Of a DNA stretch of 64,000 bases, positions 1-64,000 are shown piece by piece. The DNA comes from Natronomonas pharaonis DSM 2160 (GTDB taxonomy: Archaea; Halobacteriota; Halobacteria; Halobacteriales; Haloarculaceae), in assembly GCF_000026045.1 (NCBI RefSeq), contig NC_007426.1, forward strand, positions 1 to 64,000, given 5' to 3'. The position numbers and the translations under genes are program-made. The notes under the pieces are model-generated. The model searched no databases. It saw nothing but the letters and a program-made list of their open reading frames with translations, and was not told where the DNA came from. Position 1 is the stretch's first letter, and each line of letters begins with the position of its first letter.

Positions 1-5
1 GCCGC

Positions 6-1106
6 TTACCGGTCAATATCGGCGACCACGTCGTTGTGATACGCCAGATACGCCGCCCCAAGGTCGTGGTCGTCAGCGACGGTCAACCGGTGGCCGTCGA
101 CGCTGTCTTCGTAGGCATGCTGGATGTCGAGCGTCTGCGGGTCGATGCGAACGAGCCCGTGTTCGAGGTCGGCTCGGTGGTTCGGGCAGACCACAACCGC
201 GTTTGCCGCCGTCTCCGGACCACCCTCCGCCGGCGGCATCGGCCGGTGCAGTTCGGCGTATCCCTCGTCAGAGGCGCGCCGGCGGCGGTCGCCACAGACC
301 ATACACCGGTAGTCGTAGGCGTCGAGGAGCGACGTTTCAGGGGGTGTTTCCGAAGCGGAGTCAGTGCCGGCATCGGGAACAGCGCCGGCGTCGGTGTCGG
401 TGTCAGCAGCAGCAGTATCGGCATCAGCAGCAGTATCGGCATCAGCAACAACAGCGGTATCGGTAGCGCGGTGGCTCTCCCCGCCGGGGGCGGTCGTCAG
501 TCCATCGTCCGCGCTCGCTTCGACCGCCGAAGTGGTGTCGGTTCCGTTCGCCTCGCCGTCGGTGTCGGCGCGCTCCCGGAAGCCGTCGATGCCCTCCGAG
601 CGCCGCTTGCCGGCCCGCGTAAGCTCGTTGAGCCCGCCGTCACGAGTGAGGTAGCCGAGCGCGACGAGCCACTGCAGCAGCGGCTCGACGGCATCGGTGT
701 CTTCGAGCTCGGCATCGAGTTCGGTGCCGAGCAAATCGAGAATCTCGATATCCGTCAGCGGACGGACCCCCAGCGCGTCAACGGCGGCGTCGAACCCGCG
801 AACCGACGACAGTGCTCGGTAGAGAACCACCGGCTCCGTGTCGGGGGCAGCATCAAGCAGCCGGCGGCCACGCTCGTCAAGCCGGCACTCCTCGTCGACG
901 TACAGGAGACCAAGGTCGTCGAGAAACCTGAGTTGTCGCTCGGCGGCGGCGCGGCTCGCAGCGCCGCGGTCACACAGCCACGAGGCGGCGGCCGAGGCCG
1001 AGGGTGCGTCGTCGCTGACGTGTACACACAGCGAACGAACCGTCTCGGACCACTCCGAGGGCGGCCCGGCGAGCGGCTCGATAGCCAGCGCATCGAGGTC
1101 AGTCAT
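6..1106 (-). CDS. HNH-type zinc-binding protein with N-terminal winged-helix-like region
   Basis: The 366-residue protein starts at the ATG giving MTDLDALAIEPL; an upstream in-frame extension would run into the tRNA gene and is basic, unlike this acidic protein. Residues 1-180 look like helical, winged-helix-type segments rich in Leu and Glu. Residues 200-265 are an Ala/Asp/Thr low-complexity linker. The C-terminus has a CMVC pair followed about 40 residues later by CPNHR, the layout of an HNH/zinc-finger nuclease-like fold. It could be a nuclease or only a zinc-binding DNA-contact domain. The catalytic His-Asn-His is not certain, so no function is assigned beyond the fold. Confidence 0.6.
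   Translation of the reverse strand: MTDLDALAIEPLAGPPSEWSETVRSLCVHVSDDAPSASAAASWLCDRGAASRAAAERQLRFLDDLGLLYVDEECRLDERGRRLLDAAPDTEPVVLYRALSSVRGFDAAVDALGVRPLTDIEILDLLGTELDAELEDTDAVEPLLQWLVALGYLTRDGGLNELTRAGKRRSEGIDGFRERADTDGEANGTDTTSAVEASADDGLTTAPGGESHRATDTAVVADADTAADADTAAADTDTDAGAVPDAGTDSASETPPETSLLDAYDYRCMVCGDRRRRASDEGYAELHRPMPPAEGGPETAANAVVVCPNHRADLEHGLVRIDPQTLDIQHAYEDSVDGHRLTVADDHDLGAAYLAYHNDVVADIDR
405..465. repeat. Imperfect trinucleotide-rich tandem repeat inside coding sequence
   Basis: On the plus strand a roughly 18-21-base unit (AGC repeats followed by AGTATCGGCATC) recurs about three times. On the coding (minus) strand it encodes the repeated Asp-Thr-Ala-Ala-Asp-Ala linker of the HNH-type protein. 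The repeat keeps the reading frame, so it is a length-variable linker rather than a separate element. Confidence 0.6.
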
Positions 1107-1152
1107 TGGCCGGGGATACAACGAGGACCGAAAGGAAGGTGTCGGAACAGAG

Positions 1153-1224
1153 TGGGCGCGGATGGAATTGAACCATCTTCTTGGCCTTGTAAGGGCCACG
1201 TCATAGCCACTAGACCACGCGCCC
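1153..1224 (-). tRNA. tRNA-Val (anticodon UAC)
   Basis: The minus strand folds into a full cloverleaf of 72 nt. It has a 7-bp acceptor stem (GGGCGCG/CGCGCCC), a D arm, a 5-bp anticodon stem TGGCC/GGCCA with loop CTTACAA (anticodon TAC, plus-strand positions 1189-1191), a 4-nt variable loop and a TΨC arm GATGG-TTCAATT-CCATC. The discriminator base is A. The terminal CCA is not encoded and no intron is present. A weak TATA-like GTTATCC lies about 25 nt upstream. Confidence 0.95.
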
Positions 1225-1309
1225 GCAGTTCGTCCAAGTCGGTCGTTGGGGATAACGCTTACTTTCTGTGCCGGAACGCTTACCGGCCCACACCACCAGC
1301 ATTCGGTCG

Positions 1310-1861
1310 ATGGACACCCGCCGCGTCGTCGGGTACGCCGTCGCAGCCGTTGCGCTCGCGGCTGCGGCCGTGCTGCTCGCGTTCTCGACAGGCCTTATCG
1401 CGCCGTTTCTCGGCGACGGCTACGACCCGGACGCCTACGACCCGGACGACAGCTACGGCGGCGACACCGACTACGAGCACACGACGGTCACCGTCGTTGA
1501 CGGCGAGACCGGCGCAGAACTCGGGGCTGTCGATGCCGCCATCGCGGACACGTTCAACAAGCGGTATCTCGGCCTGAGCGCGACCGACGGCCTTCCCGAA
1601 GACCGTGGGATGTTCTTTGTCCACGACAGCCCCGACGACTACACCTACGTGATGCGGGATATGTCGTTCGGCATCGACATCGTCTACGCCGACGCCGACG
1701 GGACGATTACCGCGGTCCACGAGGCTCCCGCACCCGGACCGAACGAGGACGGCGACGACCACGAGTACCCGGGCTACGGCCAGTACGTTCTCGAAGTCAA
1801 CAAGGGCTGGATGGCCGACCGTGGAGCCGGCGTCGGTGACAAACTCCGATTCGAGCTGTAG
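1310..1861 (+). CDS. DUF192 family protein, membrane-anchored
   Basis: This 183-residue protein starts at ATG (MDTRRVVGYAV). A single hydrophobic segment at about residues 6-30 acts as signal or anchor, followed by an Asp/Tyr/Pro-rich spacer. The DUF192 (UPF0127) domain covers about residues 55-180, with the family's RYLGLS, RGMFFV, MRDMSFGIDIVY and GxVLEVNKGW-type segments. The domain is a small beta-barrel of unknown biochemical role, usually exported. The anchor and acidic composition place it outside the membrane. It lies between the divergent tRNA-Val and the ABC exporter with no overlap. Confidence 0.85.
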   Translation: MDTRRVVGYAVAAVALAAAAVLLAFSTGLIAPFLGDGYDPDAYDPDDSYGGDTDYEHTTVTVVDGETGAELGAVDAAIADTFNKRYLGLSATDGLPEDRGMFFVHDSPDDYTYVMRDMSFGIDIVYADADGTITAVHEAPAPGPNEDGDDHEYPGYGQYVLEVNKGWMADRGAGVGDKLRFEL

Positions 1862-1901
1862 TCGTCGCCGAAAACCGGCGCTGAACCGCCGGGAGGCCAA
1901 G

Positions 1902-1909
1902 GATTATCC
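1902..1909 (+). promoter_or_regulatory. TATA-like element for the ABC exporter
   Basis: GATTATCC lies about 27 nt upstream of the ATG at 1933, the spacing expected for a leaderless or near-leaderless haloarchaeal transcript. It is inferred from position and composition only. Confidence 0.4.
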
Positions 1910-1932
1910 GCCACCAGCGGCGAAAAACACCG

Positions 1933-3858
1933 ATGGCGGATATCGCCTGGGACGACGACGACCCCTTCGAAGAACAGCGGGCCAATACGGATGACCCGAT
2001 GGGGCGACTTTTTTCGGCGTACGGGCGGCCACACATACTGCCGGCGACAGTCGGCGTCATCGCCAGCATCGCCGCCCGACTGCTCGATTTGCTGCCGCCG
2101 GTGCTGCTGGGGCTGGCCATCGACGCCGTCTTCAACGACGACGCCGCGTTCGCGATGTGGCTCATCCCTGATGCGTGGCTGCCGGCCGAAGAAAGCGAAC
2201 AGTTGCTGTTTGTCGTCGGCCTCATCGGCGGTGCGTTCGTACTCAGCGCCGGCTTCCACTGGGTCCGCAACTGGGGATTCAACGCCTTCGCCCAGCGCAT
2301 CCAACACGACGTCCGGACCGACACCTACGATGCGATGCAACGGCTCGAAATGGGCTTTTTCGCCGACAAGCAGACCGGCGAACTCATGTCGATTCTCTCG
2401 AACGACGTCAACCAGTTGGAGACGTTTCTCAACGAGGGGTTGAACTCGATGTTCCGGCTCGGCGTGATGGTCGTCGGCATCGGTGCCGTGCTCCTCTACT
2501 ACAACTGGCAACTGGCGCTTGTCGCGCTGTTGCCGGTCCCGCTCATCGCGGGCTTTACGTACCTCTTTGTGAAGGTTATCCAGCCGAAGTACGCCCGTGT
2601 TCGTTCGTCGGTGGGGACGGTGAACTCCCGGCTGGAGAACAACCTCGGCGGGATGCAGGTCATCAAGACCGCGACGACAGAGGAGTACGAGTCCGACCGC
2701 GTCGATGCGGTCTCTTCGGAGTATCTCGACGCGAACTGGGACGCCATCGGAACACGAATCAAATTCTTTCCGGCGCTTCGGCTGCTCGCCGGCCTCGGGT
2801 TCGTGCTCACCTTCGTCGTCGGCGGGTTGTGGGTCATAACCGGCAGCGGTCCGGGGCCGCTGACCGGCGACCTCACCGTCGGGACGTTCGTCGTCTTCAT
2901 CCTCTTTACACAGCGGTTCGTCTGGCCGCTGGCGCAGTTCGGGCAGATAATCAACATGTACCAGCGCGCCCACGCCTCCGCCGAGCGGGTCTTCGGACTC
3001 GTCGACGAGTCGGACGGTCTCGAAGCGACCGGGGAGGCAGACCCACTGGCGGTGACAGACGGCAGCGTCGAATACGACGGCGTGACGTTTGGATACGACG
3101 GCGAGACAGTCGTCGAGAACATCGACTTCGAAGCCGATGGCGGTGAGACGGTCGCACTCGTCGGCCCGACGGGGGCCGGGAAATCAACCGTGCTGAAGCT
3201 CCTGCTCCGGCTCTACGATGTCGATGAAGGAGCGATTCGCATCGACGGACAGGATATCCGCTCGGCAACACCGACATCGCTACGGCGGCACATCGGTTAC
3301 GTCGGCCAAGACACGTTCCTGTTTTATGGAACCGTCCGGGAGAACATCGCCTACGGAACGTTCGACGCCGACGAGTCGGATATCGAGGCAGCCGCGAAGG
3401 CCGCCGAAGCACACGAGTTCATCACCAACCTTCCGGAGGGCTACGAGACGATGGTCGGCGAACGCGGCGTGAAACTCTCGGGTGGCCAACGGCAGCGCAT
3501 CGCCATCGCCCGTGCGGTGCTGAAAGACCCCGCGGTGCTCGTCTTGGACGAGGCAACGTCCGATGTCGACACTGAAACCGAGCTGCTCATCCAGCGGTCG
3601 CTCGACCGGTTGACAGCCGACCGGACGACCTTCGCCATTGCCCACCGGCTCTCGACTATCAGGGACGCCGACACCATTCTGGTCCTCGATGACGGCGAAA
3701 TCGTCGAGCGCGGCACCCACGACGAACTCATCGAACGCGATGGGCTGTATGCGCATCTGTGGGGCGTACAGGCCGGCGAAATCGACTCGCTGCCGGAGGC
3801 GTTCGTCGAGCGAGCCGCCGAACGGCGCGCTCGCGCCGATGTCGACGGCGACGACTGA
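1933..3858 (+). CDS. ABC exporter half-transporter (fused permease and ATPase)
   Basis: The 641-residue protein has a membrane domain of about six helices (residues 30-350) fused to a nucleotide-binding domain (about 385-615). The Walker A motif GPTGAGKST is near residue 411, the signature LSGGQRQR near 515, Walker B VLVLDEATSD follows, and the switch His is in AHRLST. This is the MsbA/MdlB-type multidrug or lipid exporter architecture, acting as a homo- or heterodimer. The substrate cannot be deduced. No partner half-transporter is adjacent, so a homodimer is the simpler reading. Confidence 0.92.
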   Translation: MADIAWDDDDPFEEQRANTDDPMGRLFSAYGRPHILPATVGVIASIAARLLDLLPPVLLGLAIDAVFNDDAAFAMWLIPDAWLPAEESEQLLFVVGLIGGAFVLSAGFHWVRNWGFNAFAQRIQHDVRTDTYDAMQRLEMGFFADKQTGELMSILSNDVNQLETFLNEGLNSMFRLGVMVVGIGAVLLYYNWQLALVALLPVPLIAGFTYLFVKVIQPKYARVRSSVGTVNSRLENNLGGMQVIKTATTEEYESDRVDAVSSEYLDANWDAIGTRIKFFPALRLLAGLGFVLTFVVGGLWVITGSGPGPLTGDLTVGTFVVFILFTQRFVWPLAQFGQIINMYQRAHASAERVFGLVDESDGLEATGEADPLAVTDGSVEYDGVTFGYDGETVVENIDFEADGGETVALVGPTGAGKSTVLKLLLRLYDVDEGAIRIDGQDIRSATPTSLRRHIGYVGQDTFLFYGTVRENIAYGTFDADESDIEAAAKAAEAHEFITNLPEGYETMVGERGVKLSGGQRQRIAIARAVLKDPAVLVLDEATSDVDTETELLIQRSLDRLTADRTTFAIAHRLSTIRDADTILVLDDGEIVERGTHDELIERDGLYAHLWGVQAGEIDSLPEAFVERAAERRARADVDGDD

Positions 3859-3960
3859 GTCCGCAGTGGGACGCCGCCGACGCCGACTCGGACCGAAGCG
3901 TCGGACCGCATCGGTCGCCGCGACCGGCGTTTTCAAGACGCTGTCGGCCGACGGTGTGGT

Positions 3961-4830
3961 ATGCTCCGGCTCGCGGTCGCAACCGACGCAGAGACGCTTG
4001 ACCGCATCCGCGACCCGCTCGCTGACCACGGCATCGAGGCCGAACACGTTCCGACGACTGAGCGAGCCCAACCGCTCGGGGAACCGTTCACGGAGACGGC
4101 CTTCGATGTCGGCTTCGTCTACCCGTCGCGGCTGATGGAAGGCGGTGTCGCCGACGCCGCACTCGACATCCCGTGGGTCAACGGTCGGGACGCGATACTC
4201 AGAAGCCGGAACAAGGCAGGGGCACTGACACGGCTCCAGCGGGCGGACGTGCCGGTGCCCGAAAGCGTCTACCTCTCGAATCCCGTCGACGACGCGACGC
4301 TCCGGGCAGCCTTCGAGGCCTTCGACCCGCCGGTCGTCATCAAGCCCAATTCGACGACCCGCGGGGTCGGCATCGCCAAAGCTCACGACCTCGATTCCTT
4401 TCTCGGCATCTGTGAGTATCTCTCGCTGGTTCACGACTACCGTGCCGCCGACGACCGCTCGTTTCTCGTTCAAGAGTACCTCCCGGACGCCCGCGACTAC
4501 CGCGCGATGGTCGTCGACGGCGAGTGCGTCGGCGCTGTCGAGCGGCGGCTGCCGGACGAGGAACGACGGGCCGGCCGCTGGAAGCACAACGTCCACCGTG
4601 GCGCGACCGCTGAGGGGGTCGAGCTTCCGGCCGAACACCGGCGGCTCGCTGTGGCGACCGCCGACGCCCTCGACATCGACTGGCTCGGTGTCGACCTGCT
4701 CGTATCCGGCGACCGGGCCGTCGTCAACGAGACGAACGCGCGACCAACCGTTGATGCGGCGACAAAATACGAACCGGGGTTTTACGACCAGTTGGCGGCG
4801 CTCATCAGGCGAACAGCCGAACAAGGATAG
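3961..4830 (+). CDS. RimK-like ATP-grasp ligase
   Basis: The 289-residue protein has a variable N-terminal domain (1-90) and an ATP-grasp fold. VVIKPNSTTRGVGI is the phosphate-binding strand and loop, SFLVQEYLP supplies the adenine-binding linker, and GVDLLVSG with VNETNARP supplies the metal-binding Asp/Glu/Asn. Relatives join amino acids (often glutamate) to carboxylates in proteins or cofactors such as coenzyme F420 or tetrahydromethanopterin. The substrate is not predictable here. A TATA-like CGTTTTCAAG lies about 27 nt upstream of the start. The gene is monocistronic. Confidence 0.82.
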   Translation: MLRLAVATDAETLDRIRDPLADHGIEAEHVPTTERAQPLGEPFTETAFDVGFVYPSRLMEGGVADAALDIPWVNGRDAILRSRNKAGALTRLQRADVPVPESVYLSNPVDDATLRAAFEAFDPPVVIKPNSTTRGVGIAKAHDLDSFLGICEYLSLVHDYRAADDRSFLVQEYLPDARDYRAMVVDGECVGAVERRLPDEERRAGRWKHNVHRGATAEGVELPAEHRRLAVATADALDIDWLGVDLLVSGDRAVVNETNARPTVDAATKYEPGFYDQLAALIRRTAEQG

Positions 4831-4863
4831 CCGGGAGAGCCGCGATTGGCAAAACCGGCTACG

Positions 4864-5238
4864 TCAGGAAAGGTCGATATCGGCAGAGCTACCGGTGCGT
4901 TCGAACTCGACTTCGAGGACGCCGTTGTTGAACGTCGCCGACGCCGAATGCTCGTCGACGCGGGCCGGGAGCTCGATACGCTCTTTGTAATCGCTGTGGT
5001 CGGTCGTCGCCGCGATGGTGACGCGGCGGCCATCGCACTGAATCGTGAGGTCGTCCTTATCGACGCCCGGTAGGTCCGCGACGACGCGGATTTCGTCGTC
5101 GTCCTCGTAGACGGAGACGTGGGCATCGCCCCCAAAGCCGGCGTCGCCGGCATCGATGCCGCCCGTCATCTGGTTCATCATTCGCTCTATCTCGTCGAAG
5201 ATGTCATCGAACGGGTCATCGCGGTCGTCGCGGCGCAT
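4864..5238 (-). CDS. hsp20: Hsp20/alpha-crystallin family small heat-shock protein
   Basis: The 124-residue chaperone starts at MRRDDRDDPFDD, chosen over an upstream Met because a TATA-like element sits 28 nt before it. The N-terminal arm has an amphipathic helix (EIERMMNQM). The alpha-crystallin domain runs from about residue 40 to the end: VVADLPGVDKDDL, then the conserved ATFNNGVLEVEF strand. The usual C-terminal I/V-x-I/V extension is represented only by ADIDLS. It should form oligomers that hold unfolding proteins. Confidence 0.9.
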   Translation of the reverse strand: MRRDDRDDPFDDIFDEIERMMNQMTGGIDAGDAGFGGDAHVSVYEDDDEIRVVADLPGVDKDDLTIQCDGRRVTIAATTDHSDYKERIELPARVDEHSASATFNNGVLEVEFERTGSSADIDLS

Positions 5239-5261
5239 ATGCGGCGATACGGGAGATGCGC

Positions 5262-5269
5262 TCAAAAGC
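5262..5269 (-). promoter_or_regulatory. TATA-like element for hsp20
   Basis: The minus strand reads GCTTTTGA, centred about 28 nt upstream of the MRRDD start. This supports that start and a leaderless message. Confidence 0.35.
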
Positions 5270-5288
5270 CTTCTGTCAGTTACGGATG

Positions 5289-6305
5289 TTAGAGCCCGAC
5301 GCCGAGCGTCTCGTTTGTCGTCTCGCGGGACTCGTCGGCGTCGGCAGTCCCGAGCACCGCACGAATGGCGTCGATGTTCTCGGGGACAACGTCGGATTCC
5401 TGATGGATGGCCTGGAAGAGATAGAGGTCCGAGCCCTCCATCGAAACGGATTCCGCCCAGATGCAGTTCTCCCAGATGTCGGCGCGCGGGCGGCCGCGGT
5501 CCATCGCGAACTCCTTGAGCTTGCCCGCGCCGTCGATGCCGTAGCTTTCGGGGATGAGGAAGGTCCGGTCCTGCTCGTCGAGAAGGTCGGCAACTGCCTC
5601 GGCATCAGGGGTAGACTCAAGCGTCACGTTCACCGAGTGGGTGTGCATCAGCGTCGCCGGCACTTTCAACCCGAGGGTGTCGATATCGAGGTCGGGGAAG
5701 ATAGTGTTGACGTCAGGGCCGTGGTGGGACGGGAGGCTGACCGGGTTCGGAAGGATGTCGTTAATCGGGCCACGGCCGGTCTGTCCGGGGTCGCCGCCGC
5801 GCCGGACCAGCGTGACGCGGGCCTTCTCGACACCGTACTCCTCTTGGAGTGGCGCGAGCAGCCGTGAGAGCCCGGTCGTGTTACAGGAGACGACGCGGAC
5901 GTGGTCGGCATCCGCGGCGGCCTCGAAGTTGCTCCGGGCGTTGAACGAGACGTCGACGAGGTCGGCCGACTCGCCGCCCTGATACAGCGCCGGCGTGTCG
6001 TGGGCCTCATAGAGCGATTTGTTATCCGCGCCGATGCCGGACGGGCAGGCGTCGACGACGATGTCGGCGGCCTCGACAAGTTCGTCGACGGTCCCGGCGA
6101 GGTCGATGCCGGCCGCCTCGAAGTCGTCAATCCGGTCTTCGATGGCCGCATACAGCGGGTAGTCGTTCTCGACGGCGAGTTCCGCCTCGTGGTTCGGGCT
6201 CGTCTTGGCGACGCCAACGAGTTCCATGTCCGGCTGGAGCGTCACGGCGTCGGCGACGCGTTTGCCGATGGTTCCGTAACCGTTGACCGCGACCTGAATG
6301 CTCAT
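5289..6305 (-). CDS. gap: Type II glyceraldehyde-3-phosphate dehydrogenase (archaeal)
   Basis: The 338-residue enzyme oxidises glyceraldehyde 3-phosphate to 1,3-bisphosphoglycerate with NAD(P)+. It begins [14 protein letters not shown], the Rossmann glycine motif. The catalytic Cys is residue 141 in VVSCNTTGL, the hallmark of the archaeal enzyme class, and [16 protein letters not shown] is a conserved family segment. Length is typical (about 335-340). It serves gluconeogenesis and the lower part of the semi-phosphorylative Entner-Doudoroff route in haloarchaea. It stands alone between convergent and divergent neighbours. Confidence 0.95.
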
Positions 6306-6326
6306 GCCGGTGGCTCCTCGCCGGAC

Positions 6327-6335
6327 CGGAATAGC
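6327..6335 (-). promoter_or_regulatory. TATA-like element for gap
   Basis: The minus strand reads GGCTATTCC, centred about 26 nt upstream of the ATG at 6305, consistent with a leaderless transcript. Confidence 0.4.
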
Positions 6336-6436
6336 CGTTTCGTTCCCGTCTCGTCGCGCCTGTGCCGTGCGGTCACGACCCGACCACAACGAGACAGGTG
6401 GCAACGTCTATGCGGCCGCCGCCCGAACTGCCGGGT

Positions 6437-7414
6437 ATGGCCGACGAACTCGAAATCGAATCGCCGTCGGCGGTCGCTTCGGCCGCCGAGACGGCAGTCG
6501 AACAGTGTCTCGCCATCGAGGCCGGAGAGCGCTGTGTCGTCGTCACCGACGACAAGCGTGCCCCAATCGGCGAGGCGCTCTACGAGGCCGCGCTTGCGGT
6601 GACCGACGACGCGACCATCGTCCGCTATCCGCCGGGGCCACAGCACGGCGCGGAGCCGCCCGCCCCCGTCGCTGCGGCGATGGCCGACGCCGATGCTTTC
6701 CTCGCGCCGACGACCAAGAGCCTCAGTCACACTCGCGCGCGCTCGGAGGCGAGCGAGGCGGGGGTCCGCGGAGCGACCCTTCCGGGCATCACCGAGTCGG
6801 TGTTCACGACCGGGCTAGATGCTGATTACGACGCCATCGCCGAGACGACCGCGACGGTCTATGCGGCTGTCGCCGACGCCGAGCGCGTCCGGGTCACCTC
6901 GCCGCAGGGAACCGACATCACCTTCGAAATCGGCGACCGGGAATGGCTCGAAGACACCGGCATCGTCCACGAGCCGGGGAGCTTTTCGAACCTACCGGCC
7001 GGCGAAACGTTCGTCAGTCCGACATCGGCGGACGGCACCTACGTTGTCGACGGGACGATTCGACCCCACGGTCGCCTCGATGCCGACCAGACGGTCACCT
7101 TCGAGGTCGAAGACGGCTTCGTGACCGATGTCGACGACGCGGCAATTCGGGACGAACTGGAGACGGCCGCCGCGGAGGTCGGCGAGGACGCATACAACCT
7201 CGCTGAACTCGGCATCGGCACGAACCTCGGCGTCGAAGCACTCGTCGGGAGCGTACTCTTAGACGAGAAGGCCGCCGGGACCGTCCACATCGCCGTCGGT
7301 GATGACGCCGGCATCGGCGGGGAGACGGACGCACCCATCCACATGGACGGCATTCTTCGAGAGCCAACGGTGCTTGTCGACGGCGAGGAGCTGTCGCTGC
7401 CGAGCGCCGAGTAG
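6437..7414 (+). CDS. M29-like aminopeptidase (aminopeptidase T family)
   Basis: The 325-residue protein starts at MADELEIE. The C-terminal half carries the family's metal-site segments: LAELGIGTN, LLDEKAAGTVHIAVGD, GGETDAPIHMDG and the terminal PTVLVDG. These match the aminopeptidase T/leucyl aminopeptidase (COG2309, M29) family, cytosolic dimeric metallo-aminopeptidases that release N-terminal amino acids. It is somewhat shorter than bacterial M29 enzymes (about 370-410), mainly in the N-terminal domain. Function is inferred from family. Confidence 0.8.
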   Translation: MADELEIESPSAVASAAETAVEQCLAIEAGERCVVVTDDKRAPIGEALYEAALAVTDDATIVRYPPGPQHGAEPPAPVAAAMADADAFLAPTTKSLSHTRARSEASEAGVRGATLPGITESVFTTGLDADYDAIAETTATVYAAVADAERVRVTSPQGTDITFEIGDREWLEDTGIVHEPGSFSNLPAGETFVSPTSADGTYVVDGTIRPHGRLDADQTVTFEVEDGFVTDVDDAAIRDELETAAAEVGEDAYNLAELGIGTNLGVEALVGSVLLDEKAAGTVHIAVGDDAGIGGETDAPIHMDGILREPTVLVDGEELSLPSAE

Positions 7415-7451
7415 CCACGCGCTTATACGTCCGGGCGGTCAACCACGAACA

Positions 7452-8102
7452 ATGAGTCAACAACGCGTTGCGGTCCGCTGTCCCTCCTGTTCGCCAGCGG
7501 AGGAGACCGCCCACGAAGTTCTCAACGACGGCGGACAGGCGACTGTCCGGTGTGGGGCCTGCGGCCACGTCCACAAAACGGCTATCGAAACCGAATCGAC
7601 TGTCGACCGCCGTGTCGTCGTCTCCCAAGACGACGAATCGACCGAAGCAAGAGTCGACATCCCGCCGGGCGAGTCGCTGGAGACGGGCGATGAGTTCCTC
7701 GTCGAGACCGACGAGGCCATCCTGACCGCTCGAATCACGTCGCTGGAGTTGACGAGCGGTGACCGCGTCGAGGAAGCGACAGCCGAAGACGTCCGGACGC
7801 TGTGGACACGGGCCGTCGGTAACGTCGCGGTGAACCTGACGCTGCACCCGAAAGAGGGGGTTCCGGAGGAAAGCCGGAGCGTGAAGATTCAGGTACCGGG
7901 CGACGAGGCGTTCGTCGTCGGCGATACTCACGAGTACGGCGGCGAGGAGTTCACCGTCGAGCGGATTATGGTCCGAGAGGACGCCACCGACTACGACCGC
8001 GAGGGTTACGATTTCCAGGGCGACACCGTGCTGGCGAAAGACGTCAAGCGGGTCTACGCCCGCGACGAGGACGCCCGCACCCGCGCGTGGTCGGGGTGGT
8101 GA
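7452..8102 (+). CDS. Zinc-ribbon protein, HVO_0476-type
   Basis: The 216-residue protein starts MSQQRVAVRCPSC. An N-terminal zinc ribbon has CPSC and CGAC pairs about 30 residues apart. Two beta-rich modules follow, and the C-terminus ends DARTRAWSGW. It belongs to a conserved haloarchaeal family annotated only as a zinc-finger protein. It lies 3 nt upstream of the first PIMT gene and is probably cotranscribed with it, which suggests but does not prove a link to protein repair. No enzymatic motif is visible. Confidence 0.75.
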   Translation: MSQQRVAVRCPSCSPAEETAHEVLNDGGQATVRCGACGHVHKTAIETESTVDRRVVVSQDDESTEARVDIPPGESLETGDEFLVETDEAILTARITSLELTSGDRVEEATAEDVRTLWTRAVGNVAVNLTLHPKEGVPEESRSVKIQVPGDEAFVVGDTHEYGGEEFTVERIMVREDATDYDREGYDFQGDTVLAKDVKRVYARDEDARTRAWSGW

Positions 8103-8105
8103 CGG

Positions 8106-8744
8106 ATGAGCGAGGAGTCGTTCGCGGCACAGCGCGACCGAATGGTCGATGCCCTCGCCGAGAGCGGCCGCATCGAGCGCGAAGCGACGCTCGAAGCGCT
8201 GCGTGCGGTCCCCCGACACGAGTTCGTTCCCGAGCCGAGGCGTGAGGAAGCCTACGCCGACCGGCCACTCCCCATCGGCGACGGGCAAACCGTCTCCGCG
8301 CCACACATGGTCGGCATCATGTGTGACCGCCTCGGGCTGGCCGCCGGCGACGACGTGCTCGAAATCGGGACGGGCTGTGGCTACCACGCGGCTGTCACAG
8401 CCGAAATCGTCGGCGACGACAACGTCTACAGTGTCGAGTACATCGAGCGGCTCGCCGAGGCGGCCCGCGAGCGGCTGGACACGCTCGGCTACGGCGGCGT
8501 TTCGGTCCGTGTCGGCGACGGCCACGAGGGCTGGCCCGAACACGCGCCCTACGACGCGGTGTATCTGACCTGTGCGACCCCGGCGATTCCGGACCCGCTC
8601 GTCGAACAGCTCCGGGTCGGCGGCCGGCTGCTCGCCCCCGTCGGCGATACGACCCAACGGCTCATTGAGGCCACAAAGACCGACGACGGGCTCGAACGGA
8701 CACAGCACGGCGCTGTCAGGTTCGTCCGGATGCAGGGCGACTAG
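8106..8744 (+). CDS. pcm: Protein-L-isoaspartate O-methyltransferase
   Basis: The 212-residue enzyme uses S-adenosylmethionine to methylate isoaspartyl residues so that damaged Asp/Asn sites can be repaired. The substrate loop TVSAPHMVG, the SAM-binding VLEIGTGCGYHAAV and the acidic post-I segment VYSVEYIE are all present, as is the family's PYDAVYLTCATPAIP region. Length fits the family. It follows the zinc-ribbon gene by 3 nt and precedes a second PIMT-like gene. Confidence 0.93.
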   Translation: MSEESFAAQRDRMVDALAESGRIEREATLEALRAVPRHEFVPEPRREEAYADRPLPIGDGQTVSAPHMVGIMCDRLGLAAGDDVLEIGTGCGYHAAVTAEIVGDDNVYSVEYIERLAEAARERLDTLGYGGVSVRVGDGHEGWPEHAPYDAVYLTCATPAIPDPLVEQLRVGGRLLAPVGDTTQRLIEATKTDDGLERTQHGAVRFVRMQGD

Positions 8745-8783
8745 GGCGCGCGATTCAAGACCGTCCGGCACTGAATCGGAGAT

Positions 8784-9524
8784 ATGGACCCCGCGGTACT
8801 CAGAGACGACATGGTCGACAGCCTCGAACACGAGGCGAAGGCTGTCGTCCGCTCCGAGCGCGTCAGCGTCGCGATGCGGGCGGTCCCCCGAGAGCCGTTC
8901 GTCGAAGACGAATCGCTCGCCTACGCCGACCGGACCGGCGAGCAACTGGGGACGCGGGTACTCTCGCCGAGCGCCGCCGGGCGGCTGCTCGAGGCGCTCG
9001 ACGTCGAGCCGGACGATTCGGTGCTGGTTGTCGGGGCTGGTGTCGGCTACACAGCGGCGGTGTTGGCGGCGCTGACCGACGAAACCGAAGTCCACGCCGT
9101 CGACATCGACCGCCGGCTCGTCGCTGCGGCGCGGTCGAACCTCGCTACCGCGGGCTATCCCGGCGTGTTGGTCGACTGCCGAGACGGGGCGGACGGATTA
9201 CCCGAATACGCTCCGTACGACCGGATTCTCGTCGAGGCGGCCGTCGTTGAGCCGCCGCGGGCGCTGCTTGGCCAGCTTGCCGACGGTGGGCGACTGGTCG
9301 CCCCGCTCGGCAACGGGGCACAGGAACTCGTCGCCATCGAGGGCGGCGAGCGTGTCGCCGAATACGGGACCGTCGCGTTCCGGCCGCTGCTCGTCGACGG
9401 CGAGCGGGCAGACACCGTCGAGCGGAATCGGACCCGTCGCGAAGACCGCGAGCACGCCCAGCGAGCCGCCGAGCGCCGGCGGGGCTGGGAGCAGTCCTGG
9501 ATAGACTGGGACCGCCACCGGTAG
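8784..9524 (+). CDS. Second PIMT-like methyltransferase (divergent paralogue)
   Basis: The 246-residue protein is homologous to its upstream neighbour. It keeps the SAM motif VLVVGAGVGYTAAV and VHAVDIDRR, but the substrate loop reads RVLSPSAAG instead of the canonical SAPHM. The C-terminus is longer and rich in Arg and Trp. Haloarchaea commonly carry this tandem pair. The methyltransferase fold is secure, while isoaspartate specificity is doubtful. The stop abuts that of the convergent gene at 9525. Confidence 0.8.
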   Translation: MDPAVLRDDMVDSLEHEAKAVVRSERVSVAMRAVPREPFVEDESLAYADRTGEQLGTRVLSPSAAGRLLEALDVEPDDSVLVVGAGVGYTAAVLAALTDETEVHAVDIDRRLVAAARSNLATAGYPGVLVDCRDGADGLPEYAPYDRILVEAAVVEPPRALLGQLADGGRLVAPLGNGAQELVAIEGGERVAEYGTVAFRPLLVDGERADTVERNRTRREDREHAQRAAERRRGWEQSWIDWDRHR

Positions 9525-9974
9525 CTACTCGTCGACGACGAGCAGCGCCGTGTTCTCCCGCTCGTCGGCGTACTCGCTGCCAGCCGGCGGCTTGATGTCG
9601 AATTCGACAGTCCCGTCCCGCTGGTTCGGGCGGAGCGTCGGCGAGAGGTCGAGCTGTGTGTGGCCGTCGGCGTCGGTCGTCGCCGTCTCGACACCGTCGA
9701 GTCGGGCCGAACCGCCGCGGGCGACGACCGTCGCGTCCGCAACGCTGTTTCCGTCGGGGTCGACAACCTCGATGTCGACGGTGTGGTCGCCGGGAGTGAC
9801 GACCTCCGGGTCGGGCCGAACGTCAAGCTCCGTGACCGCGAGCCCGGAGATGCCCGAGAGCATGTTCATCATCACCGAGAGGCTGGCGACCCCGACCACG
9901 AGCGCGATGACGAGCCGGACCGGCAGCCCTTCGATTCCCCTGTTGTCAGCCCACAGCCGCCGTAGCTGTCGCAT
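9525..9974 (-). CDS. Membrane-anchored protein with carboxypeptidase-regulatory-like domain
   Basis: The 149-residue protein starts MRQLRRLWADNRGIEG. A single hydrophobic helix at about residues 18-40 is preceded by basic residues and the motif NRGIEGLPVRL. The remaining 110 residues form an Ig-like beta-sandwich resembling carboxypeptidase regulatory domains (DGNSVADATVVARGG, then TDADGHTQLDL). Small anchored proteins of this kind are common in haloarchaea. The N-terminus resembles type IV pilin-like sequences, but no processing site is certain. Confidence 0.65.
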   Translation of the reverse strand: MRQLRRLWADNRGIEGLPVRLVIALVVGVASLSVMMNMLSGISGLAVTELDVRPDPEVVTPGDHTVDIEVVDPDGNSVADATVVARGGSARLDGVETATTDADGHTQLDLSPTLRPNQRDGTVEFDIKPPAGSEYADERENTALLVVDE

Positions 9975-10055
9975 GGGACGTCTGGCTGCGGTATCGTATA
10001 TAAACGCTCGTTCCGGAACCGCAAGCTCCCTGTACCGGCCGGTCGGAAGGCGGGT

Positions 10056-10415
10056 ATGAAACCACGCGCGGTCGCGCTCGTCGCCGGTGGCGGCTTCGCC
10101 GGGGCGCTCTGTCGGCACGGGATTGCCGTCGTCCTCCCGGGCACGTTCCCGTGGGGGACGCTCGTGGTGAACGTCGCGGGCGCGTTCCTGCTCGGCGCAA
10201 TCGTCTACGGGACCGAACGGCTCCGGTCAGTTCCCGAGTCGACACGACTCGTCGTCGCAACCGGCTTCCTGTCGTCGTTTACGACCTACAGCACCTTCGC
10301 CGGTGAGACGATTGCGCTTGCGCCGCGGCTGGCGGCGCTGAACGTCGTCGGCAACTACGCGCTCGGGTTCGTGGCCGTGCTCGTCGCCCGCGAGGTGATT
10401 CGATGGCGCTCCTGA
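10056..10415 (+). CDS. crcB: Fluoride channel subunit CrcB (first of pair)
   Basis: The 119-residue protein has four hydrophobic segments. It shows the family motifs GGGFAGALCRH, the pore-lining Asn in TLVVNVAGAF, and GFLSSFTTYSTF. CrcB (Fluc) proteins form dual-topology dimers that export fluoride passively. The next gene, overlapping by 13 nt, encodes the second subunit, so a heterodimer is likely. Confidence 0.93.
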   Translation: MKPRAVALVAGGGFAGALCRHGIAVVLPGTFPWGTLVVNVAGAFLLGAIVYGTERLRSVPESTRLVVATGFLSSFTTYSTFAGETIALAPRLAALNVVGNYALGFVAVLVAREVIRWRS

Positions 10416-10753
10416 CTGCGCTGGCGGTCGGCGCTGGCGGGGCAGCCGGAGCGGTCGCACGATACGCCGTCGGTCTGTCTGTGGGCCGTCGGGCTGTCGA
10501 CACCGGCCTCGTCAACGTCTTCGGAAGCTTGCTGTTCGGCGTCGCCATCGGCGCTGACTTCGGCGGTGCTCCGGCGGTCGCCGTGACGGTCGGATTCTGT
10601 GGAGCGTTCACGACGTTTTCGTCGTTTGCCGTCGAGACCGTCCGGCTGGCAGAGGATGGACAGCGGCTCGCGGCGGCGGGCAACGCCGTCGGCACGCTTG
10701 CGGCGGCGCTGCTCGCTGTGTTTCTCGGGATAGCACTCGGAGCGGCACTGTAG
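10403..10753 (+). CDS. crcB: Fluoride channel subunit CrcB (second of pair)
   Basis: The 116-residue, four-helix protein has GGAAGAVARY, LVNVFGSLLFG and GFCGAFTTFSSF, matching CrcB. It overlaps the preceding crcB by 13 nt, implying coupled translation of the two halves. Paired crcB genes in archaea are thought to encode opposite-topology subunits. Confidence 0.93.
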   Translation: MALLTALAVGAGGAAGAVARYAVGLSVGRRAVDTGLVNVFGSLLFGVAIGADFGGAPAVAVTVGFCGAFTTFSSFAVETVRLAEDGQRLAAAGNAVGTLAAALLAVFLGIALGAAL

Positions 10754-10789
10754 GTCGTCGTGCCGGCCTGTCGCGAACGGTTGGTGCGG

Positions 10790-11356
10790 TCAGGCGATGA
10801 GGCGCTGCATCTCGGCTTCGAGGTCGCGGGCATCAAGCTGCGAAAGCGTCGCCTCCAGTTCCGACTGGAGTTGGTCGATATCGGCAGTGAGCTGTTGGTA
10901 TGCGTCGCTCTGTTCGAGCTTTTCATCGGCTTTTTCAGCACGGAGCGCCGCGCGCTTCGAGGCCAAGGCAAAGAGCCGCTGGACCTGACTGTCGTATTCC
11001 GAGCGGGCGACAAGCGCCTCGACAACTGATTCGAGTTCGTCTTTTCGGACCGGCTTGACGGCGTACTCGTCGAAGCTGAGGTCGATGATGTCGAAATCCG
11101 GCTCGACGGAGGTAACCATCGCGACCCGGCAATCATAGTCGGCTGCTCGAACGTGGTCGAGCACCTCATCACCGGACGTCTGCGGCATAAGCCGGTCGAC
11201 GAGCGCGACGTCGATATCCTCGTTGAGCCGCTCTACGGCTTCGGGGCCGCCGTAGGCTGTCCGGACATCGTAGCCCGACTCCAGCCATGTCGCATACAGG
11301 TCAGTTAGTTCGGGCTCGTCGTCGACGACGAGCACGGTCGGTTGCTCATCCGTCAT
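10790..11356 (-). CDS. HalX-type response regulator
   Basis: The 188-residue protein has an N-terminal receiver domain. The acidic pair is in VVDDEP, the phospho-acceptor Asp in ALVDRLMP and the conserved Lys in AVKP. The C-terminal HalX domain (about 115-188) is helical and coiled-coil-like, with heptad Leu/Ala/Glu. HalX is a halophile-specific output module usually paired with PAS/GAF histidine kinases. No kinase gene is adjacent; the kinase at 36122 is a possible but unproven partner. No DNA-binding domain is visible. Confidence 0.88.
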   Translation of the reverse strand: MTDEQPTVLVVDDEPELTDLYATWLESGYDVRTAYGGPEAVERLNEDIDVALVDRLMPQTSGDEVLDHVRAADYDCRVAMVTSVEPDFDIIDLSFDEYAVKPVRKDELESVVEALVARSEYDSQVQRLFALASKRAALRAEKADEKLEQSDAYQQLTADIDQLQSELEATLSQLDARDLEAEMQRLIA

Positions 11357-11496
11357 GGGCTCGCCATGCCTGTAGCGTCGCTCTGACGCTACATAGCCGT
11401 TCGGGGTCTTCTACGCTGCCGAAACCGGGCTACGGACAGCGGCTGCCGTCCGGATGATGGACAATCTTCATAGGTGCGCTCGGCGACAGTTACCAT

Positions 11497-12687
11497 ATGT
11501 TCAAGAGCTTTCGAGTCGGCTCCATCGCTGACATCCCAATAAAGCTCGATATCACGCTGCTGTTGATACTTCCCGTGCTGGCGTTTCTCATCGGGAGCGG
11601 GATGGGTGAAGCCGTCGAGGCGTTCGAGCAAATCGGGGCCGCCTTCGAGAGTCCCGAGCTGCTTGTCGCTGGCTGGACGCCGTGGCTGCTCGGCTTCGTG
11701 GCAGCAGTCGGGCTGTTCGTCTGTGTGCTCCTCCACGAACTCGGCCACGCTGCGGTCGCCCGCCACTACGATTACGGCATTGCTTCGATTACGCTGTGGC
11801 TGCTCGGCGGCGTCGCCCGCCCGGAAAAGCAGCCCGAGCAGTGGAACCACGAGTTCTGGATTGCTATCGGCGGCCCGGTTGTCAGCGTCGCGCTCGGTAT
11901 CGGCTGCTATCTCGTCTATGGGTTCGCGGGAGCCGAGCCGGTCCAGTCGGTGCTGGGCGTCCTGACGGCCGATTCGCTTCGGTTTCTCTTCGGCTATCTC
12001 GCCCTGCTGAACATCGTTCTCGCGGCGTTCAACATGCTCCCGGCGTTCCCGCTCGACGGCGGCCGCGTCATGCGAGCCCTGCTAGGCCGTACTCGCCCGT
12101 TCACCGAGGCGACAAAGACCGCCGTCGCGGTGGGGAAGTTCTTTGCCATCCTGTTCGGCATCTTTGGACTGCTGATGTTCAACCCCTTCCTCGTCGCCAT
12201 CGCCTTCTTTGTCTACATCGCCGCTGCCGCTGAAGGACGCCAGACCGTGCTCGAAGCGGCGTTCAGAGGCGTCCGGGTCGCCGACGTGATGACGCCCGCA
12301 AACGAGGTCCGAACCGTTGAGACGACGGCGACGCTGGACGCAATTCTCGACCGAATGTTCGAAGAGCGACACACCGGCTATCCGGTCGTCGAAGGTGGCA
12401 AGCTCGTCGGCATCGTCACACTCGCCGATATCCGAAACGTCCATCCCGAAAAGCGAAGCGAAACGCGGGTAGCAGACGTGATGAGCGAGGACCTCGAAGC
12501 CGTTTCGCCGGATACCGAGGCGATGGACGCAATGCGGCAGCTCGCACAGCACAGCGTCGGGCGGCTCGTCGTCACCGATGAGTTCGGCAATCTCGCGGGG
12601 CTGCTCACGCGTTCGGACCTCGTGACGGCGATGAACGTCGTACAGGAAAAACGTCTCAGCCGCGGCGAAGAGGCGGCTCCGCGGTGA
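11497..12687 (+). CDS. Site-2 protease family (M50) membrane protease with CBS domains
   Basis: The 396-residue protein has about six membrane helices. The zinc motif HELGH lies in the third segment and the second active-site motif is NMLPAFPLDGGR. Two CBS motifs occupy about residues 255-385 (VADVMTP and VADVMSE start them). This is the archaeal S2P-CBS class, cleaving within membrane helices, with CBS domains that may sense adenosine nucleotides. It starts at ATG (MFKSFRVGS). The stop abuts that of the convergent enoyl-CoA hydratase gene. Confidence 0.92.
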   Translation: MFKSFRVGSIADIPIKLDITLLLILPVLAFLIGSGMGEAVEAFEQIGAAFESPELLVAGWTPWLLGFVAAVGLFVCVLLHELGHAAVARHYDYGIASITLWLLGGVARPEKQPEQWNHEFWIAIGGPVVSVALGIGCYLVYGFAGAEPVQSVLGVLTADSLRFLFGYLALLNIVLAAFNMLPAFPLDGGRVMRALLGRTRPFTEATKTAVAVGKFFAILFGIFGLLMFNPFLVAIAFFVYIAAAAEGRQTVLEAAFRGVRVADVMTPANEVRTVETTATLDAILDRMFEERHTGYPVVEGGKLVGIVTLADIRNVHPEKRSETRVADVMSEDLEAVSPDTEAMDAMRQLAQHSVGRLVVTDEFGNLAGLLTRSDLVTAMNVVQEKRLSRGEEAAPR

Positions 12688-13455
12688 CTACCGGCCCTCG
12701 AACTCCGGCTCTCGGTCGGCCAGAAACGCCGCGACACCCTCCATGAAGTCGTCGCTCTCCATCAGCGCCGACTGTGCGAGCGCCTCCTCGCGGAGCGTCT
12801 CCTCCATCGACCGCTGGTGGCTACGGTAGACAAGCCGCTTTGCCGCACCGACCGCCAGCGTCGGCCGCTCTGCCAGCATCGCAGCGCGGTCGGCGACGAC
12901 CGACTCGAAGTCGCTCTCGGGAACTGTCTCGTTGGCGATGCCGAGATTGACCGCCTCGTCGGCGGCAACGCGCCGACCGGTGATGAGCAACTCCAGCGCC
13001 TGCCGGACGCCGACCAGCCGCGGCAGCACGTAGGTCGCGCCCGTATCCGGCGCGAGGCCGATGTTCGTAAAGCCCCACTCGAAGAAGGTCCCTTCGACGG
13101 GGTAGACGAAATCACAGGCCGAGGCTATCGATGCGCCCGCGCCGACAGCCGGCCCCGGAACCTTCGCCACAGTCGGTTTCTCCATCCGCATCAGCCGCCT
13201 GACGATGGCGTTGAGTCCAGCATCGAGTTCGGCGACGACATCCCCGCCACCCATGTCCCCGGCCAAATCGAGGCCGGAGCAGAACGCCTCGCCCTCGCCA
13301 GTAACGACGACACACCGCACCGAATCGTCGGCCGCCACGTCGGCAACGTGGTCGGCCATCTGTCGGGCAGTTGGGGCATCAATGGCGTTTTTCCGGTCGG
13401 GATTGGAGATGGTGATAGTCGCGACGGCGTCGTCCCGCGTCAGCTCGACACTCAT
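12688..13455 (-). CDS. Enoyl-CoA hydratase/isomerase family protein
   Basis: The 255-residue crotonase-fold protein starts MSVELTRDDAVATITI. The family's oxyanion-hole segments are GEAFCSGLDL and PGPAVGAGASIASACD. The Glu pair of bacterial enoyl-CoA hydratase is not unambiguous: the downstream segment is FFEWGFTNIGLAPDTG, closer to isomerase-like crotonases such as PaaG. It acts on acyl-CoA thioesters in beta-oxidation or related degradation. No other beta-oxidation gene is nearby. Confidence 0.85.
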   Translation of the reverse strand: MSVELTRDDAVATITISNPDRKNAIDAPTARQMADHVADVAADDSVRCVVVTGEGEAFCSGLDLAGDMGGGDVVAELDAGLNAIVRRLMRMEKPTVAKVPGPAVGAGASIASACDFVYPVEGTFFEWGFTNIGLAPDTGATYVLPRLVGVRQALELLITGRRVAADEAVNLGIANETVPESDFESVVADRAAMLAERPTLAVGAAKRLVYRSHQRSMEETLREEALAQSALMESDDFMEGVAAFLADREPEFEGR

Positions 13456-13543
13456 ACGCCAATCCCGCCCTCCCAGCGACTTGATTGTATCCACTTCGAT
13501 ACCGATAGATGCGCTTATCGGTGGGGGTGACCGTCTATGAGAT

Positions 13544-13870
13544 ATGAGCGACGCCGGCGAGCGACGGCCCGACGGCGATACTGAAGCACGACCCGGCGGC
13601 GACGCCGAAGAACGGCCGGAAGCTACGGACAGCGAAGCAGCAGAGGAACCGGCCGACGAAACAGGCCGTCCCGACGACATCGTCACCATCAGGACCGCAC
13701 TCGTCGGACTCGGGTTCCTGTGGCTGACAGCCGTTGCCGCCGCCGTGACGCTTCTATCGAGCGTCTACGGCGTGCTGTCGTCGGGGTGGTATCTCGTTGC
13801 GGCGGTCGCAGCAGCCGGTGTTGCGGTTACGGCCGGCCGTCGGACGGTACGGACGTTTAAAAGTGGGTGA
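13544..13870 (+). CDS. Small haloarchaeal membrane protein of unknown function
   Basis: The 108-residue protein has an acidic, disordered N-terminal 45 residues rich in Asp, Glu and Pro, then two hydrophobic helices (about 48-72 and 76-96) and a short basic tail. No catalytic or binding motif is visible. Its stop lies 1 nt from that of the convergent UspA gene. It is a likely real gene because of its typical haloarchaeal composition. Confidence 0.6.
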   Translation: MSDAGERRPDGDTEARPGGDAEERPEATDSEAAEEPADETGRPDDIVTIRTALVGLGFLWLTAVAAAVTLLSSVYGVLSSGWYLVAAVAAAGVAVTAGRRTVRTFKSG

Positions 13871-13871
13871 G

Positions 13872-14303
13872 CTACTCGTCGTCCGTTTTCCGCACGGTGA
13901 GAACGGGGACATCAGCGGTACGAACGATGCGCTCGGTGACGCTGCCGAGCAGGTATCGGTCTAGACCGCTCCGGCCGTGGGTGCCCATAACGATGAGGTC
14001 ACAGCCGGCGTCGTCGGCGTAGTCGAGAATCGACCGGTGCGGCGTGCCGTCCCGGATTTCGGTCACGAGTTCGACATCGGCTTCGGCGGCCCTGGAGCGA
14101 ATGTTCTCGATGGCCTCCTCGCCGATGGTTCGAAGGGTCGCCTCGACTTGGTCGTCCATCATCTCGGGGGCGTACGGGATGTCCTCGACGACAAAGAGGG
14201 CGTGTAGCTCCGCGCCCGTCTCCTCGGCGAGCGAAACCGCTTGGTCGACAGCGGGGTTCGTTCCGGCGCTTCCATCGGTGGGCAGCAGGATGCGGTCGTA
14301 CAT
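13872..14303 (-). CDS. Universal stress protein, UspA family
   Basis: The 143-residue, single-domain protein starts MYDRILLPTDGS. The ATP-binding motif G-2x-G-9x-G-S appears in MGTHGRSGLDRYLLGSVTERI, so an ATP-binding type of Usp is expected. It is a cytosolic dimer of unclear client. It is monocistronic and convergent with the small membrane protein. Confidence 0.93.
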   Translation of the reverse strand: MYDRILLPTDGSAGTNPAVDQAVSLAEETGAELHALFVVEDIPYAPEMMDDQVEATLRTIGEEAIENIRSRAAEADVELVTEIRDGTPHRSILDYADDAGCDLIVMGTHGRSGLDRYLLGSVTERIVRTADVPVLTVRKTDDE

Positions 14304-14371
14304 ATCCTGACCATTCCGGCGACGGTATAAAGAGATGATGGGGTCGTCCCGAGCGTCAGGGAAGGCCGCGT

Positions 14372-14908
14372 TCAGCGTGAGTCGACCTTCTCGGCGAACG
14401 CTTCCCGGACCGTCTCGATTTTTGGCTGGGCGTGCATCCGACAGTAGGCGTCTTGGGGGTTCTTTTCGAAGTAGTTCTGGTGGTTCTCCTCGGCACGATA
14501 GAACGTTTCGAGCCGCTCGATTTCAGTCACGATGTCATCGTCGTACTCGCCGGCCTCGTCGAGTGATTCGATGTATGCTTCTGCCAGTTCCCGCTGTGTG
14601 TCGTCATGGTAGAGGACGATAGACCGGTACTGGCTGCCGACATCAGGACCCTGCCGGTTCAACTGCGTCGGGTCGTGGACGGTGAAAAACACCTCCAGCA
14701 GGTCTTCGTAGGCGAGCACGTCGGAGTCGTACGCGACCTGTACGACCTCCGCGTGACCGGTGTTGCCGGAGCATACCTCCCGGTAGGTTGGGTCCTCAGT
14801 GTGGCCGCCGGCGTACCCGGAGGTGACCGATTCGACGCCGTCGAGTTCCTCGAAGGCCGCCTCGACACACCAGAAACAGCCGCCACCGAGTGTCGCAGTC
14901 GCAGTCAT
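14372..14908 (-). CDS. msrA: Peptide-methionine (S)-S-oxide reductase MsrA
   Basis: The 178-residue enzyme reduces the S epimer of methionine sulfoxide. The catalytic Cys11 lies in GGGCFWC, with Cys14 nearby. GYAGGHTEDPTYREVC and FFTVHDPTQLNRQGPDVG-type segments are classic MsrA. C-terminal resolving Cys is represented by DAYCRMH. The MsrB counterpart is encoded about 5 kb away at 19733. Confidence 0.96.
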   Translation of the reverse strand: MTATATLGGGCFWCVEAAFEELDGVESVTSGYAGGHTEDPTYREVCSGNTGHAEVVQVAYDSDVLAYEDLLEVFFTVHDPTQLNRQGPDVGSQYRSIVLYHDDTQRELAEAYIESLDEAGEYDDDIVTEIERLETFYRAEENHQNYFEKNPQDAYCRMHAQPKIETVREAFAEKVDSR

Positions 14909-14973
14909 ACCGCCGCGTACGGTCGGAGCGGGTATGTACCTGACGAGCGGGGCAGAACACGGACGGCCGCCGG

Positions 14974-16449
14974 TCAGTCGTCGTTGCCAACCTGCTCGTG
15001 TTTGTGGAGCAGCGCCATCCGGGACCGCAGGTCCTCACCGCGCCGCTCGTAGGCCCGAATCCGGTACTTGTAGGCAGCAGAGACGATGATGAGCCACGCG
15101 AGAACGAGCCCGAAGGCGGTCGGGGCCGTTGTCGCGACCAGCGCCGTAAACACCACCGAAACGACAACGTTGCCGACGGCAACGACCCGCAGGACCGGCA
15201 ACGGGAGCTTGTAAATCGAGTACTCGTAGCGCTGGGGGAACACCTTTGGCAGGTTCCACAGCGCGACCCCGCCGACCATGAACGCGACGAAGATGCCGGT
15301 AACAACCACGACGACGAGCCAATCAAGGACGTCGGGGCCGACGACTGCATCAAGCGTGCCGGCGAACGGAGCGGCCGCAAGCGGCGGGATGCCGAGCAAC
15401 ACGACCGCGCGATTCGGAGTGCCGAACCGCCCGTGGACCTTCGCTAGCCCGCCCGGGACGACCTCATCGCGAGCGGCCCGCATGACGGTTCTGGAGTACG
15501 AAGTAAACAGCGTGTTAATCGTCGTCGCGCCGGCGACAAGCGCCGCCAAGGAAATAAACAGAATGCCGGCAGCCGGGATGGTGCCCTCGGCGACGGCCGC
15601 GAGGCCACCCTCGACAGGCTCACCCTCAGTGACGCTGCCGCCTTCGGGGACCGTCTCCGGGTCAATCGTCTGTTCCCACGGGACCGCCCCGACGAGCACG
15701 AAGATAACGGCAATCGAGACGACGGCGACAAGCCCCATGCCGATGGCGAGCACTCGCGGGATGTTTTTGACGGGGTTTTCGAGCTCCTCGCCGATTTCGA
15801 TTATCATGCCGAACCCCTGAAACGGGATGTACAGCAGCACGACCGCAAAGAGGAACGGCGCGAGCCCGCCGGCAAACAGGTCGTCGGGGAACATCGGGGT
15901 GTAGTTTCCAGTGTCAACGGCCGGCCCCATCCCGACGACAAAGGTCACGAGTCCGGCGAGCAAGAACAGTACCATTCCGATCTGTACCGCCGCGACGATT
16001 CGCAGGCCGACGTAGTTGAGCACTAAAAAGAGCCCGACGATACCCCAGACGGTAAGCGTCGTCGAGACCGACACACCGGCGACGGTTGCGGCAAGCCCGT
16101 CGAGGTACTGTGCGAACCCAAGCGCCGCAAACAGGATGTACGACCACACTGCGAGTACCGGAATCGCGACCCCAATCATTCCCCAGTAGGGTCCCACGAG
16201 CCGCGAGCCGTAGACGTAGATACCGCCGGCAACCGGAATCGCACCGCCGAGCTGTAACAGGAGCAACACCCCAAGTATCATCGGGAGAATGGAAACGAGT
16301 ATTGCCATCGTGATGCTCGGGCCAGCAACGGCCGCCATCTGTGTCGGGACGATGAAGATACTCATCCCGACTGCCGTCCCGACAAGTAGCGCGACGGCTC
16401 CCCACAGTCCCACCTGTTCGTTAATCAGTTTGAAATCGTCAGCCGACAT
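14974..16449 (-). CDS. APC-superfamily amino acid permease
   Basis: The 491-residue protein has about 12 hydrophobic helices. The first contains the APC substrate-binding GTAVGMSIFIVP loop. The C-terminal tail (EDLRSRMALLHKHEQ) is cytosolic and charged. The substrate is an amino acid or amine but cannot be specified. It precedes a second APC permease in the same orientation, 112 nt apart. The clustering with Usp domains is typical of haloarchaea. Confidence 0.85.
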   Translation of the reverse strand: MSADDFKLINEQVGLWGAVALLVGTAVGMSIFIVPTQMAAVAGPSITMAILVSILPMILGVLLLLQLGGAIPVAGGIYVYGSRLVGPYWGMIGVAIPVLAVWSYILFAALGFAQYLDGLAATVAGVSVSTTLTVWGIVGLFLVLNYVGLRIVAAVQIGMVLFLLAGLVTFVVGMGPAVDTGNYTPMFPDDLFAGGLAPFLFAVVLLYIPFQGFGMIIEIGEELENPVKNIPRVLAIGMGLVAVVSIAVIFVLVGAVPWEQTIDPETVPEGGSVTEGEPVEGGLAAVAEGTIPAAGILFISLAALVAGATTINTLFTSYSRTVMRAARDEVVPGGLAKVHGRFGTPNRAVVLLGIPPLAAAPFAGTLDAVVGPDVLDWLVVVVVTGIFVAFMVGGVALWNLPKVFPQRYEYSIYKLPLPVLRVVAVGNVVVSVVFTALVATTAPTAFGLVLAWLIIVSAAYKYRIRAYERRGEDLRSRMALLHKHEQVGNDD

Positions 16450-16561
16450 CGTGTGGTATGAGTCACCGTTTCATTCGAGGGCCTTGAACTTACGGGGCGT
16501 TCAAGGAGAAAACCGGTGGAGAAAACCCCCGGCGACGAAAGGCGGCTGCTTGAACGACCAG

Positions 16562-18856
16562 TCAGTTACGACCGAACAACCGCTCCAGAAGCGACCGGTC
16601 TTCTGGGCGTTCAGCCATGAGCACCGAGGTGTCAAGCTCCTCCAGGACGGAGAAGGTCAGCGAGCCGCCGACGATTCTGGCAAGCAGGCCGCGGCCGGTC
16701 GCGCCGACAACGACGAGTGTCCTGTCCGTTGCGGCTCGTTCGATTGCCGACTCGACATCACCGGTCTCGACAAGCAGCTCGGCGTCTTCGAGGCCTTGGT
16801 TGGTTGCCCACTCCGTAATGAACTCCCGGCCGGCCTCGGTGTCGCCGTCGTCGGCAACATAAAGCACCGAGACATCGGCGTCAAGCGTATCCCGAAGCGC
16901 ACGGGCGACATCGGCCGACAGCGTCGACGAGTAGCCGCCGGCGGTCGGCAACAGCACCTTCGAGGGGTCGAACTCCCGTTCGTTCAGCACGAGGAAATCA
17001 CAGGGCAGGTCGTAGGCGAGTTCGTCGAGCGCTCCCTCAACACGGCCCCCGGCGAGTCTCGTGCCGCCGTATCCCATCACGACCGTGTCTGCGCCGCTGC
17101 TGCGGGCAGCATCGAAAACCTCCTCAATACCACGGTGTGAGAGAACGGTCTTTGTCTCAATGTCTACGTCGAACGCTTCGGCGTCCGCTTTGGCGTCGGC
17201 AAGCAGCCGCTCGGACTCGGCTCCGATGTCGTCTCTGTCGGCGGCGGCCTCCAAGGCAGTCTGGTCCGGAACCTGTACGATATGGGTCGCCAGCACGTCC
17301 GCATCCTGTTGCTTTGCGAGCGCACCGGCAAGCGTCACGAGCGCCGACTCTGTGCGCGGGTTCGAGAGTGCGACCATGATGGTCCGAGACTCTTCGGCGC
17401 TTCCGTTCGGCGCGACGGCCTCGGCGGCGTCAACGACCGGAGACGGCATCCGCTCGCCGCGCTCTAGAATATGCTTTGCCAGCACGCCCTGCTTCTCGGT
17501 ATGGTGGCGGGCATAGAGGAAATACCACGCGATGGCTCCGAGAACGAACAGCGCCGAGAGGGCGAGTTCGATACCACCAACGACGAGAACGAGCCCCAAG
17601 GAGAGCACGATACCCGCAATCGGCGTAATCGGGTACAGCGGAACCCGGAAGTCGGGGTCGTATTCGGGAACGTCCGCCTCCCGGAAGACGATGAGAGCGG
17701 CGTTCATCAGCGCGTAGACGATGAGATGGAGCACGCTTGCAGCCTGTGAGAGAATCTCGATAGACTGTCCAAGCAGGATGATGAAGACAAGTATCATTCC
17801 GCCGGTCAGCAGAATCGAACGGTACGGCGTCGCGTAGTTCGGGTGAATCTCGTTGAGCCAGTTGGTAACGATTTTGTCCCGACCCATCGCGAAGTTGATA
17901 CGCGCCGACGAGAGGATGGAAGCGTTGGCCGACGACGCCGTCGCCAGCAGTGCGCCGACTGTCATCACCGCAGCAGCGGCGGTTGCGACACCACCGATGG
18001 GGCCGATGGACTCGGGGAAGGCGACGCGGGCAACTTGGTCAACCGGTGCGCTATCGCTGAGTTCCGGCCACGAGACGACGCCGAGCATCACCGTCACGAG
18101 AATCGCATAGATGACAGTAACGATGGCGACGCTACCGATGATGGCGATCGGAAGATTACGGCCGGGGTTTTTCAACTCTTCTGCGACGGTGGCTATTTTC
18201 GCATACCCAAGGAACGAGACGAAGACGAGCGCTGTCGCTGGCAGGATAGCACCGTAGCCGCCGGTCGCTACGGGCGCGAAGCCGGCCTGCTCTGCGGGCA
18301 GTCCCTCCCCGACGAGCGTGCCGTAGTCAAACGAAAAGAAGCCGACGATGGTGAGCACGGTGAGGATAGCGAGCAGAATCGTCACGATAACCGTCTGGAT
18401 ATTGCCGGTCTCCTTGGCGCCGATATAGTTGATAACGATAAATATCGCGCCGGCGATCAGCGCGCCGACCTGAATCTCGCTCAGGATGAGCAGGCTCGGC
18501 AACCCGACGAAGGTGACGAGATACTGACCGAAGCCGATGCAATAAAACGCGGAGGCGAATGCAAGTCCCATCCAGTCGCCCATCCCGGCGATAGAGCCGA
18601 ACATCGGCCCGAGCGACTTGTTAATGTAGTAGTAGCCACCGCCAGCTTTCGGCATGGCGGTGCCGAGCTCCGAAACAGAGAGCGCGTTGACCATCGCAAC
18701 GAATCCACCGAAAATGAACGAGACGACAACGATCGGGCCGGCGTCGTGTGCGGCAACACCGGGAAGCACGAAGATACCGGCACCAATCATTGTCCCGATA
18801 CCGATTGTCATCGCCGAGACAAGGCCGAGGTCCTTGGCGAGTTCTTCGTCAGCCAT
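16562..18856 (-). CDS. APC amino acid permease fused to two C-terminal Usp domains
   Basis: The 764-residue fusion starts MADEELAKDLG. Residues 10-440 are a 12-helix APC permease (TIGIGTMIGAGIFVLPG in helix 1). Residues 490-620 and 630-755 are two universal stress protein domains. The first carries VVMGYGGTRLAGG and the second VVGATGRGLLARIVGGS, the ATP-loop type. The Usp pair probably regulates transport in response to ATP or another nucleotide. This fusion is known in haloarchaeal amino acid transporters. A free UspA gene follows upstream in transcription order. Confidence 0.92.
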   Translation of the reverse strand: MADEELAKDLGLVSAMTIGIGTMIGAGIFVLPGVAAHDAGPIVVVSFIFGGFVAMVNALSVSELGTAMPKAGGGYYYINKSLGPMFGSIAGMGDWMGLAFASAFYCIGFGQYLVTFVGLPSLLILSEIQVGALIAGAIFIVINYIGAKETGNIQTVIVTILLAILTVLTIVGFFSFDYGTLVGEGLPAEQAGFAPVATGGYGAILPATALVFVSFLGYAKIATVAEELKNPGRNLPIAIIGSVAIVTVIYAILVTVMLGVVSWPELSDSAPVDQVARVAFPESIGPIGGVATAAAAVMTVGALLATASSANASILSSARINFAMGRDKIVTNWLNEIHPNYATPYRSILLTGGMILVFIILLGQSIEILSQAASVLHLIVYALMNAALIVFREADVPEYDPDFRVPLYPITPIAGIVLSLGLVLVVGGIELALSALFVLGAIAWYFLYARHHTEKQGVLAKHILERGERMPSPVVDAAEAVAPNGSAEESRTIMVALSNPRTESALVTLAGALAKQQDADVLATHIVQVPDQTALEAAADRDDIGAESERLLADAKADAEAFDVDIETKTVLSHRGIEEVFDAARSSGADTVVMGYGGTRLAGGRVEGALDELAYDLPCDFLVLNEREFDPSKVLLPTAGGYSSTLSADVARALRDTLDADVSVLYVADDGDTEAGREFITEWATNQGLEDAELLVETGDVESAIERAATDRTLVVVGATGRGLLARIVGGSLTFSVLEELDTSVLMAERPEDRSLLERLFGRN

Positions 18857-18906
18857 CAGTCGTTACCTCCGGCTCATCACCCGAAAACGCATGTTGCAAT
18901 CTCATG

Positions 18907-19326
18907 TTACTGCTCCCGTGGAAGCGCAACGACCGGCACTGCCGCCTCAGTGACGAGTCGCATCGATGTATCTCCTGAGAGGAACCGAACGAGGCGTCCG
19001 CCTTTGCGGGCAACAAAAACGACGCTCGTCGAGTCGGTTTCAACCGCGAGGTCGAAGAGCGCGTCGACGATATCGGTGCCGTAGACGATTTCGGTCCGAA
19101 CATCGGTCTCGTCGCCGAGCCGGGCGTCGACGATATCGAGCATCTCCCGGGCATCTTCTTCCCGTTTCCCCATCGGAGCCTTGTCGATGCCGCCGCCGGC
19201 CTTTTCAATCGCGTGAGCGGCGATAACCCGGTCAACATCGTCAAGGTGGGGTTGCAGCGCCGCACACGTTTCGACCGCATCCTCGTCCGTTGCGACGGGC
19301 ATCAGGACGCGTTGTAGTAGTGTCAT
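18907..19326 (-). CDS. Universal stress protein, UspA family (permease-linked)
   Basis: The 139-residue protein starts MTLLQRVLMPVATDED. The C-terminal half has VVFVARKGGRLVRFLSGD, which lacks the complete G-2x-G-9x-GS nucleotide motif, so it may not bind ATP. It lies 50 nt upstream of the permease-Usp fusion gene in the same orientation and is likely cotranscribed. The context supports a regulatory role for transport. Confidence 0.85.
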   Translation of the reverse strand: MTLLQRVLMPVATDEDAVETCAALQPHLDDVDRVIAAHAIEKAGGGIDKAPMGKREEDAREMLDIVDARLGDETDVRTEIVYGTDIVDALFDLAVETDSTSVVFVARKGGRLVRFLSGDTSMRLVTEAAVPVVALPREQ

Positions 19327-19447
19327 AGTAGGTACAGCGTTCCGAACCGGCGACAGCAGCGCCCGCAGCCACCGGCCTGGGACGTCTATCGCCCGATAGC
19401 GGGCCGTCTCTGTTAAGCGTTTAGGAAGTACGTGGTGGGGTCCAGTC

Positions 19448-19627
19448 TCACGAGGTCGTAAAGCCGGCGTCCTCGTCGTACTCTTCGAGAACCCATTCGA
19501 GCTCCTCAATCGCGCGCAGGACGGCGACCTCGGCGGTGTCTTCATACTCCGAGGACGGCGGGTCGTAATCGTCGTATTCGGACTCCAATTTCTCGATTCG
19601 CTCCTGTATCTCCGATGCAGTTCGCAT
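19448..19627 (-). CDS. Small acidic haloarchaeal protein of unknown function
   Basis: The 59-residue protein starts MRTASEIQER. It is strongly acidic and predicted to be two helices (EIQERIEKLES and AVLRAIEELEWVLEEY) joined by a Tyr/Asp/Pro-rich turn. The heptad pattern suggests a helical hairpin or dimer. No family function is recognised. Longer in-frame starts upstream would overlap the MsrB gene and are basic, so they are rejected. Confidence 0.6.
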   Translation of the reverse strand: MRTASEIQERIEKLESEYDDYDPPSSEYEDTAEVAVLRAIEELEWVLEEYDEDAGFTTS

Positions 19628-19732
19628 GTCCGAACCGAGCCGCGGCACCCTCTTTGACCTTGCGGCACGGACCGCGACTGGCAGGACGGCCGCCGCCGTA
19701 ACGGCCATCCGCATCGAAGCCATACCTGCGGT

Positions 19733-20146
19733 ATGTCCGATACCGACGGCGAGCGCAACGACATCCCCGACAGCGACGACGAGTGGCGCAAGCGGCTCTC
19801 GGAGGAAGAATACCGAATTCTCCGGGAGGCCGGGACTGAGCCGAAGTTCTCGGGCGACTACCTCGACAAGGGCGACGACGGCGTCTACCGCTGTGCCGGC
19901 TGTGGGGCGACGCTTTTCGACTCGGAGACGAAATTCGACTCGAACTCGGGGTGGCCGTCGTTTTATGCGGCCGAAGACGATGCTGTCGAGTTCCGGGAAG
20001 ACCGAAGCCACGGGATGGTCCGCACCGAGGTCGTCTGTGCCCGTTGTGAGGGCCACCTCGGCCACGTCTTTGACGACGGCCCGGAGCCGACCGGCAAGCG
20101 CTTCTGTATGAACTCCGTCGCGCTCGATTTCGACGACGGAAAGTAA
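19733..20146 (+). CDS. msrB: Peptide-methionine (R)-S-oxide reductase MsrB
   Basis: The 137-residue enzyme reduces the R epimer of methionine sulfoxide. Zinc ligands are Cys54/Cys57 (CAGC) and Cys102/Cys105 (CARC). The catalytic Cys125 lies in [16 protein letters not shown] is the substrate-pocket motif. The start is ATG at MSDTDGER. Together with MsrA it covers both epimers. Confidence 0.96.
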
Positions 20147-20185
20147 CAATCCTCAAATATAGTGGTCGACAACGGCCTCACAACG

Positions 20186-20857
20186 ATGGCTCCGAACGAT
20201 GGGACCGGACTCGGCCGCCGTGACCTGTTCCGTGCGACCGCGGGGGCGGCGGCAGCCGCGGCCGCGACCGGAACCGCGTCAACGGCGTACGCACAGGAAA
20301 CGTTCGACTACGACGGCTGGTTCGAGGACGTGCCGAACTACGATGGCACGGTCGACATGACCGGCGAAGACGAAGTCGTCGTCGACGTCGGCGGTGGGGC
20401 TGCCGGGCTGACATTCGAGCCCGCTGCCATCCATGTCGACCCCGGAACGACCGTCGTCTACGAGTGGACCGGTGAGGGCGGCGGCCACAACGTCGTCGAA
20501 CAGGAAACCGGCGACCGATACGAAAGCGAGCGAACCGACGAAGCGGGGACTATCTACGAGGTCACCTACGAGAGCGACGGCATCTCGAAATACGTCTGCG
20601 TCCCACACATCGCCAACGGCATGAAGGGCGCTGTCGCCGTCGGCGACGGCGAGGGCGTCCCGGACATCACCGAGGGCGAGACACTCATCGGCGGCCCCGA
20701 AGAGGAAGACGACGACGAACCGGAGGACCTCCCGCCAGCGTTCGAGATGGACAGCGAAGTCTTCGCCATGTTCGGCGTCGCCGGGCTGCTCGCGCTGCTG
20801 TCGCCGCTCGGCGTCCTCTACCTGATGCGTCGCCAGAACGGCGGCGAGCCGGAGTAG
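20186..20857 (+). CDS. Halocyanin-domain blue copper protein, Tat-exported and C-terminally anchored
   Basis: The 223-residue protein starts MAPNDGTGLGRRDLF, a twin-arginine signal, with likely cleavage after AYA (about residue 36). The type 1 copper ligands are His101, Cys138, His141 and Met146 (in VCVPHIANGM). A Glu/Asp-rich linker is followed by a C-terminal membrane helix (about 195-215) and a short basic tail. It acts as an electron carrier outside the membrane. It is monocistronic. Confidence 0.93.
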   Translation: MAPNDGTGLGRRDLFRATAGAAAAAAATGTASTAYAQETFDYDGWFEDVPNYDGTVDMTGEDEVVVDVGGGAAGLTFEPAAIHVDPGTTVVYEWTGEGGGHNVVEQETGDRYESERTDEAGTIYEVTYESDGISKYVCVPHIANGMKGAVAVGDGEGVPDITEGETLIGGPEEEDDDEPEDLPPAFEMDSEVFAMFGVAGLLALLSPLGVLYLMRRQNGGEPE

Positions 20858-20918
20858 CAGGGCGGAACCCGGTGGGCGACCCCCGGCGGATTTATACACG
20901 GGGCTGCAAGTATACGTC

Positions 20919-21731
20919 ATGACCGACCTTTCGCTTTCGGCCGACCAGCTCGACCGCTACTCGCGGCACATTATTATGGACGATGTCGGGCCGGAGGGAC
21001 AAAAGCGGCTGCTCGATGCGAACGTGCTCTGTATCGGGGCCGGCGGCCTCGGCTCGCCCATCATCCAGTATCTCGCCGCCGCCGGAGTGGGCACGCTCGG
21101 CATCGCCGACGACGATGTCGTCGAACGGTCGAACCTCCAGCGGCAGGTCATCCACGGTGACGACGATGTCGGGCAGCCGAAAGTCGAGTCGGCAGCAGCC
21201 TTCGTCGAGGCGTTGAATCCGGACGTGACCGTCGAGCCGCACGAAACGCGCGTGACCGCCGACAACATCGACGGGCTGTTGGCGGAGTACGATGTGGTCG
21301 TCGACGGCTCCGACAACTTCGCGACCCGATATCTGGTCAACGACGCCTGCACGCTCGCCGGCGTCCCCTTTGCCCACGGCGCAATTCTCCGTTTCGAGGG
21401 ACAAATAACGACCTTCGAGGCGACACCCGAGGGCCCCTGCTACCGGTGTCTCTTTCCGGAAGCGCCCGAACCGGGGACGGTACCGGACTGTGCGACCGCC
21501 GGCGTTCTCGGAGTCCTTCCGGGGACCGTCGGCTGCATACAGGCCACCGAGGCGGTCAAGCTCGTATTGGGCCACGGCGAAACGCTCGATGGGCGGATGC
21601 TCTTCTACGATGCCGCCGACATGAGCTTCGAGGAGATCCCCGTCGAAAAGCGGCCGGACTGTCCGGTCTGCGGCGACGGCGGCGTCGAGTCGGTCCACGA
21701 CGTCGACTACGAGTCGACCTGCGCTATCTGA
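20919..21731 (+). CDS. ubaA: SAMP-activating E1-like enzyme UbaA (ThiF/MoeB family)
   Basis: The 270-residue enzyme adenylates the C-terminus of small archaeal modifier proteins (SAMPs) for protein sampylation, tRNA thiolation and molybdopterin sulfur transfer. The ATP site CIGAGGLGSP is at about residue 38. Catalytic Cys191 is in PDCATAGVLG. Zinc ligands come from CYRCL and CPVC. The start is ATG just after a TATA-like region. It is convergent with nadE, overlapping by 8 nt. Confidence 0.93.
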   Translation: MTDLSLSADQLDRYSRHIIMDDVGPEGQKRLLDANVLCIGAGGLGSPIIQYLAAAGVGTLGIADDDVVERSNLQRQVIHGDDDVGQPKVESAAAFVEALNPDVTVEPHETRVTADNIDGLLAEYDVVVDGSDNFATRYLVNDACTLAGVPFAHGAILRFEGQITTFEATPEGPCYRCLFPEAPEPGTVPDCATAGVLGVLPGTVGCIQATEAVKLVLGHGETLDGRMLFYDAADMSFEEIPVEKRPDCPVCGDGGVESVHDVDYESTCAI

Positions 21732-22536
21732 CGGACGGACATGGCGGCCGCCGCCGCTTGTGTGCGGTCTGCTCGTGGTGGCGCTTGACTCGGTCGACGA
21801 CAGCGGCGTCGACGCCGAGTTCGGAGCATATCGCGTCCGTCGTCCGGTCGTCCGCAACGAGCCGCTTGAGAACGGCATCGACGGTTGTGTACGGCGCGCC
21901 GAAGTCGGCACGGTCGGACTGACCGGGGTAAAAGCCCGCCGTCGGTGGTTTCTCAGCGATGAACGGCGGCACCTCAAGCGCGTCGGCGAGCCGTTCGACC
22001 TCGGTCTTATAGAGGTGGGCAAGCGGTAGCACGTCGGCGGCACCGTCGCCGTGCTTCGTAAAGTACCCCAGTAGGTGTTCGCTGCGGTTTGTCGTCCCGA
22101 CGACGAGCCGCTCCATCGCGTTGGCTGTGAGATACAGCATCGACATCCGCAACCGGGCAACGAGGTTTCCGCGCACGACGGGGTCGCCGTGGAGGTCGAC
22201 CGGCCCGGGGACCATATCACCGAAACAGGCCAAAAGCGGCTGTAGGTGTATCGTCTCGTGGTCGATGCCGAGTACGTCGGCGACGGTTTCGGCATCCTGT
22301 GCGCTCTTGGAGCCGAGTTTGCTGCTCGGAAGCACGAGACCGTAGACCCGCTCGGAGCCGAGCGCTTCGACAGCGAGCGTCGCCGTCGTTGTCGAGTCGA
22401 GGCCGCCGCTCAGACCGACGACGACGCCGTCGGCGTCGGCCGCGTCGACGGTCGTCTCAATGCAGTCGACCGCCTCCGCAGCCATCGCCTCCGTGTCGGC
22501 GCGAAACGAGACGCCCGGCGGCAGAGCATCGGTCAT
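21724..22536 (-). CDS. nadE: NH3-dependent NAD+ synthetase
   Basis: The 270-residue enzyme amidates deamido-NAD+ with ammonia and ATP. The PP-loop is SGGLDSTTTA. The deamido-NAD-binding region is TTNRSEHLLGYFTKHGDGAADV. No glutaminase domain is present, so it uses free ammonia. The start MTDALPPG was chosen because upstream residues are basic and atypical. Its 3' end overlaps the ubaA stop on the other strand by 8 nt. Confidence 0.94.
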   Translation of the reverse strand: MTDALPPGVSFRADTEAMAAEAVDCIETTVDAADADGVVVGLSGGLDSTTTATLAVEALGSERVYGLVLPSSKLGSKSAQDAETVADVLGIDHETIHLQPLLACFGDMVPGPVDLHGDPVVRGNLVARLRMSMLYLTANAMERLVVGTTNRSEHLLGYFTKHGDGAADVLPLAHLYKTEVERLADALEVPPFIAEKPPTAGFYPGQSDRADFGAPYTTVDAVLKRLVADDRTTDAICSELGVDAAVVDRVKRHHEQTAHKRRRPPCPSVR

Positions 22537-22580
22537 GGGCAGTCCCGGAGGCTGAGTGAACGAACCTTCCGTCGAATACA

Positions 22581-22596
22581 GTTCATATGTACGAAC
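22581..22596. promoter_or_regulatory. Imperfect palindrome upstream of nadE
   Basis: GTTC-N8-GAAC (core ATATGTAC) lies 45-60 nt upstream of the nadE start, close to where transcription from a TATA-like CTTATCGG (minus strand, near 22612) would begin. It could be an operator. This is inference from sequence symmetry only. Confidence 0.25.
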
Positions 22597-22736
22597 GTTT
22601 CGCTCTTGCCGATAAGTCTTGGCAATAGGGATATTATTATGCCTCTTACTGTTGGGAGGCGTACTAGTGGGTCGGCGGCGTGTGGGCACCGCTACCCGGA
22701 GCACAACAAAACCGCACAGATGGCAAAAGCCAGTCG

Positions 22737-23171
22737 TCAGTCGTCTTCGAGCGGAATCACGAGCACGGGTAGGGTTGATTCGGTGACGACATCCTGCGAG
22801 ACGCTCCCAAGCATCCGGCGTTCGTGGCTGTCGGCTCCGCGAGTGCCCATAACGATGAGATCGGCGCCGACCTCGTCGGCGTACGCTCGGATTTCTTCGC
22901 CCGGTCGACCGCGGCGGACCACGGCCTCGCTTTCGAGGTCGGCGTCGTCTGCCGCCGCGGACAGTTCGTCGACGGCTTCCTGGGCCTCGGTGGTGAGTTC
23001 TTCCTCGACGGCGTCTTTCAGGTGTTCATCGAGCGTGAGAAACACGCCTTTGTCGATGACGGAGATGCCATGCAGTGTCGCCCCACGGTCGGCCGCGATA
23101 GCGACCGCTTGGTCGATGACTTCCTCCATCTGTTCGCCGCCGTCGGTCGGAACGAGGATATCGTCGTACAT
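22737..23171 (-). CDS. Universal stress protein, UspA family
   Basis: The 144-residue protein starts MYDDILVPTDGG. The nucleotide motif is partly preserved in VMGTRGADSHERRMLGSVSQDV (G-2x-G-9x-GS-like). A helical Glu-rich central part matches the UspA fold. It is flanked downstream by nadE and upstream by a small membrane protein, both in the same orientation, with gaps of about 75-200 nt. Confidence 0.92.
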   Translation of the reverse strand: MYDDILVPTDGGEQMEEVIDQAVAIAADRGATLHGISVIDKGVFLTLDEHLKDAVEEELTTEAQEAVDELSAAADDADLESEAVVRRGRPGEEIRAYADEVGADLIVMGTRGADSHERRMLGSVSQDVVTESTLPVLVIPLEDD

Positions 23172-23246
23172 CGCCTTCACACGAGGTTCCACGCGGAGCC
23201 TCAAAACCGGTTCGTTCGGTCCCGGAAGCCAGGACAAAAGCAGCCA

Positions 23247-23489
23247 CTACAGAGTAAAAACCAACAGCAACAACCCGAGATGCCAGAAGAAAGCAGCGCT
23301 CGCGACCGCGGGCTTCCGCGGCGAAACTGGGGGATTCCGGAACAGCGCCTCGTAGAGAAAGAGCGTCGCAACGAGGCTGCCACCGACAAGCCCTTCATGG
23401 AGCGTGACAGCGGCATGGAGGCTGGCGAGAGCCCCCATTAAGAGGGAGGCGAGTATCGCGCCCAAGAGCTGTTCGTAGTATCCCGCCAT
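23247..23489 (-). CDS. Small membrane protein of unknown function
   Basis: The 80-residue protein starts MAGYYEQLLGAIL. It has two to three hydrophobic helices (about 6-28, 33-48 and 60-80), with charged residues only in short loops. No motif is recognised. Membrane topology and composition suggest a real gene. It precedes the UspA gene by 75 nt on the same strand. Confidence 0.6.
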   Translation of the reverse strand: MAGYYEQLLGAILASLLMGALASLHAAVTLHEGLVGGSLVATLFLYEALFRNPPVSPRKPAVASAAFFWHLGLLLLVFTL

Positions 23490-23555
23490 CGTATTTGACG
23501 CTTGCCGGGCAGCAAACAAAAACCCTCGACCGCTGTTCGAGTCCGTGAGACCGGC

Positions 23556-25034
23556 TCAGTCGTCGGTCAGCCGCTTGACGGCAGCCACGATATCGTCGAC
23601 GCTCCGTTTTTGGTCGCGATTTGCGGCGGAAATCTCGTCGAGTTCGTCGGTGAGCCGCTCGGAGCGGTCTGCGAGTTCGTCGACCACACCGGCAATCTGT
23701 TCGGTACTGGCAGCCTGTTCGTCCATCGCCCGTGAAACCTCGTGGATGCCGTCGCTTGCGCCCTCGACAGCCATCTCGATGTCCTCAAGCGCCGCCAGCA
23801 CGTCGCGCACCTCCGTCACCGAGTCGTCGATTGCGGTGTTGGTCTCGTCGAGATTCTCGACGGTTCCAGCAGCGTCGTCCTGTATCTCGCTCACCATCTC
23901 GTCGATGCGGCTGGCTTGCTCCTGTGATTTTTCCGCCAGCGATTTCACCTCGTCGGCGACGACACCGAAGCCGTCGCCGGCCTCGCCGGCGCGGGCGGCT
24001 TCGATAGAGGCGTTCAACGCAAGGATGTTCGTCTGGTCGGCGATGTCGTCGATGACATCGACGATTTCGTCTATCTGCCCAACCCGGTCGTGCAGTGTCT
24101 CGACATCCTCGGTGACGCTTTCGGCAGCATCGGTGACCGACCCCATCGTCTCGATGGCCTCCTCGGCGGAGGCCCGGCCTTCCGTCGCCAGTTCGTCCGC
24201 TTCGGCGCTTTGGGTCGCCACGTCGTCGGTCGTCGAGGCGACCTCTTCGACCGTCGCGCTGAGGCTGCCGACTTCGTTTGCGACCTCGCGGGCGCTTTCG
24301 GCCTGGTCGTCGGCCAGCGTCGCGATTTCGTCGCTACTGTCGACGATGCGGTCTGTCACTGACTTGAGCTCCTCGATGGGTGCCTGTACCTCCTCGGTGA
24401 CATCCTGTTGGAGCTGCGTGCATTTTTCGACCTCCTCCTCGAGGCGTTCGCTGTAGGAGTGAATGTAGGTGTCCATCGCGACCTGCTGGTCGAGGTTCAT
24501 CGCCTTCAGCACCGACGACATCCGGTCGAAGGCCTCGTCGACGGCCGCCGCAGCCTCATCACCATCGAATTCTGATTTGATATCGTCAGCAATGGCATCG
24601 GCAATGCCTTCATAATAGATGGTGTAAGCGCCGAGATACGCCTTCGGCCCCAGGTCCAGCATGTCGTGAATCTTGCCCACCCTCGCCCGCCGGTCGAAAT
24701 ACGACTGGCCGTAGTCGCCGTCGGCGAGGTTCAGCAGATACTCCCGCTGGGTCTCTTTGAGCATTTCGACGGACTTCGTCGACGAATCGATGACGTCGAC
24801 CGTCTCCGGATGGGACTGCAGGTGGTCGTAAAAATCTTCGACGAGGTCGTCGGCGATTCGCTCGAAAGTACCGGCATGCTCGGCAAGCGTCTCGGCGTCG
24901 TCTTCGTCAAACCGGGTGAACTCCTTGCGCCACTCGATTTCGTCGGCATCGATACCGATGTCGTCGGTAAGCTGACTCCCATCGAGTGCACCCCTCGCTT
25001 CGTCTGTGACTTTCGCTGACATCCCGCGGCTCAT
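23556..25034 (-). CDS. hemAT: Globin-coupled oxygen-sensing chemotaxis transducer HemAT
   Basis: The 492-residue soluble transducer has no membrane helix. Residues 30-190 form a sensor globin; with the start MSRGMSAKV the proximal heme His is residue 123 (VGKIHDM), the same number as in the Halobacterium protein as far as recalled. Residues 220-492 are an MCP signalling domain. Its tip contains DQTNILALNASIEAARAGE, which binds CheA/CheW. It mediates aerophobic responses. A clear TATA box sits about 30 nt upstream of the chosen start. No che or archaellum genes are in the window. Confidence 0.95.
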   Translation of the reverse strand: MSRGMSAKVTDEARGALDGSQLTDDIGIDADEIEWRKEFTRFDEDDAETLAEHAGTFERIADDLVEDFYDHLQSHPETVDVIDSSTKSVEMLKETQREYLLNLADGDYGQSYFDRRARVGKIHDMLDLGPKAYLGAYTIYYEGIADAIADDIKSEFDGDEAAAAVDEAFDRMSSVLKAMNLDQQVAMDTYIHSYSERLEEEVEKCTQLQQDVTEEVQAPIEELKSVTDRIVDSSDEIATLADDQAESAREVANEVGSLSATVEEVASTTDDVATQSAEADELATEGRASAEEAIETMGSVTDAAESVTEDVETLHDRVGQIDEIVDVIDDIADQTNILALNASIEAARAGEAGDGFGVVADEVKSLAEKSQEQASRIDEMVSEIQDDAAGTVENLDETNTAIDDSVTEVRDVLAALEDIEMAVEGASDGIHEVSRAMDEQAASTEQIAGVVDELADRSERLTDELDEISAANRDQKRSVDDIVAAVKRLTDD

Positions 25035-25060
25035 TGGCTGATTAGTAGCTCTCTAATGCA

Positions 25061-25070
25061 TATATTTAAT
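25061..25070 (-). promoter_or_regulatory. TATA box of hemAT
   Basis: The minus strand reads ATTAAATATA, centred about 31 nt upstream of the hemAT ATG. It is the most AT-rich promoter-like element in this region. Confidence 0.55.
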
Positions 25071-25105
25071 ATGTAGTTCTCTATCACCGCATGAGTGTGT
25101 GGTGT

Positions 25106-25519
25106 TCACAATACTTGTGTATCCTCTGAGCGGAATGTCTCCCCAGTCCACCGCCAGCAGCCGACCACTGGCTCTTCGCCGGCAAGAGAGACGATGAGAT
25201 ACGAGTATCCCGGCCACGCCGCGAGTTCGGCGTCCGTCCGGCTTGGCTCGCCGGGTCCGTCCGGATGAGAGTGATAGAACCCGACGACATCGAGGCCGGC
25301 GGTGTCGATGCTGTCGAGCAACGACAACTCCTGTGTGGGCGCGATTTCGTAGCGCGTTCTCGGCCGTTCGGCGGCGTTGCGGGCGCGGTAGGCTCGTTCG
25401 ACAGTCGAGCAATCTTCCCCGTGGTGGCCGGCAAGAGCGCCGACGACCTCCTCCGGTGTGCCAGCGCGGGCGTGGGCGACAATGGCGTCCCGGACCGCCG
25501 CGGGTAGTCGCAGCGTCAT
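25106..25519 (-). CDS. JAMM/MPN+ metalloprotease, probable desampylase
   Basis: The 137-residue protein has an intact JAMM zinc site. The Glu is in TPEEVVG (residue 24), His83 and His85 in HSHPD, Ser93 and Asp96 in the HxHPx7SxxD pattern. This small single-domain form matches the haloarchaeal desampylase HvJAMM1, which removes SAMP modifiers from lysine. Its ATG overlaps the stop of the upstream BtuF-like gene (ATGA), implying cotranslation. The matching E1, UbaA, is encoded about 4 kb away. Confidence 0.88.
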   Translation of the reverse strand: MTLRLPAAVRDAIVAHARAGTPEEVVGALAGHHGEDCSTVERAYRARNAAERPRTRYEIAPTQELSLLDSIDTAGLDVVGFYHSHPDGPGEPSRTDAELAAWPGYSYLIVSLAGEEPVVGCWRWTGETFRSEDTQVL

Positions 25520-26430
25520 CCGTCGGCAGCCAACGGACGGGCCATCCACGGGGCTGGGCTGTCGCGTTCTGTCGGCGCACACAGCGCCGCAAGCGTCTCC
25601 AGCGTCTCCAACACGCGGATTCCAGGGCGGTTTGTTAGATGGTGGCCGTCCATCGCGTAGACACGGCCGTTGCGGACCGCTCGGAGGTCGTTCCAGCCGG
25701 GGCGTTCGGTGAGGTCTGTCCGGTTGTCGGCGGTCTGTTCGAGGTCGAACCCACAGGGGGCGGCGACGAGTACGTCCGGGTCGTACTCGCGTATCGTCGC
25801 CCACTCGCGGGGCATCGAGGCGTCGCCGGGGTCGGCAAGCCCGTACTCGCCGCCGGCCCGTTCGACGAGTTCTGGAACCCAGTGGCCGGCGACCATCGGC
25901 GGCGAGAGCCAATCGAGGACGGCGACGGTCGGCCGGCGTGAGCGACCGGCCGTGCGGTCGGCGACGCGGTCCATCCGGGATTCGAGCGCCGCCGCAAGGC
26001 GGTTTGCCCGTCGGTCCTTCCCGAGCGCCGCGCCGATGCGTTCGATATCCCCCAGAATGTCGTCGACACTGTGGGGGTCGGTCGTCACCAGCCGGCAGTC
26101 GAGTCCGAGGTCCGCAATCGCGGCCTCGACCTGTACGGTATCGACCGCACAGACCTCACAGATACCCTGTGAGATGACGATATCGGGGTCGACGGCCGCG
26201 AGCGTCTCCCGGTCGATGGCGTAGACGCCGCCGTCGGTTTCGGCTTCGTGGACCTGTTCGTCTATCGTCTCGCTGTCGGCGTCGGCGTCGATACGGGATT
26301 CGACGACGGTCGGGGTATCGGCGACCGACGGCGGGTAGTCACACTCGTGGGAAGTGGCTGCGGGGTCGACGCCGAGGGCGGCGACAATCTCGGTCGCCGA
26401 CGGGAGAAGCGAGACGACGGTGGGGGGCAC
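25516..26430 (-). CDS. BtuF-like cobalamin-binding family protein without signal peptide
   Basis: The 304-residue protein starts MPPTVVSLLPSATEIVAALG, the conserved N-terminus of BtuF/FepB-type substrate-binding domains (PF01497). There is no signal peptide or lipobox, so it is predicted cytosolic. The segment VISQGICEVCAVD is a family hallmark of a haloarchaeal or bacterial soluble subclass. No permease or ATPase of a B12 importer is adjacent. The overlap with the JAMM gene (ATGA) implies an operon. The ligand is uncertain. Confidence 0.82.
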   Translation of the reverse strand: MPPTVVSLLPSATEIVAALGVDPAATSHECDYPPSVADTPTVVESRIDADADSETIDEQVHEAETDGGVYAIDRETLAAVDPDIVISQGICEVCAVDTVQVEAAIADLGLDCRLVTTDPHSVDDILGDIERIGAALGKDRRANRLAAALESRMDRVADRTAGRSRRPTVAVLDWLSPPMVAGHWVPELVERAGGEYGLADPGDASMPREWATIREYDPDVLVAAPCGFDLEQTADNRTDLTERPGWNDLRAVRNGRVYAMDGHHLTNRPGIRVLETLETLAALCAPTERDSPAPWMARPLAADG

Positions 26431-26479
26431 AGTCTATGCGGACGTTGGGCCGGCGGCAGTATCAACCTGCCGACGGTGG

Positions 26480-28222
26480 TTACATCGACTCGGGGGCCTC
26501 GACGCCGAGGATATCAAGGGCGTTAGCCATCGCATGGCGGGCCGCCGCAACCAGCGCCAGCCGCGCACGCCGGACCTCGGCGTCGTCTGCGGTCGTGACC
26601 GGACACTCCCGATAGAACGTGTTGAACCGGTCGGCCAGCCGCCGGGTGTACGTGGCTATCTTGTGCGGTTGGTGGTCGTCGGCCGCCGACTCGATGACAC
26701 CCGGAAGGCGGGCGACCGTCCGGAGCAGGTCGCGTTCGGCGTCAGTGTCGAGCGGCGCGATAGTGGCCTCGGGGTCGAGCCCGTCGGCTTCATCGAGGAT
26801 ACCGCAGCAACGCGCGTGCACGTACTGGACGTACGGTGCCGATTGTGCTTCGAAGTCAAGCGCCCGGTCCCACTCGAAGGTAATCGCCTTGCTCGGCTGC
26901 TTGGCGACGATGTCGTAGCGGACCGCGCCGATACCGACCTGCTCGGCGATGCGTTCGACGTCCGCTTCGTCGAGGTCGTCATCGCGAAGTCGGTCACCAA
27001 GGCGGGTCTCGACCTCCTCGCGGGCGCGGTCGATGGCCTCATCGAGCAGGTCATCGAGCTGAACGCCTGTCCCGCGGCGGGTCGACATCTTGCCCTCAGG
27101 AAGGTTGACATACGAGTAGATGACGTTGTCGAGCTGGTCGACATCGTTGCCGAGAAGCGACAGCGTCTCCCGGAGTTGGCTGGCCTGCAGTTTGTGGTCC
27201 TCACCGAGGACGGTCACCGCGCGGTCGTAGGTGTCGAACTTCCATTCGTGGTGGGCGATGTCGCGGGTGGTGTACAGGGAGGTGCCGTCAGCCCGCAAGA
27301 ACACGAGGTTCTTATCGATGTCCGCAAACGCCAGTTGCCAGGCGTCGTCCTCGTAGACAGCGCCATCGAGGGCTTGCAGCCGGTCGACGACATCGTCGGT
27401 CGAGCCATCGCGCATGAACTGCGTCTCCTTGACAAACTCGTCGAACTCCGCCGGCAGGCGCGCGAGACACGCCTTCATGCCGTCGAGAACGGTGTCGACG
27501 ACCTCGCCGACGCGCTCGTAGGTCGCTTCATCACCGTCTTCCAGCCCCTGCAGAATGTCCTGTATCTCCGCTTCGGCGGCCTCGACGGCGTCGGGGTCGG
27601 CGTTTTCTAGATATTCGTTGCCCTTGCGATAGTACCGGACCATGCGGTACTCGGCGCGGTCGCGGGCCGGCTCCGGGAGGTCGGACTCGTCGAACGTCTC
27701 GTAAGCCCACGTGAAGACGGCCATCTGCCGGCCGGCGTCATTGACGTAGTAGTGGCGGTCGACATCATAGCCGGCATACGAAAGCAGGTTCGCAACGGCA
27801 TCGCCGATGATCGGGTTCCGCGCACGGCCGACGTGGACCGGCCCCGTCGGGTTGGCCGAGGTGTGCTCGACGACAACGGAGGTGTCTTTCGAGTCGAGTT
27901 CGCCGAACCGCTCGCTTTGGCCAGCTTCGAGCGCTTCCTCGAAATACGCCTCGCTCGGGAAGAAGTTGAGATACGGCCCCTGCTGTTCGATACGGCCGAC
28001 GTATTCCCGGCCGGCGGCGTCGAGTTCGGCTGCGAGTTCTCCCGCGACAGCCGGCGGCGGTGCCTCGGCCGCAGACGCAAGCCGAAATGCGACGCTGGAG
28101 GCAAAGACGGCGTCGACATCCTCGGGCGGTTCCTCGATACCGAGGTCGTCGGTCGGATAGCCGCAGGCGTCGAGGGCCTCCGAGAGCGCCGTCTCGACCT
28201 CTCGGCGGAGTTCGATGAACAT
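26480..28222 (-). CDS. argS: Arginyl-tRNA synthetase
   Basis: The 580-residue class I synthetase charges tRNA-Arg. [17 protein letters not shown] contains the HIGH-equivalent HVGR, and KMSTRRG is the KMSKS-equivalent. The N-terminal additive domain spans residues 1-110. The DALR anticodon-binding domain covers the last 120 residues (ending near [19 protein letters not shown]). Length is typical. The gene is monocistronic. Confidence 0.96.
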
Positions 28223-28297
28223 ACCCGTCGTTCTCGGGCGGCAACTAAAGGGGTTTCCGAAGCGACCGGAGCACGACAGCAGAAAAACGCGACAGAC

Positions 28298-28753
28298 TCA
28301 GAGCGGGTCGACGGCATCGCCGGCACACAGCGCCTGCAGGCAGTCGACCGGCGTTTGCTCGTCGTCGCCGTCCGAACGCGGGTACAGTCCCGCGAGGTCG
28401 CCGTCTCGGCGGATGGCCACGGCGGCACACGGGACATCGATGGCGTTACCGCCCGCAAGCGACCGGAAGTGCGGTGTGAGTTCCTCTTTACCGACCGCGT
28501 CGACGAACTCCTCGTAGCAGGACGCGACATCGCTCTCCTGCCAGGTCCGAACGGAGATGTCTTCGAGCACGCCCGCCGCACGAAGCTGCCTGAAGCCGTC
28601 ACGCAACTGCTGCTGACGGCGCTCGGCATCGCCGTCGGCCGCTTCGTCGAGGTAGAGCGTTATCTCGCCCGAGACCGGCTCTCTGTCCGCAACCTTGATT
28701 ATGAGCTGTTCAGCTTTGTCGCCAGTTCCCCTGAAGTCTAGCCCCCGAAGCAT
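28298..28753 (-). CDS. Conserved haloarchaeal protein of unknown function
   Basis: The 151-residue acidic protein starts MLRGLDFRGTGDK, with a TATA-like TTTTATTT about 26 nt upstream; longer starts would run through that element. An alternating strand/helix pattern and a helix with repeated Arg/Gln (AERRQQQLRDGFRQL) are visible. No membrane segment or catalytic motif is seen. It may be a small regulatory domain, but no function is assigned. Confidence 0.6.
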   Translation of the reverse strand: MLRGLDFRGTGDKAEQLIIKVADREPVSGEITLYLDEAADGDAERRQQQLRDGFRQLRAAGVLEDISVRTWQESDVASCYEEFVDAVGKEELTPHFRSLAGGNAIDVPCAAVAIRRDGDLAGLYPRSDGDDEQTPVDCLQALCAGDAVDPL

Positions 28754-28774
28754 ACTCGAACGTGACGTGTAGAC

Positions 28775-28782
28775 AAATAAAA
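28775..28782 (-). promoter_or_regulatory. TATA-like element for the unknown gene ending at 28298
   Basis: The minus strand reads TTTTATTT, centred about 26 nt upstream of the MLRGLD start and supporting it. Confidence 0.4.
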
Positions 28783-28974
28783 GGTTTTCTGCGACCCACC
28801 TATATGGTAATGAAACACTATTAACGGATATATACTGCATGGTAGAACCGGGCTCGAGCGGGGCCAGTATTTGAAAACATGAACAAACAGGACGGCCGAG
28901 ATGGACAAACGGAACACTCGGGGACTCGCGGAGCCATTCAGCCGAACCGCGGCCTTTAGGGAGGGCGACAGCAA

Positions 28975-29949
28975 ATGCCGGGTATGCCGAAGCAGGTTGG
29001 GGACCCGGACTACCACAGCGAAAACCACACCGCCGCCCAGACCTGCGGCTGGACGGCAAACGCTCTGCGCGGCGAGGGGCGATGTTACAAGAACCACTTC
29101 TACGGCATCCAATCGCATCGCTGTATCCAGATGACGCCGGTCGTCAAGTGCAACGAGCGGTGTGTGTTCTGTTGGCGGGACCACGCCGGCCACGCCTACG
29201 AACTCGGCGATGTCGAGTGGGACGACCCCGAGGCAGTCGCCGACGCGTCCATCGAACTCCAGCGGAAACTGCTCTCGGGCTTTGGCGGCAACGACGAGGT
29301 CCCACGGGATGTCTTCGAAGAGGCGATGGAGCCGAGACACGTCGCTATCTCGCTTGACGGCGAGCCGACGCTGTACCCGTACCTGCCGGAACTCATCGAA
29401 GCGTTCCACGACCGGGACATCACGACGTTTCTCGTCTCGAACGGTACTCGGCCGGAAGTGCTGGCCGAGTGTGACCCGACACAGCTGTATGTCAGCGTCG
29501 ACGCCCCCGACCGCAAGACGTTCGGCGAGGTCGTCAAGGCCGTCGAAGACGACGCGTGGGACCGCCTCATCGAGACGCTCGATGTCCTCGCGGCGAAAGA
29601 CGAGACTCGCACCGTCTTGCGGACGACGCTGCTGAACGGCTACAACATGACCAACCCGGCGTGGTATGCGGCGATGGTCGACCGTGCCGACGCCGACTTC
29701 GTCGAGCTAAAGGCGTTCATGCACGTCGGTAACTCCCGAGACCGGCTGGACCGGGAAGTGATGCCCGACCACGAGGCGGTCGTCGAGTTCACCGAGTCGA
29801 TACAGTCGTTCCTGTCGGAGTTCCCCGTTCTCCGGGATATCGAGGCCTCCCGCGTTGCGCTGTTGGCCCGTGATGAAGACACGTGGGTGCCGGAACTAAA
29901 GGGCGGCTCCGAGTTCTGGACCGACGGGACGTACGCAAAGAGTGACTGA
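28975..29949 (+). CDS. taw1: 4-demethylwyosine synthase (radical SAM), TYW1/Taw1
   Basis: The 324-residue radical SAM enzyme condenses pyruvate with N1-methylguanosine-37 of tRNA-Phe in wyosine biosynthesis. The cluster-binding CxxxCxxC is Cys59, Cys63 and Cys66 (KCNERCVFCW). Two further conserved Cys (AQTC, GRCYK) fit the extra iron-sulfur cluster of archaeal TYW1. The start may be MPGMPKQ or MPKQ three codons later. It is not in an operon with other tRNA modification genes. Confidence 0.95.
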   Translation: MPGMPKQVGDPDYHSENHTAAQTCGWTANALRGEGRCYKNHFYGIQSHRCIQMTPVVKCNERCVFCWRDHAGHAYELGDVEWDDPEAVADASIELQRKLLSGFGGNDEVPRDVFEEAMEPRHVAISLDGEPTLYPYLPELIEAFHDRDITTFLVSNGTRPEVLAECDPTQLYVSVDAPDRKTFGEVVKAVEDDAWDRLIETLDVLAAKDETRTVLRTTLLNGYNMTNPAWYAAMVDRADADFVELKAFMHVGNSRDRLDREVMPDHEAVVEFTESIQSFLSEFPVLRDIEASRVALLARDEDTWVPELKGGSEFWTDGTYAKSD

Positions 29950-30004
29950 AAACAGCCGTTGACGACAGCGTTTTACGTTCCCGAGGCAAAATCCGAAGTA
30001 CAGT

Positions 30005-30015
30005 TTCCACTGGAA
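30005..30015. promoter_or_regulatory. Palindrome upstream of the riboflavin operon
   Basis: TTCCA-C-TGGAA is a perfect 5+5 palindrome around one base. It lies about 45 bp upstream of the TATA-like element of rbkR. It is a candidate binding site for the RbkR HTH domain. This is inferred only from symmetry and place. Confidence 0.3.
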
Positions 30016-30054
30016 CCCGTTTTCCGTTTCTGTTATCCATACCACATTCGTTAC

Positions 30055-30062
30055 GGTTAAGA
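30055..30062 (+). promoter_or_regulatory. TATA-like element for rbkR-ribB
   Basis: GGTTAAGA lies about 27 nt upstream of the ATG at 30086, consistent with a leaderless transcript. Confidence 0.45.
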
Positions 30063-30085
30063 CAGTGAGACACGTAGTCGACGGT

Positions 30086-30784
30086 ATGTCACAGACAACC
30101 GAGCGGGTCGGAGCCGACGAGCTATCGACGCTGAAGCTCGTCGCACTCGACGGGGCTCTCGATGGCCGCGTGACAGTCACGTGTGCCGACCTCGCCGACC
30201 GGCTCGACGCATCGAACCAGACCGCCTCCCGCAGGCTCCAGCGGCTGGAAGCCGCAGCGCTTGTCGAACGGGATATGACCGGCGAGGGCCAGCGTATCGC
30301 TGTCACCGAAGCGGGCGAGCGGGCGCTACAGCGAGAGTACGCCGACTACCGCCGGCTCTTCGAAGGCGACGCCGACGTGACGCTTTCGGGCGTCGTCACC
30401 AGCGGGATGGGCGAGGGGAGACACTACATCTCCCTGTCCGGTTATATGCGGCAGTTCCGCGAGCGGCTCGGCTACGAGCCGTTTCCGGGGACGCTGAACG
30501 TCGACCTCGACGACGGAAGCGTCCGAACGCGGGCGCGGATGGACGCGCTCGACCCCGTCAAAATCGATGGCTGGGAGGACGACGAGCGCACGTACGGACC
30601 AGCGTTCTGCTGGCCTGCCGTGCTGGAGACGGCCGACGGTGACCGCTACGGAACCGCCCACGTCATCGCTCCGGAACGGACACACCACGGCGACGACCAA
30701 CTGGAGATTATCGCCCCGGAAAAGCTCCGTGAGACGCTCTCGCTCGACGACGGTGACACCCTTAGCATCCATGTCTCGGAGTAG
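30086..30784 (+). CDS. rbkR: RbkR: HTH regulator fused to CTP-dependent riboflavin kinase
   Basis: The 232-residue protein starts MSQTTERVG. Residues 15-75 form a winged HTH ([20 protein letters not shown]). Residues 95-230 are the archaeal DUF120 riboflavin kinase domain ([23 protein letters not shown]). The kinase makes FMN using CTP, and the HTH represses or activates riboflavin genes. The next gene, ribB, overlaps by 14 nt, so the protein is encoded with its likely target pathway. Confidence 0.93.
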
Positions 30785-31496
30785 CGACACCGCGACGGCC
30801 GACCGCGGCGTCGACGCGGCGGTGTCAGCGTTCGCTGCCGGCCAGCCCGTCCTGGTACACGACGCCGCCGACCGCGAGGGCGAAGTCGACCTTGTCTACC
30901 CCGCGGGCGCGGTTGCGCCGGCCGATGTCGCCCGGATGCGCAACGACGCCGGCGGCCTCATCTGTGTCGCGCTCTCGGATGCCGTCTGCACGGCGTGGGA
31001 ACTGCCGTTCAGGCAAACGCTTGTCGACCACCCGGCCGGTGCGTCCCACGAGCTCGACTACGACGAGCGGTCGTCGTTCTCGCTGACAGTCAACCACCGC
31101 GACACCTTCACCGGCATCACCGACAGCGACCGCGCGCTCACCATCGCCGAACTCGGCGCAGCGGCCGACGACATCCGGCGCGCACGGACCGTCGCCGGGG
31201 AAGACGCAACCGGAGCCATCGCGCCCGACGCAGAGGCGTTCGCCGAGCGGTTCCGCGCGCCCGGCCACGTCCACCTCCTCCGTGGCGCGCCGGACCTGCT
31301 CGACGACCGGGAGGGCCACACCGAACTCGGGTTGGCGCTTGCGGAGGCGGCAGGCGTCGCACCGGCAGTGGTCGTCTGTGAAATGCTCGACGACGAAACC
31401 GGTGAGGCGTTGTCGCCAACGGCCGCGAGAGCCTACGCGGACCGCAACGGCTTCCCCTACGTCGAAGGCAGCGACATCGTCTCTCGGCTTGGGTAA
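30771..31496 (+). CDS. ribB: 3,4-dihydroxy-2-butanone-4-phosphate synthase
   Basis: The 241-residue enzyme converts ribulose 5-phosphate to 3,4-dihydroxy-2-butanone 4-phosphate and formate for riboflavin synthesis. The acidic loop [12 protein letters not shown] is the metal and substrate site, and the segments [19 protein letters not shown] and [14 protein letters not shown] are typical RibB. No GTP cyclohydrolase II domain is fused. It overlaps rbkR by 14 nt and is translationally coupled. Confidence 0.95.
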
Positions 31497-31533
31497 GCCA
31501 AAAAAGAGCGTCTGAAAGGCAGTTCTATTCGGT

Positions 31534-32904
31534 TTAGAAGGTTTCGAGGTAGCGGTCGAGTTCCCACTCGGAGACGTCGACGAGGTACTCCTCGAACTCC
31601 TGTGTCTTTGCTTCGACGAACTTCTCGCTGATGTGCTCGCCGAGGGCATCGAGGACGACCTCGTCGGCTTCGAGGGCATCGACAGCCTCGCCGAGGTTGC
31701 TCGGCAGCGTCTCGATGCCGTATTCGTCGCGCGTGTCCTCGTCGAACTCGTAGATGTTGTCCCGGACCGGGTCGGGGCAATCGAGGTCGTTTTCGATACC
31801 GTCGAGACCGGCGTGAATCATCGCCGCGAAGGCGAGGTATGGGTTACACGACGGGTCCGGCGAGCGCAGTTCAATGCGCGAGGCCGCCGGAATCCGGGCG
31901 GCCGGCTTGCGAACCAGCGCCGAGCGGTTGCGGTCCGACCACGCGACGTAGACGGGGGCCTCATAGCCCGGCACCAGCCGCTTGTAGCTGTTGACCGTCG
32001 GGTTCGCAACCGCCGTAATCGCCGGCGCGTGCTCGAGAATGCCGGCGAGGTACGAGCGCGCGGTCCCCGAGAGGCTGAACTCGTCGTCCTCGTCGTGGAA
32101 GGCGTTTTCGCCGTCCTCGAACAGCGACATGTGCGTGTGCATGCCCGACCCGTTGATACGCGGAATCGGCTTGGGCATGAACGTCGCATGCAGGTCGTGC
32201 TGAGCGGCGATGGCACGGACGACAGTACGGAAGGTAGCGACGTTGTCGGCCGTCGTCAGCGCGTCGTCGTACTCGAAGTTGATTTCGTGCTGACCGCGGG
32301 CGACCTCGTGGTGAGAGGCTTCGATTTCGAAGTCCATCGATTCGAGCCCGTAGATGATGTCGCGGCGGACATCGGACGCGAGGTCCTTCGGCGCGAGGTC
32401 GAAATACCCGCCGTGGTCGGCGGTTTCCGTGGTCGCGCGACCCTCATCGTCTTCCTCAAAGAGGAAGAACTCCGGCTCGGGCGCGAAGTTGATGGAGTAG
32501 CCCATCTCCTCGGCGCGGTCGATGGCGCGCTTGAGGACGTACCGCGGGTCACCCTCGAACGGCTCGCCGGTCGAAGTGTTGTAGACATCACAGATGAGTC
32601 GGGCGGATGCGCCGTCCTCGCGTTTCCGCCACGGGAGAATGGCGAACGTTTCCGGGTCCGGGATGAGCCGCATGTCGGACTCCTGAATGCGGACAAAGCC
32701 CTCGATAGAGGACCCGTCGAAGTAGATGCCCTCGGTGAACGCCTTCTCCGCCTGGTCGGCCGGAACGGAGACGTTCTTGACCGTCCCGATGATGTCGGTA
32801 AATTGGAGTCGAAGGAAGTCGACGTTCTTTTCTTCGATTTCGTCTACGACTGCCTGTGCCTCTTTGGTAAGCCCACCGTCTGCGGCGACGTTATCGTTCG
32901 TCAT
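31534..32904 (-). CDS. glnA: Glutamine synthetase type I
   Basis: The 456-residue enzyme forms glutamine from glutamate, ammonia and ATP, assembling as a dodecamer. Active-site segments include [34 protein letters not shown] and [10 protein letters not shown] divergent Lrp gene shares its upstream region, which suggests Lrp-type control. TATA-like GCTTTAATG precedes the start by about 36 nt. Confidence 0.96.
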
Positions 32905-32935
32905 CTTTCTTGTCGTCTGTTCCGATGCGTCCCCT

Positions 32936-32943
32936 CATTAAAG
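32936..32943 (-). promoter_or_regulatory. TATA box of glnA
   Basis: The minus strand reads CTTTAATG about 36 nt upstream of the glnA ATG, implying a leader of roughly 10 nt. The 127-nt divergent region also serves lrp, where a weaker TTCTAATC lies 28 nt before its start. Confidence 0.45.
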
Positions 32944-33031
32944 CGTTGCTGCTCTGCGCAAATCTCCCCCGTTACTATAGAGAAGTGAATATTCGTAAAC
33001 TTCTAATCCCCCCAGTGAGTAGGCGGGTGTA

Positions 33032-33484
33032 ATGACGTACGAAAATCTCGACAAGAAGTTGGTGAACGCGCTGCTGGAAGACGGTCGAGCCTCCCTGCGG
33101 TCGCTCGGCGAGGACCTCGACGTGTCGGTGACGACGGTGTCGAACCACATCTCGGACCTCGAAGACGACGGCATCATCGAGGGGTATACTCCGGTCGTCA
33201 ACTACGGCAAACTCGGTTACGACGTGACTGCCATCATCCAGATGAAAGTCGAGGGAAGTTCGCTACCGGACATCACCGACGACCTCAGAGAGCACAAGCA
33301 TATGGTCTCCGTCTACGAAGTCACCGGCGACCACGACATCATCGCCGTCGGGAAGTTCACCGATACGGACCACATGAACGAACAGATCAAGGAACTACTC
33401 GTTGACCCGGAGATCAAGGAGTCGAACACCAGCGTCGTCCTCAACACCGTCGCAGAAAACGAGCAGTTCGAACTCGACTACTGA
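33032..33484 (+). CDS. lrp: Lrp/AsnC family transcriptional regulator
   Basis: The 150-residue protein has an N-terminal HTH (residues 5-55: [23 protein letters not shown]) and a C-terminal RAM/ligand-binding ferredoxin-like domain (residues 65-145: [16 protein letters not shown]). It forms octamers that bind amino acids. It is divergent from glnA and likely regulates it or senses glutamine or related metabolites; this is inferred from position. Confidence 0.92.
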
Positions 33485-33526
33485 GCGGCGGGCAGTTTCT
33501 TGACACTCGGCGACCAAGAGAGGTGT

Positions 33527-33814
33527 ATGGCAAGCCGCGTGGAGTTCAACGCGACCGTCTCGACGATGTTCGGCCTCTTCCTGTTCGTCGTCGCTGTCGG
33601 CAACGTCGTCGCCGGGAGCACGCCGTTTGCGATTATGTTCGGCGCGCTCGGATTCGTCTTTGTCTCCCTGTCGAGCTACATCAGAAGCAACCCGGACGCG
33701 TTCGAGGACGGCGACGAGGAGGTCCCCGACCGCTGGATTCGAATCGTACGCGGTGGGGGTGGGCTCGTCCTGCTCGCAGCGGCGGCGTTCGTCGTCGCGC
33801 TTGCGCTCGGTTAG
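33527..33814 (+). CDS. Small membrane protein of unknown function
   Basis: The 95-residue protein starts MASRVEFNATVSTMFG. It has three hydrophobic helices (about 10-30, 33-50 and 72-94), with an acidic loop DAFEDGDEEVPDRW between the second and third. No motif is recognised. The stop overlaps that of convergent hisH (shared TTAG). It follows lrp by 42 nt on the same strand and may be cotranscribed. Confidence 0.6.
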   Translation: MASRVEFNATVSTMFGLFLFVVAVGNVVAGSTPFAIMFGALGFVFVSLSSYIRSNPDAFEDGDEEVPDRWIRIVRGGGGLVLLAAAAFVVALALG

Positions 33815-34458
33815 CGCTCTAGGCAGTAGTCAACGAAGTTCTGGAGAATCTGTAGCCCCGTCTCGCCGGACTTCTCGGGGTGGAACTGCGTGCCGAAGAC
33901 GTTACCCGCCTCGTTGGCGACGATGGCGGGAAACTCGACGCTGTAGTCGGTCGTTGCGACGACAGCGGCGTCGTCATCCGGCGCAGCGTAGTAGGAGTGG
34001 ACGAAGTAGGCGTACTCGCCGTCGATGCCCTCGACAATCGGATGGTCACGGGCCACGTTGAGTTCGTTCCAACCCATGTGCGGGACCTTCTGTCCCTCGT
34101 CGAAGCGGACGTTACGCCCGGGGACGAGGTCGAGTCCGCGAACATCGCCCTGTCCGACGGTCTCGGCTTCTTCGCTTGAGGTAAGCAGCATCTGCATCCC
34201 GAGACAGATGCCGAAGAGCGGCTGGCCGTCAGCAGCGGCCGCAACCAGCGCCTCCCGGAACGGGCCGGCGTTTTCCATCCCCTCGCTGAACGCGCCGACG
34301 CCCGGAAGCACGATACCGTCGGCGGCCGAGAAGTCGTCGGGGTCCGCCGAGAGCGTCACCTCGGCACCCGCGCGTTCGAGCCCGCGGGTGACACTCCGGA
34401 GGTTCCCGAGCCCGTAGTCGACGAGAACAACCTCCGCAGTCCGGTCAGTAGTGTCCAT
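33811..34458 (-). CDS. hisH: Imidazole glycerol phosphate synthase subunit HisH
   Basis: The 215-residue class I glutaminase starts MDTTDRTAEVVLVDYGLGN. It supplies ammonia to HisF in histidine biosynthesis. The nucleophile Cys is in GICLGMQML and the His/Glu pair in TQFHPEKSGETG. HisF is not in the window, as is common in haloarchaea where his genes are scattered. It is convergent with the small membrane protein, sharing a 4-nt overlap. Confidence 0.95.
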   Translation of the reverse strand: MDTTDRTAEVVLVDYGLGNLRSVTRGLERAGAEVTLSADPDDFSAADGIVLPGVGAFSEGMENAGPFREALVAAAADGQPLFGICLGMQMLLTSSEEAETVGQGDVRGLDLVPGRNVRFDEGQKVPHMGWNELNVARDHPIVEGIDGEYAYFVHSYYAAPDDDAAVVATTDYSVEFPAIVANEAGNVFGTQFHPEKSGETGLQILQNFVDYCLER

Positions 34459-34550
34459 ACGCCTTCTTGACAGGCCGTGGGCAAAGTGGGTTTCCATCCC
34501 GGCGGTGTTGGCGACGTATGCTACGATGCCGAACGGACCGGCCAGTGCCG

Positions 34551-35135
34551 TCAGAACTCGCCGAGTCGCGACTGGCCGCCGGCGCTGTCGTCAAGAAACC
34601 CGACAGCCGCATCGAGCGCGGCGTCGAACTGCTCTCGCTGGCTTGGGTCATACAGCGTCGCCGCTGGATGGACACAGACGAGGACGCGCCGGGCGGTGCC
34701 GTCAATGCGGGCGTCATAGATAGCACCCGCAGCCTCCGTGACGGCGACAGACCGGTCCAGCAGATGCTCGGCGGGAACTTTTCCGAGAGCGACGACGACA
34801 TCGGGGTCGACAGCCGCGATTTCGGCGTCGAGGTACGGCCGGCAGTTGCTCCGCTCCTCGGCGGTCGGGTCACGGTTGTCCGGCGGCCGGCAGCGGACAC
34901 AGTTTGTGATGCGGATATCCCGCCGCGAGAGGCCGCGGTCCCGAAGCCCCTCGTCAAGGACGTCCCCGGAGCGGCCGACGAACGGCTCGCCCACCTCGTC
35001 TTCCGTCTCGCCGGGGGCTTCGCCGACAAACAGTAGGTCGGCATCGGTCGGACCGACGCCGTTGACGATGCGGCTCCGGGAGGCACACAGCTCCGAGCAG
35101 CGTCGACAGTCGGTCACGTCGACGTCGTCTGTCAT
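34551..35135 (-). CDS. udg: Uracil-DNA glycosylase, family 4 type (iron-sulfur)
   Basis: The 194-residue enzyme excises uracil from DNA. Motif 1 is GEAPGETEDEVGEPFVGRSG. Four cluster-binding Cys fit the N-terminal CRRC pair plus Cys in NCVRCRPP and SNCRPYL. Motif 2 is VHPAATLY, against the more usual HPS. Its ATG overlaps the stop of the DUF99 gene (ATGA), so the two are translationally coupled. This suggests a shared role in repairing deaminated bases. Confidence 0.9.
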   Translation of the reverse strand: MTDDVDVTDCRRCSELCASRSRIVNGVGPTDADLLFVGEAPGETEDEVGEPFVGRSGDVLDEGLRDRGLSRRDIRITNCVRCRPPDNRDPTAEERSNCRPYLDAEIAAVDPDVVVALGKVPAEHLLDRSVAVTEAAGAIYDARIDGTARRVLVCVHPAATLYDPSQREQFDAALDAAVGFLDDSAGGQSRLGEF

Positions 35136-35752
35136 ACCCGACGGTCGTCGCCATCGGTGTTAACCCCGCCGGATTCGGCCGGCAGTCGCCCGCCGCGTCG
35201 GGCGTCGTCGGCGCGTCCTGCCAGTCGCTTTGCGACCCGCAACGGGTCCGGCCGCCGCTCGTGTGTGTAGGCGTCGACCACGCGGTCGGTTTCGTCGGCA
35301 CCGAGGCCGACACTCCGGGCGAAAAGCGGTGGGTCGGCCTGAAGCCGCCGGCGCGGCGGCAGCGACCGGTACGTCGCCAATCGGTCGTCTCGGGCGTCGC
35401 CGTCGAACGCGTCCTCGATGGCCGATTCGAGCCCGTCGCTTGCTTCGAAGGAGACAGCGACGACCGGACGGTCGATACGGTCGGCAAGTACCTGGAGGTC
35501 GACGACGTTATACCACGCCAGCGCGACGCCCGCGAGGAAAACATACTGGACATCGGGGCGGTCAAGCCGCTCCCAGAGGTCAGCGACGGCACCGGTCCCG
35601 TCGGACCCACCGACGGTACAGGTCCCGAAAACGAAGTCGTCTACAGTCCGGTCGGCACGGACGACAGCGCCGGCCAGCGTACTCTCTGTGGTTCCATCGT
35701 CGGTGCCGCGGAACGACTCTGCGATGCCGACGGCCCGACGGCCGGGCTTCAC
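35132..35752 (-). CDS. DUF99 family protein (Endo dU superfamily)
   Basis: The 206-residue protein starts MKPGRRAVGIAESFRG. The conserved AVGIAES(F/D) start, LAGVALAWYNVVDL and PVVAVSFEAS match DUF99 (PF01949, named endonuclease dU, related to endonuclease V). Activity on deoxyuridine or inosine is family-level knowledge and not shown here. The ATG overlaps the stop of the DUF5786 gene, and its own stop overlaps udg's ATG, so the three form an operon. Confidence 0.85.
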   Translation of the reverse strand: MKPGRRAVGIAESFRGTDDGTTESTLAGAVVRADRTVDDFVFGTCTVGGSDGTGAVADLWERLDRPDVQYVFLAGVALAWYNVVDLQVLADRIDRPVVAVSFEASDGLESAIEDAFDGDARDDRLATYRSLPPRRRLQADPPLFARSVGLGADETDRVVDAYTHERRPDPLRVAKRLAGRADDARRGGRLPAESGGVNTDGDDRRV

Positions 35753-35925
35753 TCGCCCTGCAGCCGCTCGTAGGTCTCCAACAGGTCTTCGCTCGAGGCG
35801 TCGTCGTACTCGAATTCGACTTCGCCGTCGTGGGTCGGCAGCGTCGACTGGCCGCCGTCCTCGATGTCGTCAGTATCGAGTTGCTGGTTTTCCTGTTCGG
35901 ATTCGTCGTAGCTTCCGAACCCCAT
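35749..35925 (-). CDS. DUF5786 family small acidic protein
   Basis: This 58-residue protein starts MGFGSYDESEQENQ and ends ETYERLQGE. It is very acidic, rich in Asp, Glu and Gln, and probably disordered apart from a C-terminal helix. The N-terminal MGFGSYDESEQ signature identifies the haloarchaeal DUF5786 family, whose function is unknown. Its TGA shares ATGA with the DUF99 start. A TATA-like ATTTACACT lies about 31 nt upstream, so it probably leads the operon. Confidence 0.82.
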   Translation of the reverse strand: MGFGSYDESEQENQQLDTDDIEDGGQSTLPTHDGEVEFEYDDASSEDLLETYERLQGE

Positions 35926-35952
35926 GGTCGTTTGTGACTATTCGCTCCAGCA

Positions 35953-35961
35953 GTGTAAATG
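35953..35961 (-). promoter_or_regulatory. TATA-like element for the DUF5786-DUF99-udg operon
   Basis: The minus strand reads CATTTACAC about 31 nt upstream of the DUF5786 ATG. The rest of the 196-nt gap to the divergent kinase gene holds a CCTAAAACC about 34 nt before the kinase GTG and nothing else recognisable. Confidence 0.35.
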
Positions 35962-36121
35962 ATACGCCGCCTGCACAGATGCCGAATCGTTGGCTATCCC
36001 GATGCCGTCGTGGGAAATTATTCTTCCGTTGTATTGCGGACTCAAGCGAATGAAACCGGCAGTAGTGTTATGTGGGGAGTTGTCCTAAAACCTGTAGAAT
36101 GCCAGCCAGAGTGGTCACGGC

Positions 36122-39100
36122 GTGAGCGATGGGGGCGAGCCGACGGCCACCGTCGCGTACGTCGGTCACCAGCCGCCGATGGAATCCGGCGGTGGAATCC
36201 GCATCGAGCGCGTCGGCCGTGGGTCCGTCGACGAGTACGCCCCCTACGCCGACTGCGTGCTCCTCGAAGAACCGGGCGGCGGGCTCGAGGCGCTGGCCCG
36301 GTTACAGGAACGGTCCGTGCCGACAGTGCTGTACGACCGGACCGCTGACCCGACAATCGCCGCCGAGGCGACGCGATACGGAGTCACGGAGTACGTAACA
36401 GACCGGGCGCTCGGGGCGGAGACGCTCGCCGACCGCATCGCCGACGCTGCGGGCATAACCGCACTCGACGCCGACGGCGAGCGCGAAGAGCGGGCGCTCC
36501 AGCAGTTGACGACCGCCGCAGGCGATGCAACGCTGTCGTCGTCCGAAAAGGTGCGACGGATACTGAAAGCCGGTCGGGAACGGCTCGGGGTGTCGTTCGG
36601 CTTCCTCTCGGAAGTCGACGACGGCACATGTACCGTCGTCGCCGCCGACGGCGACCCGGACGGCGTTACGCCAGGAACATCAGCGCCGCTCGAGTCGACG
36701 TTCTGCCGGCAGACGGTTCGTACAAGGGGTGTACGCGCTCTCCGCGACATTGAAAGCGATGTCTGGACGGACGGTATGGCACCGAACTACCGCTCGTTCG
36801 GTTGCTACATCGGCGTCGAGGTACACGTCGGGGACCGCTCCTACGGGACGCTGTGGTTCGCCGACACGGAGGCCCGTGAGCCGTTCACACAAAGTGAGCG
36901 GACGTTCGTGCGGCTCCTCGCGGAGTGGCTCGGCCACGAGGTCGAACGCGACCATCGAACAGTAGAGCTCCAACAAGCCCAAGAACGAACCGAGAACGTC
37001 CTCAAGCGGGTTGGTGACGGATTCTTCGCCGTCGACGACGACTGGGAACTGACATACATCAACCCGCGAGCGGAGGCACTGCTGGACGGCGACGCCGACG
37101 AGTGGCTCGGTAAGTCCCTGTGGTCAGTACTGCCGGAAGAGCTTGTCACAGAGCTTCGGGGACAATACGAGCGGGCGCTGTCGACAGGGGAAGCGACCAC
37201 GTTCGAAGTCCGTCCCGAATCGCTCGGGCTGTGGCTGGAGATGAGCGTCTACCCGGACGACGACGGGCTGACGGTGTATTTCAAGGATATCAGCGGGCGA
37301 AAACGGTACGAACAGTCGGTCGGGGAGCTGCTATCCGCGGGCGAGAAGCTCCATGCCTCCGAATCAGCCGGCGGCATCACCGATATCGCAGCCGAGGCTG
37401 CAACGCAGATTCCGGGCTTCGACCGAAGTATCGTCCGCGTTCCGGATGGGGATGGCCTCGCTATCGACGCTGCCGAAGGCTGTTCCAACCCTGATTGCGG
37501 GACCGTCGCTATCGGCGAGGGGGTGGCGGGACAGGCCTATGAGCGCGGTGCGCTCGTCGACGGGGACAGCTCGTGTCTTCCGGGCGACGAGTCGTTGGCG
37601 GCCCCGCTTGGCAAACACGGCGTCATCGTCGTCGGCTGTGGGTCGGCGACCGGCGAGACCGACCGGCGGCTGCTGTCGCTGCTGGCGTCGAACGTCGAGT
37701 CAGCGCTTGAGCGAACCGACCGCGAACGGCAGCTCCGGCGCTACAAGGCCATCCACGAGACCGTCGAACAGATGGTGTTTGTCGTCAGCGAGGGCACACA
37801 AATAGACCTCGTTACCCAGCCGCTTGCCGACCGATTCGGCTACGACCGCGAGGAACTCGTCGGGTCTGAGCTGACAGCGCTCGCTGACGACGAGACGGTC
37901 GAGCTCGGCTTCGAAGCCTACGAACGGCTCCGGAACGGCGAGGAGGGACCCGTCGTTATCGAAACGACGCTCCCGGCGGCCGACGGCGAGACCGTTCCGG
38001 TCGAGATAGAGTACTCGCTGCTCTCATCGAACAGCGAGTTCGACGGGCTCGTCGGCGTGGTCCGTGACCGGACGGAGCTGGCCCAGACACGGGCCGAACT
38101 CGAAGACGAGCGCGACCGCTTTCAGCACCTGTTCAACCAACTGCCCGATGCCGTCGTCGACACCGAGTTCGTCGAAGGAGAGCCGGTCGTCAGGGACGCA
38201 AACGCCGCTTTCGAGGAGACGTTCGGCGTCGATGCCGAACAGCTTCGCGGCGACCCGCTCGATGAGCACATCGTTCCGCCGGGTCATGAGGAAGGGACCA
38301 AACAGCTCAACGACGACGCGCTTTCGGTCGATCGCCACACCGCCGAGGTCAGACGGGAGACGGCCGACGGCCAGCGAACGTTCCTCTTCCGCGGCGTGGC
38401 CTACGAAGTCGAGTCGACGACCCGCGGGTTCGGCATCTACACGGACATCACCGAACGGCTCGAACAGGAGCGCCGGCTCCGTGTTCTTCACAGAGTACTG
38501 CGACACAACCTCCGCAACGAGATGACCGCCATCGTCGGCTATGCGGATATGTTGCGGGACGAACTTGACGGAGTGGAACACCGCGGCTACGCCGAGCAAA
38601 TATACCGGCAGGCCAACGAGGTTTCGAAGCTCGGCGAGCAGGTAAAGCGCATCCAGCAGGCGCTGGATGTCGAGCGGCGGCGGGTACCGGTCGACCCCGA
38701 ACGGCTCGTCGACGACATCGCCGAGTGGTACCGCGACGAGTATCCCACAGCGTCGATATCGGTTGCTGCCGACTCGACGGTGCCGGTCGTCGCCGACGAA
38801 CTCCTGAAGACGGCCGTCGACAACCTCGTCGAAAACGCCGTCGAGCATCATCCGGGCGAACCGACCGTCGATGTCGAGCTGGAGGCAGTCGGCGACGAGT
38901 GGTTCGACATCACCGTCCGGGACGACGGCCCCGGTATCCCCGAACGCGAGCAGGCGGTCATCAGCGGCGAACGGGAGATTACCCAGCTCGACCACAGTAT
39001 GGGGCTCGGGCTGTGGGTCGCCCGCTGGATTGTCGACGGCATCGGCGGCGAGTTCGTCTTCGGTGACTGCGAGGACGGGACGGAGGTGACGCTGCGGCTA

Positions 39101-39163
39101 CAGCAGGCGACGGTGGAGACGGACGTGCGGGCCGAGCCGACAGCCGACGAGCCGCCAACCTGA
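36122..39163 (+). CDS. Large multi-sensor histidine kinase (pseudo-receiver, GAF, PAS)
   Basis: The 1013-residue kinase uses a GTG start. Residues 1-110 resemble a receiver domain in which the phospho-acceptor Asp appears replaced (CVLLEEPGGG). Then come GAF (about 140-290), PAS (295-395), GAF (400-540), PAS (545-655) and PAS (665-780). The HisKA H-box has the acceptor His795 in RVLRHNLRNEM. HATPase motifs are DNLVENAVEHH, DDGPGIPE and MGLGLWVA. No membrane helix is present, so it is cytosolic. Neither signal nor partner regulator is known. Confidence 0.9.
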   Translation: MSDGGEPTATVAYVGHQPPMESGGGIRIERVGRGSVDEYAPYADCVLLEEPGGGLEALARLQERSVPTVLYDRTADPTIAAEATRYGVTEYVTDRALGAETLADRIADAAGITALDADGEREERALQQLTTAAGDATLSSSEKVRRILKAGRERLGVSFGFLSEVDDGTCTVVAADGDPDGVTPGTSAPLESTFCRQTVRTRGVRALRDIESDVWTDGMAPNYRSFGCYIGVEVHVGDRSYGTLWFADTEAREPFTQSERTFVRLLAEWLGHEVERDHRTVELQQAQERTENVLKRVGDGFFAVDDDWELTYINPRAEALLDGDADEWLGKSLWSVLPEELVTELRGQYERALSTGEATTFEVRPESLGLWLEMSVYPDDDGLTVYFKDISGRKRYEQSVGELLSAGEKLHASESAGGITDIAAEAATQIPGFDRSIVRVPDGDGLAIDAAEGCSNPDCGTVAIGEGVAGQAYERGALVDGDSSCLPGDESLAAPLGKHGVIVVGCGSATGETDRRLLSLLASNVESALERTDRERQLRRYKAIHETVEQMVFVVSEGTQIDLVTQPLADRFGYDREELVGSELTALADDETVELGFEAYERLRNGEEGPVVIETTLPAADGETVPVEIEYSLLSSNSEFDGLVGVVRDRTELAQTRAELEDERDRFQHLFNQLPDAVVDTEFVEGEPVVRDANAAFEETFGVDAEQLRGDPLDEHIVPPGHEEGTKQLNDDALSVDRHTAEVRRETADGQRTFLFRGVAYEVESTTRGFGIYTDITERLEQERRLRVLHRVLRHNLRNEMTAIVGYADMLRDELDGVEHRGYAEQIYRQANEVSKLGEQVKRIQQALDVERRRVPVDPERLVDDIAEWYRDEYPTASISVAADSTVPVVADELLKTAVDNLVENAVEHHPGEPTVDVELEAVGDEWFDITVRDDGPGIPEREQAVISGEREITQLDHSMGLGLWVARWIVDGIGGEFVFGDCEDGTEVTLRLQQATVETDVRAEPTADEPPT

Positions 39164-39189
39164 ATACGGCAGCCGACGACCCTCTCGGC

Positions 39190-39801
39190 ATGGACGTATA
39201 CCACGTGACAGCCAACGCGGAGACGTTTACCTGCAATGCCTACCTCGTCGATGGCGACCGAACAGTGCTCGTCGACGCCGGCGCGATGGACGGCGTCGTC
39301 GATGTCGTCGACGAGTACACCGACATGCTCGATGCGGTCGTCCTAACACACCAGCACAGCGACCACATCGCCGAGCTCGATGCCGTGCTCGATGCCTTCG
39401 ATGCGCCGCTGTACGCCTACGACGACCATCCACAGCGGACGAACGAACTCGACGACGGCGACCAGATATTCATGGGCGACGAGCCGTTCGACGTCGTCTA
39501 CACCCCCGGCCACGCCGACGACCACGTCGCCCTCGTCTCGGAGACGACGCTTTTCAGCGGCGACGTGGTCGTCCACGACGACGGGGCCTTCGATTACGGA
39601 AGCTTCGGTCGGACCGACATGCCCGGCCAGTCGCGCGAGCGGCTCATCGAAAGCATCCAGACACTTCTAGACCGGATGGGCGAGGACGTCGAACACATGT
39701 ACGCCGGCCACGGCGACACGTTCCACGGCGATGTTCGGGATGTCGTCGAGACGGCGCTACAGCGGGCCGAGAAACGGGAGCCAAAATATCCAGAAGAGTA
39801 A
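39190..39801 (+). CDS. MBL-fold metallo-hydrolase
   Basis: The 203-residue protein has the metallo-beta-lactamase motif THQHSDHIAE and downstream metal ligands in TPGHADDH, FSGDVV and AGHGD. This is the glyoxalase II-like hydrolase superfamily. It lies 26 nt after the kinase gene on the same strand and may be cotranscribed. The substrate is unknown; hydroxyacylglutathione-type thioester hydrolysis is one possibility. Confidence 0.85.
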   Translation: MDVYHVTANAETFTCNAYLVDGDRTVLVDAGAMDGVVDVVDEYTDMLDAVVLTHQHSDHIAELDAVLDAFDAPLYAYDDHPQRTNELDDGDQIFMGDEPFDVVYTPGHADDHVALVSETTLFSGDVVVHDDGAFDYGSFGRTDMPGQSRERLIESIQTLLDRMGEDVEHMYAGHGDTFHGDVRDVVETALQRAEKREPKYPEE

Positions 39802-39867
39802 CGCCGGTGGTCCGAGCCGTGGGCTGTCGGGAGAGCGTGCCAACGGAAAACAGCAGCCGAAGCCGGA

Positions 39868-40017
39868 TTAGGCCGCGCGGCGTTCCTTCGCCTTGGGGCG
39901 AAGCTTCTTGTATCCGCACTTCCGGCAGCTGTCGGCACGTTTCGGGTTGCGGGCGTTGCAGCGCATACAAATCATCTTGTCGAGAATGCGCTCTTCTGCC
40001 TCCTCGAAGCTAGCCAT
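39868..40017 (-). CDS. rpl40e: 50S ribosomal protein L40e
   Basis: The 49-residue zinc protein starts [15 protein letters not shown]. Two CxxC pairs, CMRC and CRKC (within [16 protein letters not shown]), match L40e. The C-terminus is basic ([12 protein letters not shown]). Longer upstream starts are rejected because a TATA-like element lies 29 nt before this one. It is divergent from the SRP54 gene. Confidence 0.95.
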
Positions 40018-40041
40018 ACGCGAGCCGAGACGGCCCGCGCG

Positions 40042-40049
40042 GATAAACC
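40042..40049 (-). promoter_or_regulatory. TATA-like element for rpl40e
   Basis: The minus strand reads GGTTTATC about 29 nt upstream of the L40e ATG, consistent with a leaderless message. Confidence 0.45.
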
Positions 40050-40112
40050 TAACCGTTCGCGGCCGCTCCACGGAGTGTTCGGTCGGCGCGGGCGACGGCC
40101 ACGACGAACAAA

Positions 40113-40121
40113 GGCTTTACC
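40113..40121 (+). promoter_or_regulatory. TATA-like element for ffh/srp54
   Basis: GGCTTTACC lies about 29 nt upstream of the ATG at 40146. Confidence 0.45.
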
Positions 40122-40145
40122 GGCTGGACCATCTACGGACGGCAA

Positions 40146-41546
40146 ATGGTACTCGACGACCTGGGCAGTTCCCTTCGGGGAACGCTCGACAAACTACAGG
40201 GGAAGACGACCCTCAGCGAGGACGATGTCGAGGAAATCGTCAAGGAGATTCAGCGGTCGCTGCTGTCAGCGGACGTCGACGTCGACCTCGTGATGGACCT
40301 CTCGGACTCGATTCGGGAGCGCGCACTCGACGAGGAGCCACCGGCGGGCACGACCGCTCGCGACCACGTCCTCAAGATTGTCTACGAGGAGATGGTCGAG
40401 CTGGTCGGCGAGTCGACAGCGCTGCCGCTCGAGGAACAGACCATCGTGCTTGCGGGACTGCAGGGGTCGGGGAAGACGACCACCGCCGCCAAGATGGCGT
40501 GGTGGTTCTCGAAGAAAGGGCTTCGCCCGGCAGTCATCCAGACCGACACCTTCCGGCCCGGTGCCTACGACCAGGCCAAGGAGATGTGCGAACGGGCCGA
40601 GGTCGACTTCTACGGCAACCCCGACAGCGACGACCCGGTCGAAATCGCCGAGAGAGGACTCGAAGAGACCGCCGATGCCGACGTCCACATCGTCGACACG
40701 GCCGGTCGGCACGCCCTCGAAGAAGCGCTCATCGACGAACTCGAGGCCATCGAGTCGGCCGTCGACCCCGACCGGAACCTGCTGGTACTGGACGCCGCCA
40801 TCGGGCAGGGCGCAAAGGACCAAGCCGAGCGGTTCCACGACGCGGTCGGCATCGACGGCGTCGCCATCACCAAGCTCGACGGGACCGCCAAAGGTGGGGG
40901 CGCGCTAGCGGCTGTCGACCAGACGGACTCGTCTATCGCCTTCCTCGGGACCGGCGAGGAGGTCAAAGACATCGAGCGGTTCGAACCCTCCGGGTTCATT
41001 TCGCGGCTGCTGGGGATGGGCGACCTCAAACAGCTCTCAGAGCGCGTCGAACGCGCAATGGAGGAAACCCAAGCCGAGGAGGACTGGGACCCCGAGGACC
41101 TGATGAAAGGGGAGTTCACCCTGAAGGACATGCGGAACCAGATGAACGCGATGAACAAGATGGGGCCGCTCGACCAGGTAATGGATATGATTCCGGGGCT
41201 CGGCGGAGGAATTAAAGACCAGCTCCCGGACGACGCGATGGACATGACCCAAGAACGGCTGCGGGATTTCGAGGTCATCATGGACTCGATGTCCGAGGCC
41301 GAACTGGAGAACCCCCGCGCTATCGGCCAAAGTCAGATTGAACGCATCGCCCGCGGCTCCGGCACGGACGAAGACACCGTCCGGGAACTGCTCGAACAGC
41401 ACAAGATGATGAGTCGGATGATGAAGCAGTTCCAGGGCATGGGCGACGGCGATATGCAGCGGATGATGAAGCAGATGCAACAGGGCGGCGGCGGAGGCGG
41501 CGGTGGCGGTGGCGGCCTCGGCGGCATGGGGCCGTTCGGCGACTAA
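40146..41546 (+). CDS. ffh: Signal recognition particle GTPase SRP54
   Basis: The 466-residue protein has an N domain (1-90), a G domain ([29 protein letters not shown]) and a Met-rich M domain (about 300-440) that binds signal sequences and 7S RNA. The extreme C-terminus is a Gly-rich stretch (eleven Gly) before LGGMGPFGD. It targets nascent membrane and secreted proteins. It is divergent from rpl40e. Confidence 0.96.
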
Positions 41547-41620
41547 CGCCCCTGGCTGGCCGCGGTAACCGATACGGGTGAGCGACACCCATAACAACGC
41601 TCTGGTGCCTATTTTCGGTA

Positions 41621-42901
41621 GTGGCACACAGACGGACGCTTCTTTTCGCCGTGGTACTCGTTGCGCTCGGAGCGATAGCCGTCCCGGTCGTTGCGGACGT
41701 GCCGGATGCGCGACTCGTCGTCTCCGATGTCGAGGTAACGCCGGAGGCTCCCGAGCCGGGGAACACGACGAGCGTCGAGTTCACCGTCGAGAACTCCGCC
41801 GGCAGCGCCACCGGCGTCGACATCGAGGCCATCGAGCTTCGAGAACGGGCACGTGTCGGCGAGACGCACGCCGCGGCCGGCAACGTCGGGTCGCTCTCGG
41901 CGGGTGACGACGTCACGCTCTCGTTGTCGACCGCCTTCGAGGAAGCGGGCGTCCACGACCTCGAACTCGCGGTGACGGCGGTCGACGAAGCCGGAGCCGA
42001 GGTTACCGTCACCCGGCCCGTGACCATCGTCGTCGGCGGCGTCGACGCCGCGGGCATCACCGACGACGTGCAAATCGACGTTCAGGAGGTCGACCCGGCA
42101 GAGTTGGACGACGAGGAGGACGACCTCGATGTCGACCTCGGTGCCGACGGTATCCTCGGCGACGGCGACGACGAGGACGAGGAGTCCCGAACGTCACTAA
42201 TCCGCGTCGAGGTGACGAACTTCGGAACCGCAACCGCCCGCGAAGTCGCCGTCACACCGGCGGTGGAGGACGGTCCCGAACTGGCCGAGCCGCCGGCACG
42301 TCTCGCCCTCCCTGATGTCCAGCCGGGCGACGCCGAGAGCGTCTTCTTCAATGCGGCAGCCTTCGACGAACCGACGACGCTGTCGTTCGAAGCCGGCTAT
42401 ACACTCGGCACGGAGCGGGAAACGAGCGAGACGACCTTCGAGTACCGGCCCAACCGCGGCGAGGTCATCCTCACCGATGTCGATATGACCAGCGAAGACG
42501 GCACGGTGACCGTCACCGGCAATGCCGCCAATCCCGGCCTCGGCGAAATAAACGGCGCTGTCGTCGCCGTCGAGGAAACGGAAACAGTCTCGCCGACCTA
42601 TCCCGCCCGGGAGTACTTCGTGGGGACGGTTCCGGAAAGCGAGTTCGTCAGGTTCGACGTGACTGCCGATGTGGACCACGACAACGCCACTACGGTCCCC
42701 ATCACGGTCACATATCTCGCCGACGGCGAGCCATACGAGCGGACCGTCGAACTCCCCTACGAGCCGCGTACCGCCGACAGAGGCGACAGCGGCGGCGGTG
42801 ACGGTGTCCCGCTTTCCGTCGCCGCCGCGGTCGCCGGGTCGGCGCTCGTTGCGGGGTCGGTCGCTGTCGGCTGGAGGCGCAGAAGCCGTGCCGGCGATTG
42901 A
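41621..42901 (+). CDS. Exported CARDB-like protein of an ABC transporter operon
   Basis: The 426-residue protein starts at GTG. A signal peptide spans residues 1-25. CARDB-like Ig domains are at about 28-140 and 190-290, with a third beta region at 290-385. An acidic stretch (157-189) links the first two. A C-terminal membrane helix (about 397-416) is followed by RRRSRAGD. It overlaps the ABC ATPase gene by 14 nt. It probably serves as the extracytoplasmic partner of the ABC complex, analogous to MacA. This role is inferred from the operon. Confidence 0.8.
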   Translation: MAHRRTLLFAVVLVALGAIAVPVVADVPDARLVVSDVEVTPEAPEPGNTTSVEFTVENSAGSATGVDIEAIELRERARVGETHAAAGNVGSLSAGDDVTLSLSTAFEEAGVHDLELAVTAVDEAGAEVTVTRPVTIVVGGVDAAGITDDVQIDVQEVDPAELDDEEDDLDVDLGADGILGDGDDEDEESRTSLIRVEVTNFGTATAREVAVTPAVEDGPELAEPPARLALPDVQPGDAESVFFNAAAFDEPTTLSFEAGYTLGTERETSETTFEYRPNRGEVILTDVDMTSEDGTVTVTGNAANPGLGEINGAVVAVEETETVSPTYPAREYFVGTVPESEFVRFDVTADVDHDNATTVPITVTYLADGEPYERTVELPYEPRTADRGDSGGGDGVPLSVAAAVAGSALVAGSVAVGWRRRSRAGD

Positions 42902-43544
42902 GCTGACTGGCGTTACGCGACGCTACGAGGGGGGCGGTGAAACGGTCGTGGCGCTCGATTCGGTGTCGCTTTCGGTCGACCGCGGCGCGTTCGTCGCGAT
43001 AATGGGGCCGAGCGGCAGCGGCAAATCCACGCTGCTGAACGTCATCGGGTTGCTCGATGCACCGGACGCTGGCAGCGTCGTCGTTGACGCTGTCGACGTA
43101 ACTGACCTCGACACCGCCGAGCGGACACAGATGCGCAAGGAAACTGTCGGATTCGTCTTTCAGGACTTCCATCTCATCCCGACGCTGTCGGCCCAAGAGA
43201 ACGTGGTATTGCCGACGATATACGACCGGGAGCCGCGGCAAGAGCGGGCGCGGGCGTTGCTGGAACGGGTCGGGCTTGGCGACCGGCTCGACCACGCGCC
43301 GGACGAACTCAGCGGCGGCCAGAAACAGCGCGTCGCCATCGCGCGGTCGCTCATCAACGAACCGGGCATTATCCTCGCCGACGAACCGACCGGAAACCTC
43401 GACCGCGAGACGGGCACCCGGATACTGGAGACGCTAACCGACGTGACCGACCGCGGCGTTAGTGTCGTCGCGGTGACCCACGACCCGGCGGTCGCCGACC
43501 ACGCCGACCGGACTATCGAACTCCGCGATGGGGTGATACAGTGA
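42888..43544 (+). CDS. ABC transporter ATP-binding protein (MacB/LolD type)
   Basis: The 218-residue ATPase starts at GTG (VPAIELTGV). Walker A is GPSGSGKST, the signature is LSGGQKQR, and Walker B is IILADEPTGNLD. The LolD/MacB-type subfamily is identified by EPTGNLD and the following permease. It overlaps the CARDB gene by 14 nt and the permease start by 4 nt (GTGA), so all three are cotranslated. Confidence 0.92.
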   Translation: MPAIELTGVTRRYEGGGETVVALDSVSLSVDRGAFVAIMGPSGSGKSTLLNVIGLLDAPDAGSVVVDAVDVTDLDTAERTQMRKETVGFVFQDFHLIPTLSAQENVVLPTIYDREPRQERARALLERVGLGDRLDHAPDELSGGQKQRVAIARSLINEPGIILADEPTGNLDRETGTRILETLTDVTDRGVSVVAVTHDPAVADHADRTIELRDGVIQ

Positions 43545-44668
43545 CGCGGATACCGTCGCTTTTTGTCGCCCGGCGGAACCTCTCGCGGAACCGGCTTCGG
43601 TCGGCGCTGGCAGCGCTCGGCATCCTTGTCGGTGTTGTCGCCATCGCCTCGCTCGGCATCTTCGGCAACGTACTCGCCGTCGGGGCCGACGACGCGCTCG
43701 GCGATATCGGCACGCAGGTCATCATCACGCCGAACGCCGACGCCGGAATCAGTTCCATCGACGACGGGACGGTAACGGAAATCGAACGGGTCGCCGGGGA
43801 CGCCGCCGTCGTGCCGTTACGAACCGACGGCGGGCTGGTCGAACGAGGGAGCGCGACCGCCGCCGGGACGATATACGGCATCGAGAACCCCGCAGCGGTC
43901 TACACCGCTGATGAGGGGCGGCTCCCGGAACGGCACAGACAGGGGGCTGTCGTCGGCGCGGACCTGGCGTCGACGCTTGAACTCCGGGTCGGCGACAGCA
44001 TCGATGTCGCCGGCGATAGCCACCGCGTCATCGCGGTGCTCGAACCGGTCGAATCGTTCACCCCAATCTCGCCGGACGACGCGGTGATGCTGCCGGAAGC
44101 AGCTGTCGGTGATGGCGACGGCTACGAGCAAGTGGTCGTCCAGACGGAGACAGGAGCGGCGGCGACGGCCGTTGCTGACGCAGTCGAACTGACGGTCAAC
44201 GACCGCGACGAACGGGTCGATGTGTTCGAGCTTTCCTCCGTCGTCGACGAGATAGACGAGTTCTTCTCGCTGCTTTCCGTATTCCTCATCGGGTTAGGTG
44301 GCATCTCGCTTTTCGTCGCCGGCGTGAGTATTCTCAATGTAATGCTGATGAGCACCGTCGAGCGGCGGGAAGAAATCGGCGTGATGCGTGCGGTCGGCGT
44401 GCCGCGGCGGGCGGTGCTCCGGACGATGCTCTTCGAGGCGGCGCTTCTGGGGCTGGTCGGAGCAGCCGGCGGCGTCGTCATCACGGCGCTGCTCGTCGTT
44501 GGGCTCTATCTGGCGACGCCGGTCGAACTGTGGGTCGTCCTCGACCCGACGAACGGCGTCTATCTGGCGGCTGCGTTCGCCTTCGGCGTGCTCATAAGCG
44601 TCGTCAGCGGGCTGTACCCGGCATGGAAGGCCGCCAACGAGCGGCCGGTCGAAGCGCTCCGGAGCTGA
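43541..44668 (+). CDS. ABC transporter permease (MacB/FtsX type)
   Basis: The 375-residue protein starts at GTG. It has an N-terminal membrane helix (about 23-45), a long extracytoplasmic domain (50-250) and three C-terminal helices (about 252-275, 300-325 and 340-365). This is the MacB/FtsX layout. It forms a complex with the preceding ATPase and CARDB protein. Such systems export or mechanically transmit signals; cargo is unknown. Confidence 0.9.
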   Translation: MTRIPSLFVARRNLSRNRLRSALAALGILVGVVAIASLGIFGNVLAVGADDALGDIGTQVIITPNADAGISSIDDGTVTEIERVAGDAAVVPLRTDGGLVERGSATAAGTIYGIENPAAVYTADEGRLPERHRQGAVVGADLASTLELRVGDSIDVAGDSHRVIAVLEPVESFTPISPDDAVMLPEAAVGDGDGYEQVVVQTETGAAATAVADAVELTVNDRDERVDVFELSSVVDEIDEFFSLLSVFLIGLGGISLFVAGVSILNVMLMSTVERREEIGVMRAVGVPRRAVLRTMLFEAALLGLVGAAGGVVITALLVVGLYLATPVELWVVLDPTNGVYLAAAFAFGVLISVVSGLYPAWKAANERPVEALRS

Positions 44669-44691
44669 GCGCCGCGACCACCGCCGACCCG

Positions 44692-44699
44692 TTTTTAAC
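44692..44699 (+). promoter_or_regulatory. TATA box of lpdA
   Basis: TTTTTAAC lies about 26 nt upstream of the ATG at 44722, consistent with a leaderless transcript independent of the ABC operon. Confidence 0.5.
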
Positions 44700-44721
44700 C
44701 CCGGCGGGCGTGGCATCGACA

Positions 44722-46146
44722 ATGGTCGTCGGAGATATCTCGACCGGAACGGAACTGCTGGTTGTCGGCGGCGGCCCGGGCGGCTACGTGGCCGCGATTC
44801 GGGCCGGCCAGCTCGATGTGGACGTGACGCTCGTCGAGGCCGACGCCTACGGTGGAACCTGCCTCAACGAGGGCTGTATTCCGTCGAAGGCACTCATTCA
44901 CGTCGCAACGCTGGCCGACGAGGTCGAATCGGCCGAGGCGATGGGATTGCACGCCCGGGCGGACGTGGATATGCAGGGCCTTGTCGACTGGAAAGACGGG
45001 GTCGTCGACCAGCTGACAAGCGGCGTCGAGAAGCTCTGTAAGGCCAACGGCGTCTCGCTGGTCGAGGGCCGCGCCGAGTTTGTCGACGGGGAAACCGCCC
45101 GCATCGCTCATGGCGGCGAAGGGCAAGGAAGCGAGACCGTGACCTTCGACAGCGCCGTCATCGCCACCGGAAGCCGCCCAATCGAACTGCCGGGCGTCGA
45201 GTTCGACGGCGAGCACATACTGGATTCGAGCGACGTGCTCGATTTGCGGTCGGTGCCGGAGTCGATGACCGTCGTCGGCGGTGGCTACATCGGCATGGAA
45301 CTGTCGACGATGCTGGCGAAACTGGGCTGTGACGTGACCATTGTCGAGATGCTCGACGACATCCTCCCGGGCTATACGGAGGATATCACGCGGCTGGTCC
45401 GGAACCGCGCCGAATCGCTCGGCGTGGCGTTCAGCTTCGGCGAGCGGGCGACCGGCTGGGAGCCGGCCGGCGACGGCGTCCGCCTCGATACTGAAACCGA
45501 AGACGGCGAGACGGCGAGCTACACCGCCGAGAACGTGCTCGTCGCGGTCGGTCGTGAAGGGGCTGCCGACACGTGTAACGTCGAGGCGCTCGGGCTGGAG
45601 CCACGGAACGACGGGACCCTCGAAACGGACGCAACGACCCAGACGAGTGTCGACGGTATCTACGCCGTCGGCGACGTCGCCGGCGAGCCGATGCTTGCAC
45701 ACAAGGCCTACCGTGAGGGGCACGTCGCTGCCGAGGTCGTTGCCGGCGAGCCATCGCGACTTGATTATCAGGCCATTCCGTCGGCGGTCTTCACCGACCC
45801 GGAAATCGGGACTGTCGGGCTCACCGAGGCGGAAGCCGAGGCCGAAGGGTTCGACCCGGTCGTCGGCGAGATGCCGCTGCGGGCCTCCGGCCGAGCACTG
45901 ACGCTTGGGGCCGACGAAGGGTTCGTCCGCATCGTCGCCGACGCCGAGACGGGGTTCGTGCTCGGCGGCCAGATTGTCGGCCCGGAGGCCGCAGAACTCG
46001 TCGCCGAGGTCGGCCTCGCCATCGAGCTCGGAGCGCGACTCGAGGACATCGCGGCGACAGTACACACCCATCCGACGCTGTCGGAGGCTGTCGCAGAGGC
46101 GGCCGCAAACGCCCGCGACAGCGCGATTCACACGTTGAACCGGTAA
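44722..46146 (+). CDS. lpdA: Dihydrolipoyl dehydrogenase
   Basis: The 474-residue flavoprotein reoxidises dihydrolipoamide with NAD+. The FAD site is VVGGGPGGYVAA and the redox disulfide is GGTCLNEGCIPSK. The NAD site is VVGGGYIGME, and the C-terminal His/Glu of the active site is in HTHPTLSEA. No 2-oxoacid dehydrogenase E1/E2 or glycine-cleavage gene is adjacent. It serves a dispersed complex or an unrecognised role. Chosen start matches a TATA box 26 nt upstream. Confidence 0.95.
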   Translation: MVVGDISTGTELLVVGGGPGGYVAAIRAGQLDVDVTLVEADAYGGTCLNEGCIPSKALIHVATLADEVESAEAMGLHARADVDMQGLVDWKDGVVDQLTSGVEKLCKANGVSLVEGRAEFVDGETARIAHGGEGQGSETVTFDSAVIATGSRPIELPGVEFDGEHILDSSDVLDLRSVPESMTVVGGGYIGMELSTMLAKLGCDVTIVEMLDDILPGYTEDITRLVRNRAESLGVAFSFGERATGWEPAGDGVRLDTETEDGETASYTAENVLVAVGREGAADTCNVEALGLEPRNDGTLETDATTQTSVDGIYAVGDVAGEPMLAHKAYREGHVAAEVVAGEPSRLDYQAIPSAVFTDPEIGTVGLTEAEAEAEGFDPVVGEMPLRASGRALTLGADEGFVRIVADAETGFVLGGQIVGPEAAELVAEVGLAIELGARLEDIAATVHTHPTLSEAVAEAAANARDSAIHTLNR

Positions 46147-46207
46147 CCCGACGGACAGACCGCGGCGACCCCATCGCTTTTGCCGGCCGGCCGTCTACCC
46201 GCGGTCG

Positions 46208-47011
46208 ATGAAGGCGCTTACGCTCGGTCCGGAAGGCACCTACTCACATCGTGCTGCGAAGGCGGTCACCGACGACATCGAGTTCGTCGAGTCGGTGACC
46301 GGTATCGTCGAGGGCGTCGCCGGCGGCGAGTACGAACGCGGCGTCGTCCCGATAGAAAACAGCATCGAAGGGTCGGTCACCGAATCGCTCGACGCGCTGG
46401 CGGACCGCAACGTCGCCATCGTCCGTGAAATCGTCACGCCGATTCAACACGCACTGTTGGCCCAAGCCAGCGAGTTCGACATTGTCGCCAGCCACCCACA
46501 GGCGCTGGCGCAGTGTCGAGAGTTCCTCAGCGCGGAGTATCCGAGCGCACAGACGGAAGCCGTCGCCTCGACGGCTCGTGGCGTCGAACGCGCCCGCGAG
46601 GACCCAAGCGTCGCCGCCATCGGCCATCCCGACACTGCCGGCGACGGCCTCCAAGTCCTTGCCCGCGACATTCAGGATAGCACCTCCAACGCCACGCGCT
46701 TTGTCGTGCTCGCGCCGGAGACGGAACGCTCCGAGGCTGGCGGCAAAAGCACTATCATCGTCTACCCGAACACGAACCATCCCGGGCTTCTCTTGGAGTT
46801 GCTCGAACCGTTCGCCGAGCGCGATATCAACCTCTCGCGGGTCGAGTCGCGGCCGAGCGGCGAGCGGCTTGGCGACTACGTCTTCCACGTTGATTTCGCG
46901 GCCGGACTCTATGAGGAACGGACCCAGAACGCACTCGAAGCAGTACGCGACATTGCCGGCGAGGGCTGGGTCCGCGTGCTCGGCTCCTACGACACCGAAC
47001 ACGTCGTGTGA
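46208..47011 (+). CDS. pheA: Prephenate dehydratase
   Basis: The 267-residue enzyme converts prephenate to phenylpyruvate for phenylalanine synthesis. The N-terminal dehydratase domain has GPEGTYSHRAA, VPIENSIEGSV and the catalytic TRF in NATRFVVL. The C-terminal ACT regulatory domain (about 185-265) has the ESRPSGERLGDYVFHVD segment that binds Phe. No chorismate mutase domain is fused. A TATA-like CGCTTTTGCC is 29 nt upstream. Confidence 0.95.
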   Translation: MKALTLGPEGTYSHRAAKAVTDDIEFVESVTGIVEGVAGGEYERGVVPIENSIEGSVTESLDALADRNVAIVREIVTPIQHALLAQASEFDIVASHPQALAQCREFLSAEYPSAQTEAVASTARGVERAREDPSVAAIGHPDTAGDGLQVLARDIQDSTSNATRFVVLAPETERSEAGGKSTIIVYPNTNHPGLLLELLEPFAERDINLSRVESRPSGERLGDYVFHVDFAAGLYEERTQNALEAVRDIAGEGWVRVLGSYDTEHVV

Positions 47012-47101
47012 GCGGCGAGCAAAGCCGTGTCGTTGGGTCGACCCCGGAGGCGACACAAGGGTTTTTGAAGGCCGACGCCGAAAGAGAGCCAACGAGCAGC
47101 C

Positions 47102-47126
47102 CCGTGCCGCACGAGAGGCGGCACGG
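47102..47126 (+). repeat. Perfect 9-bp inverted repeat (hairpin) between pheA and rpoH
   Basis: CCGTGCCGC-ACGAGAG-GCGGCACGG forms a 9-bp stem with a 7-nt loop. It lies 90 nt after the pheA stop and 29 nt upstream of the RNAP-operon TATA box. It has no T-run after it. It may be a pheA 3'-end structure or a control element of the RNAP operon. Confidence 0.55.
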
Positions 47127-47154
47127 ATAGCCGCGGCCGTCAGATTTGGCAACC

Positions 47155-47162
47155 CTTAAATC
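47155..47162 (+). promoter_or_regulatory. TATA box of the RNA polymerase operon
   Basis: CTTAAATC lies about 67 nt upstream of the rpoH ATG, implying a leader of roughly 40 nt. The 213-nt intergenic region also holds the hairpin at 47102 and a weaker GGTTTTTGAAGG near 47060. Confidence 0.5.
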
Positions 47163-47224
47163 CCTGCCGGCTATAGCACGCTGTAGTATCTCGTGACAGC
47201 TTCTTCACCGGGTCAGCCAAACAC

Positions 47225-47452
47225 ATGGTAGACGTAAGCCAACACAACATGGTTCCGGAGCACACGGTCCTCGACAGGGAGGAAGTAGAGGACGTGCTCG
47301 CGGAGTACGACATCAAGCGCACAGACCTGCCAAAAATACAGCGTCGCGACGCCGCACTGCCCGACGATGCCGAGCCGGGCAACGTGGTCAAAATCGTTCG
47401 CGACTCCCGAACGACGGATGAAGCCGTCGTCTACCGGCTGGTGGTAGAATGA
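47225..47452 (+). CDS. rpoH: RNA polymerase subunit H (Rpo5)
   Basis: The 75-residue subunit is the archaeal equivalent of the C-terminal domain of eukaryotic RPB5. It contains [14 protein letters not shown], the [11 protein letters not shown] motif and the terminal [11 protein letters not shown]. It heads the RNA polymerase operon. Its stop overlaps the rpoB'' start by 4 nt (ATGA). Confidence 0.97.
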
Positions 47453-49014
47453 ACCGGGAGGACAGACGCTCCGTTTCTCGGGAATACTTCTCACGGGAGC
47501 GGCTCGCCGAACACCACTTCCGGTCGTTCAACAATTTCCTCGACCGGGGCATGCAGGACGTCGTCGACGAAAAGGAGTCCATCGACACGGATATCGGCGA
47601 CAAGGAGGGTCAAGAGCCGGTCCGGGTCGACCTCGGCAACGTCCGCATCGTGACACCGCGGGTCCGGGAGGCTGACGGCTCCGAGGAGCTGCTCTACCCG
47701 CAGGAAGCCCGCCTCCGGAATATCACCTACTCCGCGCCGGTGTTCATGGAGATGAGCATCGTTCGCGGCGGCGACGAGGAGGAAGAACAGGTTGTCGACC
47801 AAGCCGAAACCAAGGTCGGCCGAATGCCGGTGATGGTCGGCTCCAACAAGTGTAACATCGCCGACTTCAACGACGAAGAGCTCATCGAAATCGGCGAAGA
47901 CCCCGCCGACCCCGGCGGCTACTTCATCGTCAACGGCTCCGAGCGCGTCCTGATGACGAGCGAAGACCTCGCGCCGAACAAGATTCTCGCCGAATACGAC
48001 ACGAAATACGGCGACGAAATCCAGATCGCCAAGACGTTCTCCCAGCGCCGCGGCTACCGTGCGCTGGTGCTGTGTGAGCGGAACCGGAACGGTATCCTCG
48101 AGGTGTCGTTCCCCTCCGTCTCCGGCAGCATCAACTTCGTCACGCTGGTGCGGGCGCTGGGGCTGGAGTCCGACGAGGAAATCGTCCACCGCGTGAGCGA
48201 CGACCCCGAAATCGTGAAATACATGCTGGAGAACCTCGAGGCCGCGGAGGTCCAGACGACCTCCGAGGCCATCGAGACGCTCGGCCAGCGGGTCGCCGCC
48301 GGACAGGGCAAAAACTACCAGCTCAAGCGGGCCAACTACGTCATCGACCGCTATCTTCTGCCGCATCTCCACGAGGAAGGCGTCGAAGACGAGGAAGTTC
48401 GCATGAACAAGGCGGTCTACCTCTGCCGGATGGCCGAGGCCTGCTTCGAACTCGCGCTCGGTCGGCGCGAGTCCGACGACAAGGACCACTACGCCAACAA
48501 GCGGCTGAAGGTCTCCGGCGACCTGATGAAGGACCTGTTCCGGACGGCGCTGAACAAGCTCTCCCGGGACGTCAAATACCAGCTCGAACGCGCCAACATG
48601 CGGAACCGCGACCTCTCTGTGAGTACCGTTGTTCGTTCGGACGTGCTGACAGAGCGGCTCGAACACCCCATCGCGACCGGGAACTGGGTCGGCGGGCGCT
48701 CCGGCGTCAGCCAGCTCGTCGACCGGACCGACTACATGGGTGTTCTCAGCCACCTTCGGCGGCTTCGTTCGCCGCTGTCCCGTTCGCAGCCGCACTTCGA
48801 GGCGCGTGACCTCCACGCCACTCAGTGGGGTCGTATCTGTCCCTCCGAGACCCCCGAGGGGCCGAACTGTGGGCTAGTCAAGAACTTCGCACAGGCGATG
48901 GAACTGTCCCAGAGCGTCGAGGACGAGCGCCGGCTGAAGCGGGAGCTCGCCTCGATGGGCGTCGAGGGCATTCCGGGAATCGAGACCGTCGAAACACACA
49001 CAGCAGACGACTAA
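47449..49014 (+). CDS. rpoB2: RNA polymerase subunit B'' (Rpo2N)
   Basis: The 521-residue subunit is the N-terminal half of the RPB2/beta equivalent, containing the lobe and protrusion. It starts [14 protein letters not shown]. Family segments include [22 protein letters not shown] and the C-terminal [19 protein letters not shown]. It is split from B' as in other Euryarchaeota. The rpoB' gene starts one base after its stop. Confidence 0.97.
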
Positions 49015-49015
49015 T

Positions 49016-50848
49016 ATGAGCCAAGGACAAGGACGAGACGCCAAAGTCTACGTAAACGGGAGCCTCATCGGCACCCATCCGGACCCGCACAAACTCGCAA
49101 ACGACATTCGGGAGGCCCGCCGCCGCGGCGAGGTCGACGAGATGGTCAACGTCTCGGTGCGCGACCGCACCGACGAGGTCATCGTCAACGCCGACGCCGG
49201 CCGCGCCCGGCGGCCGCTTATCGTGGTCGAAGACGGCGAGCCGCTGCTCGGTGACGCTGAAATCGAAGCCCTCGAAGACGGCGAGCTCGAATTCGAAGAC
49301 CTCGTCGACCGCGGCTACGTCGAGTTCATCGACGCCGAGGAGGAAGAGGATATCTACGTCGCCGTCGACGAAGACGACCTGAGCGAAGACCACACCCACC
49401 TCGAAGTCGACCCGCAGCTGATGTTCGGTATCGGTGCGGGCATGATTCCGTACCCCGAGCACAACGCCTCGCCACGGATTACGATGGGGTCGGGGATGAT
49501 CAAGCAGTCGCTGGGGCTCCCCTCCGCGAACTACCGGATTCGCCCCGACACCCGACAGCACCTGCTGCATTATCCGCAGCTGTCGATTGTCAAGACGCAG
49601 ACGACAGAACAGATCGGCTACGACGACCGGCCGGCGGCACAGAACTTCGTCGTCGCCGTGATGAGCTACGAGGGCTTCAACATCGAGGACGCCCTCGTGA
49701 TGAACAAGGCCAGCATCGAACGCGCGCTGGCTCGGTCACACTTCTTCCGGACCTACGAAGGCGAGGAGCGACGGTATCCGGGCGGCCAAGAGGACCACTT
49801 TGAGATTCCGGACGACGAGGTCCGTGGCGCACGCGGTGAGGAAGCCTACAGCCACCTCGACGAGGACGGACTGGTCAACCCCGAGACGCACGTCGGCGAA
49901 AACGACGTCCTGCTCGGCAAGACATCGCCGCCGCGGTTCCTCGAAGAGCCAGACGACATGGGCGGACTTTCGCCCCAGAAACGGCGCGAAACGTCCGTGA
50001 CGATGCGGTCCGGCGAGTCCGGTATCGTTGACACCGTCACGCTGATGGAGGGCGAAGACGGCTCGAAGCTCTCGAAGGTCAAGGTCCGCGACGAGCGGGT
50101 GCCCGAACTCGGCGACAAGTTCGCATCGCGGCACGGCCAGAAGGGTGTCGTCGGCCACCTTGCGCCCCAAGAGGACATGCCGTTCACGCAGGACGGCGTC
50201 GTGCCGGACCTCATCCTGAACCCGCACGCGCTGCCGTCCCGGATGACGGTCGGACACATTCTGGAGATGCTCGGCGGCAAGGTCGGCTCGCTCGAGGGCC
50301 GGCGTGTCGACGGCACGCCGTTCCAGGGGGAAGACGAAGACGAGCTCAGAGAGTCGCTCATCGACCGCGGTTTCAAATCCAACGGCAAGGAGGTCATGTA
50401 CTCCGGTATCACCGGCGAAAAAATCGAGGCGGAAATCTTCGTCGGCGTCATCTTCTATCAGAAGCTCTACCACATGGTCTCCAACAAGCTGCACGCCCGC
50501 TCCCGTGGGCCGGTGCAGGTGCTTACTCGGCAGCCCACCGAGGGTCGAGCCCGCGAAGGTGGGCTCCGTATCGGTGAGATGGAACGGGACGTCTTCATCG
50601 GCCACGGCGCGGCCATGACGCTCAAAGAGCGGCTGCTTGATGAGTCAGACCGGGAGGACATCTACGTCTGCGGACAGTGTGGTATGTCGGCCGTCGAAAA
50701 CGTCGAGCAACGCCGCGTCTACTGTCCGAACTGCGATGAGGAGACCGATGTCCACGAAGTCGAGATGAGCTACGCGTTCAAGCTCCTGCTCGATGAGATG
50801 AAAGCGCTCGGTATCGCCCCCCGAATCGAACTGGAGGACGCAGTATAA
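49016..50848 (+). CDS. rpoB1: RNA polymerase subunit B' (Rpo2C)
   Basis: The 610-residue subunit is the C-terminal half of the beta equivalent. It has the hybrid-binding [17 protein letters not shown] region and [12 protein letters not shown], with its active-centre lysines. The C-terminal zinc site has CGQC and CPNC. The stop and the rpoA' start overlap by 1 nt. Confidence 0.97.
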
Positions 50849-53800
50849 TGCAAGGACAAGCACCCAAAAAGATCGGCTCGCTGAGCTTCGGGCTGATGGA
50901 CCCCGAGGAGTACCGGAACATGTCGGCCACGAAGATTATCACGGCCGACACCTACGACGACGACGGCTTCCCCATCGACATGGGGCTGATGGACCCGCGG
51001 CTGGGTGTCATCGACCCCGGACTGGAGTGTAAGACCTGCGGCAAACACTCCGGGTCGTGTAACGGCCACTTCGGCCACATCGAGCTGGCCGCGCCGGTCA
51101 TCCACGTCGGCCACGCCAAGCTCATCCGGCGGCTCCTCCGCGGGACCTGCCGGAAATGCGGCCGACTGACGCTGACGGACCCCTCCGACCGGGAGTTCCG
51201 CCGCGAATACTTCAAAGAACGGGACGACAACCCGCCACGAAACTGGTTTGTCAGTCCGGAGGACGCCCGGAAGGCACAAGAAAAGGCCAAGCAGGCCGCC
51301 GAACGGAAGATGGCCCAGTTCCGCGAGGAGCTCGAACGGACCCGAGAAATCGGCGAGGACCCCTCGAACGTCCTGAAGGCAGCCATCCGGCAGGCTCGTG
51401 ACGCCGACTACTGTCCGCATTGTACGGAAAGCGACGACTACCGCGAGCGCTATCCGACCGCCCAGTACGACATCAGCCACGAGAAACCCTCGACGTACCT
51501 CGAACAGGGTCCCGTCCCGGACGGCGACGTCCGCGACCTGCTGGCGGAGGCGCTGGAAGGCGGCGAGGGCGGCACCGAAATCGAACTCAACGAGCTCGTC
51601 GAAACAGTCAACGATGTCATCAAGAGGTGGGGCGGCGACGCCTCGGTGACCGTCTCCGACATCAGCCGGCTGATGAGCGGCCAAGGCCCCGGCGACAGCG
51701 AGCGCATCGGCCGCGAGCACGTCTCGCTGTTGCAGATCATCGGCGAAGTGATGTCCTCCAGCGGAGCCTTCGGTGGCCGCTTCGAGAACGCACCAGCGCC
51801 CGACTTCCTGCTTTCCTACAGCGGCGACAAGCTGATGCCGAGCAACGTTCGGGACCGCTTCGAGAACATCCCCGACGAGGACATCGAGACGCTCGGCATC
51901 GACCCCGAGCGCTCCCGACCGGAGTGGATGATACTGACCGTCCTGCCGGTGCCGCCGGTGACGGCGCGGCCGTCGATTACGCTCGATAACGGCCAACGCT
52001 CCGAGGACGACCTCACACACAAGCTCGTCGACATCATCCGTATCAACCAGCGGTTCATGGAGAACCGCGAGGCCGGCGCACCGCAGCTTATCATCGAGGA
52101 CCTCTGGGAACTGCTGCAGTACCACGTCACCACCTTCATGGACAACGAGATCTCGGGCACGCCGCCGGCACGACACCGTTCCGGCCGGCCGCTGAAGACC
52201 CTCTCTCAGCGCCTGAAGGGCAAGGAGGGCCGCTTCCGTGGCTCGCTGTCCGGAAAGCGTGTCAACTTCTCGGCGCGAACCGTCATCTCACCGGACCCGA
52301 CGCTTAGCCTCAACGAGGTCGGCGTTCCCGACCGGGTCGCAAGCGAGATGACCCAGACGATGATCGTAAACGAGCGGAACCTCGATGACGCCCGCCGATA
52401 CGTCGCCAACGGCCCCGAATCACACCCGGGTGCGAACTATGTCAAACGGCCCGACGGACGACGGCTGAAGGTGACCGAAAAGAACTGCGAGGAGCTCGCA
52501 GAGAAGGTCAACCCCGGCTGGGAGGTCGCCCGTCACCTCATCGACGGCGACATCATCATCTTCAACCGGCAGCCGTCGCTGCACCGGATGTCAATTATGG
52601 CTCATGAGGTCGTCGTGATGCCGTACAAGACGTTCCGGCTGAACACGACGGTCTGTCCGCCGTACAACGCTGACTTCGACGGCGACGAGATGAACATGCA
52701 CGCGCTTCAAAACGAGGAGGCGCGTGCTGAGGCCCGCGTTCTGATGCGCGTACAGGAGCAGATTCTCAGCCCCCGGTTCGGCGAGAACATCATCGGCGCG
52801 ATTCAGGACCACATCTCCGGGCTCTACCTGCTGACGAACCAGAACCCGAAATTCAACGAGACACAGGCGCTTGACCTGCTCCGGGCGACGAGCATCGACG
52901 AGCTCCCCGACCCGGACGGCCAAGACGAGGAGGGCGTCGACTACTGGACCGGTCGCAGTATCTTCTCGGAGCTGCTGCCCGACGGGCTCAGCCTCGAGTT
53001 CACCTCGTCGGCGGGCGACACCGTCGAAATCAAGGACGGCCAGCTCATCTCCGGGACCATCGACGAGGACGCTGTCGGTGCCTTCGGCGGCGAGATTGTC
53101 GACACCATCTGCAAGGTCTACGACAACACTCGCGCCCGCGTGTTCGTCAACGAGGTCGCAACGCTGGCAATGCGGTCGATTATGCACTTCGGGTTCTCCA
53201 TCGGTATCGACGACGAGTCGATCGAACGGGAGGCCGAAGAGCAGATTCAGGAGGCCATCGACAACGCATACGAGCGCGTCGAAACCCTCATCGAGACGTA
53301 CCGGCGCGGCGAGCTCGAGTCGCTCCCCGGCCGGACCGTCGACGAGACGCTGGAAATGAAGATCATGCAGACGCTCGGGAAGGCCCGGGACTCCGCCGGA
53401 GACATCGCCGACGACCACTTCGATGACGACAACCCGGCGGTCGTGATGGCCGAGTCCGGCGCGCGTGGGTCGATGCTCAACCTGACCCAGATGGCCGGCT
53501 GTGTCGGCCAGCAGGCGGTCCGTGGCGAGCGTATCAACCGCGGGTACGAGGACCGCACGCTCAGCCACTTCAAGCCGAACGACCTCTCGGCGGACGCCCA
53601 CGGCTTCGTCGAAAACTCCTATCGGAACGGGCTGACTCCCAAGGAGTTCTTCTTCCACGCGATGGGCGGCCGCGAGGGACTTGTCGACACGGCAGTCCGG
53701 ACCTCCAAGTCCGGCTACCTCCAGCGACGGCTCATCAACGCGCTCTCCGAGCTTGAGGCCCAGTACGACGGGACGGTCCGGGACACCTCGGACACCGTCG

Positions 53801-54027
53801 TGCAGTTCGAGTTCGGCGAGGACGGCACCTCGCCGGTCCGGGTCTCCTCCAGCGAGGAGTTCGACATCGATGTCGAATCCATTACCGACCGTATTCTCGA
53901 CGAGGAGTTCGAATCCGAACTCGAACGCGAGGAGTTCCTCGGCATCGAGGAACCGAAGACGAACCTCTCCGAACACGGCGAATCGTGGCGCGCTGATACG
54001 GTTCAGGAGGTGGAATCCGATGACTGA
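50848..54027 (+). CDS. rpoA1: RNA polymerase subunit A' (Rpo1N), with an extra insertion
   Basis: The 1059-residue subunit carries the catalytic [12 protein letters not shown] loop at about residues 608-619, whose Asp residues bind the active-site Mg. Clamp zinc ligands are Cys61/64/71 with His74, and Cys101/104/189/192. Most archaeal A' subunits are about 880-980 residues by recollection; the excess here maps to residues 217-330, between STY and PSNVRDRF. No intein is seen in A'. It overlaps rpoA'' by 8 nt. Confidence 0.96.
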
Positions 54028-56704
54028 GATTACCGACGACGTCGAGGCCATCGTCGAGGATACCGACCTGCCGCGGCGGCTGAAAGACGAGGTCTACGAG
54101 ACGCTGGAATCGCGAAGCGGCGTCGCGCCCGAGGATGTCGAAGACATCGTACAGGCCGTCGAGTCGCAGTATCTCGAAACGCGGGTCGACCCGCTCGACC
54201 CCGTCGGAACCGTCTCGGCACAGAGTATCGGCGAACCCGGAACGCAGATGTCGATTCCGGCCGACGAGCAGGTCGTCGTTCGAAGGAACGGCGAGACCGA
54301 GCTGACAGAGATCGGTCCGCTTGTCGATAGCCTCATGGATAGCCGCGAGACGCGTTCGTTCGATGACCACGAGGTCACACTGGCCCCCGACGGTATCGAG
54401 GTGCCGAGCCTTTCCAGCGAGGAAACCGTCGAATGGAAGCCAATCGAGGAGGTCAGCCGACACGAGACGCCCGACGAGCTGCTCCGATTTGAGCTGGAAT
54501 CCGGACGCTCGATCCGGGCGACGAAGGCCCACTCGTTCGTAACGCGGCAGGAAAACGAGGTCGTCCCCGTCGCCGGTGAGGAACTCGAGGCCGGTGACTG
54601 GCTGCCAGTCGTCGCATCGCTCGATGCGACCGATACCCAAGAGACAGTAGACCTCCGGAAGTATCTACCGGCAGGCGACTACTGGTATACCTCTGTGCTC
54701 GCGGACGGCGGCGCTGAGGCAGTACCCGGCGGACCGGACCAGCTTCGGAACAAGCGCGCGGCGCTCGAAGCCGGCGAACTTGCCGAGCACACGGCGTATC
54801 CGGTCCAAGGGACTGTCGGACTGCCGGAGCAGTTCCCGCTCGACGAGGAAACCGGCTTCTTCGTCGGAGCGTGGCTCGCCGAAGGCTCACTGGCCGACCA
54901 CTACGTCTCGATTTCGAACGTCGATGCGGCGTTCCAGTCCCGGATTCGGTCGTTTGCAGAGCGGTTCGACCTCACCGTCAACGAGTACGAAAACGATAGC
55001 GGCTTCGCAGCCGGATACGACATCCGCCTCAACGGGACGATTCTCTCGGATTTCCTCCGAGCTGCGTGTACGGACGACGGTGAAAAGAGTATTCCAGGGT
55101 TTGCCATCGGTGCCAACGAGGCGTTCTTGAAGGGGCTGCTCCAGGGCTACTTCAGCGGCGATGGAAACGTCGGAACGAACGCCATCCGCTCCAGTTCGAC
55201 GAGCGACAGGCTCACCGCCGGCGTTGGGCTGCTGTTGGCTCGCTTCGACGTGTATGCGACGCTCGGCCAACAGGAAGACTCCAGAACCCTCCGGGTTCCG
55301 AAAAAGCACGTTTCACGATTCGACAATCGTATCGGCATGGTCGGCGAGCGCGGGGCAGAACTCGAAGCGCTCGCTGAATCGGCCGACAGTGACGGGCCTG
55401 ATGCAACCGACCAGATTCCGAACTTCGGAGACGCCCTCGAAGCGGTCGCCGAGGCTGCCGACATCCCACAGCGGCAGGTCAACAGCGCAACGAAGCGTCA
55501 GCGAATCGATCGGAGTCGACTGGCTCGCCTCGTTGCAGCGGCGGAAGCAGAGCTCGACGGGGAGCAGTCCGAACTCGATGCGCTCCGACAGGCCGTTACG
55601 GGCGATGTCGTCTGGGACCGAATCGAATCCATCGAGACGGTCGAAAGTGACCACGAGTACGTCTATGACGTCTCCGTTGAGGGCCTCGAGACGTTCACGA
55701 CGGCAGATGGGGTCGTGACGCACAACACGATGAACACGTTCCACTACGCCGGTGTCGCCGAAATCGACGTCACACAGGGGCTTCCCCGGCTCATCGAGCT
55801 GGTCGACGCCCGCAAGACGCCCGATACGCCGATGATGACGGTGCATCTAGAGGGCGAATACGCCCGCGACCGCGAGCGGGCCCACGAAGTTGTCTGGAAA
55901 ATCGAGGCGACGAAGATACTCGCGCTCGGTGACGTGTCGACGAACGTCGCCGACATGCTCGTCCAGATAGACCTCAACGAGGAAACACTGGCCGAGCGGT
56001 GGCCGACGATGGAGAGTATCGACGATATCGCCGGCCGCATCGCCGGCACCATCGAGGGCGAACTGGGCGTCGATACGGCCCGGCCCAAGCCGACGGTCAT
56101 CGAGTTCGGCCCCGAAGAGCCGTCCTACCGGCAGCTGCTCCAGCTCGTCGAGGAGCTTCGGGAAATCGTCTTTAAAGGTATCGAGGAGATCAACCGCGTC
56201 GTCATTCGGAAGGAAGAAACCGAACAGGGCGAGGAGTTCGTCCTCTACACCGAGGGGTCGGACCTGAAGGAGGTCCTCGACATCGAGGGCGTCGACGCCT
56301 CGCGGACGACGTGTAACAACATCCACGAAATACACAACAACCTCGGCATCGAGGCCGCTCGCGAGGCCATCATCGAGGAGACGATGAACACCCTCGAAGA
56401 GCAGGGGCTGGACGACGTGAACATCCGGCACCTGATGTTGGTCGCCGACATCATGACCAACAACGGCGAAATCGAATCCATCGGCCGCCACGGCATCTCC
56501 GGTAACAAGGATTCGGTGCTTGCGCGTGCGGCGTTCGAAGTGACGGTCAACCACCTCCTCGATGCGGCCATCCACGGCGAGGTCGACGACCTCGACGGCG
56601 TGACCGAGAACGTCATCGTCGGCAAGCCGATAAAGCTCGGCACCGGTGACGTCGACCTGCGGATGGGTGCGACCCGAGACAGCGGGTCGAGGGCCGACGA
56701 CTAA
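54020..56704 (+). CDS. rpoA2: RNA polymerase subunit A'' (Rpo1C), containing an intein
   Basis: The 894-residue precursor starts [11 protein letters not shown], overlapping the rpoA' stop by 8 nt. Residues 1-77 are the N-extein, ending SIGEPGTQM. Residues 78-569 are an intein. The C-extein resumes at [11 protein letters not shown]. Without the intein the subunit is 402 residues, the usual A'' length. The interrupted segment is the conserved trigger-loop region of the largest subunit, so splicing is required for polymerase function. The nusA gene follows 6 nt later. Confidence 0.97.
54251..55726 (+). mobile_element. LAGLIDADG intein in RpoA''
   Basis: The 492-residue element begins with Ser ([10 protein letters not shown]) in place of the commoner Cys and ends VVTHN before extein Thr+1. 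Splicing block B shows TKAHSFVT (TxxH), and block F/G shows YVYDVSVEG and VVTHN. The homing-endonuclease domain has two LAGLIDADG-type motifs: [12 protein letters not shown] (acidic Glu) and [12 protein letters not shown] (acidic Asp). Both catalytic acids are kept, so it may still be active. Inteins at this site are known in Methanocaldococcus jannaschii and, as recalled, Haloquadratum. Confidence 0.95.
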
Positions 56705-56710
56705 ACAGCT

Positions 56711-57136
56711 ATGGCCGTCACACTCACCGACGAAGCGCGGCGGTATATCGCCCTCTTCGACGAAGAGACGGACGTGGCGGCCACCGACTGCGTCGTCGAC
56801 GAGGAGTACGACCGCATCGCCTTCGTCGTCCCGCCGGGGACGATGGGGCAGGCTATCGGCCCCGGCGGCGACCACGTCGCAACGGTCGAATCGAAGGTCG
56901 GCCGCGACGTGACCGTCATCGAAGGCGCCGAAACGGCGGCGGATTTCGTCGCCAACGCGCTTGCGCCGGCGGCGGTTTATAACGTCACCATCAGCGAAAA
57001 CGACACCACGGTCGCCTACGCCGAGGTCGACGAGAACGACCGCGGCGTCGCCATCGGCGCCGACGGGCGGAACATCGACCTCGCCCGCCGGCTTGCCGAC
57101 CGACATTTCGACATCGACGACGTCGAGTTGACATAA
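56711..57136 (+). CDS. nusA: NusA-like KH-domain transcription factor
   Basis: The 141-residue archaeal NusA has two KH domains only, lacking the bacterial N-terminal and S1 domains. The GxxG motifs are in GQAIGPGGDHV and VAIGADGRNI. It is thought to bind RNA and the polymerase, affecting termination. It is the last gene of the RNAP operon, 6 nt after rpoA''. Confidence 0.93.
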   Translation: MAVTLTDEARRYIALFDEETDVAATDCVVDEEYDRIAFVVPPGTMGQAIGPGGDHVATVESKVGRDVTVIEGAETAADFVANALAPAAVYNVTISENDTTVAYAEVDENDRGVAIGADGRNIDLARRLADRHFDIDDVELT

Positions 57137-57141
57137 ACCGG

Positions 57142-58068
57142 CTACCGGTCTGCGGTCACCGGCCGCGACTCCGCTTCGACGTAGATACGATTTGCTTCCG
57201 GAACGACATCTCTGACAGCGACTTCGACCGCATCGATTGCGGCCTCGATACCGCGGGTATCGAGGTCGTTATCGAAGTCGATTTCACAGGCGACAAGCAC
57301 CGACTCCGGGCCGAGATGCATCGTCCGGAGGTCGACGACGGCGTTGACACCATCGGCAGCAGCGATCGCATCGAGCAGCCGTCGGCGCTCCCGGCGGGTG
57401 ACACCCTCGCCGACGAGGAGGCCGCGGCTCTCCCATGCCAGCCCGAGGGCAACGCTCATCAACAACAGCCCGATGACGGCGCTACCGATGGCGTCGTAGG
57501 TCGTATTGCCGGTCACGTCGGTGAGATAGACCCCCGCAAGCGCGACGAGTACGCCAACGACGGCGACGAGGTTCTCCGTGGCAGCGGTCAAAAGCGGCGC
57601 ATCCTTGCTCCGACGAAACGTATCGAACAGCGACCGGAACCCCTCGGTGTCGGCCTCCTCACGGACCGCTTGGTAGGATTTGTAGAAGGCAGCAGACTCA
57701 AACAGGAGGGCGACACCGAGGACGATGTAGTTGATGGTCACGTCGACATCGCGGGCGGGCGTGCCGATGGTCTCGTAGCCTTCGCGGACAGCGGCGTAGC
57801 CGGTGACACCGAACAGCAGCATCGTAACAACAAACGCAAAGACGTACTGCTCTTTGCCGCGGCCGAAGGGGTGTTTTCGTGAGGCCCCGGCGTCGCTGAG
57901 GCGGAACCCGAGCAAAAAGAGTAGCTGGTTGCCGACGTCGCTCAGCGAGTAGTACACCTGGCTGAGCATGCTGGCGTTGCCGGTCGCGAGCCACGCGATA
58001 AACTTCGCGACCGCAATGGCGGCGCTGGCGACAAGCGACACCACCACCACGAGGCGGGTTGAAACCAT
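57142..58068 (-). CDS. Cation diffusion facilitator (CDF) family transporter
   Basis: The 308-residue protein has about six membrane helices (residues 5-215). The metal-site Asp is in SDVGNQLLF and the His/Lys-rich HPFGRGKEQY loop follows. The cytosolic C-terminal domain is alpha/beta (220-305). It exchanges divalent metals such as Zn or Mn for protons. It sits convergent to nusA (5 nt between stops) and divergent from rps12, so it interrupts the transcription-translation cluster. Confidence 0.9.
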   Translation of the reverse strand: MVSTRLVVVVSLVASAAIAVAKFIAWLATGNASMLSQVYYSLSDVGNQLLFLLGFRLSDAGASRKHPFGRGKEQYVFAFVVTMLLFGVTGYAAVREGYETIGTPARDVDVTINYIVLGVALLFESAAFYKSYQAVREEADTEGFRSLFDTFRRSKDAPLLTAATENLVAVVGVLVALAGVYLTDVTGNTTYDAIGSAVIGLLLMSVALGLAWESRGLLVGEGVTRRERRRLLDAIAAADGVNAVVDLRTMHLGPESVLVACEIDFDNDLDTRGIEAAIDAVEVAVRDVVPEANRIYVEAESRPVTADR

Positions 58069-58151
58069 CTACCGCTGGTTCGCCTTGGCGGGCCGTAATC
58101 GTTTGGTCACAGGGCGTGGGGGGCGACCGCAGGGTGACGGCAAAAAGGGAT

Positions 58152-58160
58152 GCTTAAGTA
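58152..58160 (+). promoter_or_regulatory. TATA box of rps12-rps7
   Basis: GCTTAAGTA lies about 30 nt upstream of the rps12 ATG at 58186. The 117-nt region is shared with the divergent CDF gene. Confidence 0.45.
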
Positions 58161-58185
58161 GCTCCGTAGGAAAGCAAGATGTACC

Positions 58186-58614
58186 ATGGCGAACGGCAAA
58201 TACGCCGCGCGCAAGCTGAAGCAGGACCGCCAGAAGCATCGGTGGTCCGACTCGGATTACGCGCGACGTGCCCGCGGACTCGGCAAGAAGTCCGACCCGC
58301 TCGAAGGGGCCCCGCAAGGCCGGGGTATCGTCCTCGAGAAGGTCGGTATTGAAGCAAAGCAGCCCAACTCGGCCATCCGAAAGTGTGTCCGGGTACAACT
58401 CATCAAAAACGGCAAGCAGGTCACCGCCTTCTGCCCCGGCGATGGTGCCATCTCCTTTATCGACGAACACGACGAGGTCACCATCGCGGGCATCGGTGGC
58501 GCAAAGGGCCGTGCGATGGGTGACCTTTCGGGCGTCAACTACAAAGTCGAGAAGGTGAACGGCGTCTCGCTCATCGAACTCGTCCGCGGGAACGCGGAGA
58601 AGCCGGTGCGATAA
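58186..58614 (+). CDS. rps12: 30S ribosomal protein S12
   Basis: The 142-residue decoding-centre protein starts [14 protein letters not shown]. Conserved segments are [18 protein letters not shown] and the [13 protein letters not shown] region. The length is usual for archaeal S12 (uS12). Its stop overlaps the rps7 ATG by 1 nt (TAATG). Confidence 0.97.
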
Positions 58615-59225
58615 TGAGTTCGGAAGCCCCCGAGCCGGACGCGCCCGCGTCGACCGACGACGAGCGCGTCTCGGCACAGCTGTTCGGCGAGTGGGAAATC
58701 GGCGAAATCGAATACGACGACCCCTCGACGCGACGGTACATCACCGTCACGCCGATAGCCCACACGATGGGCCGTCACTCCGAAAAGCAGTTCAAGAAAT
58801 CGGAGATATCCATCGTCGAGCGACTCATCAACCGGCTGATGCAGACCGACGAGAACACGGGCAAAAAACAGCAGGCGACCAAAATCGTCCGTGAGGCGTT
58901 CGACATCGTCGCCGAGCGCACCGACGAGAACCCGGTGCAGGTGCTCGTGACGGCCGTCGAAAACGCCGGTCCACGAGAAGAGACCGTCCGCCTCAAGTAC
59001 GGTGGCATCTCCGTACCGAAGGCCGTCGACGTCGCGCCCCAGCGGCGCGTCGACCTCGCGCTGAAATTCATCGCCGAGGGAACCTACAACGACTCCTTCA
59101 AGACCACGACGCCCGTCGAGGAAGCGCTGGCCCACCAGCTTATCGGCGCAGCGAACTACGACCTGCAGGCCTATCCGGTCAGCCAGAAGGAAGAACAAGA
59201 GCGCGTCGCGGCGGCGGCACGCTAA
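58614..59225 (+). CDS. rps7: 30S ribosomal protein S7
   Basis: The 203-residue head protein (uS7) has an acidic N-terminal extension typical of haloarchaea (1-30). Family features include MGRHSEKQFKKSEISIVERLI and the central GGISVPKAVDV. It is coupled to rps12. fusA is separated from it here by two unrelated genes. Confidence 0.97.
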   Translation: MSSEAPEPDAPASTDDERVSAQLFGEWEIGEIEYDDPSTRRYITVTPIAHTMGRHSEKQFKKSEISIVERLINRLMQTDENTGKKQQATKIVREAFDIVAERTDENPVQVLVTAVENAGPREETVRLKYGGISVPKAVDVAPQRRVDLALKFIAEGTYNDSFKTTTPVEEALAHQLIGAANYDLQAYPVSQKEEQERVAAAAR

Positions 59226-59298
59226 CCCCGTTCGCCCCTTTCGTTTTCGCGGCGCATCGTAACTGATTCCTTTCGGCTTCCGTAAGTTAGTGTCACGC

Positions 59299-60636
59299 AT
59301 GCGCCGCCCGCACTCCCGCCGACAGTTTCTCGTAGCCGCCGGCCTCACGGTGACCGCCGCGGCAGCCGGGTGTTTCGACTCAGCGTCGGAGCCGACCGGC
59401 GAGGAGCCGGTCGAGGCCGACCACGACCTGAGTGTCGACCACGACATCGAGTCATGGGACCGGTACGACCCGGACTGGACAGTGCCGGACGCGTCGCCCG
59501 GAGCACTCGAAGCTGAGACAGTCGTCGAGAACCTCGAAATCCCGTGGGACCTGTCGTTCGCCAGCGACGGCGAGTGTTTCCTCACCGAACGGGTCGGCCG
59601 CATCAGCCGGTACGACGGCGGCGACCTCGATGCCGTAACCGAGCCCGCCAACGTCATCGACCACGCGACCGCTATCGACCACGGCGACGAAGGCGGCTGG
59701 TGGGCCACCGGCGGGGAAGGGGGGCTGCTCGGAAACGCTCTCCATCCGAACTATCCCGAGGTGCCCGTTCTCTATGCGGTCTACACCTACGAGGTCGGCG
59801 ACGACTACCGGAACCGGTTGGTGTACTTCGACCTGGCGGGCGAAGAGCCCGAGGAGACAATCATCATCGACGACATCCCGGGCGACAGCTTCCACAACGG
59901 GTCGCGGCTCGTCTTCGGCCCCCGGAACTACCTGTGGGTGACGACCGGCGACGCCGGCGACGAGCAGTTGAGCGCCGACCCGGACCGGCTGGCGGGGAAG
60001 GTACTCCGGCTCAACCCCGACGGCACCGCACCAGCGTCGAACCCCGATGTCGGCGACCCACGCGTCTACAGCTACGGCCATCGGAACGCGCAGGGGCTTT
60101 CGTTCATGCCGGACGGGACGCCGATAGCCTCGGAGCACGGCCCGGCGGCCCGCGACGAGGTGCAGATAATCGGTCCCGGCGAAGACCACGGCTGGCCGGC
60201 CGTCCGGAACGGCCCCGGTGTCAACGACGAGTACGAGCGCTACGACGCGGCCGACGGCGTGACGAGCCCGCTTGTCAACACCGGCATGGAAGAGACGTGG
60301 GCCCCATCGGGAGCCGTCTTCTACACCGGCAGCGAAGTGCCGTCGCTCCGGAACCGGTTTCTCGTCGGCGGACTCGGCTCGCAGACGCTATACGTCGTCA
60401 CAGTCGGCGAATCGGTCCCTGACATCGGCGGGAAGCGCTACGACGCGCCGTGGCTTCACCCGAGCTACGAGGCGGTCGTCCACGAGCGGTTCGAGGACGA
60501 ACTCGGCCGCATCAGACACGTCGAGCAGGGCCCGGACGGGGAGCTGTACGCGGTCACATCGAACCGCGATGGTCGGGCCGACGGCCCGTTCCCGACCGAA
60601 TCCGACGACCGGCTGGTCCGCATCGTCGACGCCTAG
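59299..60636 (+). CDS. PQQ-dependent sugar dehydrogenase-like lipoprotein
   Basis: The 445-residue protein has a Tat signal with SRRQFLVAAG and a lipobox AAAGC, so it should be exported folded and lipid-anchored at Cys (about residue 25). A six-bladed beta-propeller follows (PQQ/soluble glucose dehydrogenase family; PF07995-like segments NGSRLVFGP, GKVLRLNPDG, YGHRNAQGL, EHGPAARDEVQ). It oxidises a sugar or other aldose outside the cell if PQQ is available. A GTG 9 nt upstream is an alternative start. It overlaps the DUF5781 stop (CTAG). Confidence 0.9.
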   Translation: MRRPHSRRQFLVAAGLTVTAAAAGCFDSASEPTGEEPVEADHDLSVDHDIESWDRYDPDWTVPDASPGALEAETVVENLEIPWDLSFASDGECFLTERVGRISRYDGGDLDAVTEPANVIDHATAIDHGDEGGWWATGGEGGLLGNALHPNYPEVPVLYAVYTYEVGDDYRNRLVYFDLAGEEPEETIIIDDIPGDSFHNGSRLVFGPRNYLWVTTGDAGDEQLSADPDRLAGKVLRLNPDGTAPASNPDVGDPRVYSYGHRNAQGLSFMPDGTPIASEHGPAARDEVQIIGPGEDHGWPAVRNGPGVNDEYERYDAADGVTSPLVNTGMEETWAPSGAVFYTGSEVPSLRNRFLVGGLGSQTLYVVTVGESVPDIGGKRYDAPWLHPSYEAVVHERFEDELGRIRHVEQGPDGELYAVTSNRDGRADGPFPTESDDRLVRIVDA

Positions 60637-61388
60637 TCGGCCGCCTGACCGGTATCGGAGAGAACGTATTCGCGGGTAGCGTCGACGAGGGCTTTCCGGT
60701 AGGCTGACTCGTCAGGGTCGTCTTCCAGCGACCGAAAGCGCCGCTTGAACGCCGAAAGCGACACCGACGGCGCATCGGCCGCCGCAGCGCTCGCGAGGTC
60801 GTAGAGCCGGTGGTCGGCATCGATTGCATCGTGTCGCTCCAAAAGCGCCAGCGCGAAGGCGGCATTGACGACCGTGATTTCCGGGTCAGCACCCGGTCGG
60901 AGCCGCCGGCCATCCTCGGGCGGTGATGGCGGCGAGTCGGCCAACGCTCGGGCCAACGACGACTCAAGAAACGACACCAGCTTGTCGGTCGGCCCAATAT
61001 CGAGGGTGATGTCGTCGGCGTAGATATCTTTCATGTGATTTGCTATCTGGTAACAGTGACTCAGCTTCCGCTGTTCGACGCTGCGGCCGGCCAAGGCGAG
61101 AAACAGCGCCTCCTCGGTCGACTGGAGATGGGAAGGATGGGCCTGTTCGTAGCGAGCCATATGCGCGAACTCATGGAGGGCCAACTCTCTGGCCATCGCC
61201 GAGGTCGCCGCGCGCCGTGAGACGACGAGTTCGTGGCGGTCGTCGTAATGGCCAACCATCGTTCGCTCGTCAGGGTCGTCTCTGATGTCGACGACGACCG
61301 GCCGTTCGAGGCCGTACTCGGTGTCGAGCATATCGCGGGCGCTGAGAAACGGTGCGGCCGGTCCGTCACCCCGCACTCGAATATCCAT
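60633..61388 (-). CDS. DUF5781 family protein with HExxH metallopeptidase motif
   Basis: The 251-residue protein starts MDIRVRGDGPAAPF. It contains LHEFAHMARYE (His72-Glu73-x2-His76), a zinc-protease motif, with Glu92/Glu93 about 16-17 residues downstream as possible third ligand, as in gluzincins. The rest is helical and acidic. It belongs to the haloarchaeal DUF5781 family, recalled to lie beside EF-2 genes. It has no signal peptide and is cytosolic. Function is not known; a translation link is inferred from position. Confidence 0.8.
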   Translation of the reverse strand: MDIRVRGDGPAAPFLSARDMLDTEYGLERPVVVDIRDDPDERTMVGHYDDRHELVVSRRAATSAMARELALHEFAHMARYEQAHPSHLQSTEEALFLALAGRSVEQRKLSHCYQIANHMKDIYADDITLDIGPTDKLVSFLESSLARALADSPPSPPEDGRRLRPGADPEITVVNAAFALALLERHDAIDADHRLYDLASAAAADAPSVSLSAFKRRFRSLEDDPDESAYRKALVDATREYVLSDTGQAAD

Positions 61389-61537
61389 GTCAACTATTAC
61401 CAGTCGCCGCGGACGTTTGACTGTTTCGCAGGCGGCGACCCGCGAGCGGAGGACAGTTCGGCCCGCTCGGTACGCGTTGTCCACCCAAATCGCAAAACAC
61501 TATCCTTTTCACCTTGCTTTCGGAACGTGACTGTATA

Positions 61538-63727
61538 ATGGGCCGACGCAAGAAAATTGTACAGGAGTGTGAACGGCTTATGGACGAGCCGGAGCAGATC
61601 CGGAACATCGCCATCGCCGCTCACGTCGACCACGGCAAGACGACGCTTACCGACAACCTGCTGGCCGGCGCCGGCATGATTTCCGACGAGACCGCCGGCG
61701 AGCAGCTCGCGATGGACACCGAAGAAGACGAGCAGGAACGCGGCATCACCATCGACGCCGCAAACGTTTCGATGACCCACGAGTACGAGGACGAAAACCA
61801 CCTCATCAACCTCATCGACACCCCCGGCCACGTCGACTTCGGCGGAGACGTGACGCGTGCGATGCGTGCTGTCGACGGCGCGCTCGTGGTCGTCGACGCC
61901 GTCGAGGGCGCAATGCCCCAGACGGAGACGGTTCTCCGGCAGGCGCTCCGTGAGGGCGTCAAGCCGACGCTGTTTATCAACAAGGTCGACCGCCTCATCT
62001 CCGAGCTACAGGAAGGACCCGAGGAGATGCAGCAGCGGCTGACCGGCGTCATCGGCGATGTCAACGAGCTCATCCGCGGGATGACCGAGGAGATGGACGA
62101 CATCAACGAAGACTGGACGGTTTCCGTCGAGGACGGGACCGTCGGCTTCGGGTCCGCCCTCTACAAGTGGGGCGTCTCGATGCCGTCCATGCAGCGGACG
62201 GGGATGGACTTCGGCGAAATCATCGAGCTCGAACGAGCCGACAAGCGGCAGGAGCTCCACGAGCGAACGCCGCTTTCCGATGTCGTCCTCGACATGGTCT
62301 GTGAGCACTTCCCGAACCCGGTCGACGCCCAGCCCCGTCGTATTCCGCGTATCTGGCGTGGCGACGCGGACTCCGAGGTCGCCGAAGCGATGGAGCTTGT
62401 CAACGAGGACGGCGAACTCGTCATGATGGTCACCGACATCGGTATCGACCCCCACGCCGGCGAAATCGCCGCAGGCCGTGTCTTCTCCGGCACCATCGAG
62501 AAGGGCCAAGACCTCTATGTCTCCGGAACCGCCGGGACGAACCGGGTCCAGAGCGTCGGTATCTACATGGGCGGCGAGCGCGAGGAGGTCGAACGCGTCC
62601 CCGCAGGTAACATCGCCGCAGTCACGGGGCTCAAAGACGCTATCGCCGGCTCGACGGTTTCGTCCGTCGAGATGACGCCGTTCGAGTCCATCGAACACAT
62701 CTCCGAGCCGGTCATCACGAAGTCCGTCGAGGCAAAGAACATGGACGACCTGCCGAAGCTCATCGAGACGCTCCAGCAGGTCGCCAAAGAGGACCCGACG
62801 ATTCAGATCGAAATTAACGAAGACACCGGCGAGCACCTCATCTCCGGACAGGGCGAACTTCACCTCGAAGTCATCACCCAGCGTATCGAGCGCAACCAGG
62901 GAATCCCGGTCAACACCGGCGAACCCATCGTCGTCTTCCGTGAGGCGCCCCAGCAGGAGTCCCGCGAGGTCGAAGGGCGCTCCCCGAACAACCACAACCG
63001 GTTCTACATCACCGTCGAGCCGCTTGAAGACGATATCGTCGAGACCATCAAGATGGGCGATGTCTCGATGGACATGCCCGAGCTCGAACGCCGTGAAGAG
63101 CTGATGGAGCAGGGCATGGACAAGGATACGGCCCAGAACGTCGAGACCATCCACAACACCAACGTCTTCATCGACGACACGAAGGGTATCCAGCACCTCA
63201 ACGAGACGATGGAGCTGGTCGTCGAAGGGCTCGAAGAAGCTCTCAACGACGGCCCGCTGGCCGCCGAGCCCGTCGAAGGCGCACTCATCCGCCTGCACGA
63301 CGCCCGTCTCCACGAGGACGCTATCCACCGCGGTCCGGCACAGGTCATCCCCGCCGTCCGCGAGGCGGTTCACAACGCGCTCATCGACGCCGAAATCAAG
63401 CTGCTGGAGCCAATTCAGGAAGTCCGCATCGACGTGCCCAACGAGCACATGGGTGCGGCCTCCGGCGAGATTCAGGGCCGACGTGGCCGCGTCGACGATA
63501 TGTACCAAGAAGGCGACCTGATGGTCGTCGAGGGCGTCGCCCCCGTCGACGAGATGATCGGCTTCTCCAGCGACATCCGAAGCGCCACGGAGGGGCGTGC
63601 GTCCTGGAACACCGAAAACGCCGGCTTCCGCGTTATGGCTGATAACCTCCAGCCGGAAACTATCGATGAGATCCGCGAGCGGAAGGGCATGAAGCTCGAA
63701 CTGCCCGAGCAGATCGACTACTTCTAG
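61538..63727 (+). CDS. fusA: Translation elongation factor EF-2
   Basis: The 729-residue GTPase moves tRNA and mRNA through the ribosome. It starts [15 protein letters not shown]; an ATG 24 nt upstream is in frame but less typical. G1 is [10 protein letters not shown]3 DTPGHVDF, G4 NKVD. The diphthamide His is about residue 597 in DAIHRGPAQ, the target of diphthamide modification in archaea and eukaryotes. It stands as a separate transcription unit from rps12-rps7. Confidence 0.97.
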
Positions 63728-63736
63728 ACGCTCCGG

Positions 63737-63759
63737 CGGCCGTCGGTCGCTGACGGCCG
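63737..63759 (+). terminator. Stem-loop after fusA
   Basis: CGGCCGTC-GGTCGCT-GACGGCCG forms an 8-bp stem with a 7-nt loop, 10 nt after the fusA stop. Only a short T-containing stretch (GGTTCTCC) follows. It may be a transcript 3'-end structure. The rest of the 134-nt gap to the next gene shows nothing else. Confidence 0.35.
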
Positions 63760-63861
63760 TCCGGTTCTCCCGTGTGTATCCGGACGCCGCCGTATTCTTC
63801 GTGGTCTTTCATCGACGATTAGTCACCACCACTCATTACCCTGCGTGCCGCCAGTTTACCT

Positions 63862-64000
63862 ATGGGACTGGAGGAGGACGCCCTTGAGTATCATCGTACC
63901 GACCCGCCGGGCAAGCTCGAGATTTCGACGACGAAGCCGACAAACACCCAGCGAGACCTCTCGTTAGCGTATTCACCGGGAGTGGCAGCCCCCTGTTCGG
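63862..64000 (+). CDS. Malic enzyme, N-terminal fragment (truncated by window end)
   Basis: The first 46 codons read MGLEEDALEYHRTDPPGKLE and continue with TTKPTNTQRDLSLAYSPGVAAPC. This is the conserved N-terminus of malic enzyme (oxaloacetate-decarboxylating malate dehydrogenase, NADP type; MaeB family), which converts malate to pyruvate and CO2. The gene runs past the window, so the catalytic domain and any C-terminal phosphotransacetylase-like domain are not seen. Confidence 0.88.
   Translation, partial: MGLEEDALEYHRTDPPGKLEISTTKPTNTQRDLSLAYSPGVAAPCS

Follow-up and report, generated by a model that had tools for sequence, protein, structure and literature searches.

What does a protein of 58 residues do when it is encoded directly ahead of a reported dU endonuclease and a family-4 UDG? 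The question is raised by a locus of Natronomonas pharaonis DSM 2160 that lies in the window, by which we mean the whole stretch of DNA analysed, 64,000 nucleotides long (contig NC_007426.1, positions 1 to 64,000).

Gene order around DUF99

The locus consists of three real genes on the minus strand: a DUF5786 gene belonging to the group called A below (35749..35925; 58 aa), a DUF99/Endo_dU gene with a GTG start (35132..35752; 206 aa) and a family-4 UDG gene (34551..35135; 194 aa). Families were named with Pfam and NCBIfam profiles at their curated cut-offs; NCBIfam has no DUF5786 model. The DUF5786 protein scores 60 bits against PF19099 (cut-off 26.9), spanning profile positions 1-55 of 55. 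The DUF99 protein scores 168.5 bits against PF01949 (cut-off 32.7) and 245.1 bits against the NCBIfam model NF052283 EndoDuHalo (cut-off 200), and the glycosylase scores 174.4 bits against TIGR00758 UDG_fam4 (cut-off 125.3) and 169.9 against the Arch_udg equivalog NF040953, under its cut-off of 250. The sequence at the two junctions shows that neighbouring genes overlap by four nucleotides on the minus strand, the DUF5786 stop and DUF99 start in GTGA (35749..35752) and the DUF99 stop and UDG start in ATGA (35132..35135). The first-pass annotation had described a minus-strand trio joined by two ATGA overlaps; the trio and its DUF99/UDG junction stand, and the other junction has to be corrected to GTGA, since DUF99 starts with GTG. 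The minus-strand run opens with DUF5786. Its upstream neighbour, identified by profile match, is a divergent PAS/GAF sensor kinase gene (36122-39163), and the gene that follows the trio downstream, hisH (33811..34497, minus strand; TIGR01855, 213.4 bits), was judged to lie outside the unit.

To see how far this arrangement extends, the surroundings of DUF99 were taken from all 116 Halobacteria genomes searched, which represent 46 genera. DUF5786, DUF99 and family-4 UDG are each present in 116 of 116, and in 115 the gene immediately preceding DUF99, in the same orientation, encodes DUF5786. With the beginning of the DUF99 match as the reference point, and not its start codon, the gap between the two is zero or less in 51 of the 116 loci, 1-20 nt in 38, 21-100 nt in 20 and 101-300 nt in 6, with DUF5786 absent in one, so that DUF5786 lies within 100 nt of the DUF99 match in 109 loci and more than 20 nt away in 26. 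When start codons are used, the spacing is -4 in 32 of 111 loci. Of the 116 loci, 82 have a UDG gene downstream of DUF99, in the same orientation, at no more than 300 nt; the distance is 301-1000 nt in 13 and greater in 8. UDG is absent from the available stretch in the other 13, five of which end less than 1.5 kb from DUF99, one of them at 534 nt. A DUF99-UDG gap of -4 occurs once among the 87 loci measurable from start codons, in the window itself, and the second overlap is therefore a local peculiarity. Among 80 named loci, a set that overlaps partly with the 116-genome sample and counts one species twice (L187, L188), DUF5786 lies upstream of DUF99 in all 80 and UDG is present in 69. The order DUF5786-DUF99-UDG is far beyond chance, and the comparison of 115 with 82 loci out of 116 (the latter at 300 nt or less) makes DUF5786-DUF99 the constant pair, tighter than the published DUF99-UDG pair. 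A conservation survey of the trio had been set beforehand as a test, and its outcome was divided: the trio is spread over 46 genera of Halobacteria, and nothing similar appeared outside them, where DUF5786 was found in 0 of 235 genomes of the phylum and UDG near DUF99 in 0 of 40 loci.

Several loci depart from the common pattern. One genome (G021, locus L092) is the only one without DUF5786 beside DUF99; its DUF99 and UDG genes are still adjacent, and this genome has two DUF5786 matches, both weak (best E 8.3e-11). Another (G014, locus L085), alone among the 116, has just one DUF5786 match, the DUF99-linked one. In L146 (G098) DUF99 is split over two frames by a frameshift or an assembly error, and both pieces match PF01949. 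In genus g3 (L048, L055, L058, L062, L065, L067, L074, L075) DUF99 and UDG are separated by about 670-790 nt, and seven loci have a called RidA-like (PF01042) gene in this interval, with L048 as the representative. Neighbours were called with a rough gene finder that relies on acid content, and its numbers are therefore minima. A divergent metallo-beta-lactamase-fold gene upstream of DUF5786 is the most frequent gene beyond the three, with 62 of 113 loci (for example L131); the window has its sensor kinase in that place. On the downstream side a hisH-like gene appears in 28 loci, and in 22 of 98 it is the first gene after the trio.

Paralogs of DUF5786 and constraint on its sequence

Halobacteria genomes carry one to four copies of DUF5786, mostly three, and none was found in the 235 other genomes of the phylum. 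The extracted copies form three groups: A, beside DUF99; B (MGFGSYDESEQ...VNVHEND); and C (MSMGAYDEDEHERRE). In a phylogeny of 127 copies (99 A, 15 B, 13 C), built from few alignment columns and with many forks unresolved, the three groups separate: their labels need two changes, the smallest possible number. Around group B no neighbour family is common to more than 2 of 16 loci by the rough gene finder, and this group can serve as a control, being a branch of the family in the same genomes that lacks a fixed partner. Group C differs: a direct search found a divergent DUF5784 (PF19096) gene on the opposite strand in 10 of 13 group C loci (L020, L030, L148, L152, L154, L156, L157, L160, L161, L163; L148 is the window's own genome), in 0 of 16 group B loci and in 0 of 116 group A loci. 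This neighbour scores 569.7 bits against the DUF5784 profile, and its residues 188-292 resemble the Mrr restriction-endonuclease domain (Mrr_cat) below threshold (E 0.051, 14.1 bits against a cut-off of 21). Should that match hold, two of the three DUF5786 groups, A and C, may adjoin nuclease-like proteins, which we regard as a lead and not a result. A search of DUF5784 against solved structures gave no useful match (best E 0.29), and a literature search on it gave no helpful paper.

These paralogs bear on the possibility that DUF5786 and DUF99 are functionally unconnected and stand side by side merely because one haloarchaeal ancestor had them so. All members were seen in one class and no independent assembly of DUF5786-DUF99 was seen outside it, and the retention of DUF5784 beside group C shows that other neighbourhoods of the family are also kept. 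Nonetheless, other neighbours of the unit changed often while the DUF5786-DUF99 pair did not, and the group B paralogs of the same genomes have no fixed neighbour. We consider descent alone very unlikely.

The DUF5786 protein is itself conserved. In an alignment of 50 sequences the N-terminus of group A, MGFGSYDE, is near-invariant and the acidic linker is variable. Median pairwise dN/dS in six genera ranges from 0.00 to 0.18 for DUF5786, 0.07 to 0.24 for UDG and 0.14 to 0.33 for DUF99, values that come from non-independent pairs and include one genus (g3) in which the median dN of DUF5786 is 0 and another (g25) in which dS is high (1.7). The order is the same in all six genera, with DUF5786 the most constrained of the three and DUF99 the least. 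DUF5786 is therefore a protein under strong selection and no mere leader. This finding weighs on the proposal that it acts in cis only, the translation of this small first cistron making the DUF99 start accessible and its protein having no part in repair. The 51 loci without a gap and the 32 with a spacing of -4 speak for this; set against them are the low dN/dS and near-invariant N-terminus, the 26 loci with gaps of more than 20 nt, and the fact that unlinked DUF5786 paralogs retain the same sequence features. An exclusively cis-acting role thus seems improbable.

The AlphaFold2 model of DUF5786 has a pLDDT of 68.2 and a pTM of 0.25, and only the C-terminal helix at residues 45-57 is reasonably sure; the protein is modelled as otherwise disordered and may fold upon a partner. 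Acidic residues make up one third of it, which alone says little because haloarchaeal proteins are generally acidic. A sequence search against solved structures found no match for DUF5786 (best E 0.55), and a literature search on the term DUF5786 found no paper. Viral candidates were rejected: PHROGs gave no match for DUF5786 or DUF99 that would indicate a virus origin or a viral Ugi-like inhibitor, though such a relative may still exist elsewhere, and in a scan of viral contigs none of 26 pattern matches was confirmed as a relative. The first-pass annotation saw in the locus a functional hint for DUF5786, and we agree, with the qualification that the evidence binds DUF5786 to DUF99 more than to UDG.

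Fold, motif and types of DUF99

The AF2 model of the window's DUF99 has a pLDDT of 92.7. It superimposes on A. fulgidus DUF99 (2qh9) with Z 25.6 and an rmsd of 1.7 over 172 residues, and on EndoV chains with Z up to 15.8 (human ENDOV, 4nsp). The predicted structure confirms an RNase H-like fold of EndoV type, and with it the kinship to Endo V that had been claimed for the family. Sequence profiles were less telling: at E 0.001 the protein matches only PF01949 and not PF04493 (Endonuclease V), and a profile-profile alignment of DUF99 with haloarchaeal EndoV (13 of 14 EndoV loci, L270 being absent) produced a 26-column C-terminal match with probability 1.4. Because that alignment could not place the whole DEDD tetrad, only the positions of D10 and H166 are discussed here, by motif. 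A separate EndoV gene is present in all 39 Halobacteria searched, the window's genome included, and the idea that DUF99 substitutes for a missing EndoV is thereby rejected. In H. volcanii an EndoV homologue and Udg3 have consecutive locus tags (HVO_0443/HVO_0444; PMC7776575), a second possible endonuclease-UDG neighbourhood; Udg2 of that species is HVO_2792 (PMC7776575).

Mapped by motif only, A11, E12 and K175 of the window's protein stand at the positions of D10, D11 and H166 in A. fulgidus. The D10 position is alanine in all 115 readable haloarchaeal sequences by the same mapping, and among the 116 Halobacteria the H166 position is R in 89, K in 8, A in 11, S in 6, G in 1 and Q in 1, and never His. 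About one in eight of the haloarchaeal proteins (15 of 115) lack both the acid adjoining the first site and R/K at the second; in genus g11 all seven compared copies lack both sites, and the median dN/dS of DUF99 is 0.33, still purifying selection. Since the D10 and H166 residues have been replaced, the evidence from A. fulgidus mutants does not simply carry over to haloarchaea, and this natural loss raises the question whether haloarchaeal DUF99 cuts by the mechanism that those mutants address, or at all.

The motif also divides the family more widely. DUF99 was found in 284 of 295 genomes of the phylum (276 over the cut-off). The DD type found in A. fulgidus accounts for 22 of 40 non-haloarchaeal loci, with His at the second site where readable; of the other 18, 17 have AE with R, K, G or Q and one has SE with S. 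A tree of 57 DUF99 sequences splits DD from the rest with an SH-aLRT of 100, so that the two motif types are separate clades. A cluster of RpoL, Csl4 and a METTL5-like methyltransferase lies beside DUF99 in 9 of the 22 DD loci (L173, L178, L179, L182, L186, L283, L285, L290, L293), in none of the 18 others and in none of the 116 haloarchaea; Dph2 is also in the cluster at seven of these nine, and in L178 DUF99 directly follows RpoL. DD-type DUF99 is thus at times linked to an RNA exosome/RNA polymerase cluster. None of the 40 non-haloarchaeal loci showed a UDG near DUF99. In 5 of the 18 non-DD loci, against 0 of the 22 DD loci, the stretch contains an HhH-GPD glycosylase gene in the orientation of DUF99, an association that is weak because the genes are non-adjacent in L180. 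We infer that the two types represent a functional split, one RNA-linked and the other DNA-repair-linked.

E. coli BL21 is ung-plus, and the haloarchaeal cytoplasm is multi-molar in salt. Both facts matter for the biochemistry reported by Li et al. (2024; PMC11585767), in which DUF99 proteins of five lineages, one of them Halobacterium sp. DL1, nicked DNA 3' of dU and none cut dI. In that report the proteins were purified from BL21 in a single HisTrap step, the activity persisted up to 50 mM EDTA and was lost after 65 C, that of the A. fulgidus protein included, and the products were heated at 95 C in formamide; the main text does not contain the term 'UGI' or a Ugi control (PMC11585767). It is conceivable, though we think it rather unlikely, that in haloarchaea DUF99 descends from an RNase H-like enzyme but reads uracil or some other base instead of acting as a nuclease, that part of the reported cleavage is due to host Ung, and that DUF5786-A tunes a binder. 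The purification and assay conditions would fit Ung plus strand scission, and the activity was inhibited above 200 mM NaCl (PMC11585767), although the cells that make the haloarchaeal proteins contain far more salt. A reader would also agree with the uniform alanine and missing histidine, with the 15 proteins that lack the neighbouring acid and R/K, and with the median dN/dS of DUF99, which exceeds that of the other two genes in all six genera. Other results from the same paper argue for a nuclease: the proteins of all five lineages cut dU and none dI, AP is among the substrates reported uncut by the A. fulgidus and Halobacterium proteins when other modifications were tried, and a D10A-H166A double mutant of A. 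fulgidus, presumably purified alike, lost most activity while the D10A single mutant was active (PMC11585767). For the second motif position the authors allow H, R or K, and they do not claim D10 and H166 as strictly defining (PMC11585767).

The same work reports many haloarchaea in which the Endo_dU gene adjoins a UDG gene, and a raised UDG transcript under 0.5 mM bisulfite after deletion of Endo_dU in H. volcanii (PMC11585767). These reports mean that the core of the first-pass annotation, apart from DUF5786 and inosine, was already in print: its joint gene unit holds, the Endo_dU-UDG link and repair role are published, and inosine, which it had put forward for substrate tests, finds no support as a substrate, cleavage being reported for dU and not dI (PMC11585767). 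The new part is the association with DUF5786.

A proposed role for DUF5786 and known systems

We propose, with about even confidence, that DUF5786-A serves haloarchaeal Endo_dU as a dedicated accessory protein and that the genes make up an operon for uracil-DNA surveillance. The proposal starts from the established gene order, its near-universality in Halobacteria, the coding constraint on DUF5786 and the EndoV-like fold of DUF99. The fixed core of the operon would be DUF5786-A and DUF99, with family-4 UDG usually attached. If the trio is carried on one transcript, DUF5786-A would be produced just ahead of DUF99 and in step with it; the disordered protein would then bind DUF99 through its C-terminal helix and its MGFGSYDE end, and might set the activity of DUF99, its stability at high salt or its access to uracil lesions. 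The outcome would be that direct nicking and glycosylase repair are kept from acting on the same site without control. Three observations speak against an accessory role: DUF99 is common in the phylum (284 of 295 genomes) where DUF5786 is missing, it works in vitro without DUF5786 (PMC11585767), and L092 retains DUF99-UDG without it. Nor need the basic function of the DUF5786 family concern uracil, because no neighbour is constant beside group B and it is DUF5784 that stands beside group C. With DUF5786 in 116 of 116 Halobacteria and linked to a reported dU endonuclease in 115, its function is directly testable in H. volcanii.

A broader synthesis can be drawn, which is unlikely to hold as a whole. 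Haloarchaeal DUF99 would have been rebuilt as a sensor of uracil lesions without the ancestral active-site pair, placed under a disordered acidic DUF5786-A that checks DUF99, and perhaps UDG too, at high salt, like a home-grown regulator of Ugi type. DUF5786 proteins would be partners of nuclease-like proteins (DUF99 for group A, DUF5784 for group C), and the two DUF99 types would differ in their work, the DD-H type sometimes belonging to the RNA exosome/RNA polymerase cluster, the A-x-R type, in haloarchaea, adjoining a uracil glycosylase.

Compared with known systems, the glycosylase of the window is a typical family-4 member. It has the GEAPG and HP motifs and cysteines C10, C13, C82 and C98, which we take to be those of the Fe-S cluster; all align with T. 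maritima TM0511 (1vk2), which has the cysteines and the GEAPG-type and HP motifs in common with it and shows no notable difference. The published Endo_dU-UDG pair consists of the same two genes in the same order and lineage, the UDG lying 24 bp (H. volcanii) or 27 bp (H. salinarum NRC-1) downstream, whereas the genes of the window overlap by 4 nt; DUF5786 is not named in the text of that paper, though a small upstream gene could be drawn in its Fig. 8A (PMC11585767). Endonuclease V (PF04493) has the RNase H-like fold in common with DUF99, which does not match its profile. A. fulgidus DUF99 (2qh9, AF_1433) has the same fold as the window's protein and differs in its motif, DD...H in the numbering of PMC11585767, where haloarchaeal DUF99 mostly carries A-x...R/K.
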